DNA of 64,000 bases, from NCBI RefSeq assembly GCF_004336745.1, contig NZ_SJXD01000011.1, forward strand, positions 1,116,001 through 1,180,000. Reading direction: 5' to 3'. Below are positions 1 through 64,000 of this stretch, piece by piece. Position numbers and translations under genes: made by a program. The stretch is from Roseococcus sp. SYP-B2431. GTDB taxonomy: Bacteria > Pseudomonadota > Alphaproteobacteria > Acetobacterales > Acetobacteraceae. Below the pieces are notes generated by a model. That model made no database searches. It was not told the DNA's origin and saw nothing but the letters and a program-made list of their open reading frames with translations. Every line of letters starts with the position of its first letter. The stretch's first letter is position 1.

Positions 1-540
1 CCGGTGCTTCGCCGGCAGCACGGCCACCGGGGCGAGCTCCGCCACGCGCGTGACCTCCTGCCCCTCGAACATGCCGAAATCATAGGTCAGGGCGACCTCG
101 GTGCGGCCGGCGGTCAGCCCGGCCAGCATCTCGTCATGGTCGCCCTCCTCCACCCGCACCGAAAGCCCCGGCGCGTCGCGGCCCAGCCCGGCCAGCAGGG
201 CCGGCAGGTAGCGCGGCGCCAGGGTGAGGAAGCAGCCCATGGCCACCTCGCCGGCCGCCTCCTGCCCCAGCGAGACCGAGGCGTGCAGAAAGTCCTCCGC
301 ATGGCGTAGCAGCAGTCGCGCCTCGGCCACGACGCGGGCGCCGGCCGGCGTCAGGGTCACGCCGCGCGCATGGTGGCGGAGGAGCAGGGCCAGGCCGAGC
401 TCGGCCTCCAGCGCCGCCACGGCCTCGGAGACCGAGGGTTGCGACACATGCATCCGCCGGGCCGCCCCGGTCACGGAGGAGGCATCGGCCACCGCCACGA
501 GGTAGCGCAGCGAGCGCAGCGAGAGATTGGCGAGCTGGAT
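1..540 (-). CDS. LysR-family transcriptional regulator (3' end beyond window)
   Basis: The minus-strand reading carries a typical LysR winged helix-turn-helix (LRYLVAVADASSVTGAARR, then HVSQPSVSEAVAALE) followed by the start of the effector-binding domain; the rest lies left of base 1. It is transcribed away from the HpaB-type monooxygenase at 624, the usual arrangement for a LysR regulator of the neighbouring catabolic operon. The start is odd. An in-frame TAG lies at 550-552 and no ATG, GTG or TTG occurs before the helix-turn-helix. The first GTG (base 498) would remove the first residues of the domain. I place the start at an ATC codon (540-538), which has AGGA seven bases upstream. The family call is firm; the start is inference. 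Confidence 0.85.
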   Translation of the reverse strand, partial: MQLANLSLRSLRYLVAVADASSVTGAARRMHVSQPSVSEAVAALEAELGLALLLRHHARGVTLTPAGARVVAEARLLLRHAEDFLHASVSLGQEAAGEVAMGCFLTLAPRYLPALLAGLGRDAPGLSVRVEEGDHDEMLAGLTAGRTEVALTYDFGMFEGQEVTRVAELAPVAVLPAKHR

Positions 541-623
541 CGGATCGTCCTATGCAAAAGCCCGGAAATCCGTATTTCTCCGATGGAGGCTCCTTGCGCA
601 AGATCGTGCCAAAGGAGTTCTGC

Positions 624-2084
624 ATGATTCGTACCGGCAACCAGTACCGCGAGGGCATTCAAGACGGCCGCGAGGTCTGGATCGACGGGGAGCGCGTCAA
701 GGACGTCGCCTCCCACCCCGCCTTCAAGCCCATCGTGGACGTGAAGGCCCGCATGTACGACCTCGCCCACGAGCCCGCCCATCAGGAGGCGCTCACCTAC
801 GAGGAGGGCGGCGAGCGCAACTCCGTCTTCCAGCAGCCGCCGACGACGCAGGAGCACTGGCACCGCAAATGGGCCAGCATCGACCTGCTGATGAAGGACA
901 TCGGCGGCGTCGCCACCCGCCTCGGCGACGAGACGGTCGGCGAGATGTGGTCGCTGCAGGACGGGCGCGACTTGCTGGCGCAGATCGACCCCCGCTTCGC
1001 CGCCAATATCGACAACCACATCCGGCGCGTGAAGGACCTCGACCTGTTCCACGTCTCCGCCAACACCGACCCCAAGGGCGACCGCTCGCGGCCGGTGGAG
1101 GAGCGCGACCCGGATATGATGATCCGCGTCGTGAAGGAGACGGATGCCGGCATCGTCGTCCGGGGCGCCAAGTTCGAGACGGCCTCGGCCTATGCCGACC
1201 AGGCCTATCTCAAGCCCACCGTCGGCGCCTGGACGAATGAGAAGGAGAGCATCCACGCTGTCGGCTGCATCGTGAAGATGGGCACGCCGGGCGTGAAGCA
1301 CATCTGCCGCATGCCCTTCGCCACGCGCGGCCGTCCGGAGGACAGCCCGCTGGCCTCCCGCTTCGACGAGGTCGAGGCGCTGATGGTGCTGGACGACGTG
1401 CTCATCCCCTGGGAGGACGTGTTCTTCTATCGCCACACCGTCGCGGCCCAGCAGGTGCGCGCCACGCTGCACCGCTACAGCGCCTTCCCCTATGTGCTGC
1501 GGGTGCTCTTCACCGCCGACATGATGATCGGCGCGGCGATGTGGAACGCGCGGCAGACGGGCCTCGAAAAGCTCCAGGCCGTGCAGGAGAAGCTGGCCGA
1601 GCTGGTCTGCTACCGCGAGGGCATCCGCGCCCACTTGGTCGCCTCCATCGCGCTGGCGGAGAAGTCTCCCGCCGGCCTGCTCATGCCGAACCAGTCCATC
1701 CTCTATGCCGGCCGCGTGCTCGCCTGCAGCCAGCTGCCCGTGATGATGCACGCCGCGCGCGAGCTGATCGGCGGCCAGATCTGCGTGACGCCGGACGTCG
1801 CGCAGTTCCAGGGCGGCGCGGGCTCCTGGCTCGAGAAGTTCTACACGCTGAACAAGGAATGGGACGCCGAGGACCGGCGCAAGCTGCTTGCCTTCGCCCG
1901 CGACCTGCTGAACAGCGATTACGCAGGCCATCGCCTCGCCTTCGTGCAATTCGCGCAGGCTCCGCATTTCAACCACCTGGCCGCCGTGTACAAATCCTTC
2001 GACTTCGAGGGGCCGCTCGACTTCGTGCGCAACAGCGCCGGCCTTTCGGATCGTATCCTCGGCAAGACGGAAAGCACCCACTGA
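624..2084 (+). CDS. 4-hydroxyphenylacetate 3-monooxygenase (HpaB) family flavoprotein
   Basis: This 486-residue protein belongs to the FADH2-dependent aromatic hydroxylase family (HpaB/PvcC type), in which a separate reductase supplies reduced flavin that an acyl-CoA-dehydrogenase-like fold uses to hydroxylate a phenolic substrate. The N-terminus (MIRTGNQYREGI) and the length match the family. The start at 624 is set by an AAAGGAG ribosome site about seven bases upstream. An upstream in-frame ATG at 552 has no such site and overlaps the regulator's promoter. No partner flavin reductase is present in the window. The stop overlaps the start of the RidA-like gene (TGATG), so the two are coupled. 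The true substrate cannot be told from sequence. Confidence 0.9.
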   Translation: MIRTGNQYREGIQDGREVWIDGERVKDVASHPAFKPIVDVKARMYDLAHEPAHQEALTYEEGGERNSVFQQPPTTQEHWHRKWASIDLLMKDIGGVATRLGDETVGEMWSLQDGRDLLAQIDPRFAANIDNHIRRVKDLDLFHVSANTDPKGDRSRPVEERDPDMMIRVVKETDAGIVVRGAKFETASAYADQAYLKPTVGAWTNEKESIHAVGCIVKMGTPGVKHICRMPFATRGRPEDSPLASRFDEVEALMVLDDVLIPWEDVFFYRHTVAAQQVRATLHRYSAFPYVLRVLFTADMMIGAAMWNARQTGLEKLQAVQEKLAELVCYREGIRAHLVASIALAEKSPAGLLMPNQSILYAGRVLACSQLPVMMHAARELIGGQICVTPDVAQFQGGAGSWLEKFYTLNKEWDAEDRRKLLAFARDLLNSDYAGHRLAFVQFAQAPHFNHLAAVYKSFDFEGPLDFVRNSAGLSDRILGKTESTH

Positions 2085-2503
2085 TGCCCACGCACACCCG
2101 CATCCGGCCCTTCAACACGAAGGATGCCTATCCCGAGCAGAGCCTCGACAACGACGTCTGCATGGCCGTGCGCGCCGGCAACACCGTCTATCTGCGCGGC
2201 CAGACGGCGATGGACCTGGACGGCAAGATCGTCGGCATCGGCGATGCCGCCGCCCAGACCGAGAACGCCATGAAATGCGCCGAGATCCTGCTGAAGGAAG
2301 CGGGCGCCGAGCTCGCCGATGTCTGCAAGATCGTGATCTACATCACCGACCGTGCCTATCGCGAGCCGGTCTATCGTGTCGTCGGCCAATGGCTCAAGGG
2401 CGTCTTCCCGGTGAGCACGGGGATCATCGTCAACGGCCTCGCGAAGCCGGAATACATGATGGAGATCGACATCATCGCGGAGATTCCCGCCGACCGCGCC
2501 TGA
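2084..2503 (+). CDS. RidA family protein (YjgF/YER057c/UK114)
   Basis: This 139-residue protein has the RidA/YjgF fold signature, including the VYLRGQTAMDLDGKIVG strand region and the C-terminal PEYMMEIDIIAEI strand. RidA proteins hydrolyse reactive enamine/imine intermediates, and relatives within catabolic operons often act on pathway-specific products. The ATG overlaps the stop of the monooxygenase gene, so both are probably made together; the context suggests it processes a product of the hydroxylase or a later step. The usual catalytic arginine of RidA proper is not clearly placed, so it may belong to a Rid1-7 subgroup with a different role. Confidence 0.88.
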   Translation: MPTHTRIRPFNTKDAYPEQSLDNDVCMAVRAGNTVYLRGQTAMDLDGKIVGIGDAAAQTENAMKCAEILLKEAGAELADVCKIVIYITDRAYREPVYRVVGQWLKGVFPVSTGIIVNGLAKPEYMMEIDIIAEIPADRA

Positions 2504-2540
2504 GGCGGGAGGGCTTCCTGCGCGGGACTCTTTTGCTTGA

Positions 2541-2595
2541 CGGAGATGCCGGAACCTGAGGTTCTTGCCGGGAAGTTCGAGGGGGCGAAGCCCCC
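2541..2595. repeat. REP-like element, copy A, with GC hairpin
   Basis: This element sits between the RidA-like gene and the binding-protein gene. It begins CGGAGATGC, continues with the palindromic core GAACCTGAGGTTC, and is followed at 2581-2595 by a perfect GGGGGC-GAA-GCCCCC hairpin. The block CGGAGATGC and the core recur in inverted orientation at 3741-3771, downstream of the binding-protein gene. Together they look like a REP/palindromic intergenic repeat family. Confidence 0.7.
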
Positions 2596-2647
2596 GCAAG
2601 ACCGGCACGGCGTTTGCTTCACAAAAAAGACAACAAGGAGGCTGACC

Positions 2648-3688
2648 ATGGTTCGGATGACGCGGCGCCACTCGGCGCTTCTGGGCGCGGGGCTGCTGGC
2701 CGCCCCGCATATCGCCAACGCCCAGGCCAACCGCCTCGCCGTGTCGATCTGGGGCGGTTCCTGGCGCGACATGGTGCAGAAGCAGGTGGCGGAGAAGTTC
2801 ACCCGCGAGACCGGCGCGACCGTCGAATTCCAGACCGGCGGCACGGTCGATCGCCTCAACCGCGCCCGCCTCTCCCGCGCGCAGCCCGAGGCGGACCTGA
2901 CCTTCACCACCTCGCATTTCGGCTGGCTCTACGCCAACGACAACCTCTACGAGACGCTGGACCTCTCGAAGGTGCCCAATGCCGCGAACCTCGTGGAGCA
3001 GGCGAAGATCAGCCCCTTCCACATCGGCAGCTGGGCCTATGTCTACACGATCGGCTACCGGCCGGACCTGATGCCGGGCCGGAGCTTCACCTCCTGGGCC
3101 GATCTCTGGGAGCCGTGGATGGCCGGCAAGCTCGCCGCGCCCGATTTCGACCCGAGCCACATCATCGTGGCCTCCGCGATCCTGGAAGGCGGCGACGCCT
3201 TGACCTGGGAGCGCGGCCAGGCCCGGCTGCGACGCCTGAAGCCCAGCTTCAAGGCCTTCTACACGAACGACGCCAACAGCCAGCAGCTCATCGGCAGCGG
3301 CGAGACGCCGGTGCAGGTCATTCTCTCGATGAACGCGCATCACATGGTGAACGAGGGCATCAACATCCGCCTCGCCATCCCCAAGGAGGGCGCGGTGCTG
3401 GGTGTGGACACCGTCGCCATCATGAAGGGCAGCCGGCGGCAGGAGCTCGCCTATCGCTTCATCAACACCTGCCTTGATCCCACCGTGCAGGCCGCCATCG
3501 CCGCCGACAAGAAGGGCAGCCCGACGGTCAGCAACGCGCGGTTGGACCCGGCCGTCGCCGCGCTGCCCGGGGTCTTCACCACGCCCGAGCAGTGGCGGAC
3601 GCAGGCGCTCATCATCGACCACCGCCTGCGCGCCGAGAAGACCAACGAGTGGCGGCGGTGGTTTCAGGAGAACATCATCGCGGGGTAA
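2648..3688 (+). CDS. ABC transporter substrate-binding protein (PotD/spermidine-putrescine type)
   Basis: This 346-residue protein starts with a signal peptide (RRHSALLGAGLLAAPHIANAQA, cleaved after about residue 21) and continues as an extracellular solute-binding protein of the polyamine/2-aminoethylphosphonate class (COG0687), seen in VSIWGGSWRDMVQKQVAEKF. The start at 2648 follows AACAAGGAGG at ideal spacing. The two permease genes and ATPase downstream complete a PotABCD-like importer. Given the upstream monooxygenase, the ligand may be an aromatic or amine substrate of that pathway rather than spermidine. The gene is flanked by inverted REP-like elements and a strong downstream hairpin, a design often seen where binding protein is made in excess over the membrane parts. 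Confidence 0.88.
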   Translation: MVRMTRRHSALLGAGLLAAPHIANAQANRLAVSIWGGSWRDMVQKQVAEKFTRETGATVEFQTGGTVDRLNRARLSRAQPEADLTFTTSHFGWLYANDNLYETLDLSKVPNAANLVEQAKISPFHIGSWAYVYTIGYRPDLMPGRSFTSWADLWEPWMAGKLAAPDFDPSHIIVASAILEGGDALTWERGQARLRRLKPSFKAFYTNDANSQQLIGSGETPVQVILSMNAHHMVNEGINIRLAIPKEGAVLGVDTVAIMKGSRRQELAYRFINTCLDPTVQAAIAADKKGSPTVSNARLDPAVAALPGVFTTPEQWRTQALIIDHRLRAEKTNEWRRWFQENIIAG

Positions 3689-3689
3689 T

Positions 3690-3720
3690 GACATTGAGGG
3701 GGCCTTGCCCCCTCAATGTC
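3690..3720. terminator. Perfect 14-bp stem hairpin (attenuator/mRNA stabiliser)
   Basis: Bases 3690-3703 and 3707-3720 form a perfect 14-bp stem around a 3-base loop, immediately after the stop of the binding-protein gene. No run of T follows, so it is more likely a barrier to 3' exonucleases or a partial terminator than a complete intrinsic terminator. It would lower expression of the downstream permease genes relative to the binding protein. Confidence 0.75.
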
Positions 3721-3740
3721 TCCCCTTCGGGACCAGCCCC

Positions 3741-3771
3741 CGGGTAAGAACCTCAGGTTCTTGCATCTCCG
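3741..3771. repeat. REP-like element, copy B (inverted relative to copy A)
   Basis: Read on the minus strand this matches copy A: CGGAGATGC, then AAGAACCTGAGGTTCTT (8-bp arms around one base), then CCCGG. It lies between the hairpin at 3690-3720 and the first permease gene. Confidence 0.7.
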
Positions 3772-3790
3772 ATGACATGAAAGTGCAGCG

Positions 3791-4639
3791 TTGAGACGAC
3801 CATTTCTTGGGATCCTCGTCACGCCCGCCGTGCTCGTCGCGGCGGGGTTCGTGCTGGCCATGGCGGCGGTGCTGCAATACGCGGTGCTGGCGCATGTGCC
3901 GGGCGAGCTGGAGCCCGGCGGCTTCAGCCTTTCCAATTTCCGCGAGATGATGAAGCCGCTCTATGCCGGCGTCTTCCTCGACACCCTGCGCATCTGCTTC
4001 CTCACGGCCGTGCTCTCGCTGCTGGCTGCCTATCCTCTGGCCCTGGCGCTGGTGCGCGCGAAGAATCCCTATCTGAAGTCCGCGATCCTCATCATCTCGG
4101 TGACGCCGCTTTTCCTGGGCGAGGTGATCCGCACCTATGCCTGGATCATCGTGCTGGGCACGCGCGGCTTCGTGAATGGCGCGCTAAGCTGGGCCGGCCT
4201 GATCCAGCAGCCCCTGCAGCTCATGTTCACCGAGACGGGCGTGCTCATCGCCCTCGTCCATGTGACGCTGCCTGTGGTGGTGATCATGCTCGCCGCGGCC
4301 ATCAGCCACATCGACCGCGACCTGGAACGCGCCGCCGCGGCGCTCGGCGCGAGGCCGCTGCGCGTGTTCCTCACCGTCACCCTTCCCCTCTCCATGCCGG
4401 GAATCATCGCGGGGCTCACCACGGGCTTCGCCTGGACCTTCTCGGCCTTCGCCACGCCCCAGCTCATCGGTGGCGGGCGGGTGAACATGGTCTCGAACCT
4501 CGTCTATTCGCTGGGCTTCGCCTCCTTCAACTTCCCCTTCGCCGCCGCGCTCTCCGTCGCCGGCCTGATCCTGACCGCCGTCGCGCTGGCGGGCTTCCGC
4601 GCGCTGCTGCGGCCGCTGAACCGCGTCGCCACGCGATGA
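3791..4639 (+). CDS. ABC transporter permease, PotB-like
   Basis: A 282-residue inner-membrane protein with about six hydrophobic segments and the permease EAA-type loop near residues 180-200 (DLERAAAALGARPLRVFLTVTLP), which contacts the ATPase. It begins at a TTG codon; the only nearby upstream ATG (3774) is out of frame and quickly stopped. The ribosome site is weak, in line with the idea that permeases are made at lower level than the binding protein. It overlaps the next permease gene by four bases (ATGA). Confidence 0.88.
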   Translation: MRRPFLGILVTPAVLVAAGFVLAMAAVLQYAVLAHVPGELEPGGFSLSNFREMMKPLYAGVFLDTLRICFLTAVLSLLAAYPLALALVRAKNPYLKSAILIISVTPLFLGEVIRTYAWIIVLGTRGFVNGALSWAGLIQQPLQLMFTETGVLIALVHVTLPVVVIMLAAAISHIDRDLERAAAALGARPLRVFLTVTLPLSMPGIIAGLTTGFAWTFSAFATPQLIGGGRVNMVSNLVYSLGFASFNFPFAAALSVAGLILTAVALAGFRALLRPLNRVATR

Positions 4640-5433
4640 TCGGGATCGTCTTTCGCATGCTGGTCGCGATGCTGCTCGGCTTCGTCCTGCTGCCGGTGGT
4701 GGTCGCCTGCGTCGCGGCCTTCGACGCGCGCTCCGTCATCGCCTTCCCGCCGCAGAACTTTTCCTGGCGCTGGTTCCAGCGCGCGCTGAGCTACGAGGAC
4801 TTCCAGATCGGATTTACCAACAGCCTGATCGTCGCCGCCATCGCTTCGACGCTGGCGGTGGTCATCGGCGGCGGCGTCGCCTATGCGATCGACCGCTACC
4901 GCTTCCGGGGCAAGGCCGCGCTGGAATCGCTGCTGCTCGCGCCGCTGGCCATCCCCCACTTCACCATCGGCCTCGGCGCGCTGATCGTGGCGGCGCAGAT
5001 CGGCCAGTCGCGCGACTGGCCCGTGGTCATCCTCACCCATGTCGTGCTGGTGCTGCCCTTCGTGCTGCGCAGCCTCTACGTCTCGCTGAAGAACATCGAT
5101 CCGAGGCTGGAGGCGGCCGCCCTCTCCCTCGGCGCCAGGCCCGGCCGCGTCATCCTGACCGTCACCCTGCCCGCCCTCGCCCCGGGCCTCGCCGGAGGAT
5201 GGCTCTTCGCGGCGATCCTCTCCTTCAACGAGTTCACCGCCTCGCTCTTCGTCACGGCCCAGCGCACCCAGACGCTGCCGGTCGCCATGTACAACTACGT
5301 GCGCGAATACGCCGACCCGTCGATGGCCGCGATCTCGGCGCTCTACATCCTGCTCACCACGGTGGTGCTCGTCATCGCCAACCGCTTCCTCGGCCTCGGC
5401 CGCATCCTCGGAACCGAAGATGGAAGACCTTGA
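4636..5433 (+). CDS. ABC transporter permease, PotC-like
   Basis: A 265-residue inner-membrane protein, the second permease of the importer. It has an N-terminal hydrophobic segment, a central membrane core, and the coupling loop at about 158-180 (DPRLEAAALSLGARPGRVIL). The start overlaps the stop of the first permease (ATGA), so the pair is translationally coupled and probably forms the heterodimeric channel. Confidence 0.9.
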   Translation: MIGIVFRMLVAMLLGFVLLPVVVACVAAFDARSVIAFPPQNFSWRWFQRALSYEDFQIGFTNSLIVAAIASTLAVVIGGGVAYAIDRYRFRGKAALESLLLAPLAIPHFTIGLGALIVAAQIGQSRDWPVVILTHVVLVLPFVLRSLYVSLKNIDPRLEAAALSLGARPGRVILTVTLPALAPGLAGGWLFAAILSFNEFTASLFVTAQRTQTLPVAMYNYVREYADPSMAAISALYILLTTVVLVIANRFLGLGRILGTEDGRP

Positions 5434-5438
5434 ATCCC

Positions 5439-6502
<1,064 letters not shown>

Positions 6503-6503
<1 letters not shown>

Positions 6504-6548
6504 AGCATCATCCGACCAGACAGATCGTCCGGTCGGATAAAGATGCTC
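6503..6548. repeat. Interrupted two-tier palindrome after the ABC operon
   Basis: The outer arms GAGCATC (6503-6509) and GATGCTC (6542-6548) enclose inner arms ATCCGACC (6510-6517) and GGTCGGAT (6531-6538). The left arm begins on the last base of the ATPase stop codon. A short A-rich stretch follows. It separates the convergent ABC operon and copper block and could act as a bidirectional terminator, or be one copy of a dispersed repeat. Confidence 0.65.
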
Positions 6549-6616
6549 GAAAAACAAGGGCTAGAGACTTTGTAGTGAGCTCTTGCGAACGGAAAAGGCT
6601 CTAGGAGTGCCCGCCG

Positions 6617-7471
6617 TCAGTGCCGGTGACCCGGCATCGACGTGGGCGCGCGGGCGCCAGCGGCCTGCACGGCCAGGTTCACCGTCACCTGCCCGGCCCG
6701 CTCGAATCGCAGGGTGACCGGCACGGTCTGCCCCACCGCCAGCGGCCGCGTCAGCCCCAGCAGCATCAGGTGCAGACCGCCCGGCGCCAGCGTCACGCTG
6801 CCGCCCGCTGGCACCGGGATGTTCTCCACCGGGCGCATGCGCATCACGTCGCCCTCGCGCAGGCTCGTATGCAGCTCCACCCGCGTGGCCGCCGGCGAGC
6901 TCGCCGCGACCAGCCTGTCCGCCTCCGCGCCGCTGTTGCGGATGGTGACGAAGCCCGCGCCCTGCCCGCCCTGGCCGGCCGCGCGCGTCCAGGCATTCGA
7001 CAGCGCGAGCGGGCCGGCCGTGACGGCAACAGGTGCCTGCGCGAGCTGCAGCATCGGCGCCGGGAAGCGCGGCCGCGGCTCGCCCGCGACCGGCGGCTGC
7101 GTCCAGGCCGCGACCGTCTCGCCGCAGTGCTGCGTCACCGGGAAGGCCAGGGCCTCGCCGCCCCGGTCGGGCGTGCGGACCATCATCACGAACTCGTCGT
7201 ACCAGGCGTCGGGCAGCGGGCCGCCGCGCCAGGCGACGGAGGCGCCGGGCTCGATGGCGATCTCCCAGCCCGGCTTGGGCATGGGCCGCGCGACGGTCAT
7301 GCCCCTGGGCAACCCGACCTCGATCCCGGTGGTCGCGGCGCCGCCGCAGCCATGGCCCACGCGGAAGGCCAGCCGCGTGTAGCTCGCGGGCTGCGCCTCC
7401 GCGGGATCGAGGGTGACATGGGCCGCCGCCGGCGTGGCGGTCGCGAGGAGCAAAGCGAGGAGCTTTTTCAT
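6617..7471 (-). CDS. YcnI (DUF1775)-PCuAC fusion, periplasmic copper-binding protein
   Basis: A 284-residue secreted protein with two copper-related domains normally found separately. Residues 1-17 are a signal peptide ending AAA, so the mature protein begins at His18 (HVTL), the N-terminal histidine that YcnI-type domains use to bind copper. Residues 18 to about 140 are YcnI/DUF1775-like. Residues 145-270 are a PCuAC (DUF461) domain with the full motif His201-x10-Met212-x21-His234-x-Met236. PCuAC proteins deliver Cu(I) to cytochrome oxidase in the periplasm. It follows a TonB-dependent receptor and a DUF2946 gene on the same strand, suggesting a copper-uptake operon. Confidence 0.9.
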   Translation of the reverse strand: MKKLLALLLATATPAAAHVTLDPAEAQPASYTRLAFRVGHGCGGAATTGIEVGLPRGMTVARPMPKPGWEIAIEPGASVAWRGGPLPDAWYDEFVMMVRTPDRGGEALAFPVTQHCGETVAAWTQPPVAGEPRPRFPAPMLQLAQAPVAVTAGPLALSNAWTRAAGQGGQGAGFVTIRNSGAEADRLVAASSPAATRVELHTSLREGDVMRMRPVENIPVPAGGSVTLAPGGLHLMLLGLTRPLAVGQTVPVTLRFERAGQVTVNLAVQAAGARAPTSMPGHRH

Positions 7472-7488
7472 GTGACGGGTTTCCTTCT

Positions 7489-9534
7489 TCAGAAGCGGAG
7501 GCGCGCGCCGGCATAGGCGGAGCGCCCCAGGCCGGGTTCGAACAGGGCCGCGTTGGGCGCGGCGACGGGAGCGACCGAGGCGGAGGAGATATACCGCCGG
7601 TCGGCGAGGTTGCGGGCCTCGAGGAAGAGGCCGAGGCGGCCGTCCAGCAGCTCCGCCCCAGCGCGCAGGCCGATGAGCGCGTAGCTGTCGGTGCGGGTGG
7701 TATTGGCGTTGTCCACGAAGAAGCCCTCCGGCACGTAGTCGAGATTGGGCGCGATCCAGAAGCCGGAAGGGTGCCGGTAGCGCGCCTCGGCCCGCAGCAC
7801 GTGGCGCGGCGCGCCGGGGAGCTGGTTGTCGCGGTAGGTGGCGTCGCCGTCGAAGCGGAAGTCGCTGAAGGTATAGGCGCCGCGGAGGGTCAGGCTGTCG
7901 CGCTCCGCCAGCAGGTCGCGGCCGGCCAGGAAGGTGCCGGCCAGCTCCACGCCCTGGTGGATGGTGCGGTCCGCGTTCCGGGCGAAGCTGGTGCCCGAGG
8001 TCGGCCCCATGAAGAGCTGGATCTCCTTGTCCACCCAGGCGTGATAGGCCGCGAGCTCGAAGGTGAAGCGCCCGGCCGTGCCGCGCGTGCCGATCTCCAG
8101 CGTGGTCGCCCGCTGCGGCTTCAGCGCCGAGAAGCCGCCGAAGGGCACCAGCGCCACGAGGTCCGACAAGGTCGGCGGCTCGGTGGACCAGGTGAGATTG
8201 CCATAGGCCTGGACCTCCGGCGTCGCCTGCCAGAGCAGGCCCGCGCGCGGATTGACCCAGTTCCAGCGGCCCGATCCGCCCAGCGCCGCGTTCAGCCGGT
8301 TGTCGCTGGACCGCGTCGCCTGGCCGCCGGAGACGCCGGTGACGACGGCCAGCCGCGGCAGGACGTAGAGGCTGTTCTCGACATAGGCATCGGCCGTCTG
8401 CGCCCTGTCCGAGGCGGAGAAGGTCTGCGCGCCGCGGTTGCCCTGGAAATTCACGAAGCGGCGGTTGTCCGTGGTGCCGTAGGCGTAGTTGATGCCGCCC
8501 ACCAGGCGGTTGCGCAGCCCGCCGACCGTGCCGTCCCAGGTGCCGCGAGCGAAGAGGTTGAAGTCGTTGGTCCGGTTATCGATGTACTGGAAGATCGGGT
8601 GGTTGAGCTGCCGCGTGACCCAGCTCCCGCCGAATTCCAGCAGCGTGTCCACGTTCAGCCGGACCGCGGTGCGCGAGCCCAGCCGGTAGCTGTCGATGTT
8701 GCGCTGGTAGTTCATCGCGAGGTTGGTGGCGTTCGCCGTGCGCGGCGCGTTCAGCGCCTGGCTGCGCGAGACGGCGCCCGGGATGTCCTGCTGGATCGAG
8801 TTGTGGGTGAAATAAAGCCGCGTCTCGGCATCGTCGGAAATCCGATAGCCGATATTGAGGTTCAGCCGCCCGCTGCTGCCGCCGCTGTGGTCGCGATAGC
8901 CGTCCTGCTGCGCGATGGTGCCGCTGATCCAGCCGTCCATCGGGCCATAAGTCCCGCCGCCGGAGATCTGGCTGCGAAGGAAGCCGAAGCTGCCCGCCTC
9001 GGCGCGGAGATTCACGCCCGATATGTCGCGCCCCGTGGGCGTGACGAAGTCGATCGCCCCGCCCAGCGTATTGGCGCCCAGCGTGAAGGCATTGCCGCCG
9101 CGCAGCACCTCGACGCGCTGGAAGGTCAGCGGGTCCAGCTCCTGGAAGTCGCCGCTGCCGTCGGCCTGGTTCACCGGGATGCCGTCCTGCAGCAGTCGCA
9201 CCCCGCGCAGGTGAAAGTTCCGCGCGAGGCCGGATCCTCGGATGGAGAGGCGCGTGTCCTCGCCCCATTTCGGCTGGGCGAAGACGCCGGCGGTGTATTC
9301 CAGCATGTCGCGCAGCCCGGTCGTGCCGGGGCGGTCGAGGAAATCGTGGGCCGGGACCAAGGTATTGGCGCCTGGGCTGGACCAGAGCCGGAGCCGGGCA
9401 TCGGCATCGGTCGGCGCGGTCAGCGCGGGGCGCGGCGCCGCCACCTGCATCTCGGGAAGCTCGGTCTGCGCGAGGGCGGAGGTCGCGAGCCATGGAATCA
9501 TCGCGCCCCATACGGCGCCTGAAGGCTTGAACAT
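7489..9534 (-). CDS. TonB-dependent outer-membrane receptor
   Basis: A 681-residue outer-membrane receptor with a signal peptide (cleavage near ALAQ, about residue 22), a plug domain with the conserved stretch LRGVRLLQDGIPVNQADGSG and VEVLRGGNAFTLGANTLGGA, and a beta-barrel ending in a terminal aromatic (ARLRF), as required for barrel assembly. It resembles the FecA/YncD branch. Its stop is 17 bases from the start of the YcnI-PCuAC gene, so the likely cargo is copper or a copper complex, though this is inferred from context. No TonB/ExbBD genes are in the window. Confidence 0.88.
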   Translation of the reverse strand: MFKPSGAVWGAMIPWLATSALAQTELPEMQVAAPRPALTAPTDADARLRLWSSPGANTLVPAHDFLDRPGTTGLRDMLEYTAGVFAQPKWGEDTRLSIRGSGLARNFHLRGVRLLQDGIPVNQADGSGDFQELDPLTFQRVEVLRGGNAFTLGANTLGGAIDFVTPTGRDISGVNLRAEAGSFGFLRSQISGGGTYGPMDGWISGTIAQQDGYRDHSGGSSGRLNLNIGYRISDDAETRLYFTHNSIQQDIPGAVSRSQALNAPRTANATNLAMNYQRNIDSYRLGSRTAVRLNVDTLLEFGGSWVTRQLNHPIFQYIDNRTNDFNLFARGTWDGTVGGLRNRLVGGINYAYGTTDNRRFVNFQGNRGAQTFSASDRAQTADAYVENSLYVLPRLAVVTGVSGGQATRSSDNRLNAALGGSGRWNWVNPRAGLLWQATPEVQAYGNLTWSTEPPTLSDLVALVPFGGFSALKPQRATTLEIGTRGTAGRFTFELAAYHAWVDKEIQLFMGPTSGTSFARNADRTIHQGVELAGTFLAGRDLLAERDSLTLRGAYTFSDFRFDGDATYRDNQLPGAPRHVLRAEARYRHPSGFWIAPNLDYVPEGFFVDNANTTRTDSYALIGLRAGAELLDGRLGLFLEARNLADRRYISSASVAPVAAPNAALFEPGLGRSAYAGARLRF

Positions 9535-9596
9535 GAGAGAAATCCGTCACGGACGAGAACGGGCGCGCGGCCGCGCGCGCGGCCGTGCGGGCGGGT

Positions 9597-9980
9597 TCAG
9601 GCCGTGAGGGAGGGTGGCGCCCGCGTCGGATAGGGCGGCGCGCGGGCCGGCGGCAGGAGCCGGGCCTCGCCCGCCGCGTGCCAGGCGATCGCCTCGCCGG
9701 TCCAGGCAGGCATGGCCAGCAAAGGCGGCTCAGGCAGGTCGATGGCCGGCATGCCGTGGCAGACGGGGCAGAAGCCGCCCTCGTGCGAGGTCGGCGCCTG
9801 GTCGGGCAGCGGGTTCCCCTGCGCGTCCAGGTGGATGACCTTCACGCCGTCGATCGAGCAGATCTCGATGGCTGCGCCGCCATGGATCAGGCCGCCCAGG
9901 CAATGCGCGACCGCCACGCCCGACTGCCAGAAGAGCAGCACGGCCATCAGCCAAATCAGCAGGGCGCGGGACTTTGCCAC
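9597..9980 (-). CDS. DUF2946 family small protein
   Basis: A 127-residue protein with an N-terminal hydrophobic signal or anchor segment (ALLIWLMAVLLFWQSGVAVA) and a CPVCHG motif near residue 81, typical of DUF2946 proteins, which commonly sit next to TonB receptors and PCuAC or copper genes. Its biochemical role is unknown; the CxxC may bind metal. The GTG start at 9980 is chosen because it directly precedes the hydrophobic segment and lies 32 bases after thpR; longer in-frame starts would overlap thpR. Confidence 0.78.
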   Translation of the reverse strand: MAKSRALLIWLMAVLLFWQSGVAVAHCLGGLIHGGAAIEICSIDGVKVIHLDAQGNPLPDQAPTSHEGGFCPVCHGMPAIDLPEPPLLAMPAWTGEAIAWHAAGEARLLPPARAPPYPTRAPPSLTA

Positions 9981-10012
9981 GCCGGAAGCTTTAGGCGCGA
10001 AGGCGCGACCGC

Positions 10013-10549
10013 TCAAGCGGCGAGCGCATATTCCACCTCGGGCGTATAGACCGCCTGCTCCTTCCCGAGCCGCGAGGAGAAGAGCACGAAGTGCTCCACC
10101 ATCACCGGCTCCGACCGGAAGAGGTTGTGCGCCTGAACGAAGCCCGCGAGCTTCGGCACCGCCGCGCCGTCGGTCCGCGCGATGGTCACGTGCGGCGCGA
10201 ACTTCTTGCGTTCCGGCGGCAATCCAGCGCGCTGCAGGGCGGTCTCGATCTTGGCCTGCAGATGCGCCAGCCCCGGCGTCCGCTCCGCAACGACGTGCAG
10301 CGACTGCACCCGCCCGGCCTTCTCGAAGGTACCGAGGCCGGAAAGGCTGAGCTCGAAGGGCTTGGCGCGGATATTGGCGAGGGCGAGATCGGCCTCCTCC
10401 GCCATATAGCCGGGCACCTCGCCGATGAAGCGCAAGGTGAGGTGGTAGTTCTCCGGAGGCACCCAACGGACCCCCGGGATTCCGCCGCACATGGCGGCCA
10501 GGCGGACCTTGACCTCCTGCGGAAGGTCAAGAGCGACGAAGAGACGCAT
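10013..10549 (-). CDS. thpR: RNA 2',3'-cyclic phosphodiesterase ThpR (LigT family)
   Basis: A 178-residue 2H phosphoesterase. Both catalytic HxTx motifs are present: HLTL with His36 and Thr38, and HVTI with His120 and Thr122, at the spacing of ThpR/LigT. The family hydrolyses 2',3'-cyclic phosphate ends of RNA to 2'-phosphates. It lies between the TesA-like gene and the copper block on the same strand; the functional link to either is not apparent. Confidence 0.93.
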   Translation of the reverse strand: MRLFVALDLPQEVKVRLAAMCGGIPGVRWVPPENYHLTLRFIGEVPGYMAEEADLALANIRAKPFELSLSGLGTFEKAGRVQSLHVVAERTPGLAHLQAKIETALQRAGLPPERKKFAPHVTIARTDGAAVPKLAGFVQAHNLFRSEPVMVEHFVLFSSRLGKEQAVYTPEVEYALAA

Positions 10550-10579
10550 GGGCTGGGCCCCCTTCCCGGATTCGCACCA

Positions 10580-11234
10580 TTATCCTGCGGCGGCAGGCGG
10601 CACCCGGTCCAGAAGTTGTTCCGTGACAGGGAGAATCCGCTTCACCAACTCGGCCACGCCGGCCTGGTTGGGGTGGATGCCGTCCGCCTGGTTGAGGCTC
10701 CGTTGCGCGGCGATGCCGTCCAGGAAGAAGGGGTAGAAGATCAGGTCCGGCCGCTTCGTCACGGCGTCGCGATAGACCGCCTCGAAGGCCCGGCCGTATT
10801 CGGCGCCGAGATTGGGCGGCGCCAGCATGCCCGCGAGCAGCACGGGAATCCGCCGCGCCTCCAGCCGGGAGAGGATCGACTCCAGCGCCTCGGCCATGCG
10901 GGCCGGCGGCAGCCCGCGCAGCCCGTCATTGGCCCCCAGCGCGACGATGGCCGCCTGCGGCCGCTCCGCCAGCGCCCAGTCGAGCCGGGCCGAGCCGCCG
11001 GCCATGGTGTCGCCGGAGACGCCGGCATCGATCACCCGCACCGGCCGCCCGGCCGCGACCAGCGCCTGCTGGAGCTTCGGGGCGAAGCCCTCGCCGCGCG
11101 GCAGGCCGTAGCCGGCGGTCAGCGAATCCCCCAGCGCCAGCAGCCTCACCGGCGCGCTTCCTTGCGCGAGCGCAGGTGTAGCGAAAAGCAACAAACCCTT
11201 TTGCAGCGCAGCGCGCCGACCATATGCACATCTC

Positions 11235-11236
<2 letters not shown>
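10580..11236 (-). CDS. TesA-like SGNH/GDSL esterase (arylesterase/lysophospholipase)
   Basis: A 218-residue exported SGNH hydrolase. After a signal sequence ending ALAQ (about residue 25) come block I GDSL (Ser38), block III GAND and block V DGIHPNQAG with the catalytic Asp and His. These match TesA, the periplasmic thioesterase/lysophospholipase of E. coli. As in E. coli, the gene is divergent from a ybbA-ybbP ABC pair. Its ATG (11234-11236) overlaps the ATG of the divergent ATPase gene by two bases on the opposite strand; no ribosome site is visible, so the start could be internal. Confidence 0.87.
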
Positions 11237-11950
<714 letters not shown>

Positions 11951-11954
<4 letters not shown>

Positions 11955-14449
11955 GGAACCTGCACCTCGGCTGGACGCTCGCCCGCCGGGAGCTGCGCGG
12001 CGGCACCAGGGGCCTGCGCATCGTGCTGGCCTGCCTGGCGCTGGGCGTCGCGGCCATCGCGGCGGTGGGCAGCCTGCGCTCGGGCGTGCAGGCCGGGCTG
12101 CAGGCCGACGGCGCCCGCATCCTGGGCGGCGACCTCGAGATCCGCCAGGGCAGCCAGCCCATCGACCCGGCGGTGCTGGGCTGGGTGCGGGCCCGCGGCG
12201 GCACCCTCAGCGAGGTGGCGCTGCTGCGGAGCATGCTCGTCGCGCCGAATGGCGAGCGCGTGCTGGTCGAGCTGAAGGCCGCGGACGACGCCTATCCGCT
12301 CTACGGCGCCCTCGGGCTGGAGCCGGCGGCGCCACTGCGCGGCGCCGTGGTCGCGATCGACCCCGCCATCGCCGAACGGCTCGGCGTCTCGCCGGGCGAC
12401 CGGCTGCGGCTGGGCGAAGCCGAGGTCACCTTCGCCGCCCGCATCACCGACGAGCCCGACCGCGTCGCCACGCCCACCATCTTCGGCCCGCGCGCCCTGC
12501 TTCCGCTGGACCAGCTCGAGGCCACGGGCCTGATCCAGCCCGGCAGCCTTGTGACCTACGAGGCCCGGATCCGCCTGCCGGCGGGCGTCGCCGCCCGCGC
12601 CTTCGCGACGGATCTCGCGGCCGCCTTTCCCGGGGCCTCCTGGCGCATCCGCCGCGCCGACCAGGCGGAGCCCGGGGTGAACCGGTTCCTGGACCGCGCC
12701 GCCTCCTTCCTAACGCTCGCCGGGCTGACGGCCCTGCTGGTCGGCGGGATCGGCGTGGCGACGGGCGTGCGCGCCTGGCTGGACGCGCGGTCGCGGACCA
12801 TCGCCACCCTGCGCTGCATGGGCGCGCCGACGGCCGCGATCTTTTCCGCCTACCTGATCCAGGTGCTGGCGCTCTCCGTCATCGGCATCGCGATCGGGCT
12901 GGCCGGCGGCCTCTTCCTGACCTGGCTCGCCGCCCAGGCGCTGGGCGCGGCGCTGCCCATCCCGCCGCGGCTCGCCATCTATCCCGCGCCGCTGGCGATG
13001 GCCGCGCTCTTCGGCCTGCTGACGGCGCTGTCCTTCGCCCTCTGGCCGCTCGGCCGCGCGGGGCGCATCCCGGGCGCGGCCCTGTTCCGGGACATGCTGG
13101 GCACGGATTCCGTCTGGGTGGGCTGGAAGGTGGCCGGAGCCAATGCCGTCGCGGCGCTGGCCCTGGTCGGGCTGGTCGTCGCCACCGCCGACCGGCCGCT
13201 CTTCGGCCTGTATTTCTGCCTGGGCGCCCTGGCCGCCATGATGCTGTTCCGCGCGGGCGCATGGCTGCTGATGGCCGGCGCCCGGGCGCTGCAGGGCATC
13301 CGGCGGCCCTCCTGGCGGCTCGGCCTCGCCAATCTGCACCGGCCCGGGGCGGCCACGCCCATCCTCCTGGTCGCGCTCGGCCTCGGCCTGACCACCCTGG
13401 CCGCCATCGCCCAGATCGAGGGGAATCTGCGCAACGCCATCGGCAGCGAGATGCCGGCCCGCGCGCCCAACTTCTTCTTCATCGACATCCAGCCCGACCA
13501 GGCGGAGCGCTTCGACGAGATCGCCCGCGCCACCCCCGGCGTCGAGGAGGTCCGCCGGGTGCCGAGCCTGCGCGCCCGGGTGGTCGCTGTGAAGGGCGTC
13601 CCGGCCGAGCAGGTGCGCGTCAGCGAGGACAGCGCCTGGGCGCTGCGCGGCGACCGGGGCCTCACCTATGTCGGCCCCATGCCCGAGGGCACGCGCGTCG
13701 TCGCCGGGCAATGGTGGGCGCCGGATTACAACGGACCGCCGCTCGTCTCCTTCGACGCCAATATCGCCCGCGGCTGGGGCGCGGGGATCGGCGACGCCAT
13801 CACCATCAACGTGCTGGGCCGCGACATCGACCTGACCATCGCCAACCTGCGGCAGGTGGAGTGGCGGAGCCTCGGCATGAACTTCTCGCTTATCGCCTCG
13901 CCCGGCCTGCTCTCAGCCGCGCCGCACACCCATATCGCGACCGTCCGCGGTCAGGCCTCGGCCGACGCCGCCCTGCTGCGCCGGGTGACGGACGCCCTTC
14001 CCAACGTCTCCGGCATCCGCGTGCGCGAGGCGCTGGAGCAGGTTGCGGCGCTCCTCGGCCGCATCGGCGGGGCGCTGACCGCGACCGGCTCGGTCACCCT
14101 GCTGGCCGGCGCGCTGGTGCTGGCGGGCGCCGTCGCCGCCGGGCAGCGGCGCCGTATCAGGGAGGCCGTTCTGCTCAAGACGGTGGGCGCCACCCGGGGC
14201 CAGATCCTGCGCGCCTTCCTCGTGGAATTCGGCGTGCTCGGTGCCTTCGCGGGCCTGCTCGCGGCACTGGCCGGCACGGCGGCGGCCTACGGGGTGGTCA
14301 CCGGCGTGATGAGCCAGCCCTGGGTGTTCCTGCCGGGAACCCTGGCCCTGACGGTCGCGGGCTGCATGCTTCTGGTCCTCGCCTTCGGCTATGCCGGAAC
14401 GGCGCTGGCCTTGCGGGTGCGTCCCGCGCCATTGTTGCGCAACGAATGA
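11951..14449 (+). CDS. ABC transporter permease, YbbP-like (FtsX/MacB fold)
   Basis: An 832-residue membrane protein with a membrane helix near residues 22-42, a large periplasmic domain, a group of helices at about 255-480, a second periplasmic domain, and three C-terminal helices (about 700-825). This two-FtsX-domain layout is typical of YbbP. The start overlaps the ATPase stop (ATGA). With a TesA-like esterase alongside, a role in moving or recycling acylated substrates in the envelope is plausible but unproven. Confidence 0.92.
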
Positions 14450-14489
14450 AGCGGCTTGCCGGCCAGCGAGTCGCGCCCGGGGCTTCCGA

Positions 14490-14507
14490 AATCCGTTGAA
14501 ACGGATT
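14490..14507. promoter_or_regulatory. 18-bp palindrome between ybbP-like and BI-1 genes
   Basis: AATCCGTT-GA-AACGGATT is a perfect inverted repeat with a 2-base centre. The short centre fits a protein-binding dyad better than an RNA hairpin. It lies 62 bases before the BI-1 family start and could be an operator or part of a terminator for the ABC genes. Confidence 0.5.
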
Positions 14508-14568
14508 ACAGAATCTCCATATCATGGCCGCATGAGCCCTGATGGGTTCTTTTGGAGGATATCGCTTC

Positions 14569-15357
14569 ATGGCTTTCCAACCTGAATCGCGCTGGACCCA
14601 GCCGACGCAGGCCGGCTGGGGCCGCACGGCCGGCGTGGATGCTGCCACGCTCGATGCCGGCCTGCGCGCCTACATGCTGCGCGTCTACAACTGGATGGCG
14701 TCCGGCCTGCTGCTGACCGGCATCGTCGCCTATGCGATCGCCAACGTGCCGGCGGTGCAGGAGCTCTTCTTCACCGTCGTCCGCACGCCCCGCGGCATTG
14801 CGACGGCGCCGACCATCCTCGGCTACGTGGCGATCTTCGCGCCGCTGGCCTTCGTGCTCGCGCTCTCCTTCGGCATCAACCGGATGAGCAAGACCACGGT
14901 GCAGGCGCTGTTCTGGACCTTCTGCGGCGTGATGGGCGCCAGCATGGCGAACATCTTCATCGTCTACACGTCCACGTCGATCGCCAGCACGTTCTTCATC
15001 ACCGCCGGCATGTTCGCCGCGATGAGCCTGATCGGCTACACGACGAAGACCGACCTGACGAAGATGGGCAGCTTCCTGCTGATGGGGCTGATCGGCATCA
15101 TCCTCGCCTCGGTGGTCAACATCTTCCTGCAGTCGGCGGCCGTGGCCTTCATGGTCTCGATCCTCGGCGTCCTGATCTTCTGCGGCCTCACGGCCTACGA
15201 CACGCAGCGGATCAAGAACGACTACATCGAGTACTCCTATGCCGAGGGGACGGAGGAGGCGGGCAAGCGCAGCGTGATGGACGCGCTGGGCCTCTACCTG
15301 AACTTCATCAACCTGTTCCAGTTCCTGCTGCAGTTCATGGGCGTTCGCCGGGACTGA
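14569..15357 (+). CDS. Bax inhibitor-1 / YbhL family membrane protein
   Basis: A 262-residue protein with about seven hydrophobic helices and the BI-1 C-terminal pattern, including the acidic-site region (FCGLTAYDTQRIK) near residue 210. Bacterial members are pH-sensitive calcium-leak-like membrane proteins. The start at 14569 follows TTTTGGAGG at good spacing; an in-frame ATG nine codons earlier lacks one. It appears monocistronic, with a strong terminator at 15380-15410. Confidence 0.92.
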   Translation: MAFQPESRWTQPTQAGWGRTAGVDAATLDAGLRAYMLRVYNWMASGLLLTGIVAYAIANVPAVQELFFTVVRTPRGIATAPTILGYVAIFAPLAFVLALSFGINRMSKTTVQALFWTFCGVMGASMANIFIVYTSTSIASTFFITAGMFAAMSLIGYTTKTDLTKMGSFLLMGLIGIILASVVNIFLQSAAVAFMVSILGVLIFCGLTAYDTQRIKNDYIEYSYAEGTEEAGKRSVMDALGLYLNFINLFQFLLQFMGVRRD

Positions 15358-15379
15358 TCGGCCCGGTTGACGCGAAAAG

Positions 15380-15410
15380 GGCCCGGCGGAGCGATCCGCC
15401 GGGCCTTTTT
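15380..15410 (+). terminator. Rho-independent terminator
   Basis: GGCCCGGCGGA (15380-15390) pairs with TCCGCCGGGCC (15395-15405) around a GCGA loop and is followed by five T. It ends transcription of the BI-1 family gene. Confidence 0.92.
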
Positions 15411-15426
15411 CATGCCGGGACCTTTT

Positions 15427-15636
15427 TCATGCCAGGATAAATGGCCGGCAGCCGCTGGTCTCGATGGCGAGGAGGAGCGAGCCGAGGTCGAGTTCCGTGT
15501 CCGCGCAGACCCGGCCGCTCGTGGGATCCACCGTCACGACCGCGGCGGGGTCGCGCGCCTCGACGGCCAGGACCAGCGCCTCGCGGGAGAACCGGCAGGC
15601 CGTGCCCTCCACCGTCATTTCAATGATGGTGGACAT
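15427..15636 (-). CDS. HMA-like small protein lacking the CxxC metal site
   Basis: A 69-residue protein whose pattern follows the heavy-metal-associated (CopZ-like) ferredoxin fold: MTVEGTACRFSREALVLAVE, then VVTVDPTSGRV, then LLLAIETSGCRP. The metal-binding MxCxxC is reduced to a single cysteine (TACRFS). It overlaps the 3' end of cueR by 17 bases, the usual place for a copper chaperone controlled by CueR. It may still bind Cu(I) through Cys14 with another residue, or have lost metal binding. Confidence 0.72.
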   Translation of the reverse strand: MSTIIEMTVEGTACRFSREALVLAVEARDPAAVVTVDPTSGRVCADTELDLGSLLLAIETSGCRPFILA

Positions 15637-16024
15637 CCGCCTTGCCCTCCATGTGCTCCAGGATCGGGCATTCGGGCCGCTCGTTGCCCTGGCAGTTCAG
15701 CGCCAGGTGCCGCAGCGAGTCCGCGACCGCCCGCAGCGAGCGCGCCTTGTCCTCCAGCGCCTCCACATGGCTCAGCGCGATACGGCGCACCTCCGAGCTC
15801 TGCCGCGTCTCGTCGCGCCAGAGGCCCAGCAGCCGCTTCACCTCGGAGAGCGGAAAGGCCAAGTCCCGGGCATGCCGGATGAAACGCAGCACCGCCACAT
15901 TCTGCTCGGTATAGGCCCGGTAATTGTTCTTCCGCCGCTGCGGCTGAATCAGGCCGAGCGTCTCGTAGTGCCGGATCATCTTGGCGCTGACGCCGCTCGC
16001 AGCGGCCGCCTCACCGATATTCAT
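15620..16024 (-). CDS. cueR: CueR-type copper-responsive MerR regulator
   Basis: A 134-residue MerR regulator. An N-terminal helix-turn-helix (MNIGEAAAASGVSAKMIRHY) is followed by the dimerisation helix and the Cu(I)-binding loop Cys111-x7-Cys119, the spacing of E. coli CueR (Cys112/Cys120). It should activate copper-efflux genes when cytosolic Cu(I) rises. The only candidate target beside it is the HMA-like gene it overlaps; no copper P-type ATPase is in the window. The ATG at 16024 is preferred over a longer in-frame start because it begins the conserved helix. Confidence 0.9.
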   Translation of the reverse strand: MNIGEAAAASGVSAKMIRHYETLGLIQPQRRKNNYRAYTEQNVAVLRFIRHARDLAFPLSEVKRLLGLWRDETRQSSEVRRIALSHVEALEDKARSLRAVADSLRHLALNCQGNERPECPILEHMEGKADVHHH

Positions 16025-16306
16025 GCTCGTCCTCCGAAGTTCTTGAGGTCGCTTCCGCCCCGCCCCCACAGACCGGCCGCGTTCATGCGTCGCGGCTCGG
16101 CGATCGGGAGATAGCCCTCCAAACGCGGCATGGAGCGATCCGGCGGCGTTCCGATGGCTTTGCGGGACCGGATTTGGCGATTTTTTTGCGCGCCGTCTGG
16201 CGGGGAGGCCAGCGAATCGGCGGCTCTGCCGTTGAGGGCCCCGTCACAGGCAGCGGACCGGGACGAACGCCTTGCCCTGATGCGGGACCGCGGGCACATC
16301 TCCGTC

Positions 16307-17386
16307 ATGCGCTTCGCCCTCCACGCCCTGTCCATCGCAATCCTGCTGGCGCTGGCCCGGCCGGCGCCCGCCCAAACTCCCGCCGAGCCGCAAGGCTTCC
16401 GGGTCGTCAACCGGACGGGCGCCGATGCCACGCAGCTCTTCGCCGTGCGCAGCCCGCGGGGCGGCCAGGGCGACTGGGGCGGCAACCTGCTGCGCCCCGA
16501 CCGGCCGCTGACCGACGGCGGCGGCTTCCGGGTCACGCCCAATGCCGATGCCGGCTGCCGTTTCGACCTGCGGCTGGTGCTCGGCGATACCCGAGAGGTG
16601 GTGCTGCGCGACCAGGACATCTGCGCCAACCGCAACGTCGATCTCGCGAATGCCCGCCCGCCGGCCCCTGCCGCGGCGCGGCAGCCGACCTCCGGCCCGC
16701 TCGCCGGCCCGGCCCCGGGCACGCAGCCGGCGCCGCCCAATGCCCAGGCGCGCGCCGTCTCGACCGGGACCGGCTTCCTTGTGGCCGACGGGCGCGTGAT
16801 GACCAACCACCACGTGGTGGACAACTGCAACCGCATCATCCTGCGCACGCCGACCGGCCATTGGCTGGCGGCCGTGCCGCCGGCGCGGATGGATGCGGGG
16901 CTGGATGTCGCCGTGCTGAACGTGCCCGGCCTCGTCGGCCCCGCCGTCGCCTTCCGCACCGCCCCCGCCATCCGCCGCGGCGAGGGCGTGGTGGCCTACG
17001 GCTTCCCGCTGGCCGGCCTGCTCAGCTCCGACCCGAAGCTCACGCGCGGCGAGGTGAACGGCCTGCGCGGGCTCGGCGACAATCCGAACCAGTTCCAGAT
17101 CAGCGCCGAGGTCCAGCCGGGCAATTCGGGCGGGCCTCTGGTGGACATGCAGGGCCATATCGTGGGCGTCGTCGTCTCCAAGCTGAACGCCCAGGCGGTG
17201 AGCCGGCGGACCGGCGACATCGCGCAGAACGTGAACTTCGCGGTGCAGGGCCAGGCGGCGCTGGCCTTCCTCCGCCGGGCCGGCGTGAGCCCGCGCACCG
17301 CCGAGAGCACGGGTGCCGACCGCAGCGCGGCGGATGTCGGCGAGCTCATCCATCGCAGCACGCTCTTCATCCGCTGCGAGCGCTGA
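16307..17386 (+). CDS. Secreted trypsin-like serine protease
   Basis: A 359-residue exported protein. Residues 1-22 are a signal peptide (AILLALARPAPA). Residues 28-110 form a domain with paired cysteines, followed by a proline/alanine-rich linker (about 117-148). Residues 150-340 are a chymotrypsin/HtrA-type protease with His169 (TNHHVV), Asp200 (GLDVAVL) and Ser274 (GNSGGPL). No PDZ domain follows, unlike DegP. The start at 16307 is taken because the signal peptide begins there; the frame is open back to 16130. The ribosome site is weak, so the start is uncertain. Confidence 0.85.
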   Translation: MRFALHALSIAILLALARPAPAQTPAEPQGFRVVNRTGADATQLFAVRSPRGGQGDWGGNLLRPDRPLTDGGGFRVTPNADAGCRFDLRLVLGDTREVVLRDQDICANRNVDLANARPPAPAAARQPTSGPLAGPAPGTQPAPPNAQARAVSTGTGFLVADGRVMTNHHVVDNCNRIILRTPTGHWLAAVPPARMDAGLDVAVLNVPGLVGPAVAFRTAPAIRRGEGVVAYGFPLAGLLSSDPKLTRGEVNGLRGLGDNPNQFQISAEVQPGNSGGPLVDMQGHIVGVVVSKLNAQAVSRRTGDIAQNVNFAVQGQAALAFLRRAGVSPRTAESTGADRSAADVGELIHRSTLFIRCER

Positions 17387-17470
17387 TGCGCTCCCGCAAC
17401 GTCGGCGGCCCCACCCCTCGCGGAACCCAGCGCCCTTGGCTAGTCTGCGCCCAACACCAGGGAGATTTCC

Positions 17471-18517
17471 ATGCAACGCCGCGCATTGTTCGCCGCTCCG
17501 GCTCTCGCCGCGCCCGTGCTCCTGAGCTCCGAGGCGCAGGCCCAGGCGCCGCGCATCGTGACCGAGGAGTTCATGGTGCCGGCAGGGGAAGGCAGCCCCG
17601 GCATCGAGATCTTCGTCCGCAACAAGCGGCCCGAGAGCCTGACGGCCTTCACGCCCGGCCGCACGATCATCATGGTCCATGGCGCGACCTATCCCGCGCA
17701 CACCGCCTTCGACCTGCCGCTCGGCGGCCTGTCCTGGATGGACTACATCGCCGGGCGGGGCTTCGACGTCTGGTGCATGGACATCCGCGGCTTCGGCCGC
17801 TCGACCCGCCCGCCCGAGATGTCGCAGCCGCCCGAGGCCAATCCGCCGCTGGTCCGCGGCGAGACGGCGATCCTGGACATCGCGGCCGTCTCGGCCTTCG
17901 TGCGCGGCCGCCGCTCCATCCCGAAATGCATCCATCTCGGCTACTCCTGGGGCACGGCGCTGATGGGCCGCTTCGCGGCCGACAATGCCTCGGTGGTCGA
18001 GCGCCTGGTGCTCTACGCGCCGGTCTGGGTGCGGCAGACCCCCTCGCTGGCCGATCCCGGCGGGCAGCTCGGCGCCTATCGCTGGGTGACGCAGGAGGCC
18101 GCGCGCGCCCGCCGCGGCGCCGGCGTGCCCGAGGCCGCGCGCGCCACGCTCGTCCCGCCCGGCTGGTTCGAGCACTGGGCCGGCGTCACCTGGGCGACCG
18201 ATCCCGAGGGCCTGCGCCGCAGCCCGCCCGCGCTCCGCGCGCCCAACGGCAGCCCGGCGGACAGCCGCGAGTACTGGGCCGCCGGCCGCCCCTTCTACGA
18301 CCCCGCGAAAATCACGGCGCCGACGCTGCTGGTCCTCGGCGAATGGGACCAGGATACGCCCCCCTACATGGCGCAGACGCTCTTCCCGCTGCTCACGGCC
18401 TCGCCGGGCAAGCGGCTGGTGCTGCTGGGCGAGGGCACGCATGGAATGTGGATGGAGCGCAACCGCGGCGCCCTCTTCCAGGCGGTGCAGGTGTTTCTTG
18501 AGGAGTCCGCTGCGTGA
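17471..18517 (+). CDS. Exported alpha/beta hydrolase
   Basis: A 348-residue alpha/beta-hydrolase fold enzyme with a signal peptide ending AQAQA (about residue 26), the oxyanion motif VHGATYP, the nucleophile elbow GYSWG and the late His in EGTHGMW. Substrate is unknown. CAGGGAGA gives a good ribosome site. It begins an operon-like series (dehydrogenase, M20 peptidase, Bug protein, amidase, transporter); its stop overlaps the GTG of the next gene. Confidence 0.85.
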   Translation: MQRRALFAAPALAAPVLLSSEAQAQAPRIVTEEFMVPAGEGSPGIEIFVRNKRPESLTAFTPGRTIIMVHGATYPAHTAFDLPLGGLSWMDYIAGRGFDVWCMDIRGFGRSTRPPEMSQPPEANPPLVRGETAILDIAAVSAFVRGRRSIPKCIHLGYSWGTALMGRFAADNASVVERLVLYAPVWVRQTPSLADPGGQLGAYRWVTQEAARARRGAGVPEAARATLVPPGWFEHWAGVTWATDPEGLRRSPPALRAPNGSPADSREYWAAGRPFYDPAKITAPTLLVLGEWDQDTPPYMAQTLFPLLTASPGKRLVLLGEGTHGMWMERNRGALFQAVQVFLEESAA

Positions 18518-19479
18518 GTTTCCCTGACAAGCCTACGATCTGCTTCGCCCACGTCGCCTATCGCGGCGGGGACCGCTTCACCGAGCGTGGCGCCCCCTAT
18601 CCCTTCTTCGAGGTCCGCACCGTCGAGGAACTCCAGGCCCGGGCCGCAGAGGCGGATGTGCTGGTCTGCAGCGGGTTCTGGCGGAACAATCTGCCTGAGC
18701 TCTCGCCGCGGCTGAAATACGTCCAGGCCTACTCCTCCGGGACCGATGCCTTCGACCGCGAGATCCTGAAGAAGCACGGCGTCACGCTCTGCAATGCAGC
18801 CGGCACCAATGCGGCCGCGGTCAGCGAGCATGCCGTCGGACTGATGCTGGGTATGGTCCGGCGGCTCTTCGTCGCGCGCGACGACCAGCACCGCAAGCAC
18901 TGGTCCGGCATGAAGGGCGACTTCGCCATCCGCGAGGACGAGCTGGCCGGCAAGACCGCGATCGTCGTGGGCATGGGCCAGATCGGCAAGCGGGTCATCA
19001 GGCTGCTCAAGGCCTTTGAGATGAGGGTGATCGGCATCCGGGCGAACCCGGCCTCCGGCGCCGAGGGCGCCGACGAGGTGCATGCGACCTCCGAACTGCC
19101 GGCGCTGCTACCGCGCGCGGATTTCGTCGTGCTGGTCTGCCCGCTGACGCCCGAGACCGAGAACCTGATCGACGCGGAGGCCTTCGCGCTCATGAAGCCC
19201 GGCGCCTATCTGGTGAACTGCGCGCGCGGCAAGGTGGTGGACGAGGCGGCCCTGATCGAGGCGCTGCGCTCCAACCGCATCAAGGGCGCGGGCCTGGACG
19301 TCATGGCGGTCGAGCCGCTGCCGCCGGAATCCCCGCTCTGGACCCTGCCCAACGCCTTCCTCGCCCCGCATACGGGCGGCGAGACCTGCGCCTTCGAGGA
19401 CAATGTCCTCGACATCATGATGGAGAACATCGACCGGCTGAAGGCCGGCCGGACGGATCTGCTGAACAAGATCGTCTGA
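18514..19479 (+). CDS. D-isomer-specific 2-hydroxyacid dehydrogenase
   Basis: A 321-residue NAD(P)-dependent 2-hydroxyacid dehydrogenase. The Rossmann motif VGMGQIGKRV lies near residue 150, the catalytic Arg is in NCARGKVVDE, the Glu in VEPLPPE and the His in APHTGGE, as in the GyaR/SerA family. It reduces 2-oxoacids or oxidises D-2-hydroxyacids; the exact acid is unknown. The GTG start overlaps the preceding stop (GTGA), and the next ATG overlaps its own stop. Confidence 0.9.
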   Translation: MSFPDKPTICFAHVAYRGGDRFTERGAPYPFFEVRTVEELQARAAEADVLVCSGFWRNNLPELSPRLKYVQAYSSGTDAFDREILKKHGVTLCNAAGTNAAAVSEHAVGLMLGMVRRLFVARDDQHRKHWSGMKGDFAIREDELAGKTAIVVGMGQIGKRVIRLLKAFEMRVIGIRANPASGAEGADEVHATSELPALLPRADFVVLVCPLTPETENLIDAEAFALMKPGAYLVNCARGKVVDEAALIEALRSNRIKGAGLDVMAVEPLPPESPLWTLPNAFLAPHTGGETCAFEDNVLDIMMENIDRLKAGRTDLLNKIV

Positions 19480-20687
19480 TGACCACTGACGAGACCATCG
19501 CCGCGATCCGTTCGGCCGCCGGATACCGGACGGCCTGCGACACCATGCGCGCCGAGCACGACCGCATCGTCGAGGACATCATCGCCCTGACGGAGATCCC
19601 CTCGCCGCCCTTCGGCGAGGAGAAGCGGGCCGCCGCCTATCTGGCGATGCTGAAGGCCCATGGGCTGGAAGAGGTCGGCCAGGACGAGGTCGGCAACGTC
19701 TTCGGCCTACGCCGTGGCTTCGGCAATGGCGATATCGTGGTCGTCGCCGCGCATCTCGACACGGTCTTCCCGGCCGGCACCGATGTGCGCGTGCGCCGCG
19801 AGGGCACCAGGCTCTACGCGCCGGGCGTGGGCGACGACACGCGCAGCCTGGCCGTGAACCTCGGCTTCCTCCGCGCGATGGATGCGGCCGGCATCCGCAC
19901 CCGGCACGACATCCTCTTCGTCGGCGATGTCGGCGAGGAGGGGCTGGGCGACCTGCGCGGCATCCGCCATCTCTTCGCCCAGCACCCGAAGCGCGAGCGC
20001 ATCCGCGCCTTCTTCACGGTGGACAGCCCCGAGGTGGACCGCATCGTCACCGGCGGCATCGGCTCGCGGCGCTACCGGGTGGCCTTCAAGGGGCCTGGCG
20101 GGCACAGCTTCGCGGCCTTCGGCATGGTGAACCCGATGTACGCCATGGCCGAGGCGGCGCGGACGCTGGCAGCGATCGAGGTGCCGCGGGAGCCGGTGAC
20201 GACGCATTGCGTGAGCGTGGTGGGCGGCGGGACCTCCATCAACGCGATCCCCGAGACGGTCACCATGGAGGTGGACCTCCGCTCCGCCTCGCTGGAAGAG
20301 TTGGATAAGCTGGACAAGGCCTTCCTGGCCGGCGTGGACCAGGCCGTGGCGGCCGAGAACGCGGCGCGCGACGGCACCATCACGGCCGAGCTGATCCGCG
20401 TCGGCGACCGGCCGGCCGGCCACACGCCCAACGGAGCGCCCATCGCGCGGCTGGCGGCGGCGGCCGTCGCGGCGGAGGGCTACACGCCCTCCTTCGAATG
20501 GTCCTCCACCGATGCCAATATCCCCATGAGCCTCGGCATCCCGGCCCTGCGCATCGGCTCCGGCGGCAAGGGCGGGCGGGCGCATTCGCTGGAGGAGTGG
20601 ATCGACGTCGAGATCGAGGGCTCGCTGCGCGGCATGCGTGCCAGCCTCGCGACTATCCTCGCGGTCGCCGAGATGGAAACCGCCTGA
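19479..20687 (+). CDS. M20 family metallopeptidase
   Basis: A 402-residue M20/M25/M40 zinc amidohydrolase. The expected ligands and catalytic acids are visible: AHLDTVFP, GVGDDTR, GEEGLGD and the late His in GGRAHSLEEW. It also has the dimerisation-domain stretch GPGGHSFAAFG. Members cleave peptides, N-acyl or N-carbamoyl amino acids. The position between a hydroxyacid dehydrogenase and an amidase/Bug uptake pair suggests a role in breaking down an amide-linked nutrient. Confidence 0.9.
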   Translation: MTTDETIAAIRSAAGYRTACDTMRAEHDRIVEDIIALTEIPSPPFGEEKRAAAYLAMLKAHGLEEVGQDEVGNVFGLRRGFGNGDIVVVAAHLDTVFPAGTDVRVRREGTRLYAPGVGDDTRSLAVNLGFLRAMDAAGIRTRHDILFVGDVGEEGLGDLRGIRHLFAQHPKRERIRAFFTVDSPEVDRIVTGGIGSRRYRVAFKGPGGHSFAAFGMVNPMYAMAEAARTLAAIEVPREPVTTHCVSVVGGGTSINAIPETVTMEVDLRSASLEELDKLDKAFLAGVDQAVAAENAARDGTITAELIRVGDRPAGHTPNGAPIARLAAAAVAAEGYTPSFEWSSTDANIPMSLGIPALRIGSGGKGGRAHSLEEWIDVEIEGSLRGMRASLATILAVAEMETA

Positions 20688-20694
20688 TGCCGGC

Positions 20695-20720
20695 GCACGT
20701 CGTCCGCCGCGGCGACGTGC
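20695..20720. terminator. Hairpin between M20 gene and Bug gene
   Basis: GCACGTCG (20695-20702) and CGACGTGC (20713-20720) form an 8-bp stem around a 10-base GC-rich loop. No T-run follows, so it may be a processing or attenuation site. Confidence 0.5.
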
Positions 20721-20796
20721 CATCCGCGATGTTCGGTGCCTATACTCTCCCGCATGACGAAGGCCCGGGAACAGGGGCCGGAGCGTCGGGAGAGAA

Positions 20797-21762
20797 ATGA
20801 ACATGCTGCGCCGAACACTGCTCGCCACGCCTTTCCTGGTCACGGGCGCCTTCGCCCAGGGCGCCTGGCGCCCCAACCGCCCGATCAACATCATCGTGCC
20901 CTTCGCCGCCGGCTCGGGGACGGATGCCGTGGCGCGCGTGCTCGCGCAGATGCTCTCGGCCGAGCTGGGCGGCGTGAACGTCACGGTGGACAACCGCGCC
21001 GGCGCCAACGGCACCATCGCGGCCACGGCCGTGATGCGCAGCCCGGCCGACGGGCACACGCTCTTCGTCACCACGAACACCACCCATGCCGCCAATCCCT
21101 GGCTGCTGAAGCGCCTGGACTACGATCCGATCGCGGACTTCACGCCGCTCAGCAAGCTCGGCAACTACATCTTCTGGCTGACGGTGGGCGCCGAGGTCCC
21201 GGCGCGGAATTTTCGGGAGTTCATCGCGCTGGCCCGCGCCAATCCCGGGCGGATCAGCTACGCCAGCGGCAATGGAACCGGCATCGTGGCGGGCGCGACC
21301 ATCGCGCGGCTCGCGGGCGTGGAGATGCTGCATGTGCCCTATCGCTCGACGCCGCCGGCCATCACCGACGTCATCGCCGGGCGGGTCTCCAGCATCGTGA
21401 TCGACCTCACGCCCTCGCGCGGCCATGTGCAGGAGGGGCGCCTGCGGCAGCTCGGCATCACCAATGCCGCGCGCTCGGCCCTGGTGCCCGAGGCGCTCAC
21501 GCTGGCCGAGCAGGGGCTGACCGGCTTCGACCTGCTGAGCTTCGCCGCGCTCTTCGGCCCGGCCCGCCTGCCGCCCGAGGTCACCGCGACGCTGGGCGAG
21601 GCCATGCAGCGCATCGGCGCCCGCCCCGAATACCGCGCGCGCATGGCCGAGATGGGCTTCGACGGGGGCACCTCCACCCCCGCCGAGCTCGGCGATTTCG
21701 TCCAGCGCCAGATCGCCGCCTGGGGCGAGATGATCCGCGGCGCCGGCATCGAGCCCGAATAG
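20797..21762 (+). CDS. Bug-family tripartite tricarboxylate transporter substrate-binding protein
   Basis: A 321-residue periplasmic binding protein with a signal peptide ending AFAQG (about residue 21) and the Bug/TctC signature RPINIIVPFAAGSGTDAVAR, the ligand-binding loop near DNRAGANG and the later VPYRSTPP. Family members bind dicarboxylates, amides or aromatic acids. No TctA/TctB membrane genes are nearby, which is common for these expanded families. GGGAGAGAA precedes the start. The gene ends directly before the amidase gene, suggesting sensing or uptake of that enzyme's substrate or product. Confidence 0.93.
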   Translation: MNMLRRTLLATPFLVTGAFAQGAWRPNRPINIIVPFAAGSGTDAVARVLAQMLSAELGGVNVTVDNRAGANGTIAATAVMRSPADGHTLFVTTNTTHAANPWLLKRLDYDPIADFTPLSKLGNYIFWLTVGAEVPARNFREFIALARANPGRISYASGNGTGIVAGATIARLAGVEMLHVPYRSTPPAITDVIAGRVSSIVIDLTPSRGHVQEGRLRQLGITNAARSALVPEALTLAEQGLTGFDLLSFAALFGPARLPPEVTATLGEAMQRIGARPEYRARMAEMGFDGGTSTPAELGDFVQRQIAAWGEMIRGAGIEPE

Positions 21763-24030
21763 ATGCCGCGCCGGCGCCGCCGATCCGGCTGGTGGCGCCG
21801 GCTGGTCATCGGCTTCTGGCTGCTGGTGATCGCCGTCCCGCTGGCGATCGCGGCCGTGATCTGGAGGACCATTCCCTCCGACGACATGGAGCTGCGGATC
21901 GCTGGCCTTTCCTCCCCGGTGACGATCGCGCTGGACGAGGTGGGCATCCCGCGCATCCGCGCCCGCACCGAGCGCGACGCGGCCATCGCCCTGGGCTTCC
22001 TCCACGCGCGCGACCGCCTGTTCCAGATGGAGATGATGCGCCGCGGCGCGCAGGGCCGGCTCTCCGAGATCGCCGGCAGCGCCACGCTGCGCAACGACCG
22101 CTTCGTCCGGCTGCTCGGCCTCGCCCGGCGCGCCGAGGCCGATTTCGCGGCGCTGGACGCGGACACGCGCGGAATGCTGGAGGCCTATGCCATCGGCGTG
22201 AACGCCTGGATCGCCGAGCGCGGTCGTTTCGCGGCGCCCGAGTTCCTGGCCCTCGGCGCGCCGGAATTCTGGCAACCCTCGCATTCGCTGCTCTGGGCCA
22301 AGGTGATGGGGCTCTGGCTGTCGAACAACTGGCGCAGCGAGCTGGAGCGCGCGCGGCTGGCCGGCGCCCTGCCGGCGGACCGGCTCTGGGATCTCTGGCC
22401 GGCCGACCAGAGCGCCGGGCGGCCCGATGTCGCCGCGCTGTCCGGGCTGGACCGCATGCTGGCGGCCATCCCAGTCTTCGGCGAGGACGCGCCCCTGCCC
22501 GACACCGCGTCCAACGCCTGGGCCGTGGCTCGCGGAGCGGCCGGCGCGCCGTTGCTCGCCTCCGACCCGCATCTCGGCTACGGCGCGCCGATCCTCTGGT
22601 ACCTGGCCCGCATCGAGCTGCCGGACGGGCGCTTCGTCGCCGGCGGCACCGTGCCAGGCGTGCCGCTGGTGCTGATCGGCCGCAACGCCGACCTCGCCTG
22701 GGGCTTCACCACCACCCATTCCGACACGCAGGACGTCTTCCGCGAACCCGAGAGCGCGGCGCGCGTGGTCCGCACCGAGGTCATCCACGTCCGCGGCGAG
22801 CCGGACGTGACGATGGAGGTGCGCGAGACCGCCAATGGCCCGGTCATCTCCGACCTCGACGAGATGCCGCGCGGCGATGGCGAGGTGCTGGCCGTGCACA
22901 TGGCCAATCTCGAGCCCAACGACACGGCCGCCGCCGGCTTCCTGGCGCTGAACCGGGGGCGGAGCATCGCCGATGCTCGGGCGGCGGCGGCGCTGATCAC
23001 CTCGCCGCCGCAGAACATGATGGTCGCGGACCGCAGCGGCGGCATCGCCCTGTACCTGACCGGCCGCACGCCCCTTCGCGGTGCCGGCGACGGCAGCGTG
23101 CCGGGCTCCGTGCCCTGGGCCGGCTTCGTCCCCTTCGACGAGCTGCCGCATGTCGAGAACCCGGAGGGCGGACTGCTGGTGAACGCGAACAACCGCGTCA
23201 GCCCGCCCGACCACCCGGCCTTCCTCTCGCGCGAATGGTTCGGCGACTGGCGCTTCCGGCGGATCCACCAGCTGCTGGCCGAGCCGGCGCCGCGCGACGA
23301 GGGGCGTTTCGCGGCCATTCAGATGGACGCCGTCTCGCTGCTGGCCCGCGAGGCGCTGCCCGTGCTGAACGCCCTGCCGCGCGGCACGGGCGCGCTGGGC
23401 GTGGCGCAGGGGCTGCTGGCCGACTGGGACGGCGAGACCCGCGCGGACTTGCCCCAGCCGCTGATCTGGAACGCCTTCCTGCGCCGCATGCCGGCGCTCG
23501 CGCTGCGGCGGGCCGGCATCCGCAACGCGCCGGGCGGCCCGGAATTCCTGCGCTTCCTGCTCCTCGACGCCAATGCCGGCTGGTGGTGCGGCGGCGATTG
23601 CCGCGCCATGGCGGCGCTCGCGCTGGCCGAGGCGGTCGCCGAGCTGGCGCAGTCGCATGGCGCCGACCCCACGGCCTGGCGCTGGGGGGCCGCGCATCGC
23701 GCGCTCTTCGAGCACCCGCTGCTGCGCCTGGTCCCCGGGCTGAACCGCGCGATCGAGCTGGCCGTGCCCGCCTCGGGGGACGACCAGACCGTGCAGCGGC
23801 AGGGCCCACGCGGCGGCGGCGGCTTCGGCGCGGTGCATGGCGCCGGGCTGCGGATGGTGGCCGACCTCTCCACGCCCGACGGAATCTATGCGGTCATCGC
23901 CACGGGGCAGTCGGGCCACCCGCTCTCCAGTCATTGGGGCGACCTGCTGGGGAGCTGGCACGAGGGCCGGCTGCGCCAGATCCCGCGCGAGCCGGCGGAG
24001 ACCACGGGGCGCATCCGGCTGGCGCCGTGA
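21763..24030 (+). CDS. Penicillin acylase family amidase (Ntn hydrolase)
   Basis: A 755-residue precursor of the S45 family. Residues 14-36 are a hydrophobic signal or anchor. The alpha-subunit part runs to about 249, and Ser250 (in DTASNAWAVA) is the expected autocatalytic N-terminal nucleophile of the beta subunit. The downstream LLASDPHLGY and the later NANNRV match the family. Such enzymes cleave acyl amides, including acyl-homoserine lactones and N-acyl compounds, in the periplasm. It starts on the base after the Bug gene stop, so the two are likely coupled. The natural substrate cannot be assigned. Confidence 0.9.
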   Translation: MPRRRRRSGWWRRLVIGFWLLVIAVPLAIAAVIWRTIPSDDMELRIAGLSSPVTIALDEVGIPRIRARTERDAAIALGFLHARDRLFQMEMMRRGAQGRLSEIAGSATLRNDRFVRLLGLARRAEADFAALDADTRGMLEAYAIGVNAWIAERGRFAAPEFLALGAPEFWQPSHSLLWAKVMGLWLSNNWRSELERARLAGALPADRLWDLWPADQSAGRPDVAALSGLDRMLAAIPVFGEDAPLPDTASNAWAVARGAAGAPLLASDPHLGYGAPILWYLARIELPDGRFVAGGTVPGVPLVLIGRNADLAWGFTTTHSDTQDVFREPESAARVVRTEVIHVRGEPDVTMEVRETANGPVISDLDEMPRGDGEVLAVHMANLEPNDTAAAGFLALNRGRSIADARAAAALITSPPQNMMVADRSGGIALYLTGRTPLRGAGDGSVPGSVPWAGFVPFDELPHVENPEGGLLVNANNRVSPPDHPAFLSREWFGDWRFRRIHQLLAEPAPRDEGRFAAIQMDAVSLLAREALPVLNALPRGTGALGVAQGLLADWDGETRADLPQPLIWNAFLRRMPALALRRAGIRNAPGGPEFLRFLLLDANAGWWCGGDCRAMAALALAEAVAELAQSHGADPTAWRWGAAHRALFEHPLLRLVPGLNRAIELAVPASGDDQTVQRQGPRGGGGFGAVHGAGLRMVADLSTPDGIYAVIATGQSGHPLSSHWGDLLGSWHEGRLRQIPREPAETTGRIRLAP

Positions 24031-24072
24031 TGCCGGCTTGCGGGCCGTCGGCTCACGCGGCAGACGGGTCCG

Positions 24073-25221
24073 ATGCTGCAGCCCATCCTCCTCGGCCTCC
24101 TGGCGGCCTTTGTCGGCTTCGCCTCCTCCTTCGCGGTGGTGCTGCAGGGCTTCATCGCCATGGGCGCCACGCCCGAACAGGCGGCTTCCGGCCTGGTGGT
24201 GCTCTGCCTGCTGATGGGGCTGCTGGGCGCGGGGTTCTCGATCGTCTGGCGCATACCGATCTCCATCGCCTGGTCCACGCCGGGCGCCGCCCTGCTGGCG
24301 ACCAGCGGCGCGCCGGAAGGCGGCTTCCCGGCGGCCGTGGGCGCCTTCCTCGCGGCCTCGCTGCTGTTGATCCTGGCCGGGCTGTGGCGGCCCTTCGCCC
24401 GGGCGGTGGAGCGCATCCCGCCCGCCATCGCGGCGGCGATGCTGGCCGGCGTCCTGCTGGACCTCTGCCTGGCGCCCGTGCGGGCGGTGGGCGCCCTGCC
24501 CTGGCTCGCCTTGCCCGTGGTGCTGACCTGGGCGCTGATGCTGCGGCTCCAGCGGCTCTGGGCGGTGCCGGCGGCGGTCGTAGTGGCCGTGGCGGTGCTG
24601 GTGACGGGGCCCGGCCTGCCCGGCGGCGGGGCCTGGCAGCCGCCCGAGCTCGCCTGGGTGACGCCGAGCTTCCATACCGGCGCGATGGTGGGCATCGCGC
24701 TGCCGCTGTTCCTGGTGACCATGGCGTCGCAGAACCTGCCCGGCTTCGCGGTGCTGGCGGCGAACGGCTACCACATCCGGATGCGGCCGGTCTTCCTGGC
24801 GACCGGCGCGGGCAGCTTCCTCGGCGGCCTCCTCGGCGGGCAGCTGGTCAACCTTGCGGCGATCACCGCCGCGCTCTGCGCCGGGCCCGAGGCGCATCCG
24901 GACCCGCGCCGGCGCTGGATCGCCGGCTTCTTCGCCAGCCTCGGCTATCTCGGCTTCGCCCTCGTCTCGGGCGTGGCGGCCAGCGTGGTGGCGGCGGCGC
25001 CGCCGTTGCTGATCCAGGCCGTGGCCGGGCTGGCGCTGCTGGCCTCGCTGGCCGGGGCCCTCTCCATTGCCCTCGGGGACGAGGCCATGCGCGTGCCCGC
25101 CATCGTGACCTTCGTGGTCACCGCCTCGGGCCTCAGCGTGGGCGGGATTGGGCCGGCCTTCTGGGGGCTGGTGGCCGGGGGCGGGCTGCTGCTCCTCCTC
25201 CGCCCCAAATCCTCCTCATGA
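24073..25221 (+). CDS. BenE family benzoate:H+ symporter-like permease
   Basis: A 382-residue inner-membrane protein with about 11-12 helices. The motifs IPISIAWSTPGAALL and FLVTMASQNLPGFAVLAANG are those of the BenE family. It probably imports a benzoate-like aromatic acid with protons. It is the last gene of the plus-strand series, and its 3' end overlaps the convergent oxidoreductase gene by six bases. PobA lies just beyond that gene, which supports aromatic acid use nearby. Confidence 0.9.
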   Translation: MLQPILLGLLAAFVGFASSFAVVLQGFIAMGATPEQAASGLVVLCLLMGLLGAGFSIVWRIPISIAWSTPGAALLATSGAPEGGFPAAVGAFLAASLLLILAGLWRPFARAVERIPPAIAAAMLAGVLLDLCLAPVRAVGALPWLALPVVLTWALMLRLQRLWAVPAAVVVAVAVLVTGPGLPGGGAWQPPELAWVTPSFHTGAMVGIALPLFLVTMASQNLPGFAVLAANGYHIRMRPVFLATGAGSFLGGLLGGQLVNLAAITAALCAGPEAHPDPRRRWIAGFFASLGYLGFALVSGVAASVVAAAPPLLIQAVAGLALLASLAGALSIALGDEAMRVPAIVTFVVTASGLSVGGIGPAFWGLVAGGGLLLLLRPKSSS

Positions 25222-26178
25222 GGCGAGGATGCCCTCCACCGCCTCCATGACGGACAGCGCCTCGGCGAGACTCGCCAGCTCCGTCTCCTCGCCGCGCGCG
25301 AGAGCCGCGAGCTTGTCGAGCTGTCCGGCCAGGGTGAGCGGCCGCATCTCCGCATTGGGCATGGCATCGGGCGCCGTGCGCCACTGGCCGTCGGCCTCCA
25401 GCTTCTCCGCATAGGACCAGTCGCGCAGCCGCAGCTGGCCCTTGCTGCCGATGATGGTGGTGAGGTTGTGCTCGTCGGCCCTGGTGGTGCCGACGCTGCC
25501 CGTCAGGGCCACCGGCACGTCGCCGGCCCAGAGGCGGGCGGCGATGGCGGTCTCGGAGCCGTCCCCCTCGGGATAGGTCACGCTCGCCTCGGCCAGCCGC
25601 AGCGGGCCGCCCCAGCGCTGCGCCAGGAAGAGGAAGTGCGAGACGACCTCGCGCGTGAAGCCGCCATCCGCCCGCTTCGACAGCCAGGAGGCCGCGCCCT
25701 TCTGCCAGCCGCGCGGCCATCCGGCGAACTCGGCCCGGATCTCGATGCGCTCGATGCGGCCGATCTCCGGGCGCCAGCGGCGCAGCTGCGCGATGGTCGG
25801 CGAGGAGGCCATGGGGAAGTTCACGGCGGCCCGCTGGCCTTGCGCACCGGCCACGAAGGCCCGCGCGGCGGGGACGTCGGAGGCCAGCGGCTTCTCCAGG
25901 AACAGCGCCTTGCCCGCGGCCAGCGCCGCCTGGCCGAGCGCGATGTGCGAGTCCGGCGGCGAGGCGACATAGACCGCCTCGGCCGCGGCGATGACCTGCT
26001 CCACCGAGCCGCTCATCGTGACGTCGCCGGTGATGCCGGCCAGCCGCCCCACCGCCGCGTCGGAGGGATCCCAGACGGCCACGACATCGGTGCCCGGATG
26101 GGCCAGGGCGGCGCGCATGAGCCGCTCGCCCATGATGCCGAGACCGATGATGCCCAGCTTCAGGCGGTCAGATGTCAT
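25216..26178 (-). CDS. Gfo/Idh/MocA family oxidoreductase
   Basis: A 320-residue NAD(P)-dependent dehydrogenase with the N-terminal Rossmann motif GIIGLGIMGERL and the conserved EKPLA motif (about residues 93-97). Substrates in this family are mostly sugars or cyclitols, so the role beside PobA is unclear. The ATG at 26178 is chosen because the Rossmann strand follows at once and an earlier in-frame ATG would extend further into pobA. The first 11 bases overlap the end of pobA. Confidence 0.88.
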   Translation of the reverse strand: MTSDRLKLGIIGLGIMGERLMRAALAHPGTDVVAVWDPSDAAVGRLAGITGDVTMSGSVEQVIAAAEAVYVASPPDSHIALGQAALAAGKALFLEKPLASDVPAARAFVAGAQGQRAAVNFPMASSPTIAQLRRWRPEIGRIERIEIRAEFAGWPRGWQKGAASWLSKRADGGFTREVVSHFLFLAQRWGGPLRLAEASVTYPEGDGSETAIAARLWAGDVPVALTGSVGTTRADEHNLTTIIGSKGQLRLRDWSYAEKLEADGQWRTAPDAMPNAEMRPLTLAGQLDKLAALARGEETELASLAEALSVMEAVEGILAS

Positions 26179-27328
26179 AGGGCAGCCCCACATATTGCTC
26201 GGCCAGCGCCATCTGCGCGGCCTTCGAGTGAACGAGATAGTCGAGCTCGGCGACCTGCACGCGATGCTCGAAAGGATCGTCGCCGCGATAGCGGTGGAGC
26301 ATCGAGGTCATCCACCAGGAGAAGCGCTGCACTTTCCAGACCCGCTTGAGGCAGATGTCGCTGTAGCGGTCCATCAGGGCGGTGTCGCCGTCGCGGAAGA
26401 AGGAGGTCAGGGCCGCCGCCAGCACGCGGACATCGGCCACGGCGAGGTTCATGCCCTTGGCGCCGGTCGGCGGGACGATATGGGCGGCGTCGCCGGCCAG
26501 GAAGAGGCGCCCGTGGCGCATGGGCTCGGCCACGAAGCTGCGCATGCCGGTGACGCCCTTCTGGATGACCCTCCCCTCGTTCACGGCGCCGAGGCGGGTA
26601 ACCAGGGACTCCCAGATCCGGCCGTCCGGCCACAGGGAAAGATCCTCGTCCGGCGCGCATTGCAGGTAGAGGCGCGAAAGGCTGGCGCTGCGCATCGTGG
26701 CCAGCGCGAAGCCCTCAGCATGGCGGGCATAGATCAGCTCGTGGCTGATCGGCGGCGCCTCGGCCAGGATGCCGAGCCAGGCGAAGGGGTAGACGCGCTC
26801 GTAGACGCGCAGCAGCTCCGGCGGCATGGCCTCGCGCGACGGGCCGTGGAAGCCGTCGCAGCCGGCGATGATGTCGCAACGCAGCTCCTGGGCCACGCCG
26901 TCGGCCGTCCAGGTGATCCGCGGATGGCCGGTGGCGATGTCGTGCAGCGTGACATCGCCCACCTCGAAGTGCAGCGGCCGGCCGGTCTCCAGCCGGGCGG
27001 CGACCATGTCCTTCACCGCCTCCTGCTGGCCGTAGATGGTGACGCGCCTGCCAGTCAGCCCGTGCAGGTCGATGCGATAGGAGCCGCCGTCGAAGCGCAG
27101 CTCCAGTCCGTCATGCGCCAGCCCCTCGCGCAGCAGGCGATCGCCAAGCCCGGCCTCGACCAGCGTGTCCACGCTGCCCTGCTCCAGCAGCCCGGCACGG
27201 ATGCGGCCCTCGATATGGGGACGCGAGCGGGCCTCCAGCACGACGCTGTCGATGCCGGCGCGATGCAGCAGATGCGCCAGCAGCAGCCCCGCCGGCCCCG
27301 CGCCCACGATCCCGACCTGAGTCCGCAT
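26168..27328 (-). CDS. pobA: 4-hydroxybenzoate 3-monooxygenase PobA
   Basis: A 386-residue class A flavoprotein hydroxylase, close to the usual 390 residues. The FAD-binding GxGxxG (VGIVGAGPAGLLLAHLL), the central DG motif (IAGCDGFHGPSR) and the GD motif (FLAGDAAHIVPPTGAKGMN) are all present, and the last is typical of PobA. It converts 4-hydroxybenzoate to protocatechuate with NAD(P)H and O2. No ring-cleavage genes are in the window. It may work with the BenE-type transporter encoded convergently just past the oxidoreductase gene. Confidence 0.93.
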   Translation of the reverse strand: MRTQVGIVGAGPAGLLLAHLLHRAGIDSVVLEARSRPHIEGRIRAGLLEQGSVDTLVEAGLGDRLLREGLAHDGLELRFDGGSYRIDLHGLTGRRVTIYGQQEAVKDMVAARLETGRPLHFEVGDVTLHDIATGHPRITWTADGVAQELRCDIIAGCDGFHGPSREAMPPELLRVYERVYPFAWLGILAEAPPISHELIYARHAEGFALATMRSASLSRLYLQCAPDEDLSLWPDGRIWESLVTRLGAVNEGRVIQKGVTGMRSFVAEPMRHGRLFLAGDAAHIVPPTGAKGMNLAVADVRVLAAALTSFFRDGDTALMDRYSDICLKRVWKVQRFSWWMTSMLHRYRGDDPFEHRVQVAELDYLVHSKAAQMALAEQYVGLPYDI

Positions 27329-27394
27329 CGGCCTGCCCCGCTACCGTCGTCTTCCCGAATGGCGCAGAGTAGCGCCCAGGACAAGGAGCGGGCC

Positions 27395-28021
27395 ATGGAA
27401 CCCACACGCCGCATCGACGTCATCTCCGACGCCATCTGCCCCTGGTGCTGGATCGGCAAGACCAACCTGGACGCCGCCCTGGCCCTGCTTGGCCCGGCCG
27501 CCGCCGGGTTCAGCGTCCATTGGCGCCCGTTCCAGCTCAATCCGGACATGCCGCCCGAGGGCGTGGAGCGCGCCGCCTATCGCGCCCGGAAGTTCGGCAG
27601 CGTCACGCGCGGCGCGGAGCTCGATGCCAATGTCGCCGAGGCCGGCCGGAAGGTGGGGCTGGAATTCCGCCACGACCTGATGCTGCGCACGCCCAATACC
27701 GTCCACGCGCACCGGCTGCTGCAATGGTCGGGCGCGCGCCAGCACGCGATGGCCGAGGCGCTGTTCGGCGCCTATTTCCGGGACGGCAAGGACATCGGTG
27801 ACGTCGCCGTCCTGGCCGAGGTCGCCGCCACGCTCGGCCTGGATGCCAGCGCCTTCCTGGCGAGCGACGAACTGGTGGAGGAGGTTCGCGCCGAGGACGC
27901 CTATTTCCGCAAGATCGGCATCTCCGGCGTGCCCAGCTTTGCCGTCGACGGCCGCGTGCTGTTCAGCGGCGCCTATCCGGCCGAGCAGATCGCCGCGGCG
28001 CTGACGCGCCAGGCGGCCTGA
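27395..28021 (+). CDS. DsbA family oxidoreductase (FrnE-like)
   Basis: A 208-residue thioredoxin-fold protein of the FrnE/2-hydroxychromene-2-carboxylate isomerase-like class. The N-terminal active site ICPWCW places the CxxC at Cys15-Cys18, and the cis-Pro region appears as ISGVPSFAVDG near the end. It has no signal peptide, so it acts in the cytoplasm. ACAAGGAGCGG gives a good ribosome site. FrnE members are linked to disulfide chemistry in oxidative stress. Confidence 0.9.
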   Translation: MEPTRRIDVISDAICPWCWIGKTNLDAALALLGPAAAGFSVHWRPFQLNPDMPPEGVERAAYRARKFGSVTRGAELDANVAEAGRKVGLEFRHDLMLRTPNTVHAHRLLQWSGARQHAMAEALFGAYFRDGKDIGDVAVLAEVAATLGLDASAFLASDELVEEVRAEDAYFRKIGISGVPSFAVDGRVLFSGAYPAEQIAAALTRQAA

Positions 28022-28036
28022 TGTGTCCGAGAGGGT

Positions 28037-28054
28037 GATCCGCCCCGGCGGATC
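28037..28054. terminator. 18-bp palindrome after the FrnE-like gene
   Basis: GATCCGCC-CC-GGCGGATC is a perfect inverted repeat 16 bases after the stop. The 189-base gap that holds it contains more GC dyads and no open frame that I can support. It lacks a T-run. Confidence 0.5.
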
Positions 28055-28210
28055 GCTCCAACAGGAGATCGCGTCGCCCGCGGGGAACAGCCGCCGAAAG
28101 CCCTTCGGGATCGCGCGATGAATCCGCCCGTCCTGCGGGCCTGAAACGCCCGGCCCGCGCCATCGGCCGGGCAAGCTGCTACAGGCGCGCCAACCCCAGG
28201 AGAGGCGGAT

Positions 28211-28507
28211 ATGGCTGACGACGACGACATCTATGACGAAGCGACCGGGGAATGGCGGCCGGCCGGAGAGATCGCCGCGGCCGCGGCCGAGACGCCCGAG
28301 GTCCGCGATGCCTCTGGAAACCTGCTCGCCGACGGGGATTCCGTCACCCTCATCAAGGACCTGAAGGTGAAGGGCGCCAACCAGACCCTGAAGCAGGGCA
28401 CGGTCATCCGCTCGATCCGCCTCACCGACAATGCCGAGGAGATCGACTGCCGGCACGACGCGATCAAGGGGCTGGTCCTGCGGACCGAGTTCGTCCGCAA
28501 GCGCTAG
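28211..28507 (+). CDS. PhnA/YjdM domain protein (short form without zinc ribbon)
   Basis: A 98-residue protein whose C-terminal two thirds (DASGNLLADGDSVTLIKDLK onward to VLRTEFVRK) match the PhnA/YjdM SH3-like domain. The N-terminal zinc ribbon of E. coli YjdM is replaced by a short acidic leader (MADDDDIYDE). Despite the historical name, the family has no proven role in phosphonate use. CAGGAGAGG precedes the start. It looks monocistronic. Confidence 0.87.
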   Translation: MADDDDIYDEATGEWRPAGEIAAAAAETPEVRDASGNLLADGDSVTLIKDLKVKGANQTLKQGTVIRSIRLTDNAEEIDCRHDAIKGLVLRTEFVRKR

Positions 28508-28560
28508 CTGTCGCCGCCATGAAGGTCGCCCTCCGGGTCTGAGTTGGCCAGCTGTGGCCC

Positions 28561-29442
28561 CTACTCCGCCGCTTTCGCGACCACCGGGTCGCGAAAGCGC
28601 GTGCGCAGCGCGTCCCATTCATCCGCGCCCCAGCGCTGGAAGCGCTCGCGCACCGAGGGCACGCCCTTCGAGGAGGGCGGCGCGTCCGTCGCCATCACCT
28701 GCTTCAGCACCTCGTCACAGGCCATCATGATCGTGCTGAGCAGCAGGCCCGGCATGATGGTCAGGCGATAGCCCATGGCCTCGGCCTCGCCGAGGGCGAG
28801 GTCCGGCGTCTTGCCGGCGCGGACCATGTTCAGCAGGCAGGGGCCATTCACCAGCCTAGGGATGGCGGCGACCTGCTCCAGGGTCCGCGCGGCCTCGACG
28901 AAGGCCATGTCGGCGCCCGCCTCCAGCGCCAGGTTGGCGCGCTCGATGGCCTCGTCCCAGCCCAGCACCGCCCCGGCATCCGTGCGGGCGATGATCAGGA
29001 AGTCGGGATCGCGGCGGGCCGCGACGGCGGCGCGGACCTTGGCGATGTACTCGTCGCGCGGGATCACCTCCTTGTCGTCGAGATGGCCGCATTTCTTCGG
29101 GAAGGCCTGGTCCTCCAGGTGCAGGCCGGCGATGCCCGCGCGCTCGTATTCGCGCACCGTGCGCGTGACGTTGAGCTCGTTGCCGTAGCCCGTGTCGGCA
29201 TCGGCGATGACGGGGATGTCGACCGAGCGGGCGATCACCTCGCCGTTCCCCGCCATCTCGGACATGGTGATCAGCCCGAAATCGGGATAGCCGCGCGCGG
29301 CCGAGGTGCCCGCCCCCGTCATGTAGAGCGCGGGAAACCCGGCCTGCTCGGAGAGCCTGGCGGTGATGCCGTCATAGACGCCCGGCGCGCGGACCATGCG
29401 CGGCGCGGCCAGCAGCTCCCGCAACTTTCGGGTCTGGGTCAT
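28561..29442 (-). CDS. Isocitrate lyase/PEP mutase family carbon-carbon lyase
   Basis: A 293-residue alpha/beta-barrel enzyme. DADTGYGN supplies the metal-binding acids and KKCGH (Cys118) is the catalytic-loop signature of C-C lyases such as methylisocitrate lyase or 2,3-dimethylmalate lyase; true PEP mutases lack it. It should cleave a substituted malate or isocitrate into a 2-oxoacid and succinate- or propionate-type products. GAGGAGG precedes the ATG at 29442. It is last in a minus-strand operon with an FMN monooxygenase and a hydrolase. Confidence 0.9.
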   Translation of the reverse strand: MTQTRKLRELLAAPRMVRAPGVYDGITARLSEQAGFPALYMTGAGTSAARGYPDFGLITMSEMAGNGEVIARSVDIPVIADADTGYGNELNVTRTVREYERAGIAGLHLEDQAFPKKCGHLDDKEVIPRDEYIAKVRAAVAARRDPDFLIIARTDAGAVLGWDEAIERANLALEAGADMAFVEAARTLEQVAAIPRLVNGPCLLNMVRAGKTPDLALGEAEAMGYRLTIMPGLLLSTIMMACDEVLKQVMATDAPPSSKGVPSVRERFQRWGADEWDALRTRFRDPVVAKAAE

Positions 29443-29519
29443 GTCGGTGTCCTCCTCGCGGCGATGTTCCGCCGCCTGCGCCCTTCCGTCCAGCGCGATC
29501 CGGCCGGACGAGGCGGCGG

Positions 29520-30848
29520 TCAATGCGCCGAGGGAGGCTCCGGCAGGCCCAGATTGGCGCGTAGCGTCGTCCCCTCATAGGCGGTGCGGTAGAGGCCGCG
29601 CCGCTGCAGGACCGGGATCACCTGGTCGACGAACTCGACCAGGCTCACAGGGGAGAGGGCGGGCAGGACGTTGAAGCCGTCCGCGCCGCGGCCCTCGATC
29701 CATTCCTGCATCACGTCGGCCACCTGCTCGGGCGTGCCGACGACGACGTTGTGCGTGTTGCCGATGGCCGTGCGCTGGTAGAGCTGGCGGATGGACCAGT
29801 TGTTCTCGCGCGCGAGGTTCAGGATGACCTGCGCGCGGGTGGCGAGCTCCTTGTCCTGGCGCAGATCCGGCACGGGATCGTCGATCGGATAGTCGGAGAG
29901 ATCGCCGAAGAGCGCGCTCAGGTACCGAAGGCCGACCAGCGGGTCGATCATCTCCTGCATGGCCTTGAACTTGGCTTGCGCCTCGGTCTCCGTGCCGCCC
30001 AGGACGGGCAGCAGGCCTGGCATGATCTTGATCTCGTCGCGGTCGCGGCCGTACTTCGCCATGCGCGACTTGAGGCCCTCGTAGAAATTCGCGGCGCCGG
30101 CCAGCGTCGGCTGCACGGAATAGACGACGTCGGCGGTGCGAGCGGCGAGCTCCTGGCCGTGCTCGGAGGCGCCGGCCTGGCAGATGACGGGCCGGCCCTG
30201 AACCGATCGCGGCGCGCCCAGGGGCCCCTTCACGCGGAAGTGGCGGCCCTCGTGGTTGAGCGCGCGAACCTTCGTGGGATCGAAGAGCATGCCGCTCGCG
30301 CGATCGTAGAGGAAGGCGTCCGGCGCCATGCTGTCCCAGAGGCCGAGCACCACGTCCACGAATTCCTCGGCCCGGTCGTAGCGCGAGGACTTGTCGAGGA
30401 TCTGCGCCGAGCCGAAATTCTCCGCCTCCTCGTCCTGGAAGGAGGTGACGACGTTCCAGGCCGCCCTGCCGCCGCTCAGCAGGTCGAGCGAGGCGAAGGT
30501 GCGGGCCACGTGGAAGGGCACGCCGAAGGTGGTGGAGGTGGTCGCCGCCAGGCCGATGTTTTTCGTCATCGGCGTCAGGGCGGAGAGCAGCGTCAGCGGC
30601 TCGAAGCTGCCGCCGCGCACGCTGCGGCCGCTCACGCCCCTGGGCGTGTCGATCATGGAGAAGGTGAGGAAATCGGCCAGGAAGGCCATGTCGAACAGGC
30701 CGCGTTCGGCGATGCGGGCCTGGTTCAGGTAGAAGTCGAAGCTGCTGACGCCGTCGGCCGGCACGTCCGGGCTCAGCCAGGCGCTGTGGTGGTAGCCATA
30801 GCCGGCCATGGAGAGGCCCAGCTTGATCTGCGGTCTCTTGTCGCTCAT
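29520..30848 (-). CDS. LLM-class flavin-dependent monooxygenase (NtaA/SnaA/DszA family)
   Basis: A 442-residue FMNH2-dependent monooxygenase of the luciferase-like superfamily. SMAGYGYHHSAWLSP at the start, the FMN-region TSTTFGVPFHVARTFASLD, and RAAWNVVTS are typical of the NtaA/DszA group, which oxidises aminopolycarboxylates or organosulfur compounds using reduced FMN from a separate reductase. None is encoded here. Same strand and close spacing to the lyase (77 bases) and hydrolase (73 bases) suggest one catabolic operon. Confidence 0.92.
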   Translation of the reverse strand: MSDKRPQIKLGLSMAGYGYHHSAWLSPDVPADGVSSFDFYLNQARIAERGLFDMAFLADFLTFSMIDTPRGVSGRSVRGGSFEPLTLLSALTPMTKNIGLAATTSTTFGVPFHVARTFASLDLLSGGRAAWNVVTSFQDEEAENFGSAQILDKSSRYDRAEEFVDVVLGLWDSMAPDAFLYDRASGMLFDPTKVRALNHEGRHFRVKGPLGAPRSVQGRPVICQAGASEHGQELAARTADVVYSVQPTLAGAANFYEGLKSRMAKYGRDRDEIKIMPGLLPVLGGTETEAQAKFKAMQEMIDPLVGLRYLSALFGDLSDYPIDDPVPDLRQDKELATRAQVILNLARENNWSIRQLYQRTAIGNTHNVVVGTPEQVADVMQEWIEGRGADGFNVLPALSPVSLVEFVDQVIPVLQRRGLYRTAYEGTTLRANLGLPEPPSAH

Positions 30849-30921
30849 GCGCTGATCATCCGTCGTAACGCGGGCAGTCTGCGTCCGAAAGGCTTCGTCG
30901 TAAAGGTATTTCAGATGACGA

Positions 30922-31806
30922 TCAGGATTTCGCGGCGATGATCGCCCCGGTGAGGCTGGCCGGGATGCGGTCGCGCCAGGAACCGCTGTCCACCGCCGTC
31001 ACGAAGTCGAGCACGGCGCGGTTGAACGCGTCCGGATCCTCGATGTTCATCGTGTGCCCGCATTTCGGCAGGACCACGAGGGCCGAGCCGGGGATGGTGC
31101 GCTTGAGATAGAGGGCCGGCTCCAGCGTGGGGTCGTCCTCGTCGCCGGCGACGACCAGGGTGGGCAGGCTCATCCGGCGGAAGCCGGCCTCCAGCTCGAA
31201 GAGGGAGGGGCGCTCGCGCTGGACGCCCTGCATGGTCAGCGCCGACCCTTCGGTCGAATGGGTGGCGAGCTGCGCCTCGAATTCGGCGAAGCCCCGCGGA
31301 TCCTTCTCCTCGAAGACCAGGCGGGTCGGGCCATGGGCGTAGATGGTCGCGAATTTCTCCATGCCGATTTCGCGCAGCTTGGCGATGGAGGCGTCGATCT
31401 CGGCCTGGAACTGCGCGCGCTTGTCGGGCGCCGCGCCGTAGCCCACCCCCGCGGCCACAAGGCTGCGCGCCAGATGCGGATGGCGCAGCCCCAGGTGCAG
31501 CGTCGCGAAGGCGCCCATGGAGAGGCCCACCACATGGGCCGGCGCCAGCTTCAGCGCGGTGATGACGGCGGCGATGTCGTCGGTCGCGCGGTCCTGGCTG
31601 TAGGACTTGGGGTCCGTCGGGATGCCGCTCGGCGCATAGCCGCGGGCGAAGAAGGCGATGCAGCGGTAGCGGCGGGCGAAGAAGCGCATCTGCGCTTCCC
31701 AGGAGAGCGCGTCGCCGGCGAATTCATGCACGAAGACCATCGGCGTGCCGGAGCCGGCCTCGATGTAGTGAAGATCGACGCCATCGTCGGTACGGATGCT
31801 CGGCAT
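30922..31806 (-). CDS. Alpha/beta hydrolase
   Basis: A 294-residue cytoplasmic hydrolase of the PcaD/BphD-like group. It shows the oxyanion segment VFVHEFAGD, the nucleophile elbow GLSMG and the terminal His in CGHTMNIEDP. The start at 31806 follows GAGGGA; the frame is open further upstream but that stretch has no matching domain. It is first in the operon with the LLM monooxygenase and the lyase, and could open an ester or ring product before oxidation. Confidence 0.88.
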   Translation of the reverse strand: MPSIRTDDGVDLHYIEAGSGTPMVFVHEFAGDALSWEAQMRFFARRYRCIAFFARGYAPSGIPTDPKSYSQDRATDDIAAVITALKLAPAHVVGLSMGAFATLHLGLRHPHLARSLVAAGVGYGAAPDKRAQFQAEIDASIAKLREIGMEKFATIYAHGPTRLVFEEKDPRGFAEFEAQLATHSTEGSALTMQGVQRERPSLFELEAGFRRMSLPTLVVAGDEDDPTLEPALYLKRTIPGSALVVLPKCGHTMNIEDPDAFNRAVLDFVTAVDSGSWRDRIPASLTGAIIAAKS

Positions 31807-32051
31807 GCAGGGGCTCCCTCGGTGCAGCGCGAGATTGCGCCGGGAGGCCGGACGCGGCAAGGCGAGGAGGCGCCCGAGGAAGGGGCGCCGGGATGACCGA
31901 GGCCCCATGCGCGGCCCGAGCCTTCGACTGCCCGAGGCTGGCCACCCATGCCTTGAGCGCGAAGGCTTTTTCGCGGAAAAGCATGGCTCGGGGCGACTCG
32001 GCCCCTTCAAAGCGGACGCCATTGGTCCTATTTGAGCTGCATCGCAGGAGA

Positions 32052-32516
32052 ATGGCGGTGCTGAAGCTCTCGAGATTGACCGACTACGCGGTGGTCGTGC
32101 TCTCCCGGATGGGACAGAGCGACGCGCCGCTCCTCAGCGCCCCGGGCCTTGCGGCACGGACGGGCCTGGCGGAGCCGACCGTGGCGAAGGTACTGAAGAT
32201 CCTCGCGCAATCCACCATCGTCGAGGGCCTGCGCGGCGCGCGCGGCGGCTACCGGCTGACCCGGCCGCTCAGCGAGATCAGGCTGTCCGAGGTGATCGTG
32301 GCCTTCGACGGCCCGATCGCCCTGACGGCCTGCGTCGAGGGCGGCACGGGCCTCTGCGAGAGCGAGCACCTCTGCCCCGTCCGCGGCCGCTGGGATCCGG
32401 TGAACCGGGCCATCCGGGAGGCGCTGGCGAATATCTCCGTCGCCGATCTCGCCGGAGGGGGCTGTCTTGGCGGGTTCCTGCCCCACCCCGCCGACCACCA
32501 CCTTGCCGCGAAGTAG
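32052..32516 (+). CDS. Rrf2-family Fe-S-type regulator of the suf operon
   Basis: A 154-residue Rrf2 regulator with an N-terminal winged helix (KLSRLTDYAVVVLSRMG; GLAEPTVAKVLKIL; GARGGYRLTRP) and three conserved cysteines, Cys94, Cys102 and Cys108, placed like the [2Fe-2S] ligands of IscR. It should sense cluster status and control the suf operon that begins 16 bases downstream. GCAGGAGA precedes the ATG at 32052; a long upstream in-frame extension is not part of the domain. It lies in a 245-base gap from the divergent hydrolase, where its promoter must be. Confidence 0.92.
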   Translation: MAVLKLSRLTDYAVVVLSRMGQSDAPLLSAPGLAARTGLAEPTVAKVLKILAQSTIVEGLRGARGGYRLTRPLSEIRLSEVIVAFDGPIALTACVEGGTGLCESEHLCPVRGRWDPVNRAIREALANISVADLAGGGCLGGFLPHPADHHLAAK

Positions 32517-32532
32517 AGTTTAGGAGCGTCGT

Positions 32533-33987
<1,455 letters not shown>

Positions 33988-34728
33988 GTGTTGAAGATCG
34001 AAGGCCTGACCGCGGAAATCGACGGCAAGCCGATCCTGAAGGGGATCGACCTCGAGATCCCGACCGGCGAAATCCACGCCATCATGGGCCCGAACGGCTC
34101 GGGCAAGTCCACGCTCTCCTATGTGCTGAGCGGGCGCGAGGGCTATGAGATCACGGGTGGGTCGGCCACCTATAACGGCCTCGACCTGCTGGCGATGGAG
34201 CCGGAGGAGCGCGCGGGTTCCGGCGTGTTCCTCGCCTTCCAGTATCCGGTCGAGCTGCCGGGCGTGGGCAATGCGAACTTCCTTCGCACGGCGGTGAACG
34301 CCGTGCGCAAGCACAAGGGTGAGCCCGAGATCGACGCGATGCAGTTCCTCAAGCTCGCCCGCACCAAGATCAAGGCGCTGCAGATGTCGGACGACATGCT
34401 GAAGCGCAACGTGAATGTCGGCTTCTCCGGCGGCGAGAAGAAGCGCAACGAGGTGCTGCAGATGGCGCTGCTGGAGCCCACGCTCGCCATCCTTGACGAG
34501 ACGGATTCCGGCCTGGACATCGACGCGCTGAAGATCGTCGCGGACGGCGTGAACGCCATGCGCGGCGCCAATTTCTCCTCGCTTGTCATCACCCACTACC
34601 AGCGCCTGCTGGACTATATCGTGCCCGACCGCGTGCACGTGCTCATGGGCGGCCGCATCGTGAAGTCCGGCGGGCCGGAGCTCGCGCTGGCGCTCGAGGC
34701 GGAGGGCTACGCGAAGGTGGCGGCATGA
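33988..34728 (+). CDS. sufC: Fe-S assembly ATPase SufC
   Basis: A 246-residue ABC-type ATPase with Walker A (GPNGSGKST), signature (FSGGEKKRNEVLQ) and Walker B (LAILDETDSGLD), the diagnostic SufC variant. It drives conformational change in SufBC2D. It begins with GTG on the base after the sufB stop, so it relies on translational coupling. Confidence 0.97.
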   Translation: MLKIEGLTAEIDGKPILKGIDLEIPTGEIHAIMGPNGSGKSTLSYVLSGREGYEITGGSATYNGLDLLAMEPEERAGSGVFLAFQYPVELPGVGNANFLRTAVNAVRKHKGEPEIDAMQFLKLARTKIKALQMSDDMLKRNVNVGFSGGEKKRNEVLQMALLEPTLAILDETDSGLDIDALKIVADGVNAMRGANFSSLVITHYQRLLDYIVPDRVHVLMGGRIVKSGGPELALALEAEGYAKVAA

Positions 34729-36005
34729 GCGCGCAGCCTTCCGGCACCCAGGCCTTCCTCGCGCGCTTCGAGGGGCTGCGCGAGCATCTCCCCGGCGGCC
34801 GCACGCCCTGGGTCGCGCAGTTGCGCGCCGAGGCCGCCGAACTCTTCGGCGCGGCCGGCCTGCCCGGCCGGCGCATCGAGGCCTGGCGCTACACCGACCT
34901 CGCGCCCATCGCGCAGGCCGGCTTCTCCGAGGCGCTGACCCTGGTGCGCGAGACCCCCGCGCTGCCGCCGATGCGCGCGCCGTATCGCGCCGTCTTCGTC
35001 GATGGCCGCTTCGCGGAGAACCTCTCCTTGCTGCCCGGCAGCTATCGCTGCGGCTCGCTCGCCGCGGGCCTCGACGGGGCGCAGGGCCTGCTCGGCGCCC
35101 TGGCGGAAAAGCTGCCGCTGGTGGCGCTGAACACCATGCTCTTCGAGGACGGGCTGCTGCTCGACCTTCCCGCCGATACGGATGGCGGCGTGCTGGAGCT
35201 GGTGAGCCTGGCGAGCCATACCGGCCGGCCCATCGCCTTCCATCCGCGCCACCTCATCCGCATCGGCGACGGCGCCTCGCTCACCCTCATCGAAACCAGC
35301 ACCGGCCCGGCCGGGGCGGCCTATCTGCACAATCCGGTCTTCGAGATCGCCGTCGGCGCCGGCGCCACGCTCTCCCATGTGCGCATCCAGCGCGAGGGGC
35401 GCGCGGGCTTCCAGCTCTCCACGGTGCAGGCCGCCGTCCAGGCGGGCGGCACCTACGACAATTTCACGCTGAATGCCGGCGCCAGGCTGGTGCGCAACGA
35501 GATCCACGCCGCGCTGCTCGGCCCCAAGGCTACCTGCCACATGAACGGCGCGCAGCTCGCGGGTGACGGCCAGCACGCGGATACGACGACCTTCCTGGAC
35601 CACGCCGCGCCCGATTGCGCGAGCCGGCAGACCTACAAAACGGTTCTGGCGGGAAAATCGCGCGGCGTATTTCAAGGAAAAATCCTGGTCCGCCAGGCGG
35701 CACAGCGCACCGATGGCTACCAGATGAACCAGGCCCTCCTCCTCTCCGAGGAGGCCGAGATCGACGCCAAGCCGCAGCTCGAGATCTACGCCGACGACGT
35801 GAAGTGCAGCCACGGCGCGACCGTCGGCGCGCTGGACGAGGCGCAGCTTTTCTATCTCCGCGCCCGGGGCATTCCCGCCGAGCAGGCCCGCGCCATGCTG
35901 GTGCAGGCCTTCCTGGTGGAGGCCGTCGAGGGCGTCACCAACCCCATCGCCCAGGCCGCCCTGGCCGAGGCGACCGAGGGCTGGTGGGAACGCGAGGCCG
36001 CCTGA
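34725..36005 (+). CDS. sufD: Fe-S assembly protein SufD
   Basis: A 426-residue SufB/SufD-family protein. It has the usual IEAWRYTDL near residue 45 and the C-terminal beta-helix segment with KCSHGATVGALDEAQLFYLRARGI, which includes the conserved His involved in scaffold function. Its ATG overlaps the sufC stop by four bases. Confidence 0.95.
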   Translation: MSAQPSGTQAFLARFEGLREHLPGGRTPWVAQLRAEAAELFGAAGLPGRRIEAWRYTDLAPIAQAGFSEALTLVRETPALPPMRAPYRAVFVDGRFAENLSLLPGSYRCGSLAAGLDGAQGLLGALAEKLPLVALNTMLFEDGLLLDLPADTDGGVLELVSLASHTGRPIAFHPRHLIRIGDGASLTLIETSTGPAGAAYLHNPVFEIAVGAGATLSHVRIQREGRAGFQLSTVQAAVQAGGTYDNFTLNAGARLVRNEIHAALLGPKATCHMNGAQLAGDGQHADTTTFLDHAAPDCASRQTYKTVLAGKSRGVFQGKILVRQAAQRTDGYQMNQALLLSEEAEIDAKPQLEIYADDVKCSHGATVGALDEAQLFYLRARGIPAEQARAMLVQAFLVEAVEGVTNPIAQAALAEATEGWWEREAA

Positions 36006-36007
36006 AC

Positions 36008-37255
36008 ATGGACACCATCGCCACTCCGATCTTCGACCTCACCCGCATCCGCCGGGACTTCCCGATCCTGGCGACGAAGGTGCATGGCAAGCCGCTCACC
36101 TTCCTGGACAGCGGCGCCTCGGCGCAGAAGCCGCGGGCGGTGATCGAGGCGATGACGCGGTCGATGGAAACCGCCTACGCCAACGTCCATCGCGGCGCCT
36201 ACCATCTCAGCGAGACGGCGACGGAATCCTATGAGGCCGCGCGCGTGGCCACGCAGCGCTTCCTCGGCGCGGCCGAGGCGGAGGAGATCGTCTTCACCTC
36301 CAACAGCACGGCGGCGATCAACCTCGTCGCCCATAGCTACGGGCGCGGCGTGATGCAGCCGGGCCAGTTCGTGCTGACCTCCGAGATGGAGCACCACGCG
36401 AACCTCGTGCCCTGGCAGATGCTGCGCGACGCCAATATCGGCATCGGGCTGCGCTATGTCCGCGTCACCGAGCGCGGCGAGATCGACCTGAACGACCTCG
36501 CGGCCAAGCTCGCGGACGGCAAGGTCGGGCTGGTCGCGATCACGCATATGTCCAACGTGCTGGGCACGGTGACGCCGGCGGCGCAGATCGCGCGCATGAC
36601 GCATGAGGCCGGCGCCAAGGTGCTGTTCGACGGCAGCCAGGCCGCCGTGCACCGCCATGTGGACGTGACGGCGATCGACGCCGATTTCTACGTCTTCACC
36701 GCCCACAAGCTCTACGGACCGACCGGCATCGGCGTGCTCTACGGCAAGCGCAAGCTGCTCGACGCCATGCCTCCCTTCCTGGGCGGCGGCGACATGATCG
36801 AGAGCGTCACGCTGGAGCGCACCACCTATGCCGCGGCCCCTGCGCGCTTCGAGGCCGGGACACCGCCGATCATCGAGGCGGTCGGCCTGCATGCGGCCAT
36901 CGACTATGTGACGAACATCGGCATGCCCGCCATCGAGGCGCATGAGCGCGCGCTGGTGGACCACGCCATGGCCGTGCTGCCGCAGGTCGAGGGGCTGCGG
37001 ATCATCGGCGGCGCGCAGGATCGCGGCGGCGTCTTCGCCTTCTCGCTGGACGGCGTTCACCCCCACGACCTCTCCACCTTCCTCGACCGCCACGGCATCG
37101 CGGTACGGGCCGGCCGGCACTGCGCCGAGCCGCTGCACACGCGCTTCGGCGTGGAGGGCGGCACGACGCGCGCCTCCTTCGGCCTCTACACGACGCCCGG
37201 GGAGATCGACCTGCTTGCGCAGAAGATCACGGAGGCACGACGCTTCTTCGCATGA
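36008..37255 (+). CDS. sufS: Cysteine desulfurase SufS
   Basis: A 415-residue group II cysteine desulfurase. Lys234 (TAHKLYGPTG) should bind PLP and Cys372 (RAGRHCAEPL) is the persulfide-forming residue. It takes sulfur from cysteine for the Suf scaffold. It starts two bases after sufD and overlaps sufU, its likely sulfur-transfer partner. Confidence 0.97.
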   Translation: MDTIATPIFDLTRIRRDFPILATKVHGKPLTFLDSGASAQKPRAVIEAMTRSMETAYANVHRGAYHLSETATESYEAARVATQRFLGAAEAEEIVFTSNSTAAINLVAHSYGRGVMQPGQFVLTSEMEHHANLVPWQMLRDANIGIGLRYVRVTERGEIDLNDLAAKLADGKVGLVAITHMSNVLGTVTPAAQIARMTHEAGAKVLFDGSQAAVHRHVDVTAIDADFYVFTAHKLYGPTGIGVLYGKRKLLDAMPPFLGGGDMIESVTLERTTYAAAPARFEAGTPPIIEAVGLHAAIDYVTNIGMPAIEAHERALVDHAMAVLPQVEGLRIIGGAQDRGGVFAFSLDGVHPHDLSTFLDRHGIAVRAGRHCAEPLHTRFGVEGGTTRASFGLYTTPGEIDLLAQKITEARRFFA

Positions 37256-37707
37256 ACGACGCTGGCGACATCGCGGACCTGTACTCGAAGACGCTGCGGG
37301 AACTCGCGCGCGATCCCGCGCATAAGGGCAGGCCCGAGGCCTTCGACGCCACCGCGCGCGGCGACAACCCGATGTGCGGCGACCGCGTTGACATCTATGT
37401 CAGCCTGGAGGGCGACCGCATCCGCGAAGCCCGTCATGTCGCGCGGGGCTGCGAGATCTGCCAGGCCAGCGCCTCGCTGCTGGCCGGGCTGGTGCCCGGC
37501 AAGACCCGGGCGGAAAGCAGTGCGCTGGGCCAGCGCGCCGGCGAGATCGCGAAATCGGGCATCGGCGATGACGGCAGCGAAGAGCTCCGCCGCTTGTCGC
37601 TCTTCACCGTCGTGCACAAATTCCCCAGCAGGGTGAAGTGCGTGACCCTGGCCTGGAATGCGCTGGACGCGGCCTTGTCCGGCGTGAAGGAGACAAGCAG
37701 TGAGTGA
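37252..37707 (+). CDS. sufU: SufU-type sulfurtransferase
   Basis: A 151-residue IscU-fold protein. Cys42-Gly-Asp44, Cys67 and Cys130 match the zinc site of Bacillus SufU, with Cys70 as an extra nearby cysteine. SufU accepts persulfide from SufS by swapping its zinc ligand. This operon uses SufU instead of SufE; no sufE is present. The start overlaps the sufS stop (ATGA). Confidence 0.93.
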   Translation: MNDAGDIADLYSKTLRELARDPAHKGRPEAFDATARGDNPMCGDRVDIYVSLEGDRIREARHVARGCEICQASASLLAGLVPGKTRAESSALGQRAGEIAKSGIGDDGSEELRRLSLFTVVHKFPSRVKCVTLAWNALDAALSGVKETSSE

Positions 37708-38074
37708 ACCGGCCACCCGGAACGCGAGTGGGAATCATGGAAGCTGGACGCCCGAGGGCGAGGCATTTCCCGCCGTGACCGAGGAGGGCGTGATCGCCGC
37801 CCTCAAGACCGTCTTTGACCCGGAGATCCCGGTCGACATCTATGAGCTCGGCCTGATCTACGCCATCGAGTTTGAGGACAGCGGCAAGGTGAAGGTCGAG
37901 ATGACGCTGACCACGCCCTCCTGCCCCTCCGCGCAGGAGCTGCCGGGCATGGCCGCGGAGGCCATCCGCCAGGTTCCCGGCGTGACGGATTGCGATGTCG
38001 AGATCGTCTGGGATCCGCCCTGGGACCAGTCGCGCATGAGCGAGGACGCGCGCCTCGCGTTGAACATGTACTGA
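37700..38074 (+). CDS. SufT-type MIP18 family (DUF59) protein
   Basis: A 124-residue protein with the MIP18/DUF59 core (VFDPEIPVDIYELGLIY, then TTPSCPSAQELPGM, Cys near residue 74) after an unconserved leader of about 25 residues. Such proteins (SufT, PaaD-like) assist maturation of Fe-S proteins. The GTG at 37700 overlaps sufU by eight bases. Place in the suf operon supports the SufT assignment. Confidence 0.9.
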   Translation: MSEPATRNASGNHGSWTPEGEAFPAVTEEGVIAALKTVFDPEIPVDIYELGLIYAIEFEDSGKVKVEMTLTTPSCPSAQELPGMAAEAIRQVPGVTDCDVEIVWDPPWDQSRMSEDARLALNMY

Positions 38075-38088
38075 CAGGAGACACGCGA

Positions 38089-38466
38089 ATGAGCACCACC
38101 AACGCCGCAAGCTCTCCCCCCCGCGTGAAGCGCGAGCTGCCTCCGCTGATGAGCCTTTCCGAGGGCGCGGCCGAGCGGCTGCGCTCGCTTTACTCCAAGG
38201 CCGAAGCGGGCAAGCTCCTGCACATCGGCGTCAAGACCAAGGGCTGCTCCGGCCTTGCCTACGACCTCAGCTTCGTGGACGCGCCGGCGCCCGGCGACGA
38301 GCGTGTGACCGACAAGGGCATCACCATCCTCGTCGACCGCAAGGCCAGCCTCTACCTCATCGGCACGATGATGGACTACGAGGTGAAGGCCATGAGCGCG
38401 GGATTCACCTTCGTGAACCCGAACGAGAAGGGCCGCTGCGGCTGCGGCGAGAGCTTCCACGTCTGA
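38089..38466 (+). CDS. HesB/IscA family Fe-S carrier (SufA-type)
   Basis: A 125-residue A-type carrier with the three conserved cysteines, Cys53 (KGCSGLAY), Cys117 and Cys119 (RCGCGESF). It receives clusters from the scaffold and delivers them to targets. CAGGAGACA gives a clear ribosome site at 38089, after a 14-base gap from the DUF59 gene; the open frame upstream is not conserved. It is the last suf gene. Confidence 0.94.
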   Translation: MSTTNAASSPPRVKRELPPLMSLSEGAAERLRSLYSKAEAGKLLHIGVKTKGCSGLAYDLSFVDAPAPGDERVTDKGITILVDRKASLYLIGTMMDYEVKAMSAGFTFVNPNEKGRCGCGESFHV

Positions 38467-38471
38467 GCAGA

Positions 38472-39332
38472 TCAGGCGGCCCCGTCGGCCGCCCCGTCCT
38501 CTGCACGCCGGCCCGGCCTGAGCAGGCCATGGCGCGGCGACGCCAATAGCGCCAGCACGAAGAGTCCCGTCAGCACCACCACGATCGAGCCCGCGGTCGA
38601 GGCGTTGAGCATGAAGCTCATCTGGATGCCGGCGACGACCGAGAGGCTCGCCGCCGCCACCGCCACCATCACCATGCGCCCGAAGCGCGCCGTCGTCAGC
38701 AGGCCGATGGCGCCCGGCGTGATCAGCATCGCCACCACCAGGATGACGCCCACGGCCTGGACCGCCGCGACGATGCTCGCCGCCAGCACGGCCAGCAGCA
38801 GCAGGCGCAGCCGCTCGACCCGCAGCCCGATCACGCGCGCCTGGCCCGGATCGAAGCAGAACAGGACCAGATCCCGTCCCCGCACCGCCAGGATGAGCAG
38901 CGCGCCCACGGTGATCGCCAGGACCTGCCAGAAATCCTCCTGCTCGATCCCGAGGATGCTGCCGAAGAGGACGTGGGAGAGATGCACGTCCGACCGCACC
39001 TGGGAAAGCATCACGAGCCCGAGCGCGAACATCCCGCTGAACATCACGCCCATGGCCGCATCCTCCTTCACGCGGCTCACCGCGCGGATGGCGCCCGCGC
39101 CGAGCGCGCAGGCGAGGCCGGCCAGGAAGGCGCCCAGCACCAGCGGCACGCCGAGCAGATAGGCGCCGACCACCCCGGGCAGGATGGCATGGCTCACGGC
39201 ATCGCCCATCAGCGACCAGCCCTTGAGCACCACGAAGCAGGAGAGGATGGCCGAGAGCACCGCGACCAGCAGCCCGACCAGCAGCGCCTGCTGCATGAAG
39301 CCGTGCGTCCAGGGCTCGATCAGCGCCGTCAT
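38472..39332 (-). CDS. Metal ABC transporter permease 2 (ABC-3, MntB/SitD-like)
   Basis: A 286-residue inner-membrane protein with about eight helices of the ABC-3 (ZnuB/MntB) family. It shows FVVLKGWSLMGDAVSHAILPG near residue 35 and the late VGVILVVAMLITPGAIGLL. It is the last gene of a minus-strand operon that ends five bases from the suf operon. Its start overlaps the previous permease stop (ATGA). Confidence 0.93.
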   Translation of the reverse strand: MTALIEPWTHGFMQQALLVGLLVAVLSAILSCFVVLKGWSLMGDAVSHAILPGVVGAYLLGVPLVLGAFLAGLACALGAGAIRAVSRVKEDAAMGVMFSGMFALGLVMLSQVRSDVHLSHVLFGSILGIEQEDFWQVLAITVGALLILAVRGRDLVLFCFDPGQARVIGLRVERLRLLLLAVLAASIVAAVQAVGVILVVAMLITPGAIGLLTTARFGRMVMVAVAAASLSVVAGIQMSFMLNASTAGSIVVVLTGLFVLALLASPRHGLLRPGRRAEDGAADGAA

Positions 39333-40183
39333 GCCGGAGTCGCGCGCCGCGCCGCTCGCCGCGTGGCCAGGACGCCGTGCCGCGGCGCCCAGAGGAGCGC
39401 GGCCCCGAAGATCAGCACCTGGGACACGACGATGACGCCCCCGGTGGAGCCGTCGAGGAAATAGCTCGCATAGGCGCCCAGGAGGCCGCTGCCGGCCCCG
39501 ATCGCGGTGGCGAGGCCGGCCATGCGGCCGAAGCGGTCGGTCAGCAGATAGGCCGTGGCGCCGGGCGTGACCAGCATGCCGATCACCAGCACGGCCCCGA
39601 CCGCCTGCAGCCCCGCCACCGCGGTCGCGGCCAGGAGGGTCAGCAGCAGCAGGCGCATCGCGCCCGGGCTGCCGCCGATGGCGGCGAGCTGCACCGGATC
39701 GAAGAGGGACAGCATGAGGTCCCTTCCCTTCACCGCCAGGGCCGCCACCACCAGCACCGCGATGATTGCCATCTGCAGGATGTCGAAATCCGCGATGCCG
39801 AGCACGTTGCCGAAGAGAATGGTCTGCAGCCGCACGTTGGACGGGAAGAGCGAGAGCAGGAACAGCCCCGCGCCGAAGAAGCCCGTGAAGACGACCCCGA
39901 TCACGGCATCCTCGCGCAGCGGCGTCCGGCCGCGCAGACCCGCCATCGCCGCGGCCGCCAGCAGGCCGGAGGCGAAGGCGCCGATCGCGAAGGGAATGCC
40001 GCCGATCCAGGCCAGGACCACGCCCGGCACCACCGCATGGCTCAAAGCGTCGCCCATCAGCGACCAGCCCTTGAGCACGACGTAGCAGGAGAGCAGCCCC
40101 GCTACGGCCCCGATCAGCGCGCTGATGGCCATGGCGCGCAGCATGTAGTCGTACTGGAAGGGGATCAGCAGCTCCTCGGCCAT
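39329..40183 (-). CDS. Metal ABC transporter permease 1 (ABC-3, MntB/SitC-like)
   Basis: A 284-residue ABC-3 permease, similar in layout to the second permease (YVVLKGWSLMGDALSHAVVPG; VGAVLVIGMLVTPGATAYL). Two related permeases in one operon fit the SitABCD-type manganese/iron importers, where they form a heterodimer. The frame extends upstream across the ATPase gene, but the ATG at 40183 overlaps the ATPase stop and marks the start of homology. Confidence 0.93.
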   Translation of the reverse strand: MAEELLIPFQYDYMLRAMAISALIGAVAGLLSCYVVLKGWSLMGDALSHAVVPGVVLAWIGGIPFAIGAFASGLLAAAAMAGLRGRTPLREDAVIGVVFTGFFGAGLFLLSLFPSNVRLQTILFGNVLGIADFDILQMAIIAVLVVAALAVKGRDLMLSLFDPVQLAAIGGSPGAMRLLLLTLLAATAVAGLQAVGAVLVIGMLVTPGATAYLLTDRFGRMAGLATAIGAGSGLLGAYASYFLDGSTGGVIVVSQVLIFGAALLWAPRHGVLATRRAARRATPA

Positions 40184-40965
40184 CAGGCGGGGTTCTCCGC
40201 GGGCTCCCGCGGGGCGGCCGGAGCCGGCCGGCGCAGGGCGCCGCCGAAGGCGAGGCGCAGGTTGTCGTCGGTGAAGACCTCGGCGGTGGGTCCCGCCGCC
40301 AGCACGGTCCGGTTCACCAGCACCACCTGGTCGCAGAATTGCGGTATGCTCTCGAGGTCGTGGGTGGAGACGAGGACGATACGCCCCTCCCCGCGGAAGC
40401 CGCGCAGCAGGGCGATGATCGCCTGCTCTGTGGTCGCGTCCACGCCGGTGAAGGGCTCGTCCAGCAGCAGCAGCCCGGCGCCCTGGGCGATGGCGCGCGC
40501 CAGGAAGACCCGCTTGCGCTGCCCGCCGGAGAGCTCGCCGATCTGCCGGTCTGCCAGCGCGTCGAGGCCCACCCGCGCGAGGGCGGCCGCCACCGCCTCC
40601 CGGTCCGCGGCGCGCGGAATGCGCAACAGGTTCATGTGGCCGTAGCGGCCCATCATCACGACGTCGCGCACGCGGACGGGGAAGGTCCAGTCCACCTCCT
40701 CGCTCTGCGGCACATAGGCGACGCGGTTGCGCCGCAGCGCCGCCTCCACCGGCTCGCCGGCGATCAGCACGCGGCCCGCGCTCGGGCGGACCAGCCCCAT
40801 GATCGCCTTGAACAGGCTGGACTTGCCGGCGCCGTTCACGCCCACCAGCCCGCAGATGGTGCCTGCTCCCAGCCGGAAGCCGGCGCCGCGCAGCGCCGTA
40901 TGGCCGTTCGGGTAGACGACCGAGACATCCTCCACCGCAAGGTCGAGCGGCGCCTCCGCCCCCAT
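40183..40965 (-). CDS. Metal ABC transporter ATP-binding protein (MntA/SitB-like)
   Basis: A 260-residue ATPase with Walker A (GVNGAGKSS), signature ([15 protein letters not shown]), Walker B ([12 protein letters not shown]) and the His switch (VSTHD). It is coupled to the binding protein gene by an overlapping stop/start. It drives uptake through the two permeases downstream. Confidence 0.95.
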
Positions 40966-41885
40966 CAGCGCGACGCCTGATCGGCGCCGAAGGCCTGCAG
41001 GATGGTCTCGGCATTGGCTTCGAGCAGGCGGAGATAGGTGGGCGCCGGCCCGTCCTGCGCCGTCAGGCTGTCCACGTGCAGCACGCCGCCGAAGCGGGTC
41101 CGCGCCTCGCGCGCCACCTGGCGCATCGGCCGGTCGTTCACCGTGCTCTCGCAGAAGACCGCGGGCGGGCGGCTGCGGCGCAGCAGGTCGATCAGCGCGC
41201 GCACCTGGCGGGGCGTCCCCTCCTCCTCGGCGTTGATCGGCCAGAGATAGGCCTCGCGGAGGCTGTAGTCGCGGGCGAGGTAGCTGAAGGCGCCCTCGCA
41301 GGTGGCCAGCACGCGCCGCTCCTCGGGGATCGTGGCCAGGCGCGCGCGCAGGGTCACGTCCAGCGCACGGATGCGCTCGGAATAGGCGCGGGCATTAGCG
41401 GCGAAGAGTTCGGCGCGCGACGGGTCGAGCTCGGCCAGCGCACGGCGGATGTTCTCCACATAGGCCAGCGCCACCGTCGGCGACATCCAGGCATGCGGAT
41501 TAGGCTGGTTGCGGTAGGGCCCCTCCCCGATGCCGATGGGCGCCACGCCCTCGGTCACCACGGCCTGGCGGACATCGCTCACGCGGCTGAAGAAGCGCTC
41601 GAACCAGCGCTCCAGCCCCAGGCCGTTCCAGAGCACGAGGTCGGCGGCCTGGGCGCGGACCACATCCTGCGGCGTGGGATCGTAGTCGTGGATCTCCGCC
41701 CCAGGCCGGGTGAGGCTTTCCACGATCGCGCCGTCGCCCGCCACGTTCCGGGCCATGTCGGCGAGGACGGTGAAGGTCGCCACCACGCGCTTCGGGCCCC
41801 CGGGCGACTGGGCTGCCGCGGGAAGCGCCGCTCCGGCCAGGAGGAACGCACCGAGGAGCGCGCGGCGGAGACAAGGGAGAGGCAT
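40965..41885 (-). CDS. Metal ABC transporter substrate-binding protein (SitA/MntC-like)
   Basis: A 306-residue cluster A-I binding protein with a signal peptide ending LPAAAQ. Likely metal ligands are His in [10 protein letters not shown], His in NPHAWMSP, Glu in CESTVND and Asp in [11 protein letters not shown] His/His/Glu/Asp set and the absence of the His-rich loop of ZnuA point to manganese or iron rather than zinc. A divergent MntR-like gene supports manganese. The ATG at 41885 is preferred over one 15 codons earlier since the signal peptide starts there. Confidence 0.92.
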
Positions 41886-41949
41886 GCGTTCTCCTATCGT
41901 GCCGGCCGGACAATCATGCGGCGGGATCACATTCGGGTGATGGGATCAT

Positions 41950-42046
41950 GGTTTAGGTTATGCTTCATTTGGAAGGGGGGCGCAAAGGCATCAAGGGTCG
42001 CGCGGCGGGTTTCCCTCTGCTGAACCTCTGTTGCCCATGCTAAACC
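41950..42046. promoter_or_regulatory. Candidate MntR control region with inverted GGTTTAG sites
   Basis: The gap between the divergent importer and regulator is visibly AT-richer than its surroundings. It contains GGTTTAGGTTATGC at 41950-41963 and, inverted, GGTTTAGCATGGGC (minus strand of 42033-42046). The shared GGTTTAG halves, one near each gene start, look like paired operators. Binding by MntR is inferred from position only. Confidence 0.45.
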
Positions 42047-42094
42047 TTGACAGGCAGCTTTACGGAACCCGCCCCGATCGGCTACCGCCGAGGC

Positions 42095-42574
42095 GTGAAC
42101 ACTCCGACCCGGAAACGCCGAATCCGCGCCGAGGCGCCGCCCGACCTGCCGGAGGAACCCGCGCAGGCCGCCCGTCATCTGCGGGCCCGGACCGCGCGCG
42201 CCAGCTCGCTGCTGGAAGACTACGTGGAGCTGATCGACGACCTGCTCGTCACCGGCGGGGAGGCGCGCGCCGCCGACATCGCGCGGCGGCTGGGCGTGAG
42301 CCACGCCACCGTCAGCAACACCATAAGCCGGCTGAAGCTCGCCGGGCTCGTCCACAGCAAGCCCTATCGCGGCGTCTTCCTGACGGAGGCGGGAATGGCG
42401 CTGGCGCAGACCGTGCGCACGCGGCACCGCGTCGTCGTGGACGTGCTGGTGGCGATCGGCGTGCCGGACGACGTGGCGGAAACGGATGCGGAAGGCATCG
42501 AGCACCACGTCTCCGGGCCGACGCTGAAGGCCTTCGAGGCCTTCCTGCGGGGGCTGCGGCCGGATTCCGGCTGA
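42095..42574 (+). CDS. mntR: MntR-like manganese-responsive regulator (DtxR family)
   Basis: A 159-residue DtxR/MntR regulator. A basic leader is followed by the winged helix (ADIARRLGVSHATVSNTISRL, then AGLVHSKPYRGVFLTEAG) and a dimerisation/metal domain with HRVVVDVLVAIGV and DAEGIEHHVS, where His and Glu ligands are expected. There is no SH3-like third domain, as in MntR. It is divergent from the importer and should repress it when manganese is plentiful. The GTG at 42095 is my choice; a TTG at 42047 would add 16 residues. Confidence 0.88.
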   Translation: MNTPTRKRRIRAEAPPDLPEEPAQAARHLRARTARASSLLEDYVELIDDLLVTGGEARAADIARRLGVSHATVSNTISRLKLAGLVHSKPYRGVFLTEAGMALAQTVRTRHRVVVDVLVAIGVPDDVAETDAEGIEHHVSGPTLKAFEAFLRGLRPDSG

Positions 42575-42620
42575 CGCGGCGGCTGGGCTTCACGCGTCAT
42601 CCTTCGCGTTCTAGCTTCCG

Positions 42621-42634
42621 ACCGACCATTCGGT
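42621..42634. promoter_or_regulatory. Candidate TetR-type operator upstream of acyl-CoA operon
   Basis: ACCGA-CCAT-TCGGT is an inverted repeat resembling the ACCGAC-N2-GTCGGT operators bound by TetR-family repressors of acyl-CoA catabolism. It overlaps the expected core promoter, ending two bases before the AGGAGG of the SDR gene. No TetR gene is in the window. Confidence 0.5.
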
Positions 42635-42650
42635 AGGAGGAATCGCCGCT

Positions 42651-43559
42651 ATGATGCTCAAGGACAAAGTCGCCGTCGTCACCGGGGCTGGTGGCGGAAT
42701 TGGACGCGAGATCGCCATCGCCATGGCCGAGTCCGGCGCCAAGGTGGTCATCAACGACATCGGCGCCTCGCTGGGCGGCGAGGGCTTCTCCGCCACCCCG
42801 GCCGAGCAGACCAAGGCCATCATCGAGCAGAAGGGCGGCCAGGCCGTCATCAGCACCGAGAGCGTGGCGGAGTGGGACAAGGCCAAGGCCATCGTCCAGA
42901 CCGCGATCGACGCCTTCGGCCGCATCGACATCGTCGTCAACAATGCGGGCATCCTGCGCGACCAGATCTTCCATCGCATGACGCCGGAAGAGTGGCTGTC
43001 GGTCATCAACGTGCACCTGAACGGCAGCTTCTTCATGAGCCGGGCCGCCGCCGAGCATTTCCGCAAGCAGGAAAGCGGCAGCCTCGTCCACATCACCAGC
43101 ACCTCGGGCCTCATCGGCAATTTCGGGCAGGCGAACTACTCGGCCGCCAAGCTCGGCATCGTGGCGCTGTCCAAGTCCATCGCGCTCGACATGAAGCGCT
43201 ACAACGTGCGCTCCAACTGCCTGGCGCCCTTCGCCTGGTCGCGCATGACGAGTTCCATCCCGGCCGAGACGCCGGAGCAGAAGGCGCGCGTCGAGCGCAT
43301 CATGCAGATGGGCCCGGAGAAGAACGCCCCGCTGGCGGTGTTCCTCGCCTCCGACGCCGCGAAGGAGGTCACCGGCCAGATCTTCGCACCGCGCATGCAC
43401 GAGCTCTTCCTGTTCAGCCAGAACCGGCCGATCCGCTCGGTGCACAGCGACGGCGGCTGGACGCCCGAGAAGATCGCCGAGATCGCCTTGCCCGCCTTCC
43501 GCTCCGGCTTCGTGCCCATGGAGCGCTCGGGCGACGTGTTCAGCTGGGATCCGATCTGA
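42651..43559 (+). CDS. SDR family oxidoreductase (3-hydroxyacyl-CoA dehydrogenase-like)
   Basis: A 302-residue short-chain dehydrogenase. TGAGGGIG near residue 11 binds the nucleotide, NNAG is present, and the catalytic Ser-Tyr-Lys lies in ITSTSG and NYSAAK. The insertion and C-terminal extension resemble the dehydrogenase part of peroxisomal multifunctional enzyme type 2, so a 3-hydroxyacyl-CoA is a reasonable substrate. GTAGGAGGAAT is a strong ribosome site. It is first of an operon with acyl-CoA dehydrogenase and CoA ligase genes. Confidence 0.92.
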   Translation: MMLKDKVAVVTGAGGGIGREIAIAMAESGAKVVINDIGASLGGEGFSATPAEQTKAIIEQKGGQAVISTESVAEWDKAKAIVQTAIDAFGRIDIVVNNAGILRDQIFHRMTPEEWLSVINVHLNGSFFMSRAAAEHFRKQESGSLVHITSTSGLIGNFGQANYSAAKLGIVALSKSIALDMKRYNVRSNCLAPFAWSRMTSSIPAETPEQKARVERIMQMGPEKNAPLAVFLASDAAKEVTGQIFAPRMHELFLFSQNRPIRSVHSDGGWTPEKIAEIALPAFRSGFVPMERSGDVFSWDPI

Positions 43560-43561
43560 GC

Positions 43562-44713
43562 ATGGATTTCCGGCTGAATGAGGAGCAGTCCGCCTTCCAG
43601 CAGGTGGTGCGCGGCTTCGCCGAGCGCCATCTGGCGAAGGATGCCGTCACCCGCGCGCATACCGTGGGCTTTCCCTGGGATGTCGCGAAGCTGATGGCCG
43701 AGCAGGGCCTCTTCGGGATCATGATCCCCGAGGAGGATGGCGGCGCCGGCGGCACGGTGTTCGACGCGGTGCTGGCCATGGAGCAGATCGCCCAGGTCTG
43801 CCCACGCAGCGCGGATGTCCTTCAGGCCGGGAATTTCGGTGCCTTCCGCACCTTCGCGGAATACGCCTCGCCCTATCAGAAAGAGCGGTTCTTCAAGCCG
43901 CTCCTGGCCGGCGAGGCGGTGGCCGCGGTCGGGATGACGGAGCCCGAGGCGGGCTCCGCGCTGACCGACCTGCGGACGAATTGCACGCCCGACGGCGAGG
44001 GCTGGCGGCTCAACGGCCAGAAGATCTTCACCACCAATTCGGCCGAGGCGAATGTCTTCGTCATCTATTGCCGCTTCGGACCGGGCGTCGGCGGCATCGG
44101 CTCGGTGCTGGTGGAGCGCGGTATGGAGGGGTTCCGGCTCGGCGAGCCCGGCCTCTACATGAATGACGAGGAGTGGTGCGCCCTCTACTTCGACAATGTC
44201 TATATCCCGCCCGAGATGGTGCTGCTCGGCCCGGGCGGTTTCAAGAAGCAGATCGGCGGCTTCAACGTAGAGCGCGTGGGCAATACGACGCGCGCGCTCT
44301 CGCTCGGCGAGTACTGCTTCTCCGCGGCGCGCGACCACGCGATGACGCGCACCCAGTTCGGCCGCAAGCTCATGGAGTTCCAGGGGCTGCAATGGAAGTT
44401 CGCCGAGATGCGGGTCGCGCTGGATAGCGCGCGGCTGCTGCTCTATCGCGCGGCCGTGAATGCGGGCCGTGGACTGCCGGACGGGCAGGAGGTGGCGCTT
44501 GCGAAGTATGCCTGCAACCAGGCGGGCTGGATGGCGTCTAACGAGGCCATGCAGGTCATGGGCGGGATGGGTTATTCGAAGGACCTGCTGATCGAATACT
44601 GCGTCCGCCGCACGCGCGGCTGGATGATCGCGGGCGGCAGCCTCGAGGTGATGAAGAACCGCATCGCCGAGGGCGTCTTCGGGCAGAGCTTTTCCCAGCG
44701 CCCACCCAAATGA
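43562..44713 (+). CDS. Acyl-CoA dehydrogenase family protein
   Basis: A 383-residue FAD enzyme with the acyl-CoA dehydrogenase domains: N-terminal helices (MDFRLNEEQSAFQQVVRGFAERH), the beta domain (AVGMTEPEAGSALTDL; KIFTTNSAEA) and the C-terminal helices (QFGRKLMEFQGLQWKFAEMR; QVMGGMGYSKD). The usual MCAD-type catalytic Glu position near the end is not Glu (WMIAGGSLEVMK), so the base may sit elsewhere, as in isovaleryl-CoA dehydrogenase. It starts two bases after the SDR gene. Confidence 0.93.
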   Translation: MDFRLNEEQSAFQQVVRGFAERHLAKDAVTRAHTVGFPWDVAKLMAEQGLFGIMIPEEDGGAGGTVFDAVLAMEQIAQVCPRSADVLQAGNFGAFRTFAEYASPYQKERFFKPLLAGEAVAAVGMTEPEAGSALTDLRTNCTPDGEGWRLNGQKIFTTNSAEANVFVIYCRFGPGVGGIGSVLVERGMEGFRLGEPGLYMNDEEWCALYFDNVYIPPEMVLLGPGGFKKQIGGFNVERVGNTTRALSLGEYCFSAARDHAMTRTQFGRKLMEFQGLQWKFAEMRVALDSARLLLYRAAVNAGRGLPDGQEVALAKYACNQAGWMASNEAMQVMGGMGYSKDLLIEYCVRRTRGWMIAGGSLEVMKNRIAEGVFGQSFSQRPPK

Positions 44714-46746
44714 AGGCCCTCCTTGCGCCTTCCAGCATCGCGCTGATCGGCGCGTCGGGTGATCCGGCGCGCCTCACCGCGCGGGCACAGATCTACCTGC
44801 GCCGCCACGGCTACACCGGCGCGCTCTATCCGGTGAATCCGCGCGCGCCGGAGGTGCTGGGCGAGCGCGCCTATGCCCGCGTCGAGGACATCCCCGACGC
44901 GATCGACTTCGCCTATATCCTGCTCGGCACGGAGCAGGTGGAATCGCAGATCGCCGCCGTCGCGGCCAAGGGCGCGCAGGTCGCCTGCATCCTGGCCGAC
45001 GGCTTCGCCGAGGCCGGCCCGGATGGCCAGGCCCTGCAGGATCGCTGCCTCGCCGCGGCGAAGGCGGCCGGGCTGCGGCTGCTCGGGCCCAATTCCATGG
45101 GCATCATCAACATCCCCCGGAAGATCGCGGCGAGCGTGAACGCGGCGCTGGAGGCCGAGAGCCTGCCATCCGGCCGCCTCGCGCTGGTGAGCCAGTCGGG
45201 CTCCATGCTGGGCGCCATCATGGGACGCGGGGCCGCGCGCGGGCTGGGCTTCAGCCACATGATCGCGACGGGCAACGAGGCCGACCTCACGGCCGGCGAG
45301 ATCGCCGCCATGCTGGTGCAGGACCCCGGCGTCGACGCGGTGATGCTCTTCCTGGAGGCGATCCGCGCGCCCGAGCATTACGCCGAGGCCGCGCGCCTCG
45401 CCCATGCCGCCGGCAAGCCGATCATCGCCTACAAGCTCGGCCGCTCCAGCTTCGGCGCGGAGCTCGCGACGAGCCATACCGGCGCGCTGGCCGGCAGCGA
45501 TGCCGCCGCGGACGCCTTCTTCCGCGCCAACGGCATCCTGCGGGCGACCATGCTGGAGAGCTTTCTCGAGCTTCCCGCGCTGGTGCTCGGCCGCAAGCCG
45601 CTGGGCAAGCCGCATCGCGCCGTCTCCGTCCTCACCACCACGGGCGGCGGCGGCGCCATGGCGGTGGACGCGCTCGGCATCGCCGGCATCGAGGCACGCG
45701 TGCCGGACGCCGCGGCCTCGGCCAAGCTCCACGACCTCGGCATGACGGCGCATGGCCGCCTGCTCGACATGACGCTGGCCGGCACGAAGCCCGAGCGCAT
45801 CGAGGCCGCCATCACGGCGCTGGCCGCCGCGCAGGACACGGATGCGGTCATCCCGGTGATCGGCTCCTCCGCGCAGTTCCGCCCCGCCGATGCGGTGGCC
45901 GGCATCCTGCGCGGACGCGACGCGGTGGGCGCGGACAAGCTCGTCGCCGCCTTCCTGGTGCCCCAGGCCGAGGCCTCGCTGCGCCTGCTGGCCGAGGCGG
46001 GCATTCCCGCCTTCCGCACGCCCGAGAGCCTGGCCGACGCCATGCGCGCCTGGCTCGACTGGCGCGTGCCCGCCCCGCCGGACATCTCCATGCCGCCCTT
46101 CTTCGAGCTGGCCGAGGCGCCGGACGAAGGCGATGCACGCGACCTCTTCGCCGCGCTGGGCCTCGCCACGCCCTATGCGCGGATGGGTGACGTCGCGGAC
46201 GTCCCGCAGGAGATGACCTACCCCGTCGCGCTGAAGATCCTCTCGCCGGACATCGCCCACAAGACCGAGGCCGGCGGCGTCGCGCTGAACATCCCCGATG
46301 CCGCGGCGTTGGCGGAGGCCGCGGCGAAGATGGAAGCGCGCGTGACGGTCGCCGCCCCCGAGGCGCGACTGACGGGCTTCCTGGTGCAGCCCATGTCGCG
46401 TGGCCTGTCCGAGGTCATCCTCGGCTTCCGCCGCGACCCTTCGGTCGGCCCCGTCGTGCTGCTCGGCGCGGGCGGCGTGCTGGCCGAGTTGCACCGCGAC
46501 GTCGCGCTGCGCCTCGCCCCGATCGACGAAGCCGGCGCCCGCGAGATGATCGCGGAAGTCCGGGCGCTCCGCGTCATCGAGGGCTGGCGCGGACTGCCAC
46601 GCGGCGATGTCGAGGCGCTGGTCGCGGCCATCGTCGCGGTCTCGAAGCTCGCGACCATGTCCGGCATCGCCGAGGCCGAGATCAATCCCCTGATGATCCA
46701 CGAGAGCGGCGTCACCGTCGCCGATGCCTGGGTGGTGCGTGCATGA
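44710..46746 (+). CDS. ADP-forming acyl-CoA synthetase family (acetate-CoA ligase-like)
   Basis: A 678-residue protein with the NDP-forming acyl-CoA synthetase layout: CoA-binding domain (SSIALIGASGDPARL), ligase/CoA domains with the phosphohistidine His256 (ATSHTGAL), and a C-terminal ATP-grasp domain from about residue 460 (YPVALKILSPDIAHKTEAGG). It would activate a free acid with ATP and CoA, or recover ATP from an acyl-CoA. Overlapping start and stop signals link it to the dehydrogenase and to the nitroreductase. Confidence 0.92.
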   Translation: MKALLAPSSIALIGASGDPARLTARAQIYLRRHGYTGALYPVNPRAPEVLGERAYARVEDIPDAIDFAYILLGTEQVESQIAAVAAKGAQVACILADGFAEAGPDGQALQDRCLAAAKAAGLRLLGPNSMGIINIPRKIAASVNAALEAESLPSGRLALVSQSGSMLGAIMGRGAARGLGFSHMIATGNEADLTAGEIAAMLVQDPGVDAVMLFLEAIRAPEHYAEAARLAHAAGKPIIAYKLGRSSFGAELATSHTGALAGSDAAADAFFRANGILRATMLESFLELPALVLGRKPLGKPHRAVSVLTTTGGGGAMAVDALGIAGIEARVPDAAASAKLHDLGMTAHGRLLDMTLAGTKPERIEAAITALAAAQDTDAVIPVIGSSAQFRPADAVAGILRGRDAVGADKLVAAFLVPQAEASLRLLAEAGIPAFRTPESLADAMRAWLDWRVPAPPDISMPPFFELAEAPDEGDARDLFAALGLATPYARMGDVADVPQEMTYPVALKILSPDIAHKTEAGGVALNIPDAAALAEAAAKMEARVTVAAPEARLTGFLVQPMSRGLSEVILGFRRDPSVGPVVLLGAGGVLAELHRDVALRLAPIDEAGAREMIAEVRALRVIEGWRGLPRGDVEALVAAIVAVSKLATMSGIAEAEINPLMIHESGVTVADAWVVRA

Positions 46747-47558
46747 CCGATCCCCGCCCGCTGATCGAGGCCCGCTTCGGCCACCTCCCCTTCGAGCCGC
46801 CGGCCGAGATCCCGCCGGCGCTCGCCGCGATCCTCGATCGCCGTGTGACGCGCCGCTACAAGCCCGACGCCATCCCCACGCCGCTGCTCGCCACGGTCCT
46901 CGCCGCCGCGCAATCCGCGCCGAGCAAGAGCGACATGCAGCAGCTCTCCATCGTGGTGCTCGAGGACAAGGCGCGCATCGCCCTCATCGCCGACTGGATC
47001 GGCACCATGCCCTGGATCAAGGACGCACCGGTCCTGCTGATCTTCTGCGCCGACATCCGGCGCAACCGCGACATCACCGTCCGCGCCGGCCGAGAGCATG
47101 CGAACGACAACCTCGACACCCTCCTGAACGCCACGGTGGATTCCGCCCTGGCCATGGGCATGACCATCGCCGCCGCCGACGCGGCCGGCCTCGGCACCTG
47201 TCCCATCAGCTATGTTCGGAACCACCTGGAGAAGGTCGGGCCGCTGCTCTCGCTGCCCAGGGGCGTCTTCCCCATCGCCGGGCTGACGCTGGGCTGGCCC
47301 TCCTCGCGCAACGAGCCGAGCGCGCGGCTGCCGCCCTCCGTCGTCATCCACCGCGAGCGCTACTCGACGGAAGGCGAGGCGGAAGCCCTCGCCGGTTACG
47401 ACGCGCGGCGGGATAAGGCCAAGCCGCGCTACCCGGAGGTGCATGGACCGGCACCGGAAGGCTGCAGCTGGACCGAGAATGTGGCGCGGCAGCTCTCCGT
47501 GCCGGAACGGGCCGGGTTCCGGGCCTGGCTCAGGTCGCGCGGCTTCGCGCTTGACTGA
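46743..47558 (+). CDS. Nitroreductase family flavoprotein
   Basis: A 271-residue FMN enzyme of the NfsA/NfsB superfamily. RRVTRRYKPDAIP, AAAQSAPSKSDMQ and the later AADAAGLGTCPISYVRN are family FMN-binding motifs. It reduces nitro, quinone or enone groups with NAD(P)H. It is the fourth gene of the operon, overlapping the ligase stop by four bases. It may process an activated unsaturated intermediate. Confidence 0.9.
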   Translation: MTDPRPLIEARFGHLPFEPPAEIPPALAAILDRRVTRRYKPDAIPTPLLATVLAAAQSAPSKSDMQQLSIVVLEDKARIALIADWIGTMPWIKDAPVLLIFCADIRRNRDITVRAGREHANDNLDTLLNATVDSALAMGMTIAAADAAGLGTCPISYVRNHLEKVGPLLSLPRGVFPIAGLTLGWPSSRNEPSARLPPSVVIHRERYSTEGEAEALAGYDARRDKAKPRYPEVHGPAPEGCSWTENVARQLSVPERAGFRAWLRSRGFALD

Positions 47559-47567
47559 CAAGCCGAT

Positions 47568-47613
47568 GCGGGGCTCCGCCCCGCGCCCCGCTGGGGTCCG
47601 TGGCGGACCCCAG
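47568..47613. repeat. Tandem GC hairpins, REP-like
   Basis: Two hairpins lie ten bases after the nitroreductase stop: GCGGGGC-TCC-GCCCCGC (47568-47584) and a 10-bp perfect stem CTGGGGTCCG-TGG-CGGACCCCAG (47591-47613). They look like an intergenic repeat and probably end or buffer the acyl-CoA operon. Two runs of seven G follow at 47641-47647 and 47655-47661. Confidence 0.7.
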
Positions 47614-47679
47614 ACCCCGCCGAGACAGGACGACAATCCCGGGGGGGCCGATCAGGGGGGGCGCAAACCCAGCAAGCCG

Positions 47680-48297
47680 GTGCGGCCGAAGGACGCGGCC
47701 AGCCTGATCCTATGGAAGCATGGGCCGCGCGGCATCGAGATCCTGATGGGACGCCGTCACCACAACCTGCGCTTCATGCCGGGCGTGCTCGTCTTTCCGG
47801 GCGGCCGCGTGGACCCGGACGACCACCGCGCCCAGCCGCTCAGCCCCCTGCCGGCCGACACGCGGCGCATGCTGGAGATCAGCGCCACGCCGGCCCGCGC
47901 GACGGCCCTCGCCCACTGCGCCCTGCGCGAGCTGCACGAGGAGGCCGGCCTCGTTCTCGGCGAGATGGCGGGCGACCGGCTCCGCCCGGATTTCGCGCCG
48001 TTGAGCTATCTGACGCGCGCGATCACGCCCGCCGACCGGCCGATGCGCTTCCACGCCCGCTTCCTGATCGCCGAGGCGCACCATGCCAAGGGCGAGATCC
48101 GCGGCTCCGGCGAGCTGGAGGAAATCCGCTTCTTCGCGCTGACGGAGCTGCACGAGCAGCCGGTGGCCAAGATCACCGCGATGATCCTCGCCGAGTTCGA
48201 GGCCTGGCTGGGGACGCCGGCGACGGATCGCGCCCACCGCCAGTTCATCCGCATCCAGGGCCGCGACAGCCGGCTGCCCGAGCGCCGGAGTCCCTGA
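47680..48297 (+). CDS. Nudix hydrolase
   Basis: A Nudix protein of about 205 residues. The box is split by a long insertion: GGRVDPDD early, then CALRELHEEAGLVLGE carrying the REx2EExG core, as in the NUDT19/CoA-diphosphatase-like group. It may hydrolyse CoA esters or other nucleoside diphosphates. The frame is open back through the hairpins to an ATG at 47566; I place the start at GTG 47680 because the upstream stretch is repeat sequence with no homology. The start is uncertain. Confidence 0.85.
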   Translation: MRPKDAASLILWKHGPRGIEILMGRRHHNLRFMPGVLVFPGGRVDPDDHRAQPLSPLPADTRRMLEISATPARATALAHCALRELHEEAGLVLGEMAGDRLRPDFAPLSYLTRAITPADRPMRFHARFLIAEAHHAKGEIRGSGELEEIRFFALTELHEQPVAKITAMILAEFEAWLGTPATDRAHRQFIRIQGRDSRLPERRSP

Positions 48298-48303
48298 ACC
48301 GCC

Positions 48304-49536
48304 TTAGGGTGCGGCGGGGCAATTCGCGCTGACGGGCTCGGCGCGGAAACGCGCATTCATCCAGGCCAGAGCGTCGGCCGCACCAGCCGCCATCGAGCCG
48401 TTGTGGTCGGCACCCGGATAGCGGCGGTACTCAAGAAAATTCCCGCTCGCGCAGAGGCGGCGCACCATGTCGTCCGTATCGGCGGGCAGCACGGTCACGT
48501 CGGCCGTACCCTGCATCACCACGGTCGGAACGGGAATGCGAAGGTCGCTCGGCTCGTTCTGCGCCGCGACCACCAGGAAGGCCGAAAGGTCGGGATCCGG
48601 CAGGAACTGCTCCTTCGCGATGGCGGTCGCGAAATAGCTGTCGGTCAGCGTCCGCGTCATGCAGCCGAGCTGAAGCTCCGGCAGATGCGCGATCGCCTGG
48701 GGCGTCAGGATCTTCGCCAAATCGATGCTCGGGTGGTTCTGCGCATAGGATTGCAGAACGTAGAGCACATAGGGCAGCGCAAGCTCGACCTGGGGCGAGG
48801 CACGCACCGCGTTCAACCGGCTCACGATATGCGAGCCCGGCGCGAAGGCGAGGTTGCCCAGGAGCTGGAATTCCGGCGCGTAACCCCGCGCCAGCGCTGC
48901 GGCGAAGAGGTCGGTATGGCCGCCCTGGGAATGGCCCATCACGGCGAAGCGCGTGCCGATCGAGGGCTCGATGGCCCGCGCGGCGCGCAGCATGTCGAGC
49001 GCGTTCCGCGCATTCGGCACGCCCTGCAGGAAGGGATGCGTGCCCGCCACGCCGAGCCCCTCGTAGTCGCTCGCGACGACGGCATAGCCCGCACGCACGA
49101 AGCCATCGAGGAGCGTCGCGATCTTCTCGATATAGGAGTGTTCCGGACCGTTCGCGCCGTCGCGCGAGGGCGCGCAGATCGCCCCGAGGCCGGTCGTGCC
49201 ATGGGTCCAGTTGATCACCGGCCAGCCGCCCGCGGGAGGCCGCCCTTGGGGAATGGAGACGGTCCCCGAAACCGCGACCGTTCCACCCGCGCCGCCGAGG
49301 GAGCGATAGACCACGAGCCGGTTCCGCGACGCGCTGGCCAGCGCCATCGTCCCTTCCAGGGGGCGCGACCAGATCACGCTGCCGTGGCGGCCCGCGCGGC
49401 TTTGCGCTGGAGGCGCGTAGGCCGCATCGCCCGCCGGGGCGATGGGCGCCGCGTGGCTGGGACCGGCGAAGGCGATGGCAGCAAGAAACGAAGCGCCGGC
49501 GAGACCGAGGCGGCCGGCGTTACGGAACGATGTCAT
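48304..49536 (-). CDS. Secreted lipase/esterase (secretory lipase-like alpha/beta hydrolase)
   Basis: A 410-residue exported hydrolase. The signal peptide ends SHAAP (about residue 30). VINWTHGTTG supplies the oxyanion hole, GHSQGG the nucleophile, ADVTVLPADTD the acid and YPGADHNGS the His. The layout and C-terminal cysteine match the secretory lipase (LIP) family. It is 48 bases from the metallo-hydrolase gene on the same strand and may be in the same transcript. Confidence 0.88.
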   Translation of the reverse strand: MTSFRNAGRLGLAGASFLAAIAFAGPSHAAPIAPAGDAAYAPPAQSRAGRHGSVIWSRPLEGTMALASASRNRLVVYRSLGGAGGTVAVSGTVSIPQGRPPAGGWPVINWTHGTTGLGAICAPSRDGANGPEHSYIEKIATLLDGFVRAGYAVVASDYEGLGVAGTHPFLQGVPNARNALDMLRAARAIEPSIGTRFAVMGHSQGGHTDLFAAALARGYAPEFQLLGNLAFAPGSHIVSRLNAVRASPQVELALPYVLYVLQSYAQNHPSIDLAKILTPQAIAHLPELQLGCMTRTLTDSYFATAIAKEQFLPDPDLSAFLVVAAQNEPSDLRIPVPTVVMQGTADVTVLPADTDDMVRRLCASGNFLEYRRYPGADHNGSMAAGAADALAWMNARFRAEPVSANCPAAP

Positions 49537-49584
49537 GCGGGAGCTTTCGGGCCTGGAGGACTCCCATCTTCATAAGGATTCAGG

Positions 49585-50454
49585 TCAGGTCAACCGCCAG
49601 GCCTCGCCCTCGCGCACCGCCGCGCCGTCCTCTTCCAGCATGATCAGCTGCGACAGCATGCTGCGCCCCGCCGCCGCGATGAGGCGCGGGTCGAGCGGGC
49701 CATAGACCGGGCCGACCAGCGCCTCGACCGTCGCCGGCCCATGCTCGCGCAGGGCGGCCACGATGCGCGTCTCGCGCTTCTGCCGATGCGCTGACAGCCC
49801 GTCGAGGAAGGGCATGGGGTCGGGCAGGCTCGGGCCGTGGCCAGGAAGATAGAGCTCGTCGATCCCCTCGCGGGCGCGCAGCCTGGCGATGCTCTGCATG
49901 AAGCTGCGCATATTGCCGTCGGGCGGGCTGACGACGCTGGTGGACCAGGCCATCACATGGTCGGCGCTGAACAGGATGCCCGTGCCGTCTAGCGCGAAGC
50001 AGAGGTGGTTGCCGCAATGGCCGGGCGTGAAGAGCGCCGTGACGGATCGGCCGCCGATCTCGGCGGTCTCGCCGTCGGTCAGGCGGATCTCGGGGATGAA
50101 GCTGTGGTCCCCGCTCTCGCCCGGCGTCACGTGCGGGCCGTGGCCGTAGGTGGTCGCGCCGGTGATCGTCTTCAGCGGCGCCACGCCCGGCGAATGGTCA
50201 CGATGGGTGTGGGAGACGACGATCTGCGTGATGGTTTCGCCGCTGGTCGCCGAGAGGATCGCGGCGAGATGCGCCTCGTCGATCGGGCCGGGGTCGAGCA
50301 CGGCGACGCTGCTGCCCGTGCCGATCAGATAGGTGTTGGTGCCGCGATAGGTGAAGGCGCTGGGATTGTTGCAGATGATGCGGCGGACGCCCGGGGCGAT
50401 GGTCTCGACCTCGCCGGGCATCAGCGCGTCCTCGCGCCGGAAGGGAATGTTCAA
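49585..50454 (-). CDS. Metallo-beta-lactamase-fold hydrolase (LACTB2-like)
   Basis: A 289-residue enzyme with the binuclear zinc motif HTHRDH, downstream His in TPGHCGNHL, Asp in FSADHVM and His in LPGHGPS. A C-terminal winged-helix-like extension follows the catalytic domain, as in LACTB2/glyoxalase II relatives. Possible substrates are thioesters or RNA; not resolvable here. The start overlaps the DMT transporter stop by four bases. Confidence 0.9.
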   Translation of the reverse strand: MNIPFRREDALMPGEVETIAPGVRRIICNNPSAFTYRGTNTYLIGTGSSVAVLDPGPIDEAHLAAILSATSGETITQIVVSHTHRDHSPGVAPLKTITGATTYGHGPHVTPGESGDHSFIPEIRLTDGETAEIGGRSVTALFTPGHCGNHLCFALDGTGILFSADHVMAWSTSVVSPPDGNMRSFMQSIARLRAREGIDELYLPGHGPSLPDPMPFLDGLSAHRQKRETRIVAALREHGPATVEALVGPVYGPLDPRLIAAAGRSMLSQLIMLEEDGAAVREGEAWRLT

Positions 50455-51359
50455 GGACGGACTCCTGACTTCTTCTGGACAGCGCGGATCATCTCGCGTC
50501 GCAGGATGTAGAGGGCGGCCGCGACGATCAACCCCGCGCCCAGGAAGGTGAAGGGCCCGGGTTGCTCGCCGAAGACGATCCAGCCCAGCACCACGGCCCA
50601 GAGGATGCCGGTGTAGGAATAGGCGCCGAGGGAGGAGACCTGCGCGCTCGCATAGGCCTCGGTCAGCATGACCTGCGCCAGGCCGCCGAAGGCGCCGATG
50701 CCGATCAGGATCAGGAAGACCTCCCAGTCCGGCGTCACCCAGACGAAGGGCAGGGCCAGCGCGGCCAGGCCCGTGGTCAGCAGCGACTGCCAGATGACGA
50801 TCGTCGTGGAGCGCTCGGTGGCCGAGAGGGTGCGCACCAGCAGCGTGCTCGCCGCCGAGAAGAGGCCGTGGATGGTCGCGACCGCCATGCCGATGGCGAC
50901 CCAGGGATCGAGTTCCCCGCCGAAGGCCCCCTGCCCCAGCGCGATCACCAGCACCCCCAGGAAGCCGAGGCCGACTGCGGCGAAACGATGGACGCCCACC
51001 TTCTCGCCCAGGAAGGGAATGGCCAGGAGCGTCGCGAAGATGGGCGTGGTGTAGGTCAGCGCCGTCTGCTCGGCGAAGGGCAGCAGGGTCAGCGAGAAGA
51101 AGGAGCAGGCCATCGCCGTCGTGCCCGTCAGGGCGCGGAGCATATGGGCCGGCAGCCGCTTCGTCGCGAGCTGCGGATGGCCCATGCGCAGGACGATGGC
51201 GAGCACGACCGGCATCGCCAGCAGGCTGCGGAAGAAGATGATCTCGACGAAGGGAATGCGATCGCCGACGAGCTTGATCAGCGCGCCCATCACGGTGAAG
51301 AGCGCGGTCGCGGCGAGCATGAGCAGCGCGCCGCGCCGCGCGTCATGTCGCAGCGGCAC
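50451..51359 (-). CDS. DMT (EamA) family transporter 2
   Basis: A 302-residue inner-membrane protein with ten predicted helices in two EamA repeats (first TALFTVMGALIKLVGDRIPF; second GLFSAASTLLVRTLSA). Members export or import metabolites; the cargo is unknown. It overlaps the preceding DMT gene by 17 bases, and the two may have arisen by duplication or form a pair. Confidence 0.9.
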   Translation of the reverse strand: MPLRHDARRGALLMLAATALFTVMGALIKLVGDRIPFVEIIFFRSLLAMPVVLAIVLRMGHPQLATKRLPAHMLRALTGTTAMACSFFSLTLLPFAEQTALTYTTPIFATLLAIPFLGEKVGVHRFAAVGLGFLGVLVIALGQGAFGGELDPWVAIGMAVATIHGLFSAASTLLVRTLSATERSTTIVIWQSLLTTGLAALALPFVWVTPDWEVFLILIGIGAFGGLAQVMLTEAYASAQVSSLGAYSYTGILWAVVLGWIVFGEQPGPFTFLGAGLIVAAALYILRREMIRAVQKKSGVRP

Positions 51360-52284
51360 GCATCGCTCTTTCCTCGGTCCGGCGCACGCGCTCGCGATGG
51401 ACGTTGTAGATGCCGGCCGCGACCACGACGGCGGCGCCGGCCAGGGTGGTCCAGGCCGGAACCTCGCCGAAGATCATGAAGCCGAGCAGCAGGCCCCAGA
51501 GCAGCGGCGTGTATTCCAGCGGTGCCAGCGTGGCCACGCTGGCCAGCGCATAGCCGCGCGAGAAGAGCAGATGCGCCAGGGCATTCGAGGCGCCGAAGAA
51601 GCAGAGCAGCATGACCATCGTGACGGAGGGAAAAAGGTCCGGCCCATCCCCGGTCGTCGGCCAGAGCGCCGGGAAGGGCAGCGCCGCGAGCCCGAAGGGG
51701 ATATGCATCAGCATGAGCCAGAAGGCGATGGTGGTGGGCGTGTCCGTCGCGGCGAGCACGCGCGTCCAGATCCGGCTGACCGCCATGGCCGCGACCGCGC
51801 CGAGCAGGGGGATGGTTTCCCAGCGCCAGAGGTCGCCGCCCGGCTGCAGCATGATCAGCACGCCGCAGAAGCCGACGAAGCAGGAGGTCCAGCGCCGCCA
51901 GCCCACCTTCTCGCCCAGCATGGGGATGGCAAGCAGCGTCATCAGCAGCGGCGCGGCGGCGGCGACGGCATAGGAATCCGCGAGGCGATAGCCCCGGAGC
52001 CAGACGAGATACCAGACGATCGCGCTCGCGCAGTGCAGCGCCGAGCGCAGCAGGATCAGGCGCATGTTGCGCGGCCGGAGATCCCGCCCGCGCGACAGCA
52101 GCGCGACCGCCCCCGCGCCCGCGAAGCCGCGCCAGAGCAGCGCGCCCACCACGCCCACCGTCGGCAGGGCGTATTTCACCGCGACATCGGCCAGGGTGAT
52201 GATGACGAAGCCCGCCAGCGCCACCGAGAGGCCGCGGACCGCGGCCTCCCCGCTCGTCGACCGGCCGGGAGGGGCGTCAGCCAA
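51343..52284 (-). CDS. DMT (EamA) family transporter 1
   Basis: A 313-residue protein with ten helices and two EamA repeats (GFVIITLADVAVKYALPTVG; VAAMAVSRIWTRVLAATDTP). It overlaps the hydratase stop by eight bases. A tandem of two EamA genes next to a hydratase suggests transport of a compound from the same pathway. Confidence 0.9.
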   Translation of the reverse strand: MADAPPGRSTSGEAAVRGLSVALAGFVIITLADVAVKYALPTVGVVGALLWRGFAGAGAVALLSRGRDLRPRNMRLILLRSALHCASAIVWYLVWLRGYRLADSYAVAAAAPLLMTLLAIPMLGEKVGWRRWTSCFVGFCGVLIMLQPGGDLWRWETIPLLGAVAAMAVSRIWTRVLAATDTPTTIAFWLMLMHIPFGLAALPFPALWPTTGDGPDLFPSVTMVMLLCFFGASNALAHLLFSRGYALASVATLAPLEYTPLLWGLLLGFMIFGEVPAWTTLAGAAVVVAAGIYNVHRERVRRTEERAMRAAAT

Positions 52285-53104
52285 GAACGGCCTCGGCCTG
52301 CATGCAGGTGGCGCCCGAGCCGTCGCGGGTCTCGGCCACGGCCTGGTCGCCCTCGACGCGGACCAGCACGGTCAGGGGATTGCCGGCGAAGGCCGGGCGG
52401 CGGCCGCGGAAGGCGAAGCGGACCAGCCGCAGCCCGGGCGCGGCATCGAGGATGGCCTGGGCCAGGAAGGTCGCCTGGAGGGGGCCATGCACGACGAGGC
52501 CCGGATAGCCCTCCTCGCCCATGGCATAGGGCTGATCGTAATGGATGCGATGGCCGTTGCCCGTCAGCGCCGAATAGCGGAACAGCATCAGGGAATCGGG
52601 CATCAGCTCGATCCGCGAATCGGCCGCGAAGTCCGGCGCGGGCTCGCCGGTACGGACCGCCGCGCCCTCAGCGCCGCGATAGACGATGTCCTGCTCCTCG
52701 TGGAGCACCGGGCCGGCGGGACCGCCGATCTCGTGCTGCACCGTCACGAAGACCAGCCGGCCCGATCCGCCCGACTTCTCCGAGACGGATTTGATGGTCG
52801 AGCGCCGCCGCACCACGTCGTCCGCGCGCAGGCCATTGGAGGTGAACTGCAGCCGCCCGCCCGCCCACATGCGGCGCGGCAGGTCGTGCACGGGCGGCAG
52901 GAAGCCGCCGCGCCTGGGATGGCCGTCGGGGCCGATGCCCTCGGGCCGGCGCCAATCCTGGAAGAGCATCCAGTGCCAGAGCGGCGGAATCTCGTCCTTC
53001 GGCAGGTCGTGATCGAGCGTGGCGGCCAGCCCCTCGACGAGGCGGGGGTCGAGGCGGTCCTCCCGGGTCTCGGTCCGGCCGATATAGTCCTGGTGGCTGG
53101 TCAT
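52277..53104 (-). CDS. HTD2/MaoC-type hydratase (mesaconyl-C4-CoA hydratase-like)
   Basis: A 275-residue double hot-dog protein of the HTD2 / FAS1-like dehydratase group. The N-terminal half has PLWHWMLFQDW and LPRRMWAGGRLQF; the C-terminal half has FRYSALTGNGHRIHYDQPYA, with the Asn/His catalytic region of MaoC enzymes, then GLVVHGPLQATFLAQ. It should hydrate an enoyl-CoA, such as mesaconyl-CoA in C5 diacid breakdown. The ATG at 53104 overlaps the upstream membrane protein stop (ATGA). Confidence 0.9.
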   Translation of the reverse strand: MTSHQDYIGRTETREDRLDPRLVEGLAATLDHDLPKDEIPPLWHWMLFQDWRRPEGIGPDGHPRRGGFLPPVHDLPRRMWAGGRLQFTSNGLRADDVVRRRSTIKSVSEKSGGSGRLVFVTVQHEIGGPAGPVLHEEQDIVYRGAEGAAVRTGEPAPDFAADSRIELMPDSLMLFRYSALTGNGHRIHYDQPYAMGEEGYPGLVVHGPLQATFLAQAILDAAPGLRLVRFAFRGRRPAFAGNPLTVLVRVEGDQAVAETRDGSGATCMQAEAVLG

Positions 53105-54657
53105 GGGTCCTCGCGTCGGAAGATGCGATAGCCGGCGAAATCGGCCGTCTGGCGGTAGCGGCGGAGGGCGGTCGCGAAGCCGGGGTCGCGGCCGTAATAT
53201 TCCAGGTAGTCGAAGTCGCGGCCGCAATAGGGGATGGCGGTGTGGCGCGCGACCATCAGCGCCTGGGGCGGGCTGCGGGCCATGCCCTGGGTCACCGAAT
53301 CCCAGATCAGCCGCTCGCCGGGGCCCATCCCGGCCGGGTCGCGGTAGCGGGCGCCGTCCGGCAGGCAGTCCTGGTTGGCGGCCTGGACCAGCCAATTGTT
53401 CAGCGTCGGCAGCGTGGAGAGCGCCTTCGCGTAATTGAGCGCGGGGAAGACCGGGTGGATATCGGGCGAGAGCACCAGGACGCGGCCGCCCGGCGCATCC
53501 TGCCGGATCTCGGCGGCGATGGCGCCGGGCCAGGAATTCCGGAAGGAGACGGCGCGCCAGGTCTCCGCATTGAGCAGGCCCAGCAGCGCCAGGAAGCCGG
53601 CCGCGAGCGCCGCGAAGCGGGGCGAAATGCCGGCCGGCGAGGGCAGGTTAGCATCGAGCCAGCGCCCGGCCAGAAGCACGGCCAGCAGGGCGCCGAGCAG
53701 CTTGACCGGCATCACATGGTAGGACCAGCCGCGCATCTGCAGGAGGGCGGCGGCCAAGGCGCCGAGGCCCGCCAGGGCCAGCACCGGCGCGAGGCCCCTC
53801 GGACGGAGCAGGGCCAGCCCCGCGGCCGGCAGGAAGACCAGCAGCGCCGGCGCCATGCGCTCGTTCAGCAGCACGGCGCCCAGAGTCGCGGTGCTGTGAT
53901 AGTTCTCGAGCGCGAGCGGCAAGGCAAAGCCCTCGTAGTCCGGGAAGGCGAGGTGGATCAGCGCCAGATAGGCGGCCCAGATCGCCGCCATGGCCCAGGG
54001 CACCGGATCGCGGAAGCCGCGCCGGCCGGCGCGGCACAGCACGTAGAGCTCGACCAGCGCGGGGATGGCCAGGAAGTGCGGCTTCAGCGCGAGGAAGACG
54101 GCCGCGAGCAGCGCGACGCCCAGTGCCAGCGGCAGCGGCGTCCGCAGGCCCTCCGCCCGGCGCGCCGCCAGCACGAGATAGGGCAGCGTCGCGGCCAGCA
54201 TGAGGTGCTCGCGCTGGCCGAAGTCATAGCCGGCGGCGAGCAGGATCAGCGGGATCCCGACCGCCAGGCCGGCCATCGCGACCGGCCCTTGCGGCAGCCC
54301 CCGCAGCAGTCGCAGCGCCAGCCCGGCGCCGAGCGCGCAGACCGCCAGAACCGAAAGCAGCACGCCGTCGACAGGCCCGACGCCGAGCGCCGTCCAGAAG
54401 GCCATGGCCCCGCGCGTGAGCAGGAAGACCAGCGGTGGGTTCATGTCGATGAGGTCGCGATACAGCGCCTCGCCGTTTCGCCAACGCATCGAAAAATCGA
54501 GGACGGCCGCCACGTCATGATTGAGGGGCGGCGAGAGCACGATCGCCAGGAACGCTACCCCGGGCAGGGCGGCGATCGCCCAGAACGGCCAGGCGCTCCC
54601 GGACACCACCGGCGAGGGGCCCAGCGCCGGGGCCGGGTGTTGATCTGGCAGGCTCAT
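53101..54657 (-). CDS. GT-C-like polytopic membrane glycosyltransferase
   Basis: A 518-residue inner-membrane protein with about 11 helices and a C-terminal soluble part (about 395-518). Near residues 46-75, LNHDVAAVLDFSMRWRNG and then ALYRDLIDMNPPLVF match the first external loop of GT-C/ArnT-like enzymes, which carry an acidic pair and a YxD...NPPL segment and move sugars from a polyprenyl phosphate. It heads a minus-strand operon with metabolic genes, and is divergent from a methyltransferase-GT2-SMR set that could supply its donor. The acceptor is unknown. Confidence 0.78.
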   Translation of the reverse strand: MSLPDQHPAPALGPSPVVSGSAWPFWAIAALPGVAFLAIVLSPPLNHDVAAVLDFSMRWRNGEALYRDLIDMNPPLVFLLTRGAMAFWTALGVGPVDGVLLSVLAVCALGAGLALRLLRGLPQGPVAMAGLAVGIPLILLAAGYDFGQREHLMLAATLPYLVLAARRAEGLRTPLPLALGVALLAAVFLALKPHFLAIPALVELYVLCRAGRRGFRDPVPWAMAAIWAAYLALIHLAFPDYEGFALPLALENYHSTATLGAVLLNERMAPALLVFLPAAGLALLRPRGLAPVLALAGLGALAAALLQMRGWSYHVMPVKLLGALLAVLLAGRWLDANLPSPAGISPRFAALAAGFLALLGLLNAETWRAVSFRNSWPGAIAAEIRQDAPGGRVLVLSPDIHPVFPALNYAKALSTLPTLNNWLVQAANQDCLPDGARYRDPAGMGPGERLIWDSVTQGMARSPPQALMVARHTAIPYCGRDFDYLEYYGRDPGFATALRRYRQTADFAGYRIFRREDP

Positions 54658-54798
54658 GCTCCGGCTATCGCTTCCGCGCCCGCACTTTCGCCGCGCCGGC
54701 CCCAGATGCAAGGCCATTGCGGCGCTTTGCGGGCGATCTGCCCCTCTTCCGACGCAAGGATGACTTGCGGCCGCCGCTTCGGAAGTCGAGAAGAGCCC

Positions 54799-55542
54799 GT
54801 GGACGCTGCCGAATACGCCCTGATGGACGCGGTCGAGGACCGGATGTGGTGGTACCGCGCCATGCACGGCCACGCCCTGCGCGCCCTCCACGCTCTTCCG
54901 GAGGGCGCCCGCGTGCTCGATGCCGGCTGCGGGACGGGCGGCTTTCTCGCCCGCCTCCGCGAGGCGAGGCCGCGGGCCGAGCTCTACGGGGTGGAATACG
55001 CGGAAGGCGCGGCCGCCCGCGCCGCGAGGAAGGCGGGCGCCCATATCGCCTGCGGCACGGCGAACGCCCTGCCGTTTCCCGAGGCCTGCTTCGATGCCGT
55101 CACGAGCCTCGACGTGATCTGCCATGCCGGGGTCGATCCGTCGCAGGCCCTGGCCGAATTCCGCCGCGTGCTGCGCCCGGGGGGGCTGCTGGTGCTGAAC
55201 CTGCCCGGCCATGACTGGCTTAGATCGGCGCATGACCTGCGGGTCCACAATGCCCGCAGGTTCGAGCGCGCGGGCACCCGTCGCCTGCTGGAATCCGCGG
55301 GCTTCGCCGCCGCCGATGCCCGCCACTGGAACAGCCTGCTGCTCCCTCTCATGATCCTGCAGCGCAAGATCCTGGCGAAGCACGACGAGGCGGCGTCGGA
55401 CGTGACGCCCTACCCCGCCTGGCTCGATGCGAGCCTGCTCGCGATCTGCCGGCTCGAAGCCGCGCTGCTGCGCGCCGGGCTACGCTTCCCTGCTGGCGGC
55501 TCGCTCGTCACCACCGCCATCCGTTCCGAAAGCCGCCCATGA
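54799..55542 (+). CDS. SAM-dependent class I methyltransferase
   Basis: A 247-residue methyltransferase with motif I (VLDAGCGTGGFLARL), acidic residue on strand 2 (YGVEYAEG), the later SLDVICHAG and LRPGGLLVLNLPG, a Methyltransf_11-type pattern. The GTG at 54799 is taken because the conserved N-terminus starts there. The frame is open far upstream but only as a shadow of the opposite gene. Its stop overlaps the GT2 start, so it likely modifies a sugar or lipid in that pathway. Confidence 0.87.
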   Translation: MDAAEYALMDAVEDRMWWYRAMHGHALRALHALPEGARVLDAGCGTGGFLARLREARPRAELYGVEYAEGAAARAARKAGAHIACGTANALPFPEACFDAVTSLDVICHAGVDPSQALAEFRRVLRPGGLLVLNLPGHDWLRSAHDLRVHNARRFERAGTRRLLESAGFAAADARHWNSLLLPLMILQRKILAKHDEAASDVTPYPAWLDASLLAICRLEAALLRAGLRFPAGGSLVTTAIRSESRP

Positions 55543-56513
55543 ACCCCGAAGACGATCCCGTCGGCCCCTCTTTCATTGGCTTGTCCATCGTCGTGCCCGT
55601 CTATCGCGGCGCCGCCACGGTCGGCCGTCTCGTCGAGGCGCTCTCGAAGCTGCGGCCCGCCGGCGGCCTCGAGATCATCCTGGTGAACGACGGCAGCCCG
55701 GACGAGAGCGGCGACGTCTGCCGCCGCCTGGCCGAGACGGCGACGGTCCCGCTCACCTATATCGAGCACGCCCGCAACTTCGGCGAGCACAACGCCGTCA
55801 TGACCGGGCTGCGCCATGCCCGCGGCGCCTATGTCATCAACATGGACGACGACCTGCAGAATCCGCCCGAGGAGGTGGTGCGCCTCTACGACCACGCCCG
55901 CCTCGGCGGCTGGGACGTGGTCTACACGCGCTACGCCAAGAAGGAGCACGAAGGCTGGCGCAACCTGGGCAGCCGCTTCGCCAACTGGGTGGCCGACCAG
56001 CTCATGGACAAGCCCAAGGGCCTCTACCTCTCCTCCTTCCGCTGCATGAGCGCGATGGTGGTGAGGGAGGTCACGAAATACTCCGGCCCCTACCCCTATA
56101 TCGACGGCCTCGTCATGCAGGTGACGCAGCGTATCGCCTCCATCGAGGTCGCGCATTACGCGCGCGAGGAGGGCCAGTCGAACTACACCATGCGGCGGCT
56201 GATCCGGCTCTGGCTGAACCTCGCGACCAACTTCTCCGTGCTGCCGCTGCGGCTGGCGATCTTCGCCGGCGCCGGGATGGGCGCGCTGGGCTTCATCCTG
56301 GCCGTCTTCGTCGTCGTCGAGGCCTTCTTCCGCGAGACACCCTCCGGCTGGGCCTCCAGCATGACGCTGATGCTGCTCATCGCGGGCGTGCAGTTCCTCA
56401 TCCTCGGCGTGATGGGCGAGTATGTCGGCCGCGCCTTCCTCTCGGCCAACGGCAAGCCCCAAGGCGTGGTGCGCGACGTCGTCCGCCCGCGCGAGCCGGC
56501 CACGCACGAATGA
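55539..56513 (+). CDS. Polyprenyl-phosphate glycosyltransferase (GT2, ArnC/GtrB-like)
   Basis: A 324-residue GT2 enzyme. The catalytic domain has IVVPVYRG at the start, LVNDGSPDES with the nucleotide-binding acid, and MDDDLQNPPEE as the DxD-type motif; QSNYTMRRL is the amphipathic region. Two C-terminal helices anchor it in the membrane. This layout is that of ArnC, GtrB and DPM-type enzymes, which transfer a sugar to undecaprenyl phosphate. The start overlaps the methyltransferase stop (ATGA), and the next gene overlaps its own stop. Confidence 0.92.
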   Translation: MNPEDDPVGPSFIGLSIVVPVYRGAATVGRLVEALSKLRPAGGLEIILVNDGSPDESGDVCRRLAETATVPLTYIEHARNFGEHNAVMTGLRHARGAYVINMDDDLQNPPEEVVRLYDHARLGGWDVVYTRYAKKEHEGWRNLGSRFANWVADQLMDKPKGLYLSSFRCMSAMVVREVTKYSGPYPYIDGLVMQVTQRIASIEVAHYAREEGQSNYTMRRLIRLWLNLATNFSVLPLRLAIFAGAGMGALGFILAVFVVVEAFFRETPSGWASSMTLMLLIAGVQFLILGVMGEYVGRAFLSANGKPQGVVRDVVRPREPATHE

Positions 56514-56851
56514 TGATCCACTGGATCGCACTCTCGGCGGCCATCTGCTCCTCGCTGATCGGGCAGGTGCTGCTGAAGGCGGGCGCGGAATCGCTGAACG
56601 GCGCGGGCTTCGTGGAGCAGGTGCTGCGCTGGCAGACGCTGCTGGGGCTCTGCTTCTACGGCTCGGGCGCGATGCTCTACATCGTGGCGCTGCGGAAGAT
56701 CCCGATGAGCGTGGCCCTGCCCTGCACCGCTGCGAGCTACGTGGTGATCGCGGCGATCGGCTGGTGGTTCTTCGGCGAGGCGCTGGGGACGCAGAAGATC
56801 CTGGCCATCGCGCTCATCGCGGCGGGCGTCATCGCACTGGCAAGCGCGTAG
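56510..56851 (+). CDS. Small EamA/SMR-type membrane protein (ArnE/F-like)
   Basis: A 113-residue protein of four helices with GQVLLKAGAES near the start and GWWFFGEALGTQKILAIALI near the end, typical of the SMR/half-EamA group that includes ArnE and ArnF, the flippase for a polyprenyl-linked sugar. Directly after an ArnC-like gene, a role as flippase is more likely than drug efflux. It ends the operon, with a terminator following. Confidence 0.85.
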   Translation: MMIHWIALSAAICSSLIGQVLLKAGAESLNGAGFVEQVLRWQTLLGLCFYGSGAMLYIVALRKIPMSVALPCTAASYVVIAAIGWWFFGEALGTQKILAIALIAAGVIALASA

Positions 56852-56852
56852 C

Positions 56853-56880
56853 GGCCGGCCCGCCGGAAGGCGAGCCGGCC
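56853..56880. terminator. GC hairpin between convergent genes
   Basis: GGCCGGC (56853-56859) pairs with GCCGGCC (56874-56880), with an inner GCC-GGAA-GGC stem. It lies between the end of the SMR gene and the end of the cupin gene and can serve both, though neither side has a long T-run. Confidence 0.65.
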
Positions 56881-56890
56881 AGTTCTCACC

Positions 56891-57343
56891 TCAGATCCAC
56901 TCGGGCTCGGCGACGGGGTCCACCTTGATGTTCACGACCACCTCCTCGGTGCCGCTGCGCACGAGCACGCAATGCAGTTCCTCGGTCTCGGAGGCGTTGA
57001 GCTCCTGGTGCGGCACATAGGGCGGCACCAGGAACCAGTCGCCGGGGCCCGCCTTGGTGATATATTCCAGCCGCTCGCCCCAGCGCATGAGCGCGTGGCC
57101 GCGCACGATGTAGATGATGCTCTCCAGCTCGCCATGGTGGTGTGGGCCGGTCTTCGCGCCGGGCTTGATGAGGTTCGTTCCCGCCCAGAGGCGTGACGAA
57201 CCCGTCCGGCTGCCGCTGATCGCGACCAGACGGCCCATGCCCATCGTCTCGGGCGTCTCGGCGCTGCGCTCGCCGTCGAGCACTCGCCGGATGCCGTTCT
57301 CGCGCCAGTTGCGGGCATCGTGCTTCACGGAACCGTCCGGCAT
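56891..57343 (-). CDS. Cupin domain protein
   Basis: A 150-residue single cupin. Motif 1 is GPHHHGELESIIYIVRG, with the metal-binding histidines and Glu; motif 2 is PGDWFLVPPYVPHQELN, with the last His. The enzyme may be a metal-dependent dioxygenase or isomerase, or a binding protein; sequence does not decide. AAGGAT precedes the ATG at 57343. It is divergent from a Bug binding protein, a common pairing in catabolic islands. Confidence 0.87.
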   Translation of the reverse strand: MPDGSVKHDARNWRENGIRRVLDGERSAETPETMGMGRLVAISGSRTGSSRLWAGTNLIKPGAKTGPHHHGELESIIYIVRGHALMRWGERLEYITKAGPGDWFLVPPYVPHQELNASETEELHCVLVRSGTEEVVVNIKVDPVAEPEWI

Positions 57344-57506
57344 TTCACTAATCCTTTCGTATAAATTATCTATCCCTCCCCATACTGCCGGAATTATGCC
57401 GCCTTGCCTATTCCACGCCGGAAGCTGCGGGACTTGCGCGCCCGCATGGTATGCACTTCGTGGAAAGTGTGATGCAGTCCGGGATCGCGAACGCTGGGAG
57501 TGACCT
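57344..57506. promoter_or_regulatory. Divergent promoter region between cupin and Bug genes
   Basis: This 163-base gap contains the most AT-rich short stretch of the region (TATAAATTAT at about 57360-57369), suited to a -10 element for the cupin gene. A widely spaced inverted pair, TTCCACG (57412-57418) and CGTGGAA (57457-57463), could be an operator. Assignments are by eye. Confidence 0.45.
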
Positions 57507-58475
57507 TTGTCGAGACGGAGCTTCATCGCCGGCCTGCTGAGCGCGCCGGTCGCGCTCAGCAGGCCGTCCTGGGCCCAGAGCTTCCCCAGTCGCCCGATCC
57601 GTCTCCTCGTGCCCGTCCCCGCTGGCAGCGTCCCCGACGTGATCGCGAGGCTGCTCGCCCAGCGCCTCGCCGAGCAATGGCCCGTGCCCGTGGTCGTGGA
57701 GAACCGGCCCGGCGCCGGCGGCGCGATCGGGGTCGAGGCCGCCATCCGCGCGCCGGCCGACGGCCATGTGCTGCTCCTCGGCAGCAGCGGCCCCATCGCC
57801 ATCCTGCCCGCGGTCAACCGGCGCCTCAGCTACGATCCGCTTCGGGACCTCGTGCCCGTCGCCCGCTGCGCCGATTTCCCGCTGATCTTCCTGGCCTCCG
57901 TGAGTTCCGGCCTACGGAGCTTCGAGGACCTGCTGGACCGAGCCCGCTCCTCGGGCGAAATGCTGGACTATGCCGGCGGCGACCTCGGCTCGACGCAGCA
58001 TCTCTCGGGCGCGCTGCTCGTGAGGCAGGCGGGCATCCGGCTCAACCACGTTCCCTATCGCGGCGGCGGACTGGCCCAGGCCGATCTCATCGCGGGCCGG
58101 CTTCCGGTCATGGTGGACAGCCTGACCGCAGTCCTGCGCACGATCCAGGACGGCAAGGCGATTCCGCTTGCGGTCTGCGGGGCGCAGCGGGCCAGCCAAC
58201 TGCCACACGTCCCGACCGTGGCCGAAAGCGTGCCGGGCTATGAATCCACCGGCTGGATGGGAGTCTTCGCGCCGGCTGCCGTCCCGTGGCAGATCGTCGC
58301 GCGGGTGTCGGCGCTGTGCACCGGCCTGATCGGCGATCCGGCGCTCGCGGCACGGATCGTCGCCGCGGGGTCGGATCCCATGCCGCAGCCAGCCTCGGAG
58401 TTCCGCGCCTTCGTCGCGGCCGAACTGGTGAAATGGGCGCAGCTGGCGGGCAGCGCCGGCATCGCCATCGAGTAG
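57507..58475 (+). CDS. Bug-family substrate-binding protein with Tat-like signal
   Basis: A 322-residue Bug/TctC-type periplasmic protein: RPIRLLVPVPAGSVPDVIAR, ENRPGAGGAIG, and NHVPYRGGG are family motifs. The start is TTG at 57507, with GGGAG seven bases upstream. The signal sequence begins SRRSFIAGLL, a twin-arginine motif, and ends RPSWAQS, so Tat export is likely. A perfect 15-bp inverted repeat (57531-57565) lies within the signal-peptide codons. Ligand unknown; cupin gene divergent upstream. Confidence 0.9.
   Translation: MSRRSFIAGLLSAPVALSRPSWAQSFPSRPIRLLVPVPAGSVPDVIARLLAQRLAEQWPVPVVVENRPGAGGAIGVEAAIRAPADGHVLLLGSSGPIAILPAVNRRLSYDPLRDLVPVARCADFPLIFLASVSSGLRSFEDLLDRARSSGEMLDYAGGDLGSTQHLSGALLVRQAGIRLNHVPYRGGGLAQADLIAGRLPVMVDSLTAVLRTIQDGKAIPLAVCGAQRASQLPHVPTVAESVPGYESTGWMGVFAPAAVPWQIVARVSALCTGLIGDPALAARIVAAGSDPMPQPASEFRAFVAAELVKWAQLAGSAGIAIE
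57531..57565. repeat. Perfect 15-bp inverted repeat inside signal-peptide codons
   Basis: GGCCTGCTGAGCGCG (57531-57545) and CGCGCTCAGCAGGCC (57551-57565) are exact reverse complements around CCGGT. In the mRNA this gives a very stable hairpin starting 22 bases after the TTG start codon. Confidence 0.9.
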
Positions 58476-58476
58476 G

Positions 58477-59346
58477 CTACAGCAGACCTTCGCGGCGGAA
58501 GCTGGTGTAGCGCCCGTTGCCGAGGATCAGGTGGTCGTGCACCACGATCTCCAGCACTGCCGCCGCATCCTGGATCTGCCGCGTCATCTCCAGATCGGCG
58601 CGGCTGGGCGTCGGATCGCCCGAGGGGTGGTTGTGCACCAGGATCAGCGCTGTCGCATGCAGTTCCAGCGCGCGCTTGACGACCTCGCGCGGGTAGACCG
58701 GGGTGTGGTTCACCGTGCCGCGCGCCTGGGCCTCGTCCGCAATCAGCCGGTTCTTCGGATCGAGGAACAGCACGCGGAACTGCTCCACCTTCTCCCGCGC
58801 CAGCACCGCGTTGAGATAGTCGATCAGCCGGTCCCAGTTGTTCAGCACCGGCTGCTCGGCCACCTCCGCCTGCATCATGCGGAGCGCCGCGGCCTGGACC
58901 AGCTTCAGCGCCGAGACGGAGTGCGGGCCCAGCCCGGCGCTTTCCAGCAGCTTCGCCGAGGGCGCGGCCAACACCCGGGCGAAGCTGCCATGCTCGTTGA
59001 TGAGCCGCTTGGCGAGAGGCTTGGTGTCGCCCTTCCGGAAGCCGAAGAAGAGCAGCATCTCCAGCAGCTCGTAGTCGGCGAGCGCGTCCGGGCCGCGCTC
59101 GAGCAGCTTCTCCCGCATGCGGGACCGATGGCCCTCGGGGCCGAGGGAGGCGAAGGGCCGATGCTCCGGCCCGGGCCCCGCCGCCGCGTCCGCCTCGTCG
59201 AGGACCGCCGGCAGCCGCGCGGGCCGGGACGGCGCGTGAAAAGGCGCTGCGCTTTCGGCGAAGCCCTGCACCCCATAACGGGGTGCGAGCTGCCGCGCAT
59301 CCGGCAGGGGATTTTCCCGCCGCCGCAGCTTCCTGAGCCAATCCAC
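58477..59346 (-). CDS. radC: DNA repair-associated JAMM protein RadC
   Basis: A 289-residue RadC. An alanine/proline-rich leader (1-65) is followed by a helix-hairpin-helix-like region (about 75-140) and the JAB1/MPN domain with the zinc motif HNHPSGDPTPSRAD. RadC is widespread; an exact role in repair or genome maintenance is unsettled. It ends one base from the convergent Bug gene. Confidence 0.94.
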   Translation of the reverse strand: MDWLRKLRRRENPLPDARQLAPRYGVQGFAESAAPFHAPSRPARLPAVLDEADAAAGPGPEHRPFASLGPEGHRSRMREKLLERGPDALADYELLEMLLFFGFRKGDTKPLAKRLINEHGSFARVLAAPSAKLLESAGLGPHSVSALKLVQAAALRMMQAEVAEQPVLNNWDRLIDYLNAVLAREKVEQFRVLFLDPKNRLIADEAQARGTVNHTPVYPREVVKRALELHATALILVHNHPSGDPTPSRADLEMTRQIQDAAAVLEIVVHDHLILGNGRYTSFRREGLL

Positions 59347-59485
59347 GCGAAATCCTTTGCGCCCTTGCTCGCATAGGTAGCAATCCTTAACCGACGGTCA
59401 AAGCACGATTTTTCATGCAAAAGAATGCACAATCCTGCCGATCATCCGGATGTCCGAGCGGCCGATTCCCCGCTATCGGCGCCCC

Positions 59486-60007
59486 ATGCAAATCCGAGAC
59501 AGCGTCGAGTCCGACGTTCCCGCCCTCACCACCATCTACGCCCATTGGGTGACGCACGGCCGCGCCAGCTTCGAGCTCTCAGCTCCCGGCGAGGAGGAGA
59601 TGGCCCGCCGCCGGATCGCCGTGCGAGAGGGCGGTTATCCGCACCTCGTCGCCGAGCATGAGGGCGAGATCCTCGGCTATTCCTATGCGGCCGCCTATCG
59701 GCCCCGGCCGGCCTATCGCTTCACGGTGGAGAACAGCGTCTATATCCGCCCCGGCGGCGTACGGCGCGGTGCCGGCAAGGCCCTGCTGGAGGCCCTGATC
59801 GAGCGATGCACGGCGCTCGACTTCCGGCTCATGGTGGCGGTGATCGGCGACAGCGCGAATGCGCCGTCCATCGCGCTGCACGCAGCGGCCGGCTTCCGGC
59901 ATGTGGGCGTGATCCCTGGCACCGGCTGGAAGCACGAGCAATGGCTCGACACGGTGCTAATGGTCCGCGAACTGGGCCCCGGCCGGACCGCGCCGCCCTC
60001 GCGCTGA
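59486..60007 (+). CDS. GNAT acetyltransferase (phosphinothricin/methionine-sulfoximine type)
   Basis: A 173-residue GNAT enzyme. It begins MQIRDSVESDVPALTTIYAHW, shows EILGYSYAAAYRPRPAYRFTVENSVYI, and has the acetyl-CoA loop RRGAGKALL with GFRHVGVIPGTGWKHEQW near the end, the pattern of the Pat/MddA family that N-acetylates phosphinothricin, methionine sulfoximine or related amino acids. An in-frame ATG at 59450 would add 12 residues; neither start has a clear ribosome site. Confidence 0.9.
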   Translation: MQIRDSVESDVPALTTIYAHWVTHGRASFELSAPGEEEMARRRIAVREGGYPHLVAEHEGEILGYSYAAAYRPRPAYRFTVENSVYIRPGGVRRGAGKALLEALIERCTALDFRLMVAVIGDSANAPSIALHAAAGFRHVGVIPGTGWKHEQWLDTVLMVRELGPGRTAPPSR

Positions 60008-60149
60008 AGCCGGCAGGCGCGGGACGTGATCTCCCTGGGCGCCGCGAGACGTTCCTCGCTGACCTTGGAACCTCGGCAAAATTTATTGCGCTACGTCGGC
60101 GCTTTGACGATCATCGATTCAAGCAAATCTCCATGAAGGGGAGGATAGC

Positions 60150-61790
60150 TTGAGCAGCACCGACGAAGGTGGGGCGACCCGAGCCGAACAACCCATCATC
60201 CTCATCCGAGGCTTTGGCGGCCTCGGGGTCGAGGATGAGAAAAGGATCGCCTATCAGGGGTTCAACGACGGTACCGTGTACCCCCAAAAGCGCGGGGAGA
60301 ACTATATATACGAGGGCCTCATCCTCCGCTTCATGAAATCCAGGTGGATCTATAACGACGCCACGAATATCGTCGGCTACTACAATGAACCCATCATTCG
60401 GGAGAGAAGCAGCATTCCTGCCGAACTAAGCGGCTTCGACATGGACCTCTTTTCCGGGCACAAAGTGGTCATCGACCCAGGAACCGCCTTGAGCCTGGTC
60501 AGGTCCACGACCGACGTGCGCAGGACGCTGTGGGTATTCCGGTATTACGATCTGGACGACAGGGAAGATTTCAAGCGTTACGGCGAGGCCCTTGTCCGCC
60601 TCATAAAATTCATCCGCAAGCTTGCCGAGCATAAGCATCAGGCCATTCCGCGGGTCAATATTCTGGCCCATTCGATGGGCGGGCTCATTGTCCGCGAAGC
60701 CATCCAGAGGAGCTACGAAAAGGGCAGGGCCGCGGATCATATCAACAAGATCGTCACACTCGGCACGCCACATCAAGGTATCTCGTTCCAACTCCTGAAG
60801 AACTGGACCGGGACCGGGGTTGGCGCGGCCGCGGAGTTGGAGCAATTCAACCCGGATTTGCAGAAACGTCCGGAGAACCCGGTCGGCTTCCCCAAATTCT
60901 CCGAGCACTTTCCGGCGGACCGGATACTGACGGTCGTCGGCACGAATTACCGCACCTATGGTCCTGTGGTGGCGAGCTGGTTAAACCGCGCATTTTCGGT
61001 CACCGGCGAATTCGGAGCCAACTACAATCGCAGCGATGGCCTCGTGAAGCAGGCCTATGCGCAGCTTCCCGGAGCACCCCGCTGCTTTGTCCATAAATGT
61101 CACGGCGGGCCTGATTCGCTGGTGACCTCGCGGGAGTCGTTCGAAATATCCACCCGCTTTTTCTTCGGAAACATCAAGGTCAGATTGAACCTGGTGAAGG
61201 CCATGGTGAAGCGTGGCCAGGACTGGTTCGGAAAAAGCGAGTTCTTCTTCGGAGTCAGCATCAAGCCGCGCCGGGTGGACTTCGAGCTGTTCCACCAAAG
61301 CGCCGAGGCCGAGAACTGCTACGGGCCCTTCAGCAAGCCCGACCTGAGCGACACGAGCCATGATGGAGTGGCGTTCAACTGGGCGGATGGCGACGCCGGC
61401 AAGCGGTTGATCTGGGAAGGTTGGCTCGATACGGGAGCCGTCGCGACGCCCCGGGCGGTTGGACCGCGGGACGACGCGGCGGCCGCCCAGGCCCGCGCGG
61501 CACCGCCGGATGACGTGGTCATGCGGCTCGATTTCTATCTCGGCGAGCGTGACCTCTTCGGCATCGGATTTTCCGACAATGTCGTCTTTCGCAAGCAGTA
61601 CTACGCCCGCGCCACTTTTGACGACGTCACGGATCCGGGAACCCTGAGGGAGCTCGTCCTGCACACCGGGGAAGATTTCAACGACCCCAGACATTCCAAG
61701 ATCATGCGCCGCAGCGGCACCCTGTGGGAATTTGACGTGGAGGGGACGGGGTTCGACGCGACGTTCGGCCTCGAATTCGCGCTGGCGTGA
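60150..61790 (+). CDS. Lipase-fold hydrolase with unrecognised C-terminal region
   Basis: A 546-residue protein. Residues 14 to about 330 look like a PGAP1/triacylglycerol-lipase alpha/beta hydrolase: IILIRGFGG (oxyanion loop, Arg in place of the usual His), nucleophile Ser175 in AHSMGG, GTPHQG near 206, and probable Asp296 (NRSDGLV) and His318 (CHGG). Residues 340-546 match nothing I know and look beta-rich. No signal peptide is seen. Start is TTG with GGGGAGGA. Base composition is clearly less GC-rich, with TATATATA near 60303-60310, unlike neighbours, so recent acquisition is likely. A type VI-like lipase effector or an isolated esterase are both possible. Confidence 0.75.
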   Translation: MSSTDEGGATRAEQPIILIRGFGGLGVEDEKRIAYQGFNDGTVYPQKRGENYIYEGLILRFMKSRWIYNDATNIVGYYNEPIIRERSSIPAELSGFDMDLFSGHKVVIDPGTALSLVRSTTDVRRTLWVFRYYDLDDREDFKRYGEALVRLIKFIRKLAEHKHQAIPRVNILAHSMGGLIVREAIQRSYEKGRAADHINKIVTLGTPHQGISFQLLKNWTGTGVGAAAELEQFNPDLQKRPENPVGFPKFSEHFPADRILTVVGTNYRTYGPVVASWLNRAFSVTGEFGANYNRSDGLVKQAYAQLPGAPRCFVHKCHGGPDSLVTSRESFEISTRFFFGNIKVRLNLVKAMVKRGQDWFGKSEFFFGVSIKPRRVDFELFHQSAEAENCYGPFSKPDLSDTSHDGVAFNWADGDAGKRLIWEGWLDTGAVATPRAVGPRDDAAAAQARAAPPDDVVMRLDFYLGERDLFGIGFSDNVVFRKQYYARATFDDVTDPGTLRELVLHTGEDFNDPRHSKIMRRSGTLWEFDVEGTGFDATFGLEFALA

Positions 61791-61791
61791 A

Positions 61792-61812
61792 GGCGAAAGG
61801 CCCCCTTCCGCC
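61792..61812 (+). terminator. Hairpin after the lipase-fold gene
   Basis: GGCGAAAGG (61792-61800) pairs with CCTTCCGCC (61804-61812) with one mismatch around CCC. It starts two bases after the stop; it lacks a T-run. Confidence 0.5.
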
Positions 61813-61854
61813 ATCAGGCATCGTCGAAGAGGAGGCCGCGGCAAAGCCCGCCGG

Positions 61855-64000
61855 CTACCGCAGCGCGCGCCAGATCTTCTCCGGCGTGGCCGGCATGGTG
61901 ACATCCGCGCCGAGGGCATCCCGCAGCGCTGCGATGATGGCCTGCGGCGCCGCGATGCAGCCGGCCTGCCCCGTCCCCTTCACGCCGAGCCCATTGGCTT
62001 CCGTCGGCGTGTCCTCGCGCAGGTGGATGTCGATGTCCGGCAGGTCGGAGGCGCGCGGCATCGCGTAGTCCATGAAGCCCGCGGAGAGCAGCTGCGCGCT
62101 CTCCGGGTCATAGGCGATGCGCTCCATCAGCGCCTGGCCGATCCCCTGCACCACCCCGCCCTGCACCTGGCTGCGCGCCAGCATGGGGTTGAGCAGCCGG
62201 CCGTAATCGTCCACCGCGATGTAGGAGACCAGCCCGACCTCGCCCGTCTCGGGATCGAGCTCCACCTCGGCGGCATGGGCGCCGTTGGGGAAGGTGACGA
62301 GGTCGAGGGCATGGGCGGCCTCACCCTCCAGCCCGCCTTCCTCGGCGGCGATCTGGGCCAGGGTCAGCCCGCGCCCGTCGGCGAGGCCGAAACGGCCCTC
62401 GGCATAATGCAGCCCCTCGGGCGTCGCCTGTAGCAGCCGGGCCGCGACGCTGCGGGCCTGGGCGAGCAGCGCGCCGGCGGCGAGCCGCATGGCCTCGCCG
62501 CCCATGTGCAGGCTGCGCGCGCCGCCATGGCCGTTGCCGCGCGGGATGCGGCCGGTGTCGGCCTGGACGTAGCGGATCCGGTCCATCGGGATGTCGAGGA
62601 GATGCGCGATGTATTGCGGGAAGCTGGTCTCGTGCCCCTGCCCGTTGGACTGCGTGCCCACCGCGAGCTCGACCATGCCCTCGGCATCGACGCGCAGGCG
62701 CGACCATTCGCCGGGCGCGCCGCGCGCGGTCTCGAGGAAGCAGGTGAGGCCGAAGCCGCGGCGCTTGCCGCGTGCGGCGCTCCCGGCCCGGCGGGCGGCG
62801 AAGCCGGCGCGATCGGCGAGGCGGGCGCATTCGTCAAGGCGCGCGGAAAAATCGCCGTCGCGGATCTCCATGCCGAGCGCCGTGCAATAGGGCAGCGTCG
62901 CGATCAGGTTCTTCGCGCGAAGCGCCTGGGCGTCCAGGCCGGTCTGCTTCGCCGCCATCTCGATCAGCGTCTCGATGATGAAGTTGGCTTCCGGCTTGCC
63001 GGCCCCGCGATAGGCCTCCATGGGCGCGGTGTTGCTGAAGGCCCCGCGGACCGCATAGTGGATCGCCGGGATGGCGTAGCAGCCGCCCATGGCGGTGGAG
63101 GCGGCATTGGTCGGGCAGGCCGGCCCGCTGCCGGAGAGATAGGCGCCGAGCTCCGCCACGGCCTCCACATTCAGTGCCAGGAACCGGCCCTCCGCATCCA
63201 GCGCCAGCGCCGCCTCGGCATGCAGGCCGCGGCCATGCGCGGCGGCGGAGAAATCCTCGGTCATGGCAGCCATCCAGCGGATCGGCCGGCCCAGCACGCG
63301 CGCCGCGTGCAGCAGCGAGAGATGCTCGGGAAAGGAGACGTTCTTCACGCCGAAGCCGCCGCCGACATCGGGCGCCACCAACCGCAAAGTTTCGGGCGCG
63401 AGGTCCATGGCCTCGCAGATCTGCTTGCGGATCGCGTGGAGGTTTTGGCCGTTGCAGTGGAGGGTGAGCTGCCCGTCCTCCACCAGCGCCAGCGCGGCGC
63501 GCGTCTCGATCGGCGCGCAGGTCACGCGGGGATTGGGGATGGTCCCGCGCACCACCGTGGCGGCAGAAGCGAAGGCGGCCTTCACCGCCCCGGCGTCCCC
63601 CTTCTGCCAGCGGAAGGCCAGGTTGCCCGGCGCCTCCGCGTGCAGTTGCGGCGCCTCCGGCCGCAGCGCCGCATGCGGGCAGCTCACGGCGTCCAGCGGC
63701 GCGTAGTCCACCTCGATGAGTTCAGCAGCATCCAGGCCCTGGTCCAGCGTCTCGGCGAGGATGCAGGCCACCGGCTGGCCCACGAACCGCACGGCATCGG
63801 TGGCGAGGCCGGGCCGCGGCGGGATGATCAGCGGCTTCTCCGAGGCGATCACCGAATGGCAGGGGATAGGGCCGATCCCCGCCGCCGCGAGGTCCTCGCC
63901 GGTCAGGACGAGGTGCACGCCGGGCGCGGCCCGCGCCGCCCCCGTGTCGATGGACAGCAGGCGCGCATGCGCGTGCGGGCTGCGCAGGAAGACGGCCTGC
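61855..64000 (-). CDS. Molybdenum hydroxylase large subunit (xanthine dehydrogenase/CoxL family), 5' end beyond window
   Basis: About 715 residues of the molybdopterin-binding subunit are visible; the N-terminus lies past base 64000. The frame enters at QAVFLRSPHAHARLLSID, a family landmark near residue 40. Further signatures are MEAYRGAGKPEANFIIE (the form II type AYRGAG rather than the AYRCSFR of true CO dehydrogenase), GTQSNGQGHETSFPQ and GVKGTGQAGCIAAPQ. In that last motif the usual catalytic Glu of GVGEAG is Gln. It would work with FAD and 2Fe-2S subunits, probably encoded outside the window. Substrate unknown. Confidence 0.92.
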   Translation of the reverse strand, partial: QAVFLRSPHAHARLLSIDTGAARAAPGVHLVLTGEDLAAAGIGPIPCHSVIASEKPLIIPPRPGLATDAVRFVGQPVACILAETLDQGLDAAELIEVDYAPLDAVSCPHAALRPEAPQLHAEAPGNLAFRWQKGDAGAVKAAFASAATVVRGTIPNPRVTCAPIETRAALALVEDGQLTLHCNGQNLHAIRKQICEAMDLAPETLRLVAPDVGGGFGVKNVSFPEHLSLLHAARVLGRPIRWMAAMTEDFSAAAHGRGLHAEAALALDAEGRFLALNVEAVAELGAYLSGSGPACPTNAASTAMGGCYAIPAIHYAVRGAFSNTAPMEAYRGAGKPEANFIIETLIEMAAKQTGLDAQALRAKNLIATLPYCTALGMEIRDGDFSARLDECARLADRAGFAARRAGSAARGKRRGFGLTCFLETARGAPGEWSRLRVDAEGMVELAVGTQSNGQGHETSFPQYIAHLLDIPMDRIRYVQADTGRIPRGNGHGGARSLHMGGEAMRLAAGALLAQARSVAARLLQATPEGLHYAEGRFGLADGRGLTLAQIAAEEGGLEGEAAHALDLVTFPNGAHAAEVELDPETGEVGLVSYIAVDDYGRLLNPMLARSQVQGGVVQGIGQALMERIAYDPESAQLLSAGFMDYAMPRASDLPDIDIHLREDTPTEANGLGVKGTGQAGCIAAPQAIIAALRDALGADVTMPATPEKIWRALR

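Follow-up and report, generated by a model that had tools for sequence, protein, structure and literature searches.

We find that four neighbouring genes in the window (the whole 64,000-nucleotide stretch of DNA that was analysed) probably form the membrane half of a pathway with six core genes, by which an amino sugar is put on a molecule of the cell envelope. The gene set, its linkage, the protein families and the GT-C fold of one product were obtained by computation. We infer all of the reactions, together with the dTDP carrier, amination at C3, the target of methylation and the order of the steps. RmlA and RmlB would first make dTDP-4-keto-6-deoxyglucose, the keto group of which would be moved by SDR, or by FdtA in some genomes, and DegT would then aminate the keto sugar. 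The sugar would be methylated by MT, before or after it leaves the nucleotide for the lipid, loaded by GT2 on polyprenyl phosphate at the cytoplasmic side, flipped by SMR as a lipid-linked sugar and, on the periplasmic side, handed by GTC to an acceptor. The original prediction had outlined loading, flipping and transfer with a methylation step, and we keep that outline as the best reading, as the fold of GTC and the co-occurrence of the genes both came out in its favour. It had looked for the parts of the pathway in these four genes; they are present as the membrane genes, and the half that makes the sugar likely lies elsewhere in the genome, in an SDR-DegT pair on another contig (G000:C27).

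Layout and recurrence of the locus

The four open reading frames are all present where they had been reported (Table 1), and the overlaps of stops and starts described along MT, GT2 and SMR are read in the sequence as ATGA at both junctions, at 55539-55542 for the MT stop and GT2 start and at 56510-56513 for the GT2 stop and SMR start. Another overlap of the ATGA type, at 53101-53104, joins the GTC stop to the start of the next minus-strand gene. From the open reading frames, SMR starts at ATG 56510 or 56513, and that of MT permits a start at ATG 54760; the M-(E/D)-x-x-E-Y beginning of the homologues matches GTG 54799. The divergent gap between GTC and MT is 102 or 141 bases, depending on the MT start.

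Table 1. Features of the locus, by position in the window
Feature	Positions	Strand	Description
Two EamA transporters and MBL	49585-52284	-	MBL: MBL-fold (metallo-beta-lactamase-fold) hydrolase
HYD	52277-53104	-	FAS1-like dehydratase; 4-base overlap with GTC
GTC	53101-54657	-	518 aa; membrane GT-C-family glycosyltransferase
Intergenic region between divergent gene sets	54658-54798		141 bases with GTG 54799 as the MT start
MT	54799-55542	+	Class I SAM-dependent methyltransferase; PF08241 (Methyltransf_11) 80.7 bits, cut-off 21.2
GT2	55539-56513	+	PF00535 (Glycos_transf_2) 96.2 bits, cut-off 23.3
SMR	56510-56851	+	Small DMT-superfamily membrane protein; PF00893 (Multi_Drug_Res) 30.7 bits, cut-off 23.7

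Conserved co-occurrence of the four genes had been set as a test of the original prediction. We kept 80 of 157 relatives as GTC loci, of which 71 were usable upstream (nine were too short) and 59 downstream. GTC lies together with MT, GT2 and SMR in 66 of the 71 GTC loci of other records, and the arrangement is thus not a chance one. The counts in family genomes agree: GT2 is found in 65 of the 150 sampled, 64 of these also carry MT (one genome has each alone), and GTC is found only alongside GT2 (35/35). In the class-wide sample, GT2 is found in 26 of 336 other genomes. The family and class of the surveyed genomes were inferred from named relatives, and the shared presence of genes is partly shared ancestry. 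Gene calls came from a codon-usage finder trained on 11 genes of the window, which fails in the low-G+C loci L078, L227 and L231, so gene absences are soft. For the loci of other families, we counted 25 of 26, leaving out L231, where GT2 was not called. MT adjoins GT2 in 24 of these 25, and SMR was not found in 7 of them.

The genes downstream of GTC had been described as a catabolic operon headed by it, and the hydratase, the two EamA transporters and the metallo-hydrolase are indeed present. Among the 59 GTC loci usable downstream, the neighbours include HYD in 34, EamA in 54 and MBL in 51. However, MBL is found in 115 of the 150 family genomes, as against the 65 with GT2, so at least MBL is independent of the module, and we dropped it as a part of the pathway. 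HYD, the EamA pair and MBL are all probably bystanders, the last three within a block of the genome that is conserved.

The SDR-DegT pair and its proposed sugar

By gene calls, SDR stands immediately before DegT in 19 of 20 family DegT loci; for the 20th, search coordinates give the same order. A module that adds a plain hexose in the manner of GtrA/GtrB/GtrC, with SDR-DegT making an unrelated amino sugar of the O antigen in the same lineages, would agree with the position of the pair away from the module in the window genome and in most family genomes, and also with the match of GT2 to sll0501 (E 1e-30), which we take to be a GtrB-type enzyme. We consider this unlikely, because GT2 and DegT occur together in 64 of the 150 family genomes versus one with GT2 only and three with DegT only (82 have neither), and because 12 of the 25 loci from other families have DegT no more than six genes away from GT2 (the other 13 have none nearby). 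Six of these 12 are full cassettes, in which all six genes are contiguous in genomes outside the family; in L194 the contig ends inside the SDR.

The neighbours of the pair bear on the kind of amino sugar. Of the 23 family genomes in which the pair was examined, 5 (G005, G015, G038, G045 and G125) have RmlA and/or RmlB next to it, as does, by tblastn, L121, which makes this adjacency a feature of a minority of loci. The RmlA and RmlB copies of L089, the only ones tested beside the pair, pass TIGR01207 and TIGR01181. RmlA and RmlB of the window genome score 447.8 and 444 bits, above the cut-offs, and are located in an apparent rmlDCAB rhamnose cluster. FdtA (PF05523) lies between GTC and MT in L195 (91.6 bits), L196 (81.4 bits) and also L199. 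The RmlA/RmlB neighbours and the FdtA of these three cassettes point to a dTDP-amino-6-deoxyhexose.

A UDP-based pathway of the Arn kind, in which SDR makes a 4-keto UDP-sugar, DegT turns this into a 4-amino sugar and the modification falls on lipid A, would account for the match of the SDR profile to ArnA (53 bits), the 33% identity of DegT to ArnB and the fold of GTC, which is closest to that of ArnT. But RmlA, RmlB and FdtA, found as neighbours, are enzymes of dTDP-glucose chemistry (PMC2943079), and the nearest solved relatives of DegT are 7b0d, 2oga and QdtB, above ArnB (294 bits with 2oga and 269 with QdtB, versus 147-174 with the ArnB-named chains). We therefore regard a UDP-sugar as quite unlikely, and dTDP remains our preferred carrier.

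A pathway to a dTDP-3-amino-3,6-dideoxyhexose would be expected to have a cupin ketoisomerase of the FdtA/QdtA type. We searched for FdtA in 41 of the 65 GT2-bearing family genomes, that of the window included, and it was absent from each of them; in the window genome, an SDR takes its place beside DegT. In a set of 26 genomes, with SDR counted at an identity of at least 47%, 14 carried SDR only, 8 FdtA only, 2 both and 2 neither, a near-exclusive distribution (Fisher p 0.001, kinship ignored). In the two genomes with both, L219 and L220, FdtA is near a more distant DegT; FdtA is also paired with a more distant DegT in L214-L217, and that DegT could serve another pathway. Since most of these genomes carry one of SDR and FdtA without the other, SDR is a candidate for a new ketoisomerase. 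The catalytic Tyr of its YxxxK motif is replaced by Asn in 39 of 39 rows (38 distinct proteins), and is Tyr in 5 of 5 reference SDRs. Taken further, and tentatively, we can imagine an alphaproteobacterial system with constant MT-GT2-SMR and SDR-DegT parts and an exchangeable GT-C (GTC, GTC2 or one of the PMT_2 type), which would decorate an envelope molecule with a methylated 3-amino-6-deoxyhexose, the SDR with Asn for Tyr being a new 3,4-ketoisomerase that replaces the unrelated cupin FdtA.

Proteins of the proposed membrane half

In comparison with the PDB, GT2 is closest to ArnC (E 6e-40; 31% identity to the E. coli protein), and the matches to ArnC and sll0501 cover residues 12-319, nearly the full length. 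By its sequence, GT2 is a predicted polyprenyl-phosphate glycosyltransferase of the ArnC/GtrB kind. MT is likely a methyltransferase of the sugar, and SMR is likely an ArnE-like flippase, its family profile matching E. coli ArnE at E 8e-14 in a search of six proteins. EmrE drug exporters have a role for a membrane glutamate, Glu14. That SMR is itself a drug exporter in a loose neighbourhood of glycan genes, as its matches to EmrE (PDB, E 0.003) and to the Multi_Drug_Res family of Pfam could suggest, is very improbable, since all 57 sequences carry Ser, Gly or Thr where EmrE has Glu14 (Ser in the window), since the family profile matches ArnE and since SMR is present in 65 of the 65 family genomes with GT2 (SMR alone in four, GT2 alone in none).

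The 518-residue GTC was to be tested for a GT-C fold, and such a fold was found by computation, with ArnT as the best match; rows that ranked lower than the GT-C enzymes, among them receptors and acyl-CoA dehydrogenases, were treated as unrelated. GTC had no family match in Pfam or NCBIfam (E 0.01), its profile matched no PDB sequence up to E 10, and a plasmid search with GTC as query gave no match. Against the single sequence of E. coli ArnT, hhalign gave a probability of 0.2%, no detectable sequence similarity, and no sequence link to GT-C enzymes of the PMT_2 type was detected. Within these Pfam, NCBIfam and PDB searches, the best reading is that GTC belongs to an undescribed GT-C family. 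An Asp in its first outer loop, D48, is conserved in 30 of 30 sequences, and in 43 of 43 of those with a residue there. We also considered D145 as the counterpart of ArnT D158 and dropped it, since the conservation of D145 does not extend beyond the family (27 of 44 GTC sequences have Asp there). The likely role of GTC is to move the lipid-linked sugar onto an acceptor beyond the inner membrane.

GTC is not a constant companion of GT2: of the 65 family genomes that carry GT2, 30 are without GTC. We separated it from a paralogue, GTC2, by identity (at least 41% for GTC, 29-37% for GTC2), and 17 family genomes hold GT2 with neither. In four loci outside the family, a different GT-C occupies the place of GTC. 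In the 22 GTC2 loci, the gene often comes after an ABC uptake operon of the branched-chain type, after a peptidase or after a small membrane protein. Only L085 and L086 of the 22, both chosen as DegT loci, have SDR-DegT near, and the pair was absent from the other 20 within the stretch examined. Five GTC copies lie away from the module (L146, L156, L157, L167 and L168). We looked for a clue to the acceptor beside GTC2 in the 22 loci and beside the stray GTC copies, and found none there.

Relation to known systems

The Arn and Gtr systems are textbook cases of change to the bacterial surface after its assembly. Like the Arn pathway for L-Ara4N (E. coli arnBCADTEF), the gene set here has a DegT aminotransferase, an SDR, an ArnC-type GT2, a putative SMR flippase and a GT-C transferase. 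Unlike it, the set includes a methyltransferase and, in some genomes, Rml or FdtA neighbours; its GT2 and SMR fall far below the ArnC and ArnE equivalog cut-offs and do not reach them (162.8 bits against 529, and 31.9 against 92), and GTC cannot be aligned with ArnT by sequence despite the ArnT-like fold. PMC11127046 presents the Citrobacter Ribf system with GT136 as a three-component periplasmic glycosylation system with accessory sugar enzymes. GtrA/B/C and Ribf share with the present set a polyprenyl-phosphate sugar synthase (predicted here), a flippase (putative here), a GT-C transferase and accessory sugar enzymes, and differ from it in that amino-sugar genes and a methyltransferase are linked here and the putative flippase is an SMR rather than a MATE protein. 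The dTDP-Fuc3NAc and dTDP-Qui3NAc pathways (RmlA, RmlB, FdtA/QdtA, FdtB/QdtB) resemble the sugar-making half in RmlA/RmlB, in the FdtA of three cassettes and in a DegT near QdtB. In most genomes here, however, a Tyr-less SDR replaces FdtA beside DegT, and the sugar would go to a lipid carrier.

Among the matches listed in the open-licence literature, no title or abstract opening describes such a pathway. If our reading is right, the genes are another layout of surface modification beside Arn and Gtr, with a candidate GT-C family that has no curated model, and with an SDR lacking the catalytic Tyr, the reaction of which is directly testable. If the outer surface carried a basic sugar, this could alter the charge of the envelope and recognition by a host, and the module is carried by Roseomonas mucosa (L141), an opportunist of people.

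Genes of the module and their co-occurrence

In the window, the gene for the GT-C-fold membrane glycosyltransferase (GTC) shares a four-base overlap with a FAS1-like dehydratase gene on the minus strand. On the plus strand, the methyltransferase (MT), ArnC/GtrB-like glycosyltransferase (GT2) and ArnE-like (SMR) genes follow one another in that order with successive ATGA overlaps, and they were assigned to Pfam families Methyltransf_11, Glycos_transf_2 and Multi_Drug_Res, respectively. MT more likely starts at the GTG at 54799 because homologues begin at the matching M-(E/D)-x-x-E-Y. Before the module, at 42651-50454, is a block of genes named by eye (short-chain dehydrogenase, acyl-CoA dehydrogenase, CoA-ligase-like, nitroreductase-like, NUDIX and metallo-beta-lactamase-fold hydrolase), which recurs in many relatives, some of them without GTC.

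Among 150 Acetobacteraceae genomes, GTC relatives were present in 50, GT2 and MT in 65 each, and SMR in 69. GT2 and MT occurred together in 64, each was found alone in one, and there was no case of GTC without GT2; because these genomes share ancestry, the Fisher values for this co-occurrence are not probabilities. Sorting the genomes with GTC relatives by identity placed the orthologue in 35 and a ~33% paralogue, here called GTC2, in 28; 13 have both. A scan of named records gave 157 relatives, and among the 80 retained the closest were from a Rubritepida MAG (75%) and Roseococcus pinisoli (74%). For 71 GTC loci, 3.5 kb or more of upstream sequence was available; MT, GT2 and SMR are present at 66 of these, and five GTC copies lie away from the module.

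Among the 336 other genomes of a class-wide sample, 26 had GT2, and none of these 26 belongs to the family. At the 25 loci outside the family where GT2 was called, the adjoining genes were MT (24), SMR (18), GTC (14) and a PMT_2-type GT-C (4), with the aminotransferase-like DegT nearby at 12 and SDR nearby at 9; the module, SDR and DegT all stand together at six.

Coordinates and loci of module-related features
Feature	Location	Strand	Remarks
GTC	53101-54657	minus	518 aa; no Pfam family match
SDR-DegT pair of the window's genome	G000:C27 (L073:9535-12178)		
GTC remnant	L042:7743-8042		short, degenerate; 36 bits; near MT-GT2-SMR
GTC remnant	G077:C36:5236-5595		with stops; near MT-GT2-SMR
PMT_2-type GT-C replacing GTC	L197, L205, L206, L211		~555-580 aa; PMT_2 match
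Relative of PMT_2-type GT-C directly before SDR-DegT	L221, L225		two further genomes; ~555-580 aa

Absence and replacement of GTC

Of the 65 GT2-carrying family genomes, 30 have no GTC, and 17 of the 30 also lack GTC2; two members of the window's own genus are among these. GTC remnants persist at two loci, which makes loss of the gene in some lineages probable. This probable loss, taken with the PMT_2-type substitutes, suggests that the loading module is constant while the transferase is exchangeable, an arrangement also found in Gtr systems. At L085 and L086, GTC2 is located a few genes from SDR-DegT.

The SDR-DegT pair and the likely sugar

DegT and SDR, the candidate sugar-making pair, lie near SMR in several relatives. 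Across the 150 family genomes, DegT and GT2 were both found in 64 and neither in 82, with GT2 only in one (G103) and DegT only in three (G002, G100 and G144). The dTDP-sugar enzymes RmlA and/or RmlB are encoded next to SDR-DegT at L121 and in 5 of 23 family genomes, and the cupin ketoisomerase FdtA is encoded between GTC and MT at three loci. For the DegT of the window's genome, the scores were 331 bits (7b0d), 294 (2oga) and 269 (QdtB), versus 147-174 with ArnB-named chains; we take 2oga, labelled only as a transaminase among the matches, to be DesV, a C3 aminotransferase. From the linked DegT-SDR pair, the RmlA/RmlB and FdtA neighbours and the DegT scores, we conclude that the most likely pathway product is dTDP-3-amino-6-deoxyhexose, which MT probably methylates.

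Upstream of SDR-DegT in the window's genome is a Rid-family-like gene; genes of this kind appear repeatedly across the stretches fetched, forming cluster d10 with 14 members. The same genome carries an rmlD-rmlC-rmlA-rmlB-like cluster (G000:C1:322-327 kb; L180:7889-11247; RmlC and RmlD by eye), whose RmlA is the genome's only copy at E 1e-30, and, by eye, nucleotide-sugar epimerases with several glycosyltransferase-like genes (G000:C23; L181:5489-14382).

Asn occupies the catalytic Tyr position in 39 of 39 SDR rows (38 distinct proteins), with Lys, Ser and Thr retained; the five SDRs used as references, of which four come from the window's genome, all have Tyr there. FdtA was not found in any of the 41 family genomes checked, and 26 genomes of other families had SDR only (14), FdtA only (8), both (2) or neither (2). 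Where the cassette itself includes FdtA, as in three genomes, the only SDRs are generic ones at 29-31% identity. The two distributions are mostly complementary and fit an Asn-for-Tyr SDR that performs FdtA's job. This reading is weakened by L214-L217, L219 and L220, where FdtA is elsewhere in the genome with its own more distant DegT, and by G441, where the cassette DegT lacks SDR and FdtA is located apart.

Comparison with Arn and three-component systems

We file the module as a variant, itself new, of three-component glycosylation; it resembles those systems (PMC11127046) as well as Arn. Relative to the E. coli Arn proteins, identity is 31% for GT2-ArnC and 33% for DegT-ArnB, and in a six-protein search ArnE was matched by the SMR profile at E 8e-14 and ArnA by the SDR profile at 53 bits. 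GTC gave no match to ArnT, and both GT2 and SMR fall below the ArnC and ArnE equivalog cut-offs. The module also differs in adding a methyltransferase and in apparently running on dTDP chemistry.
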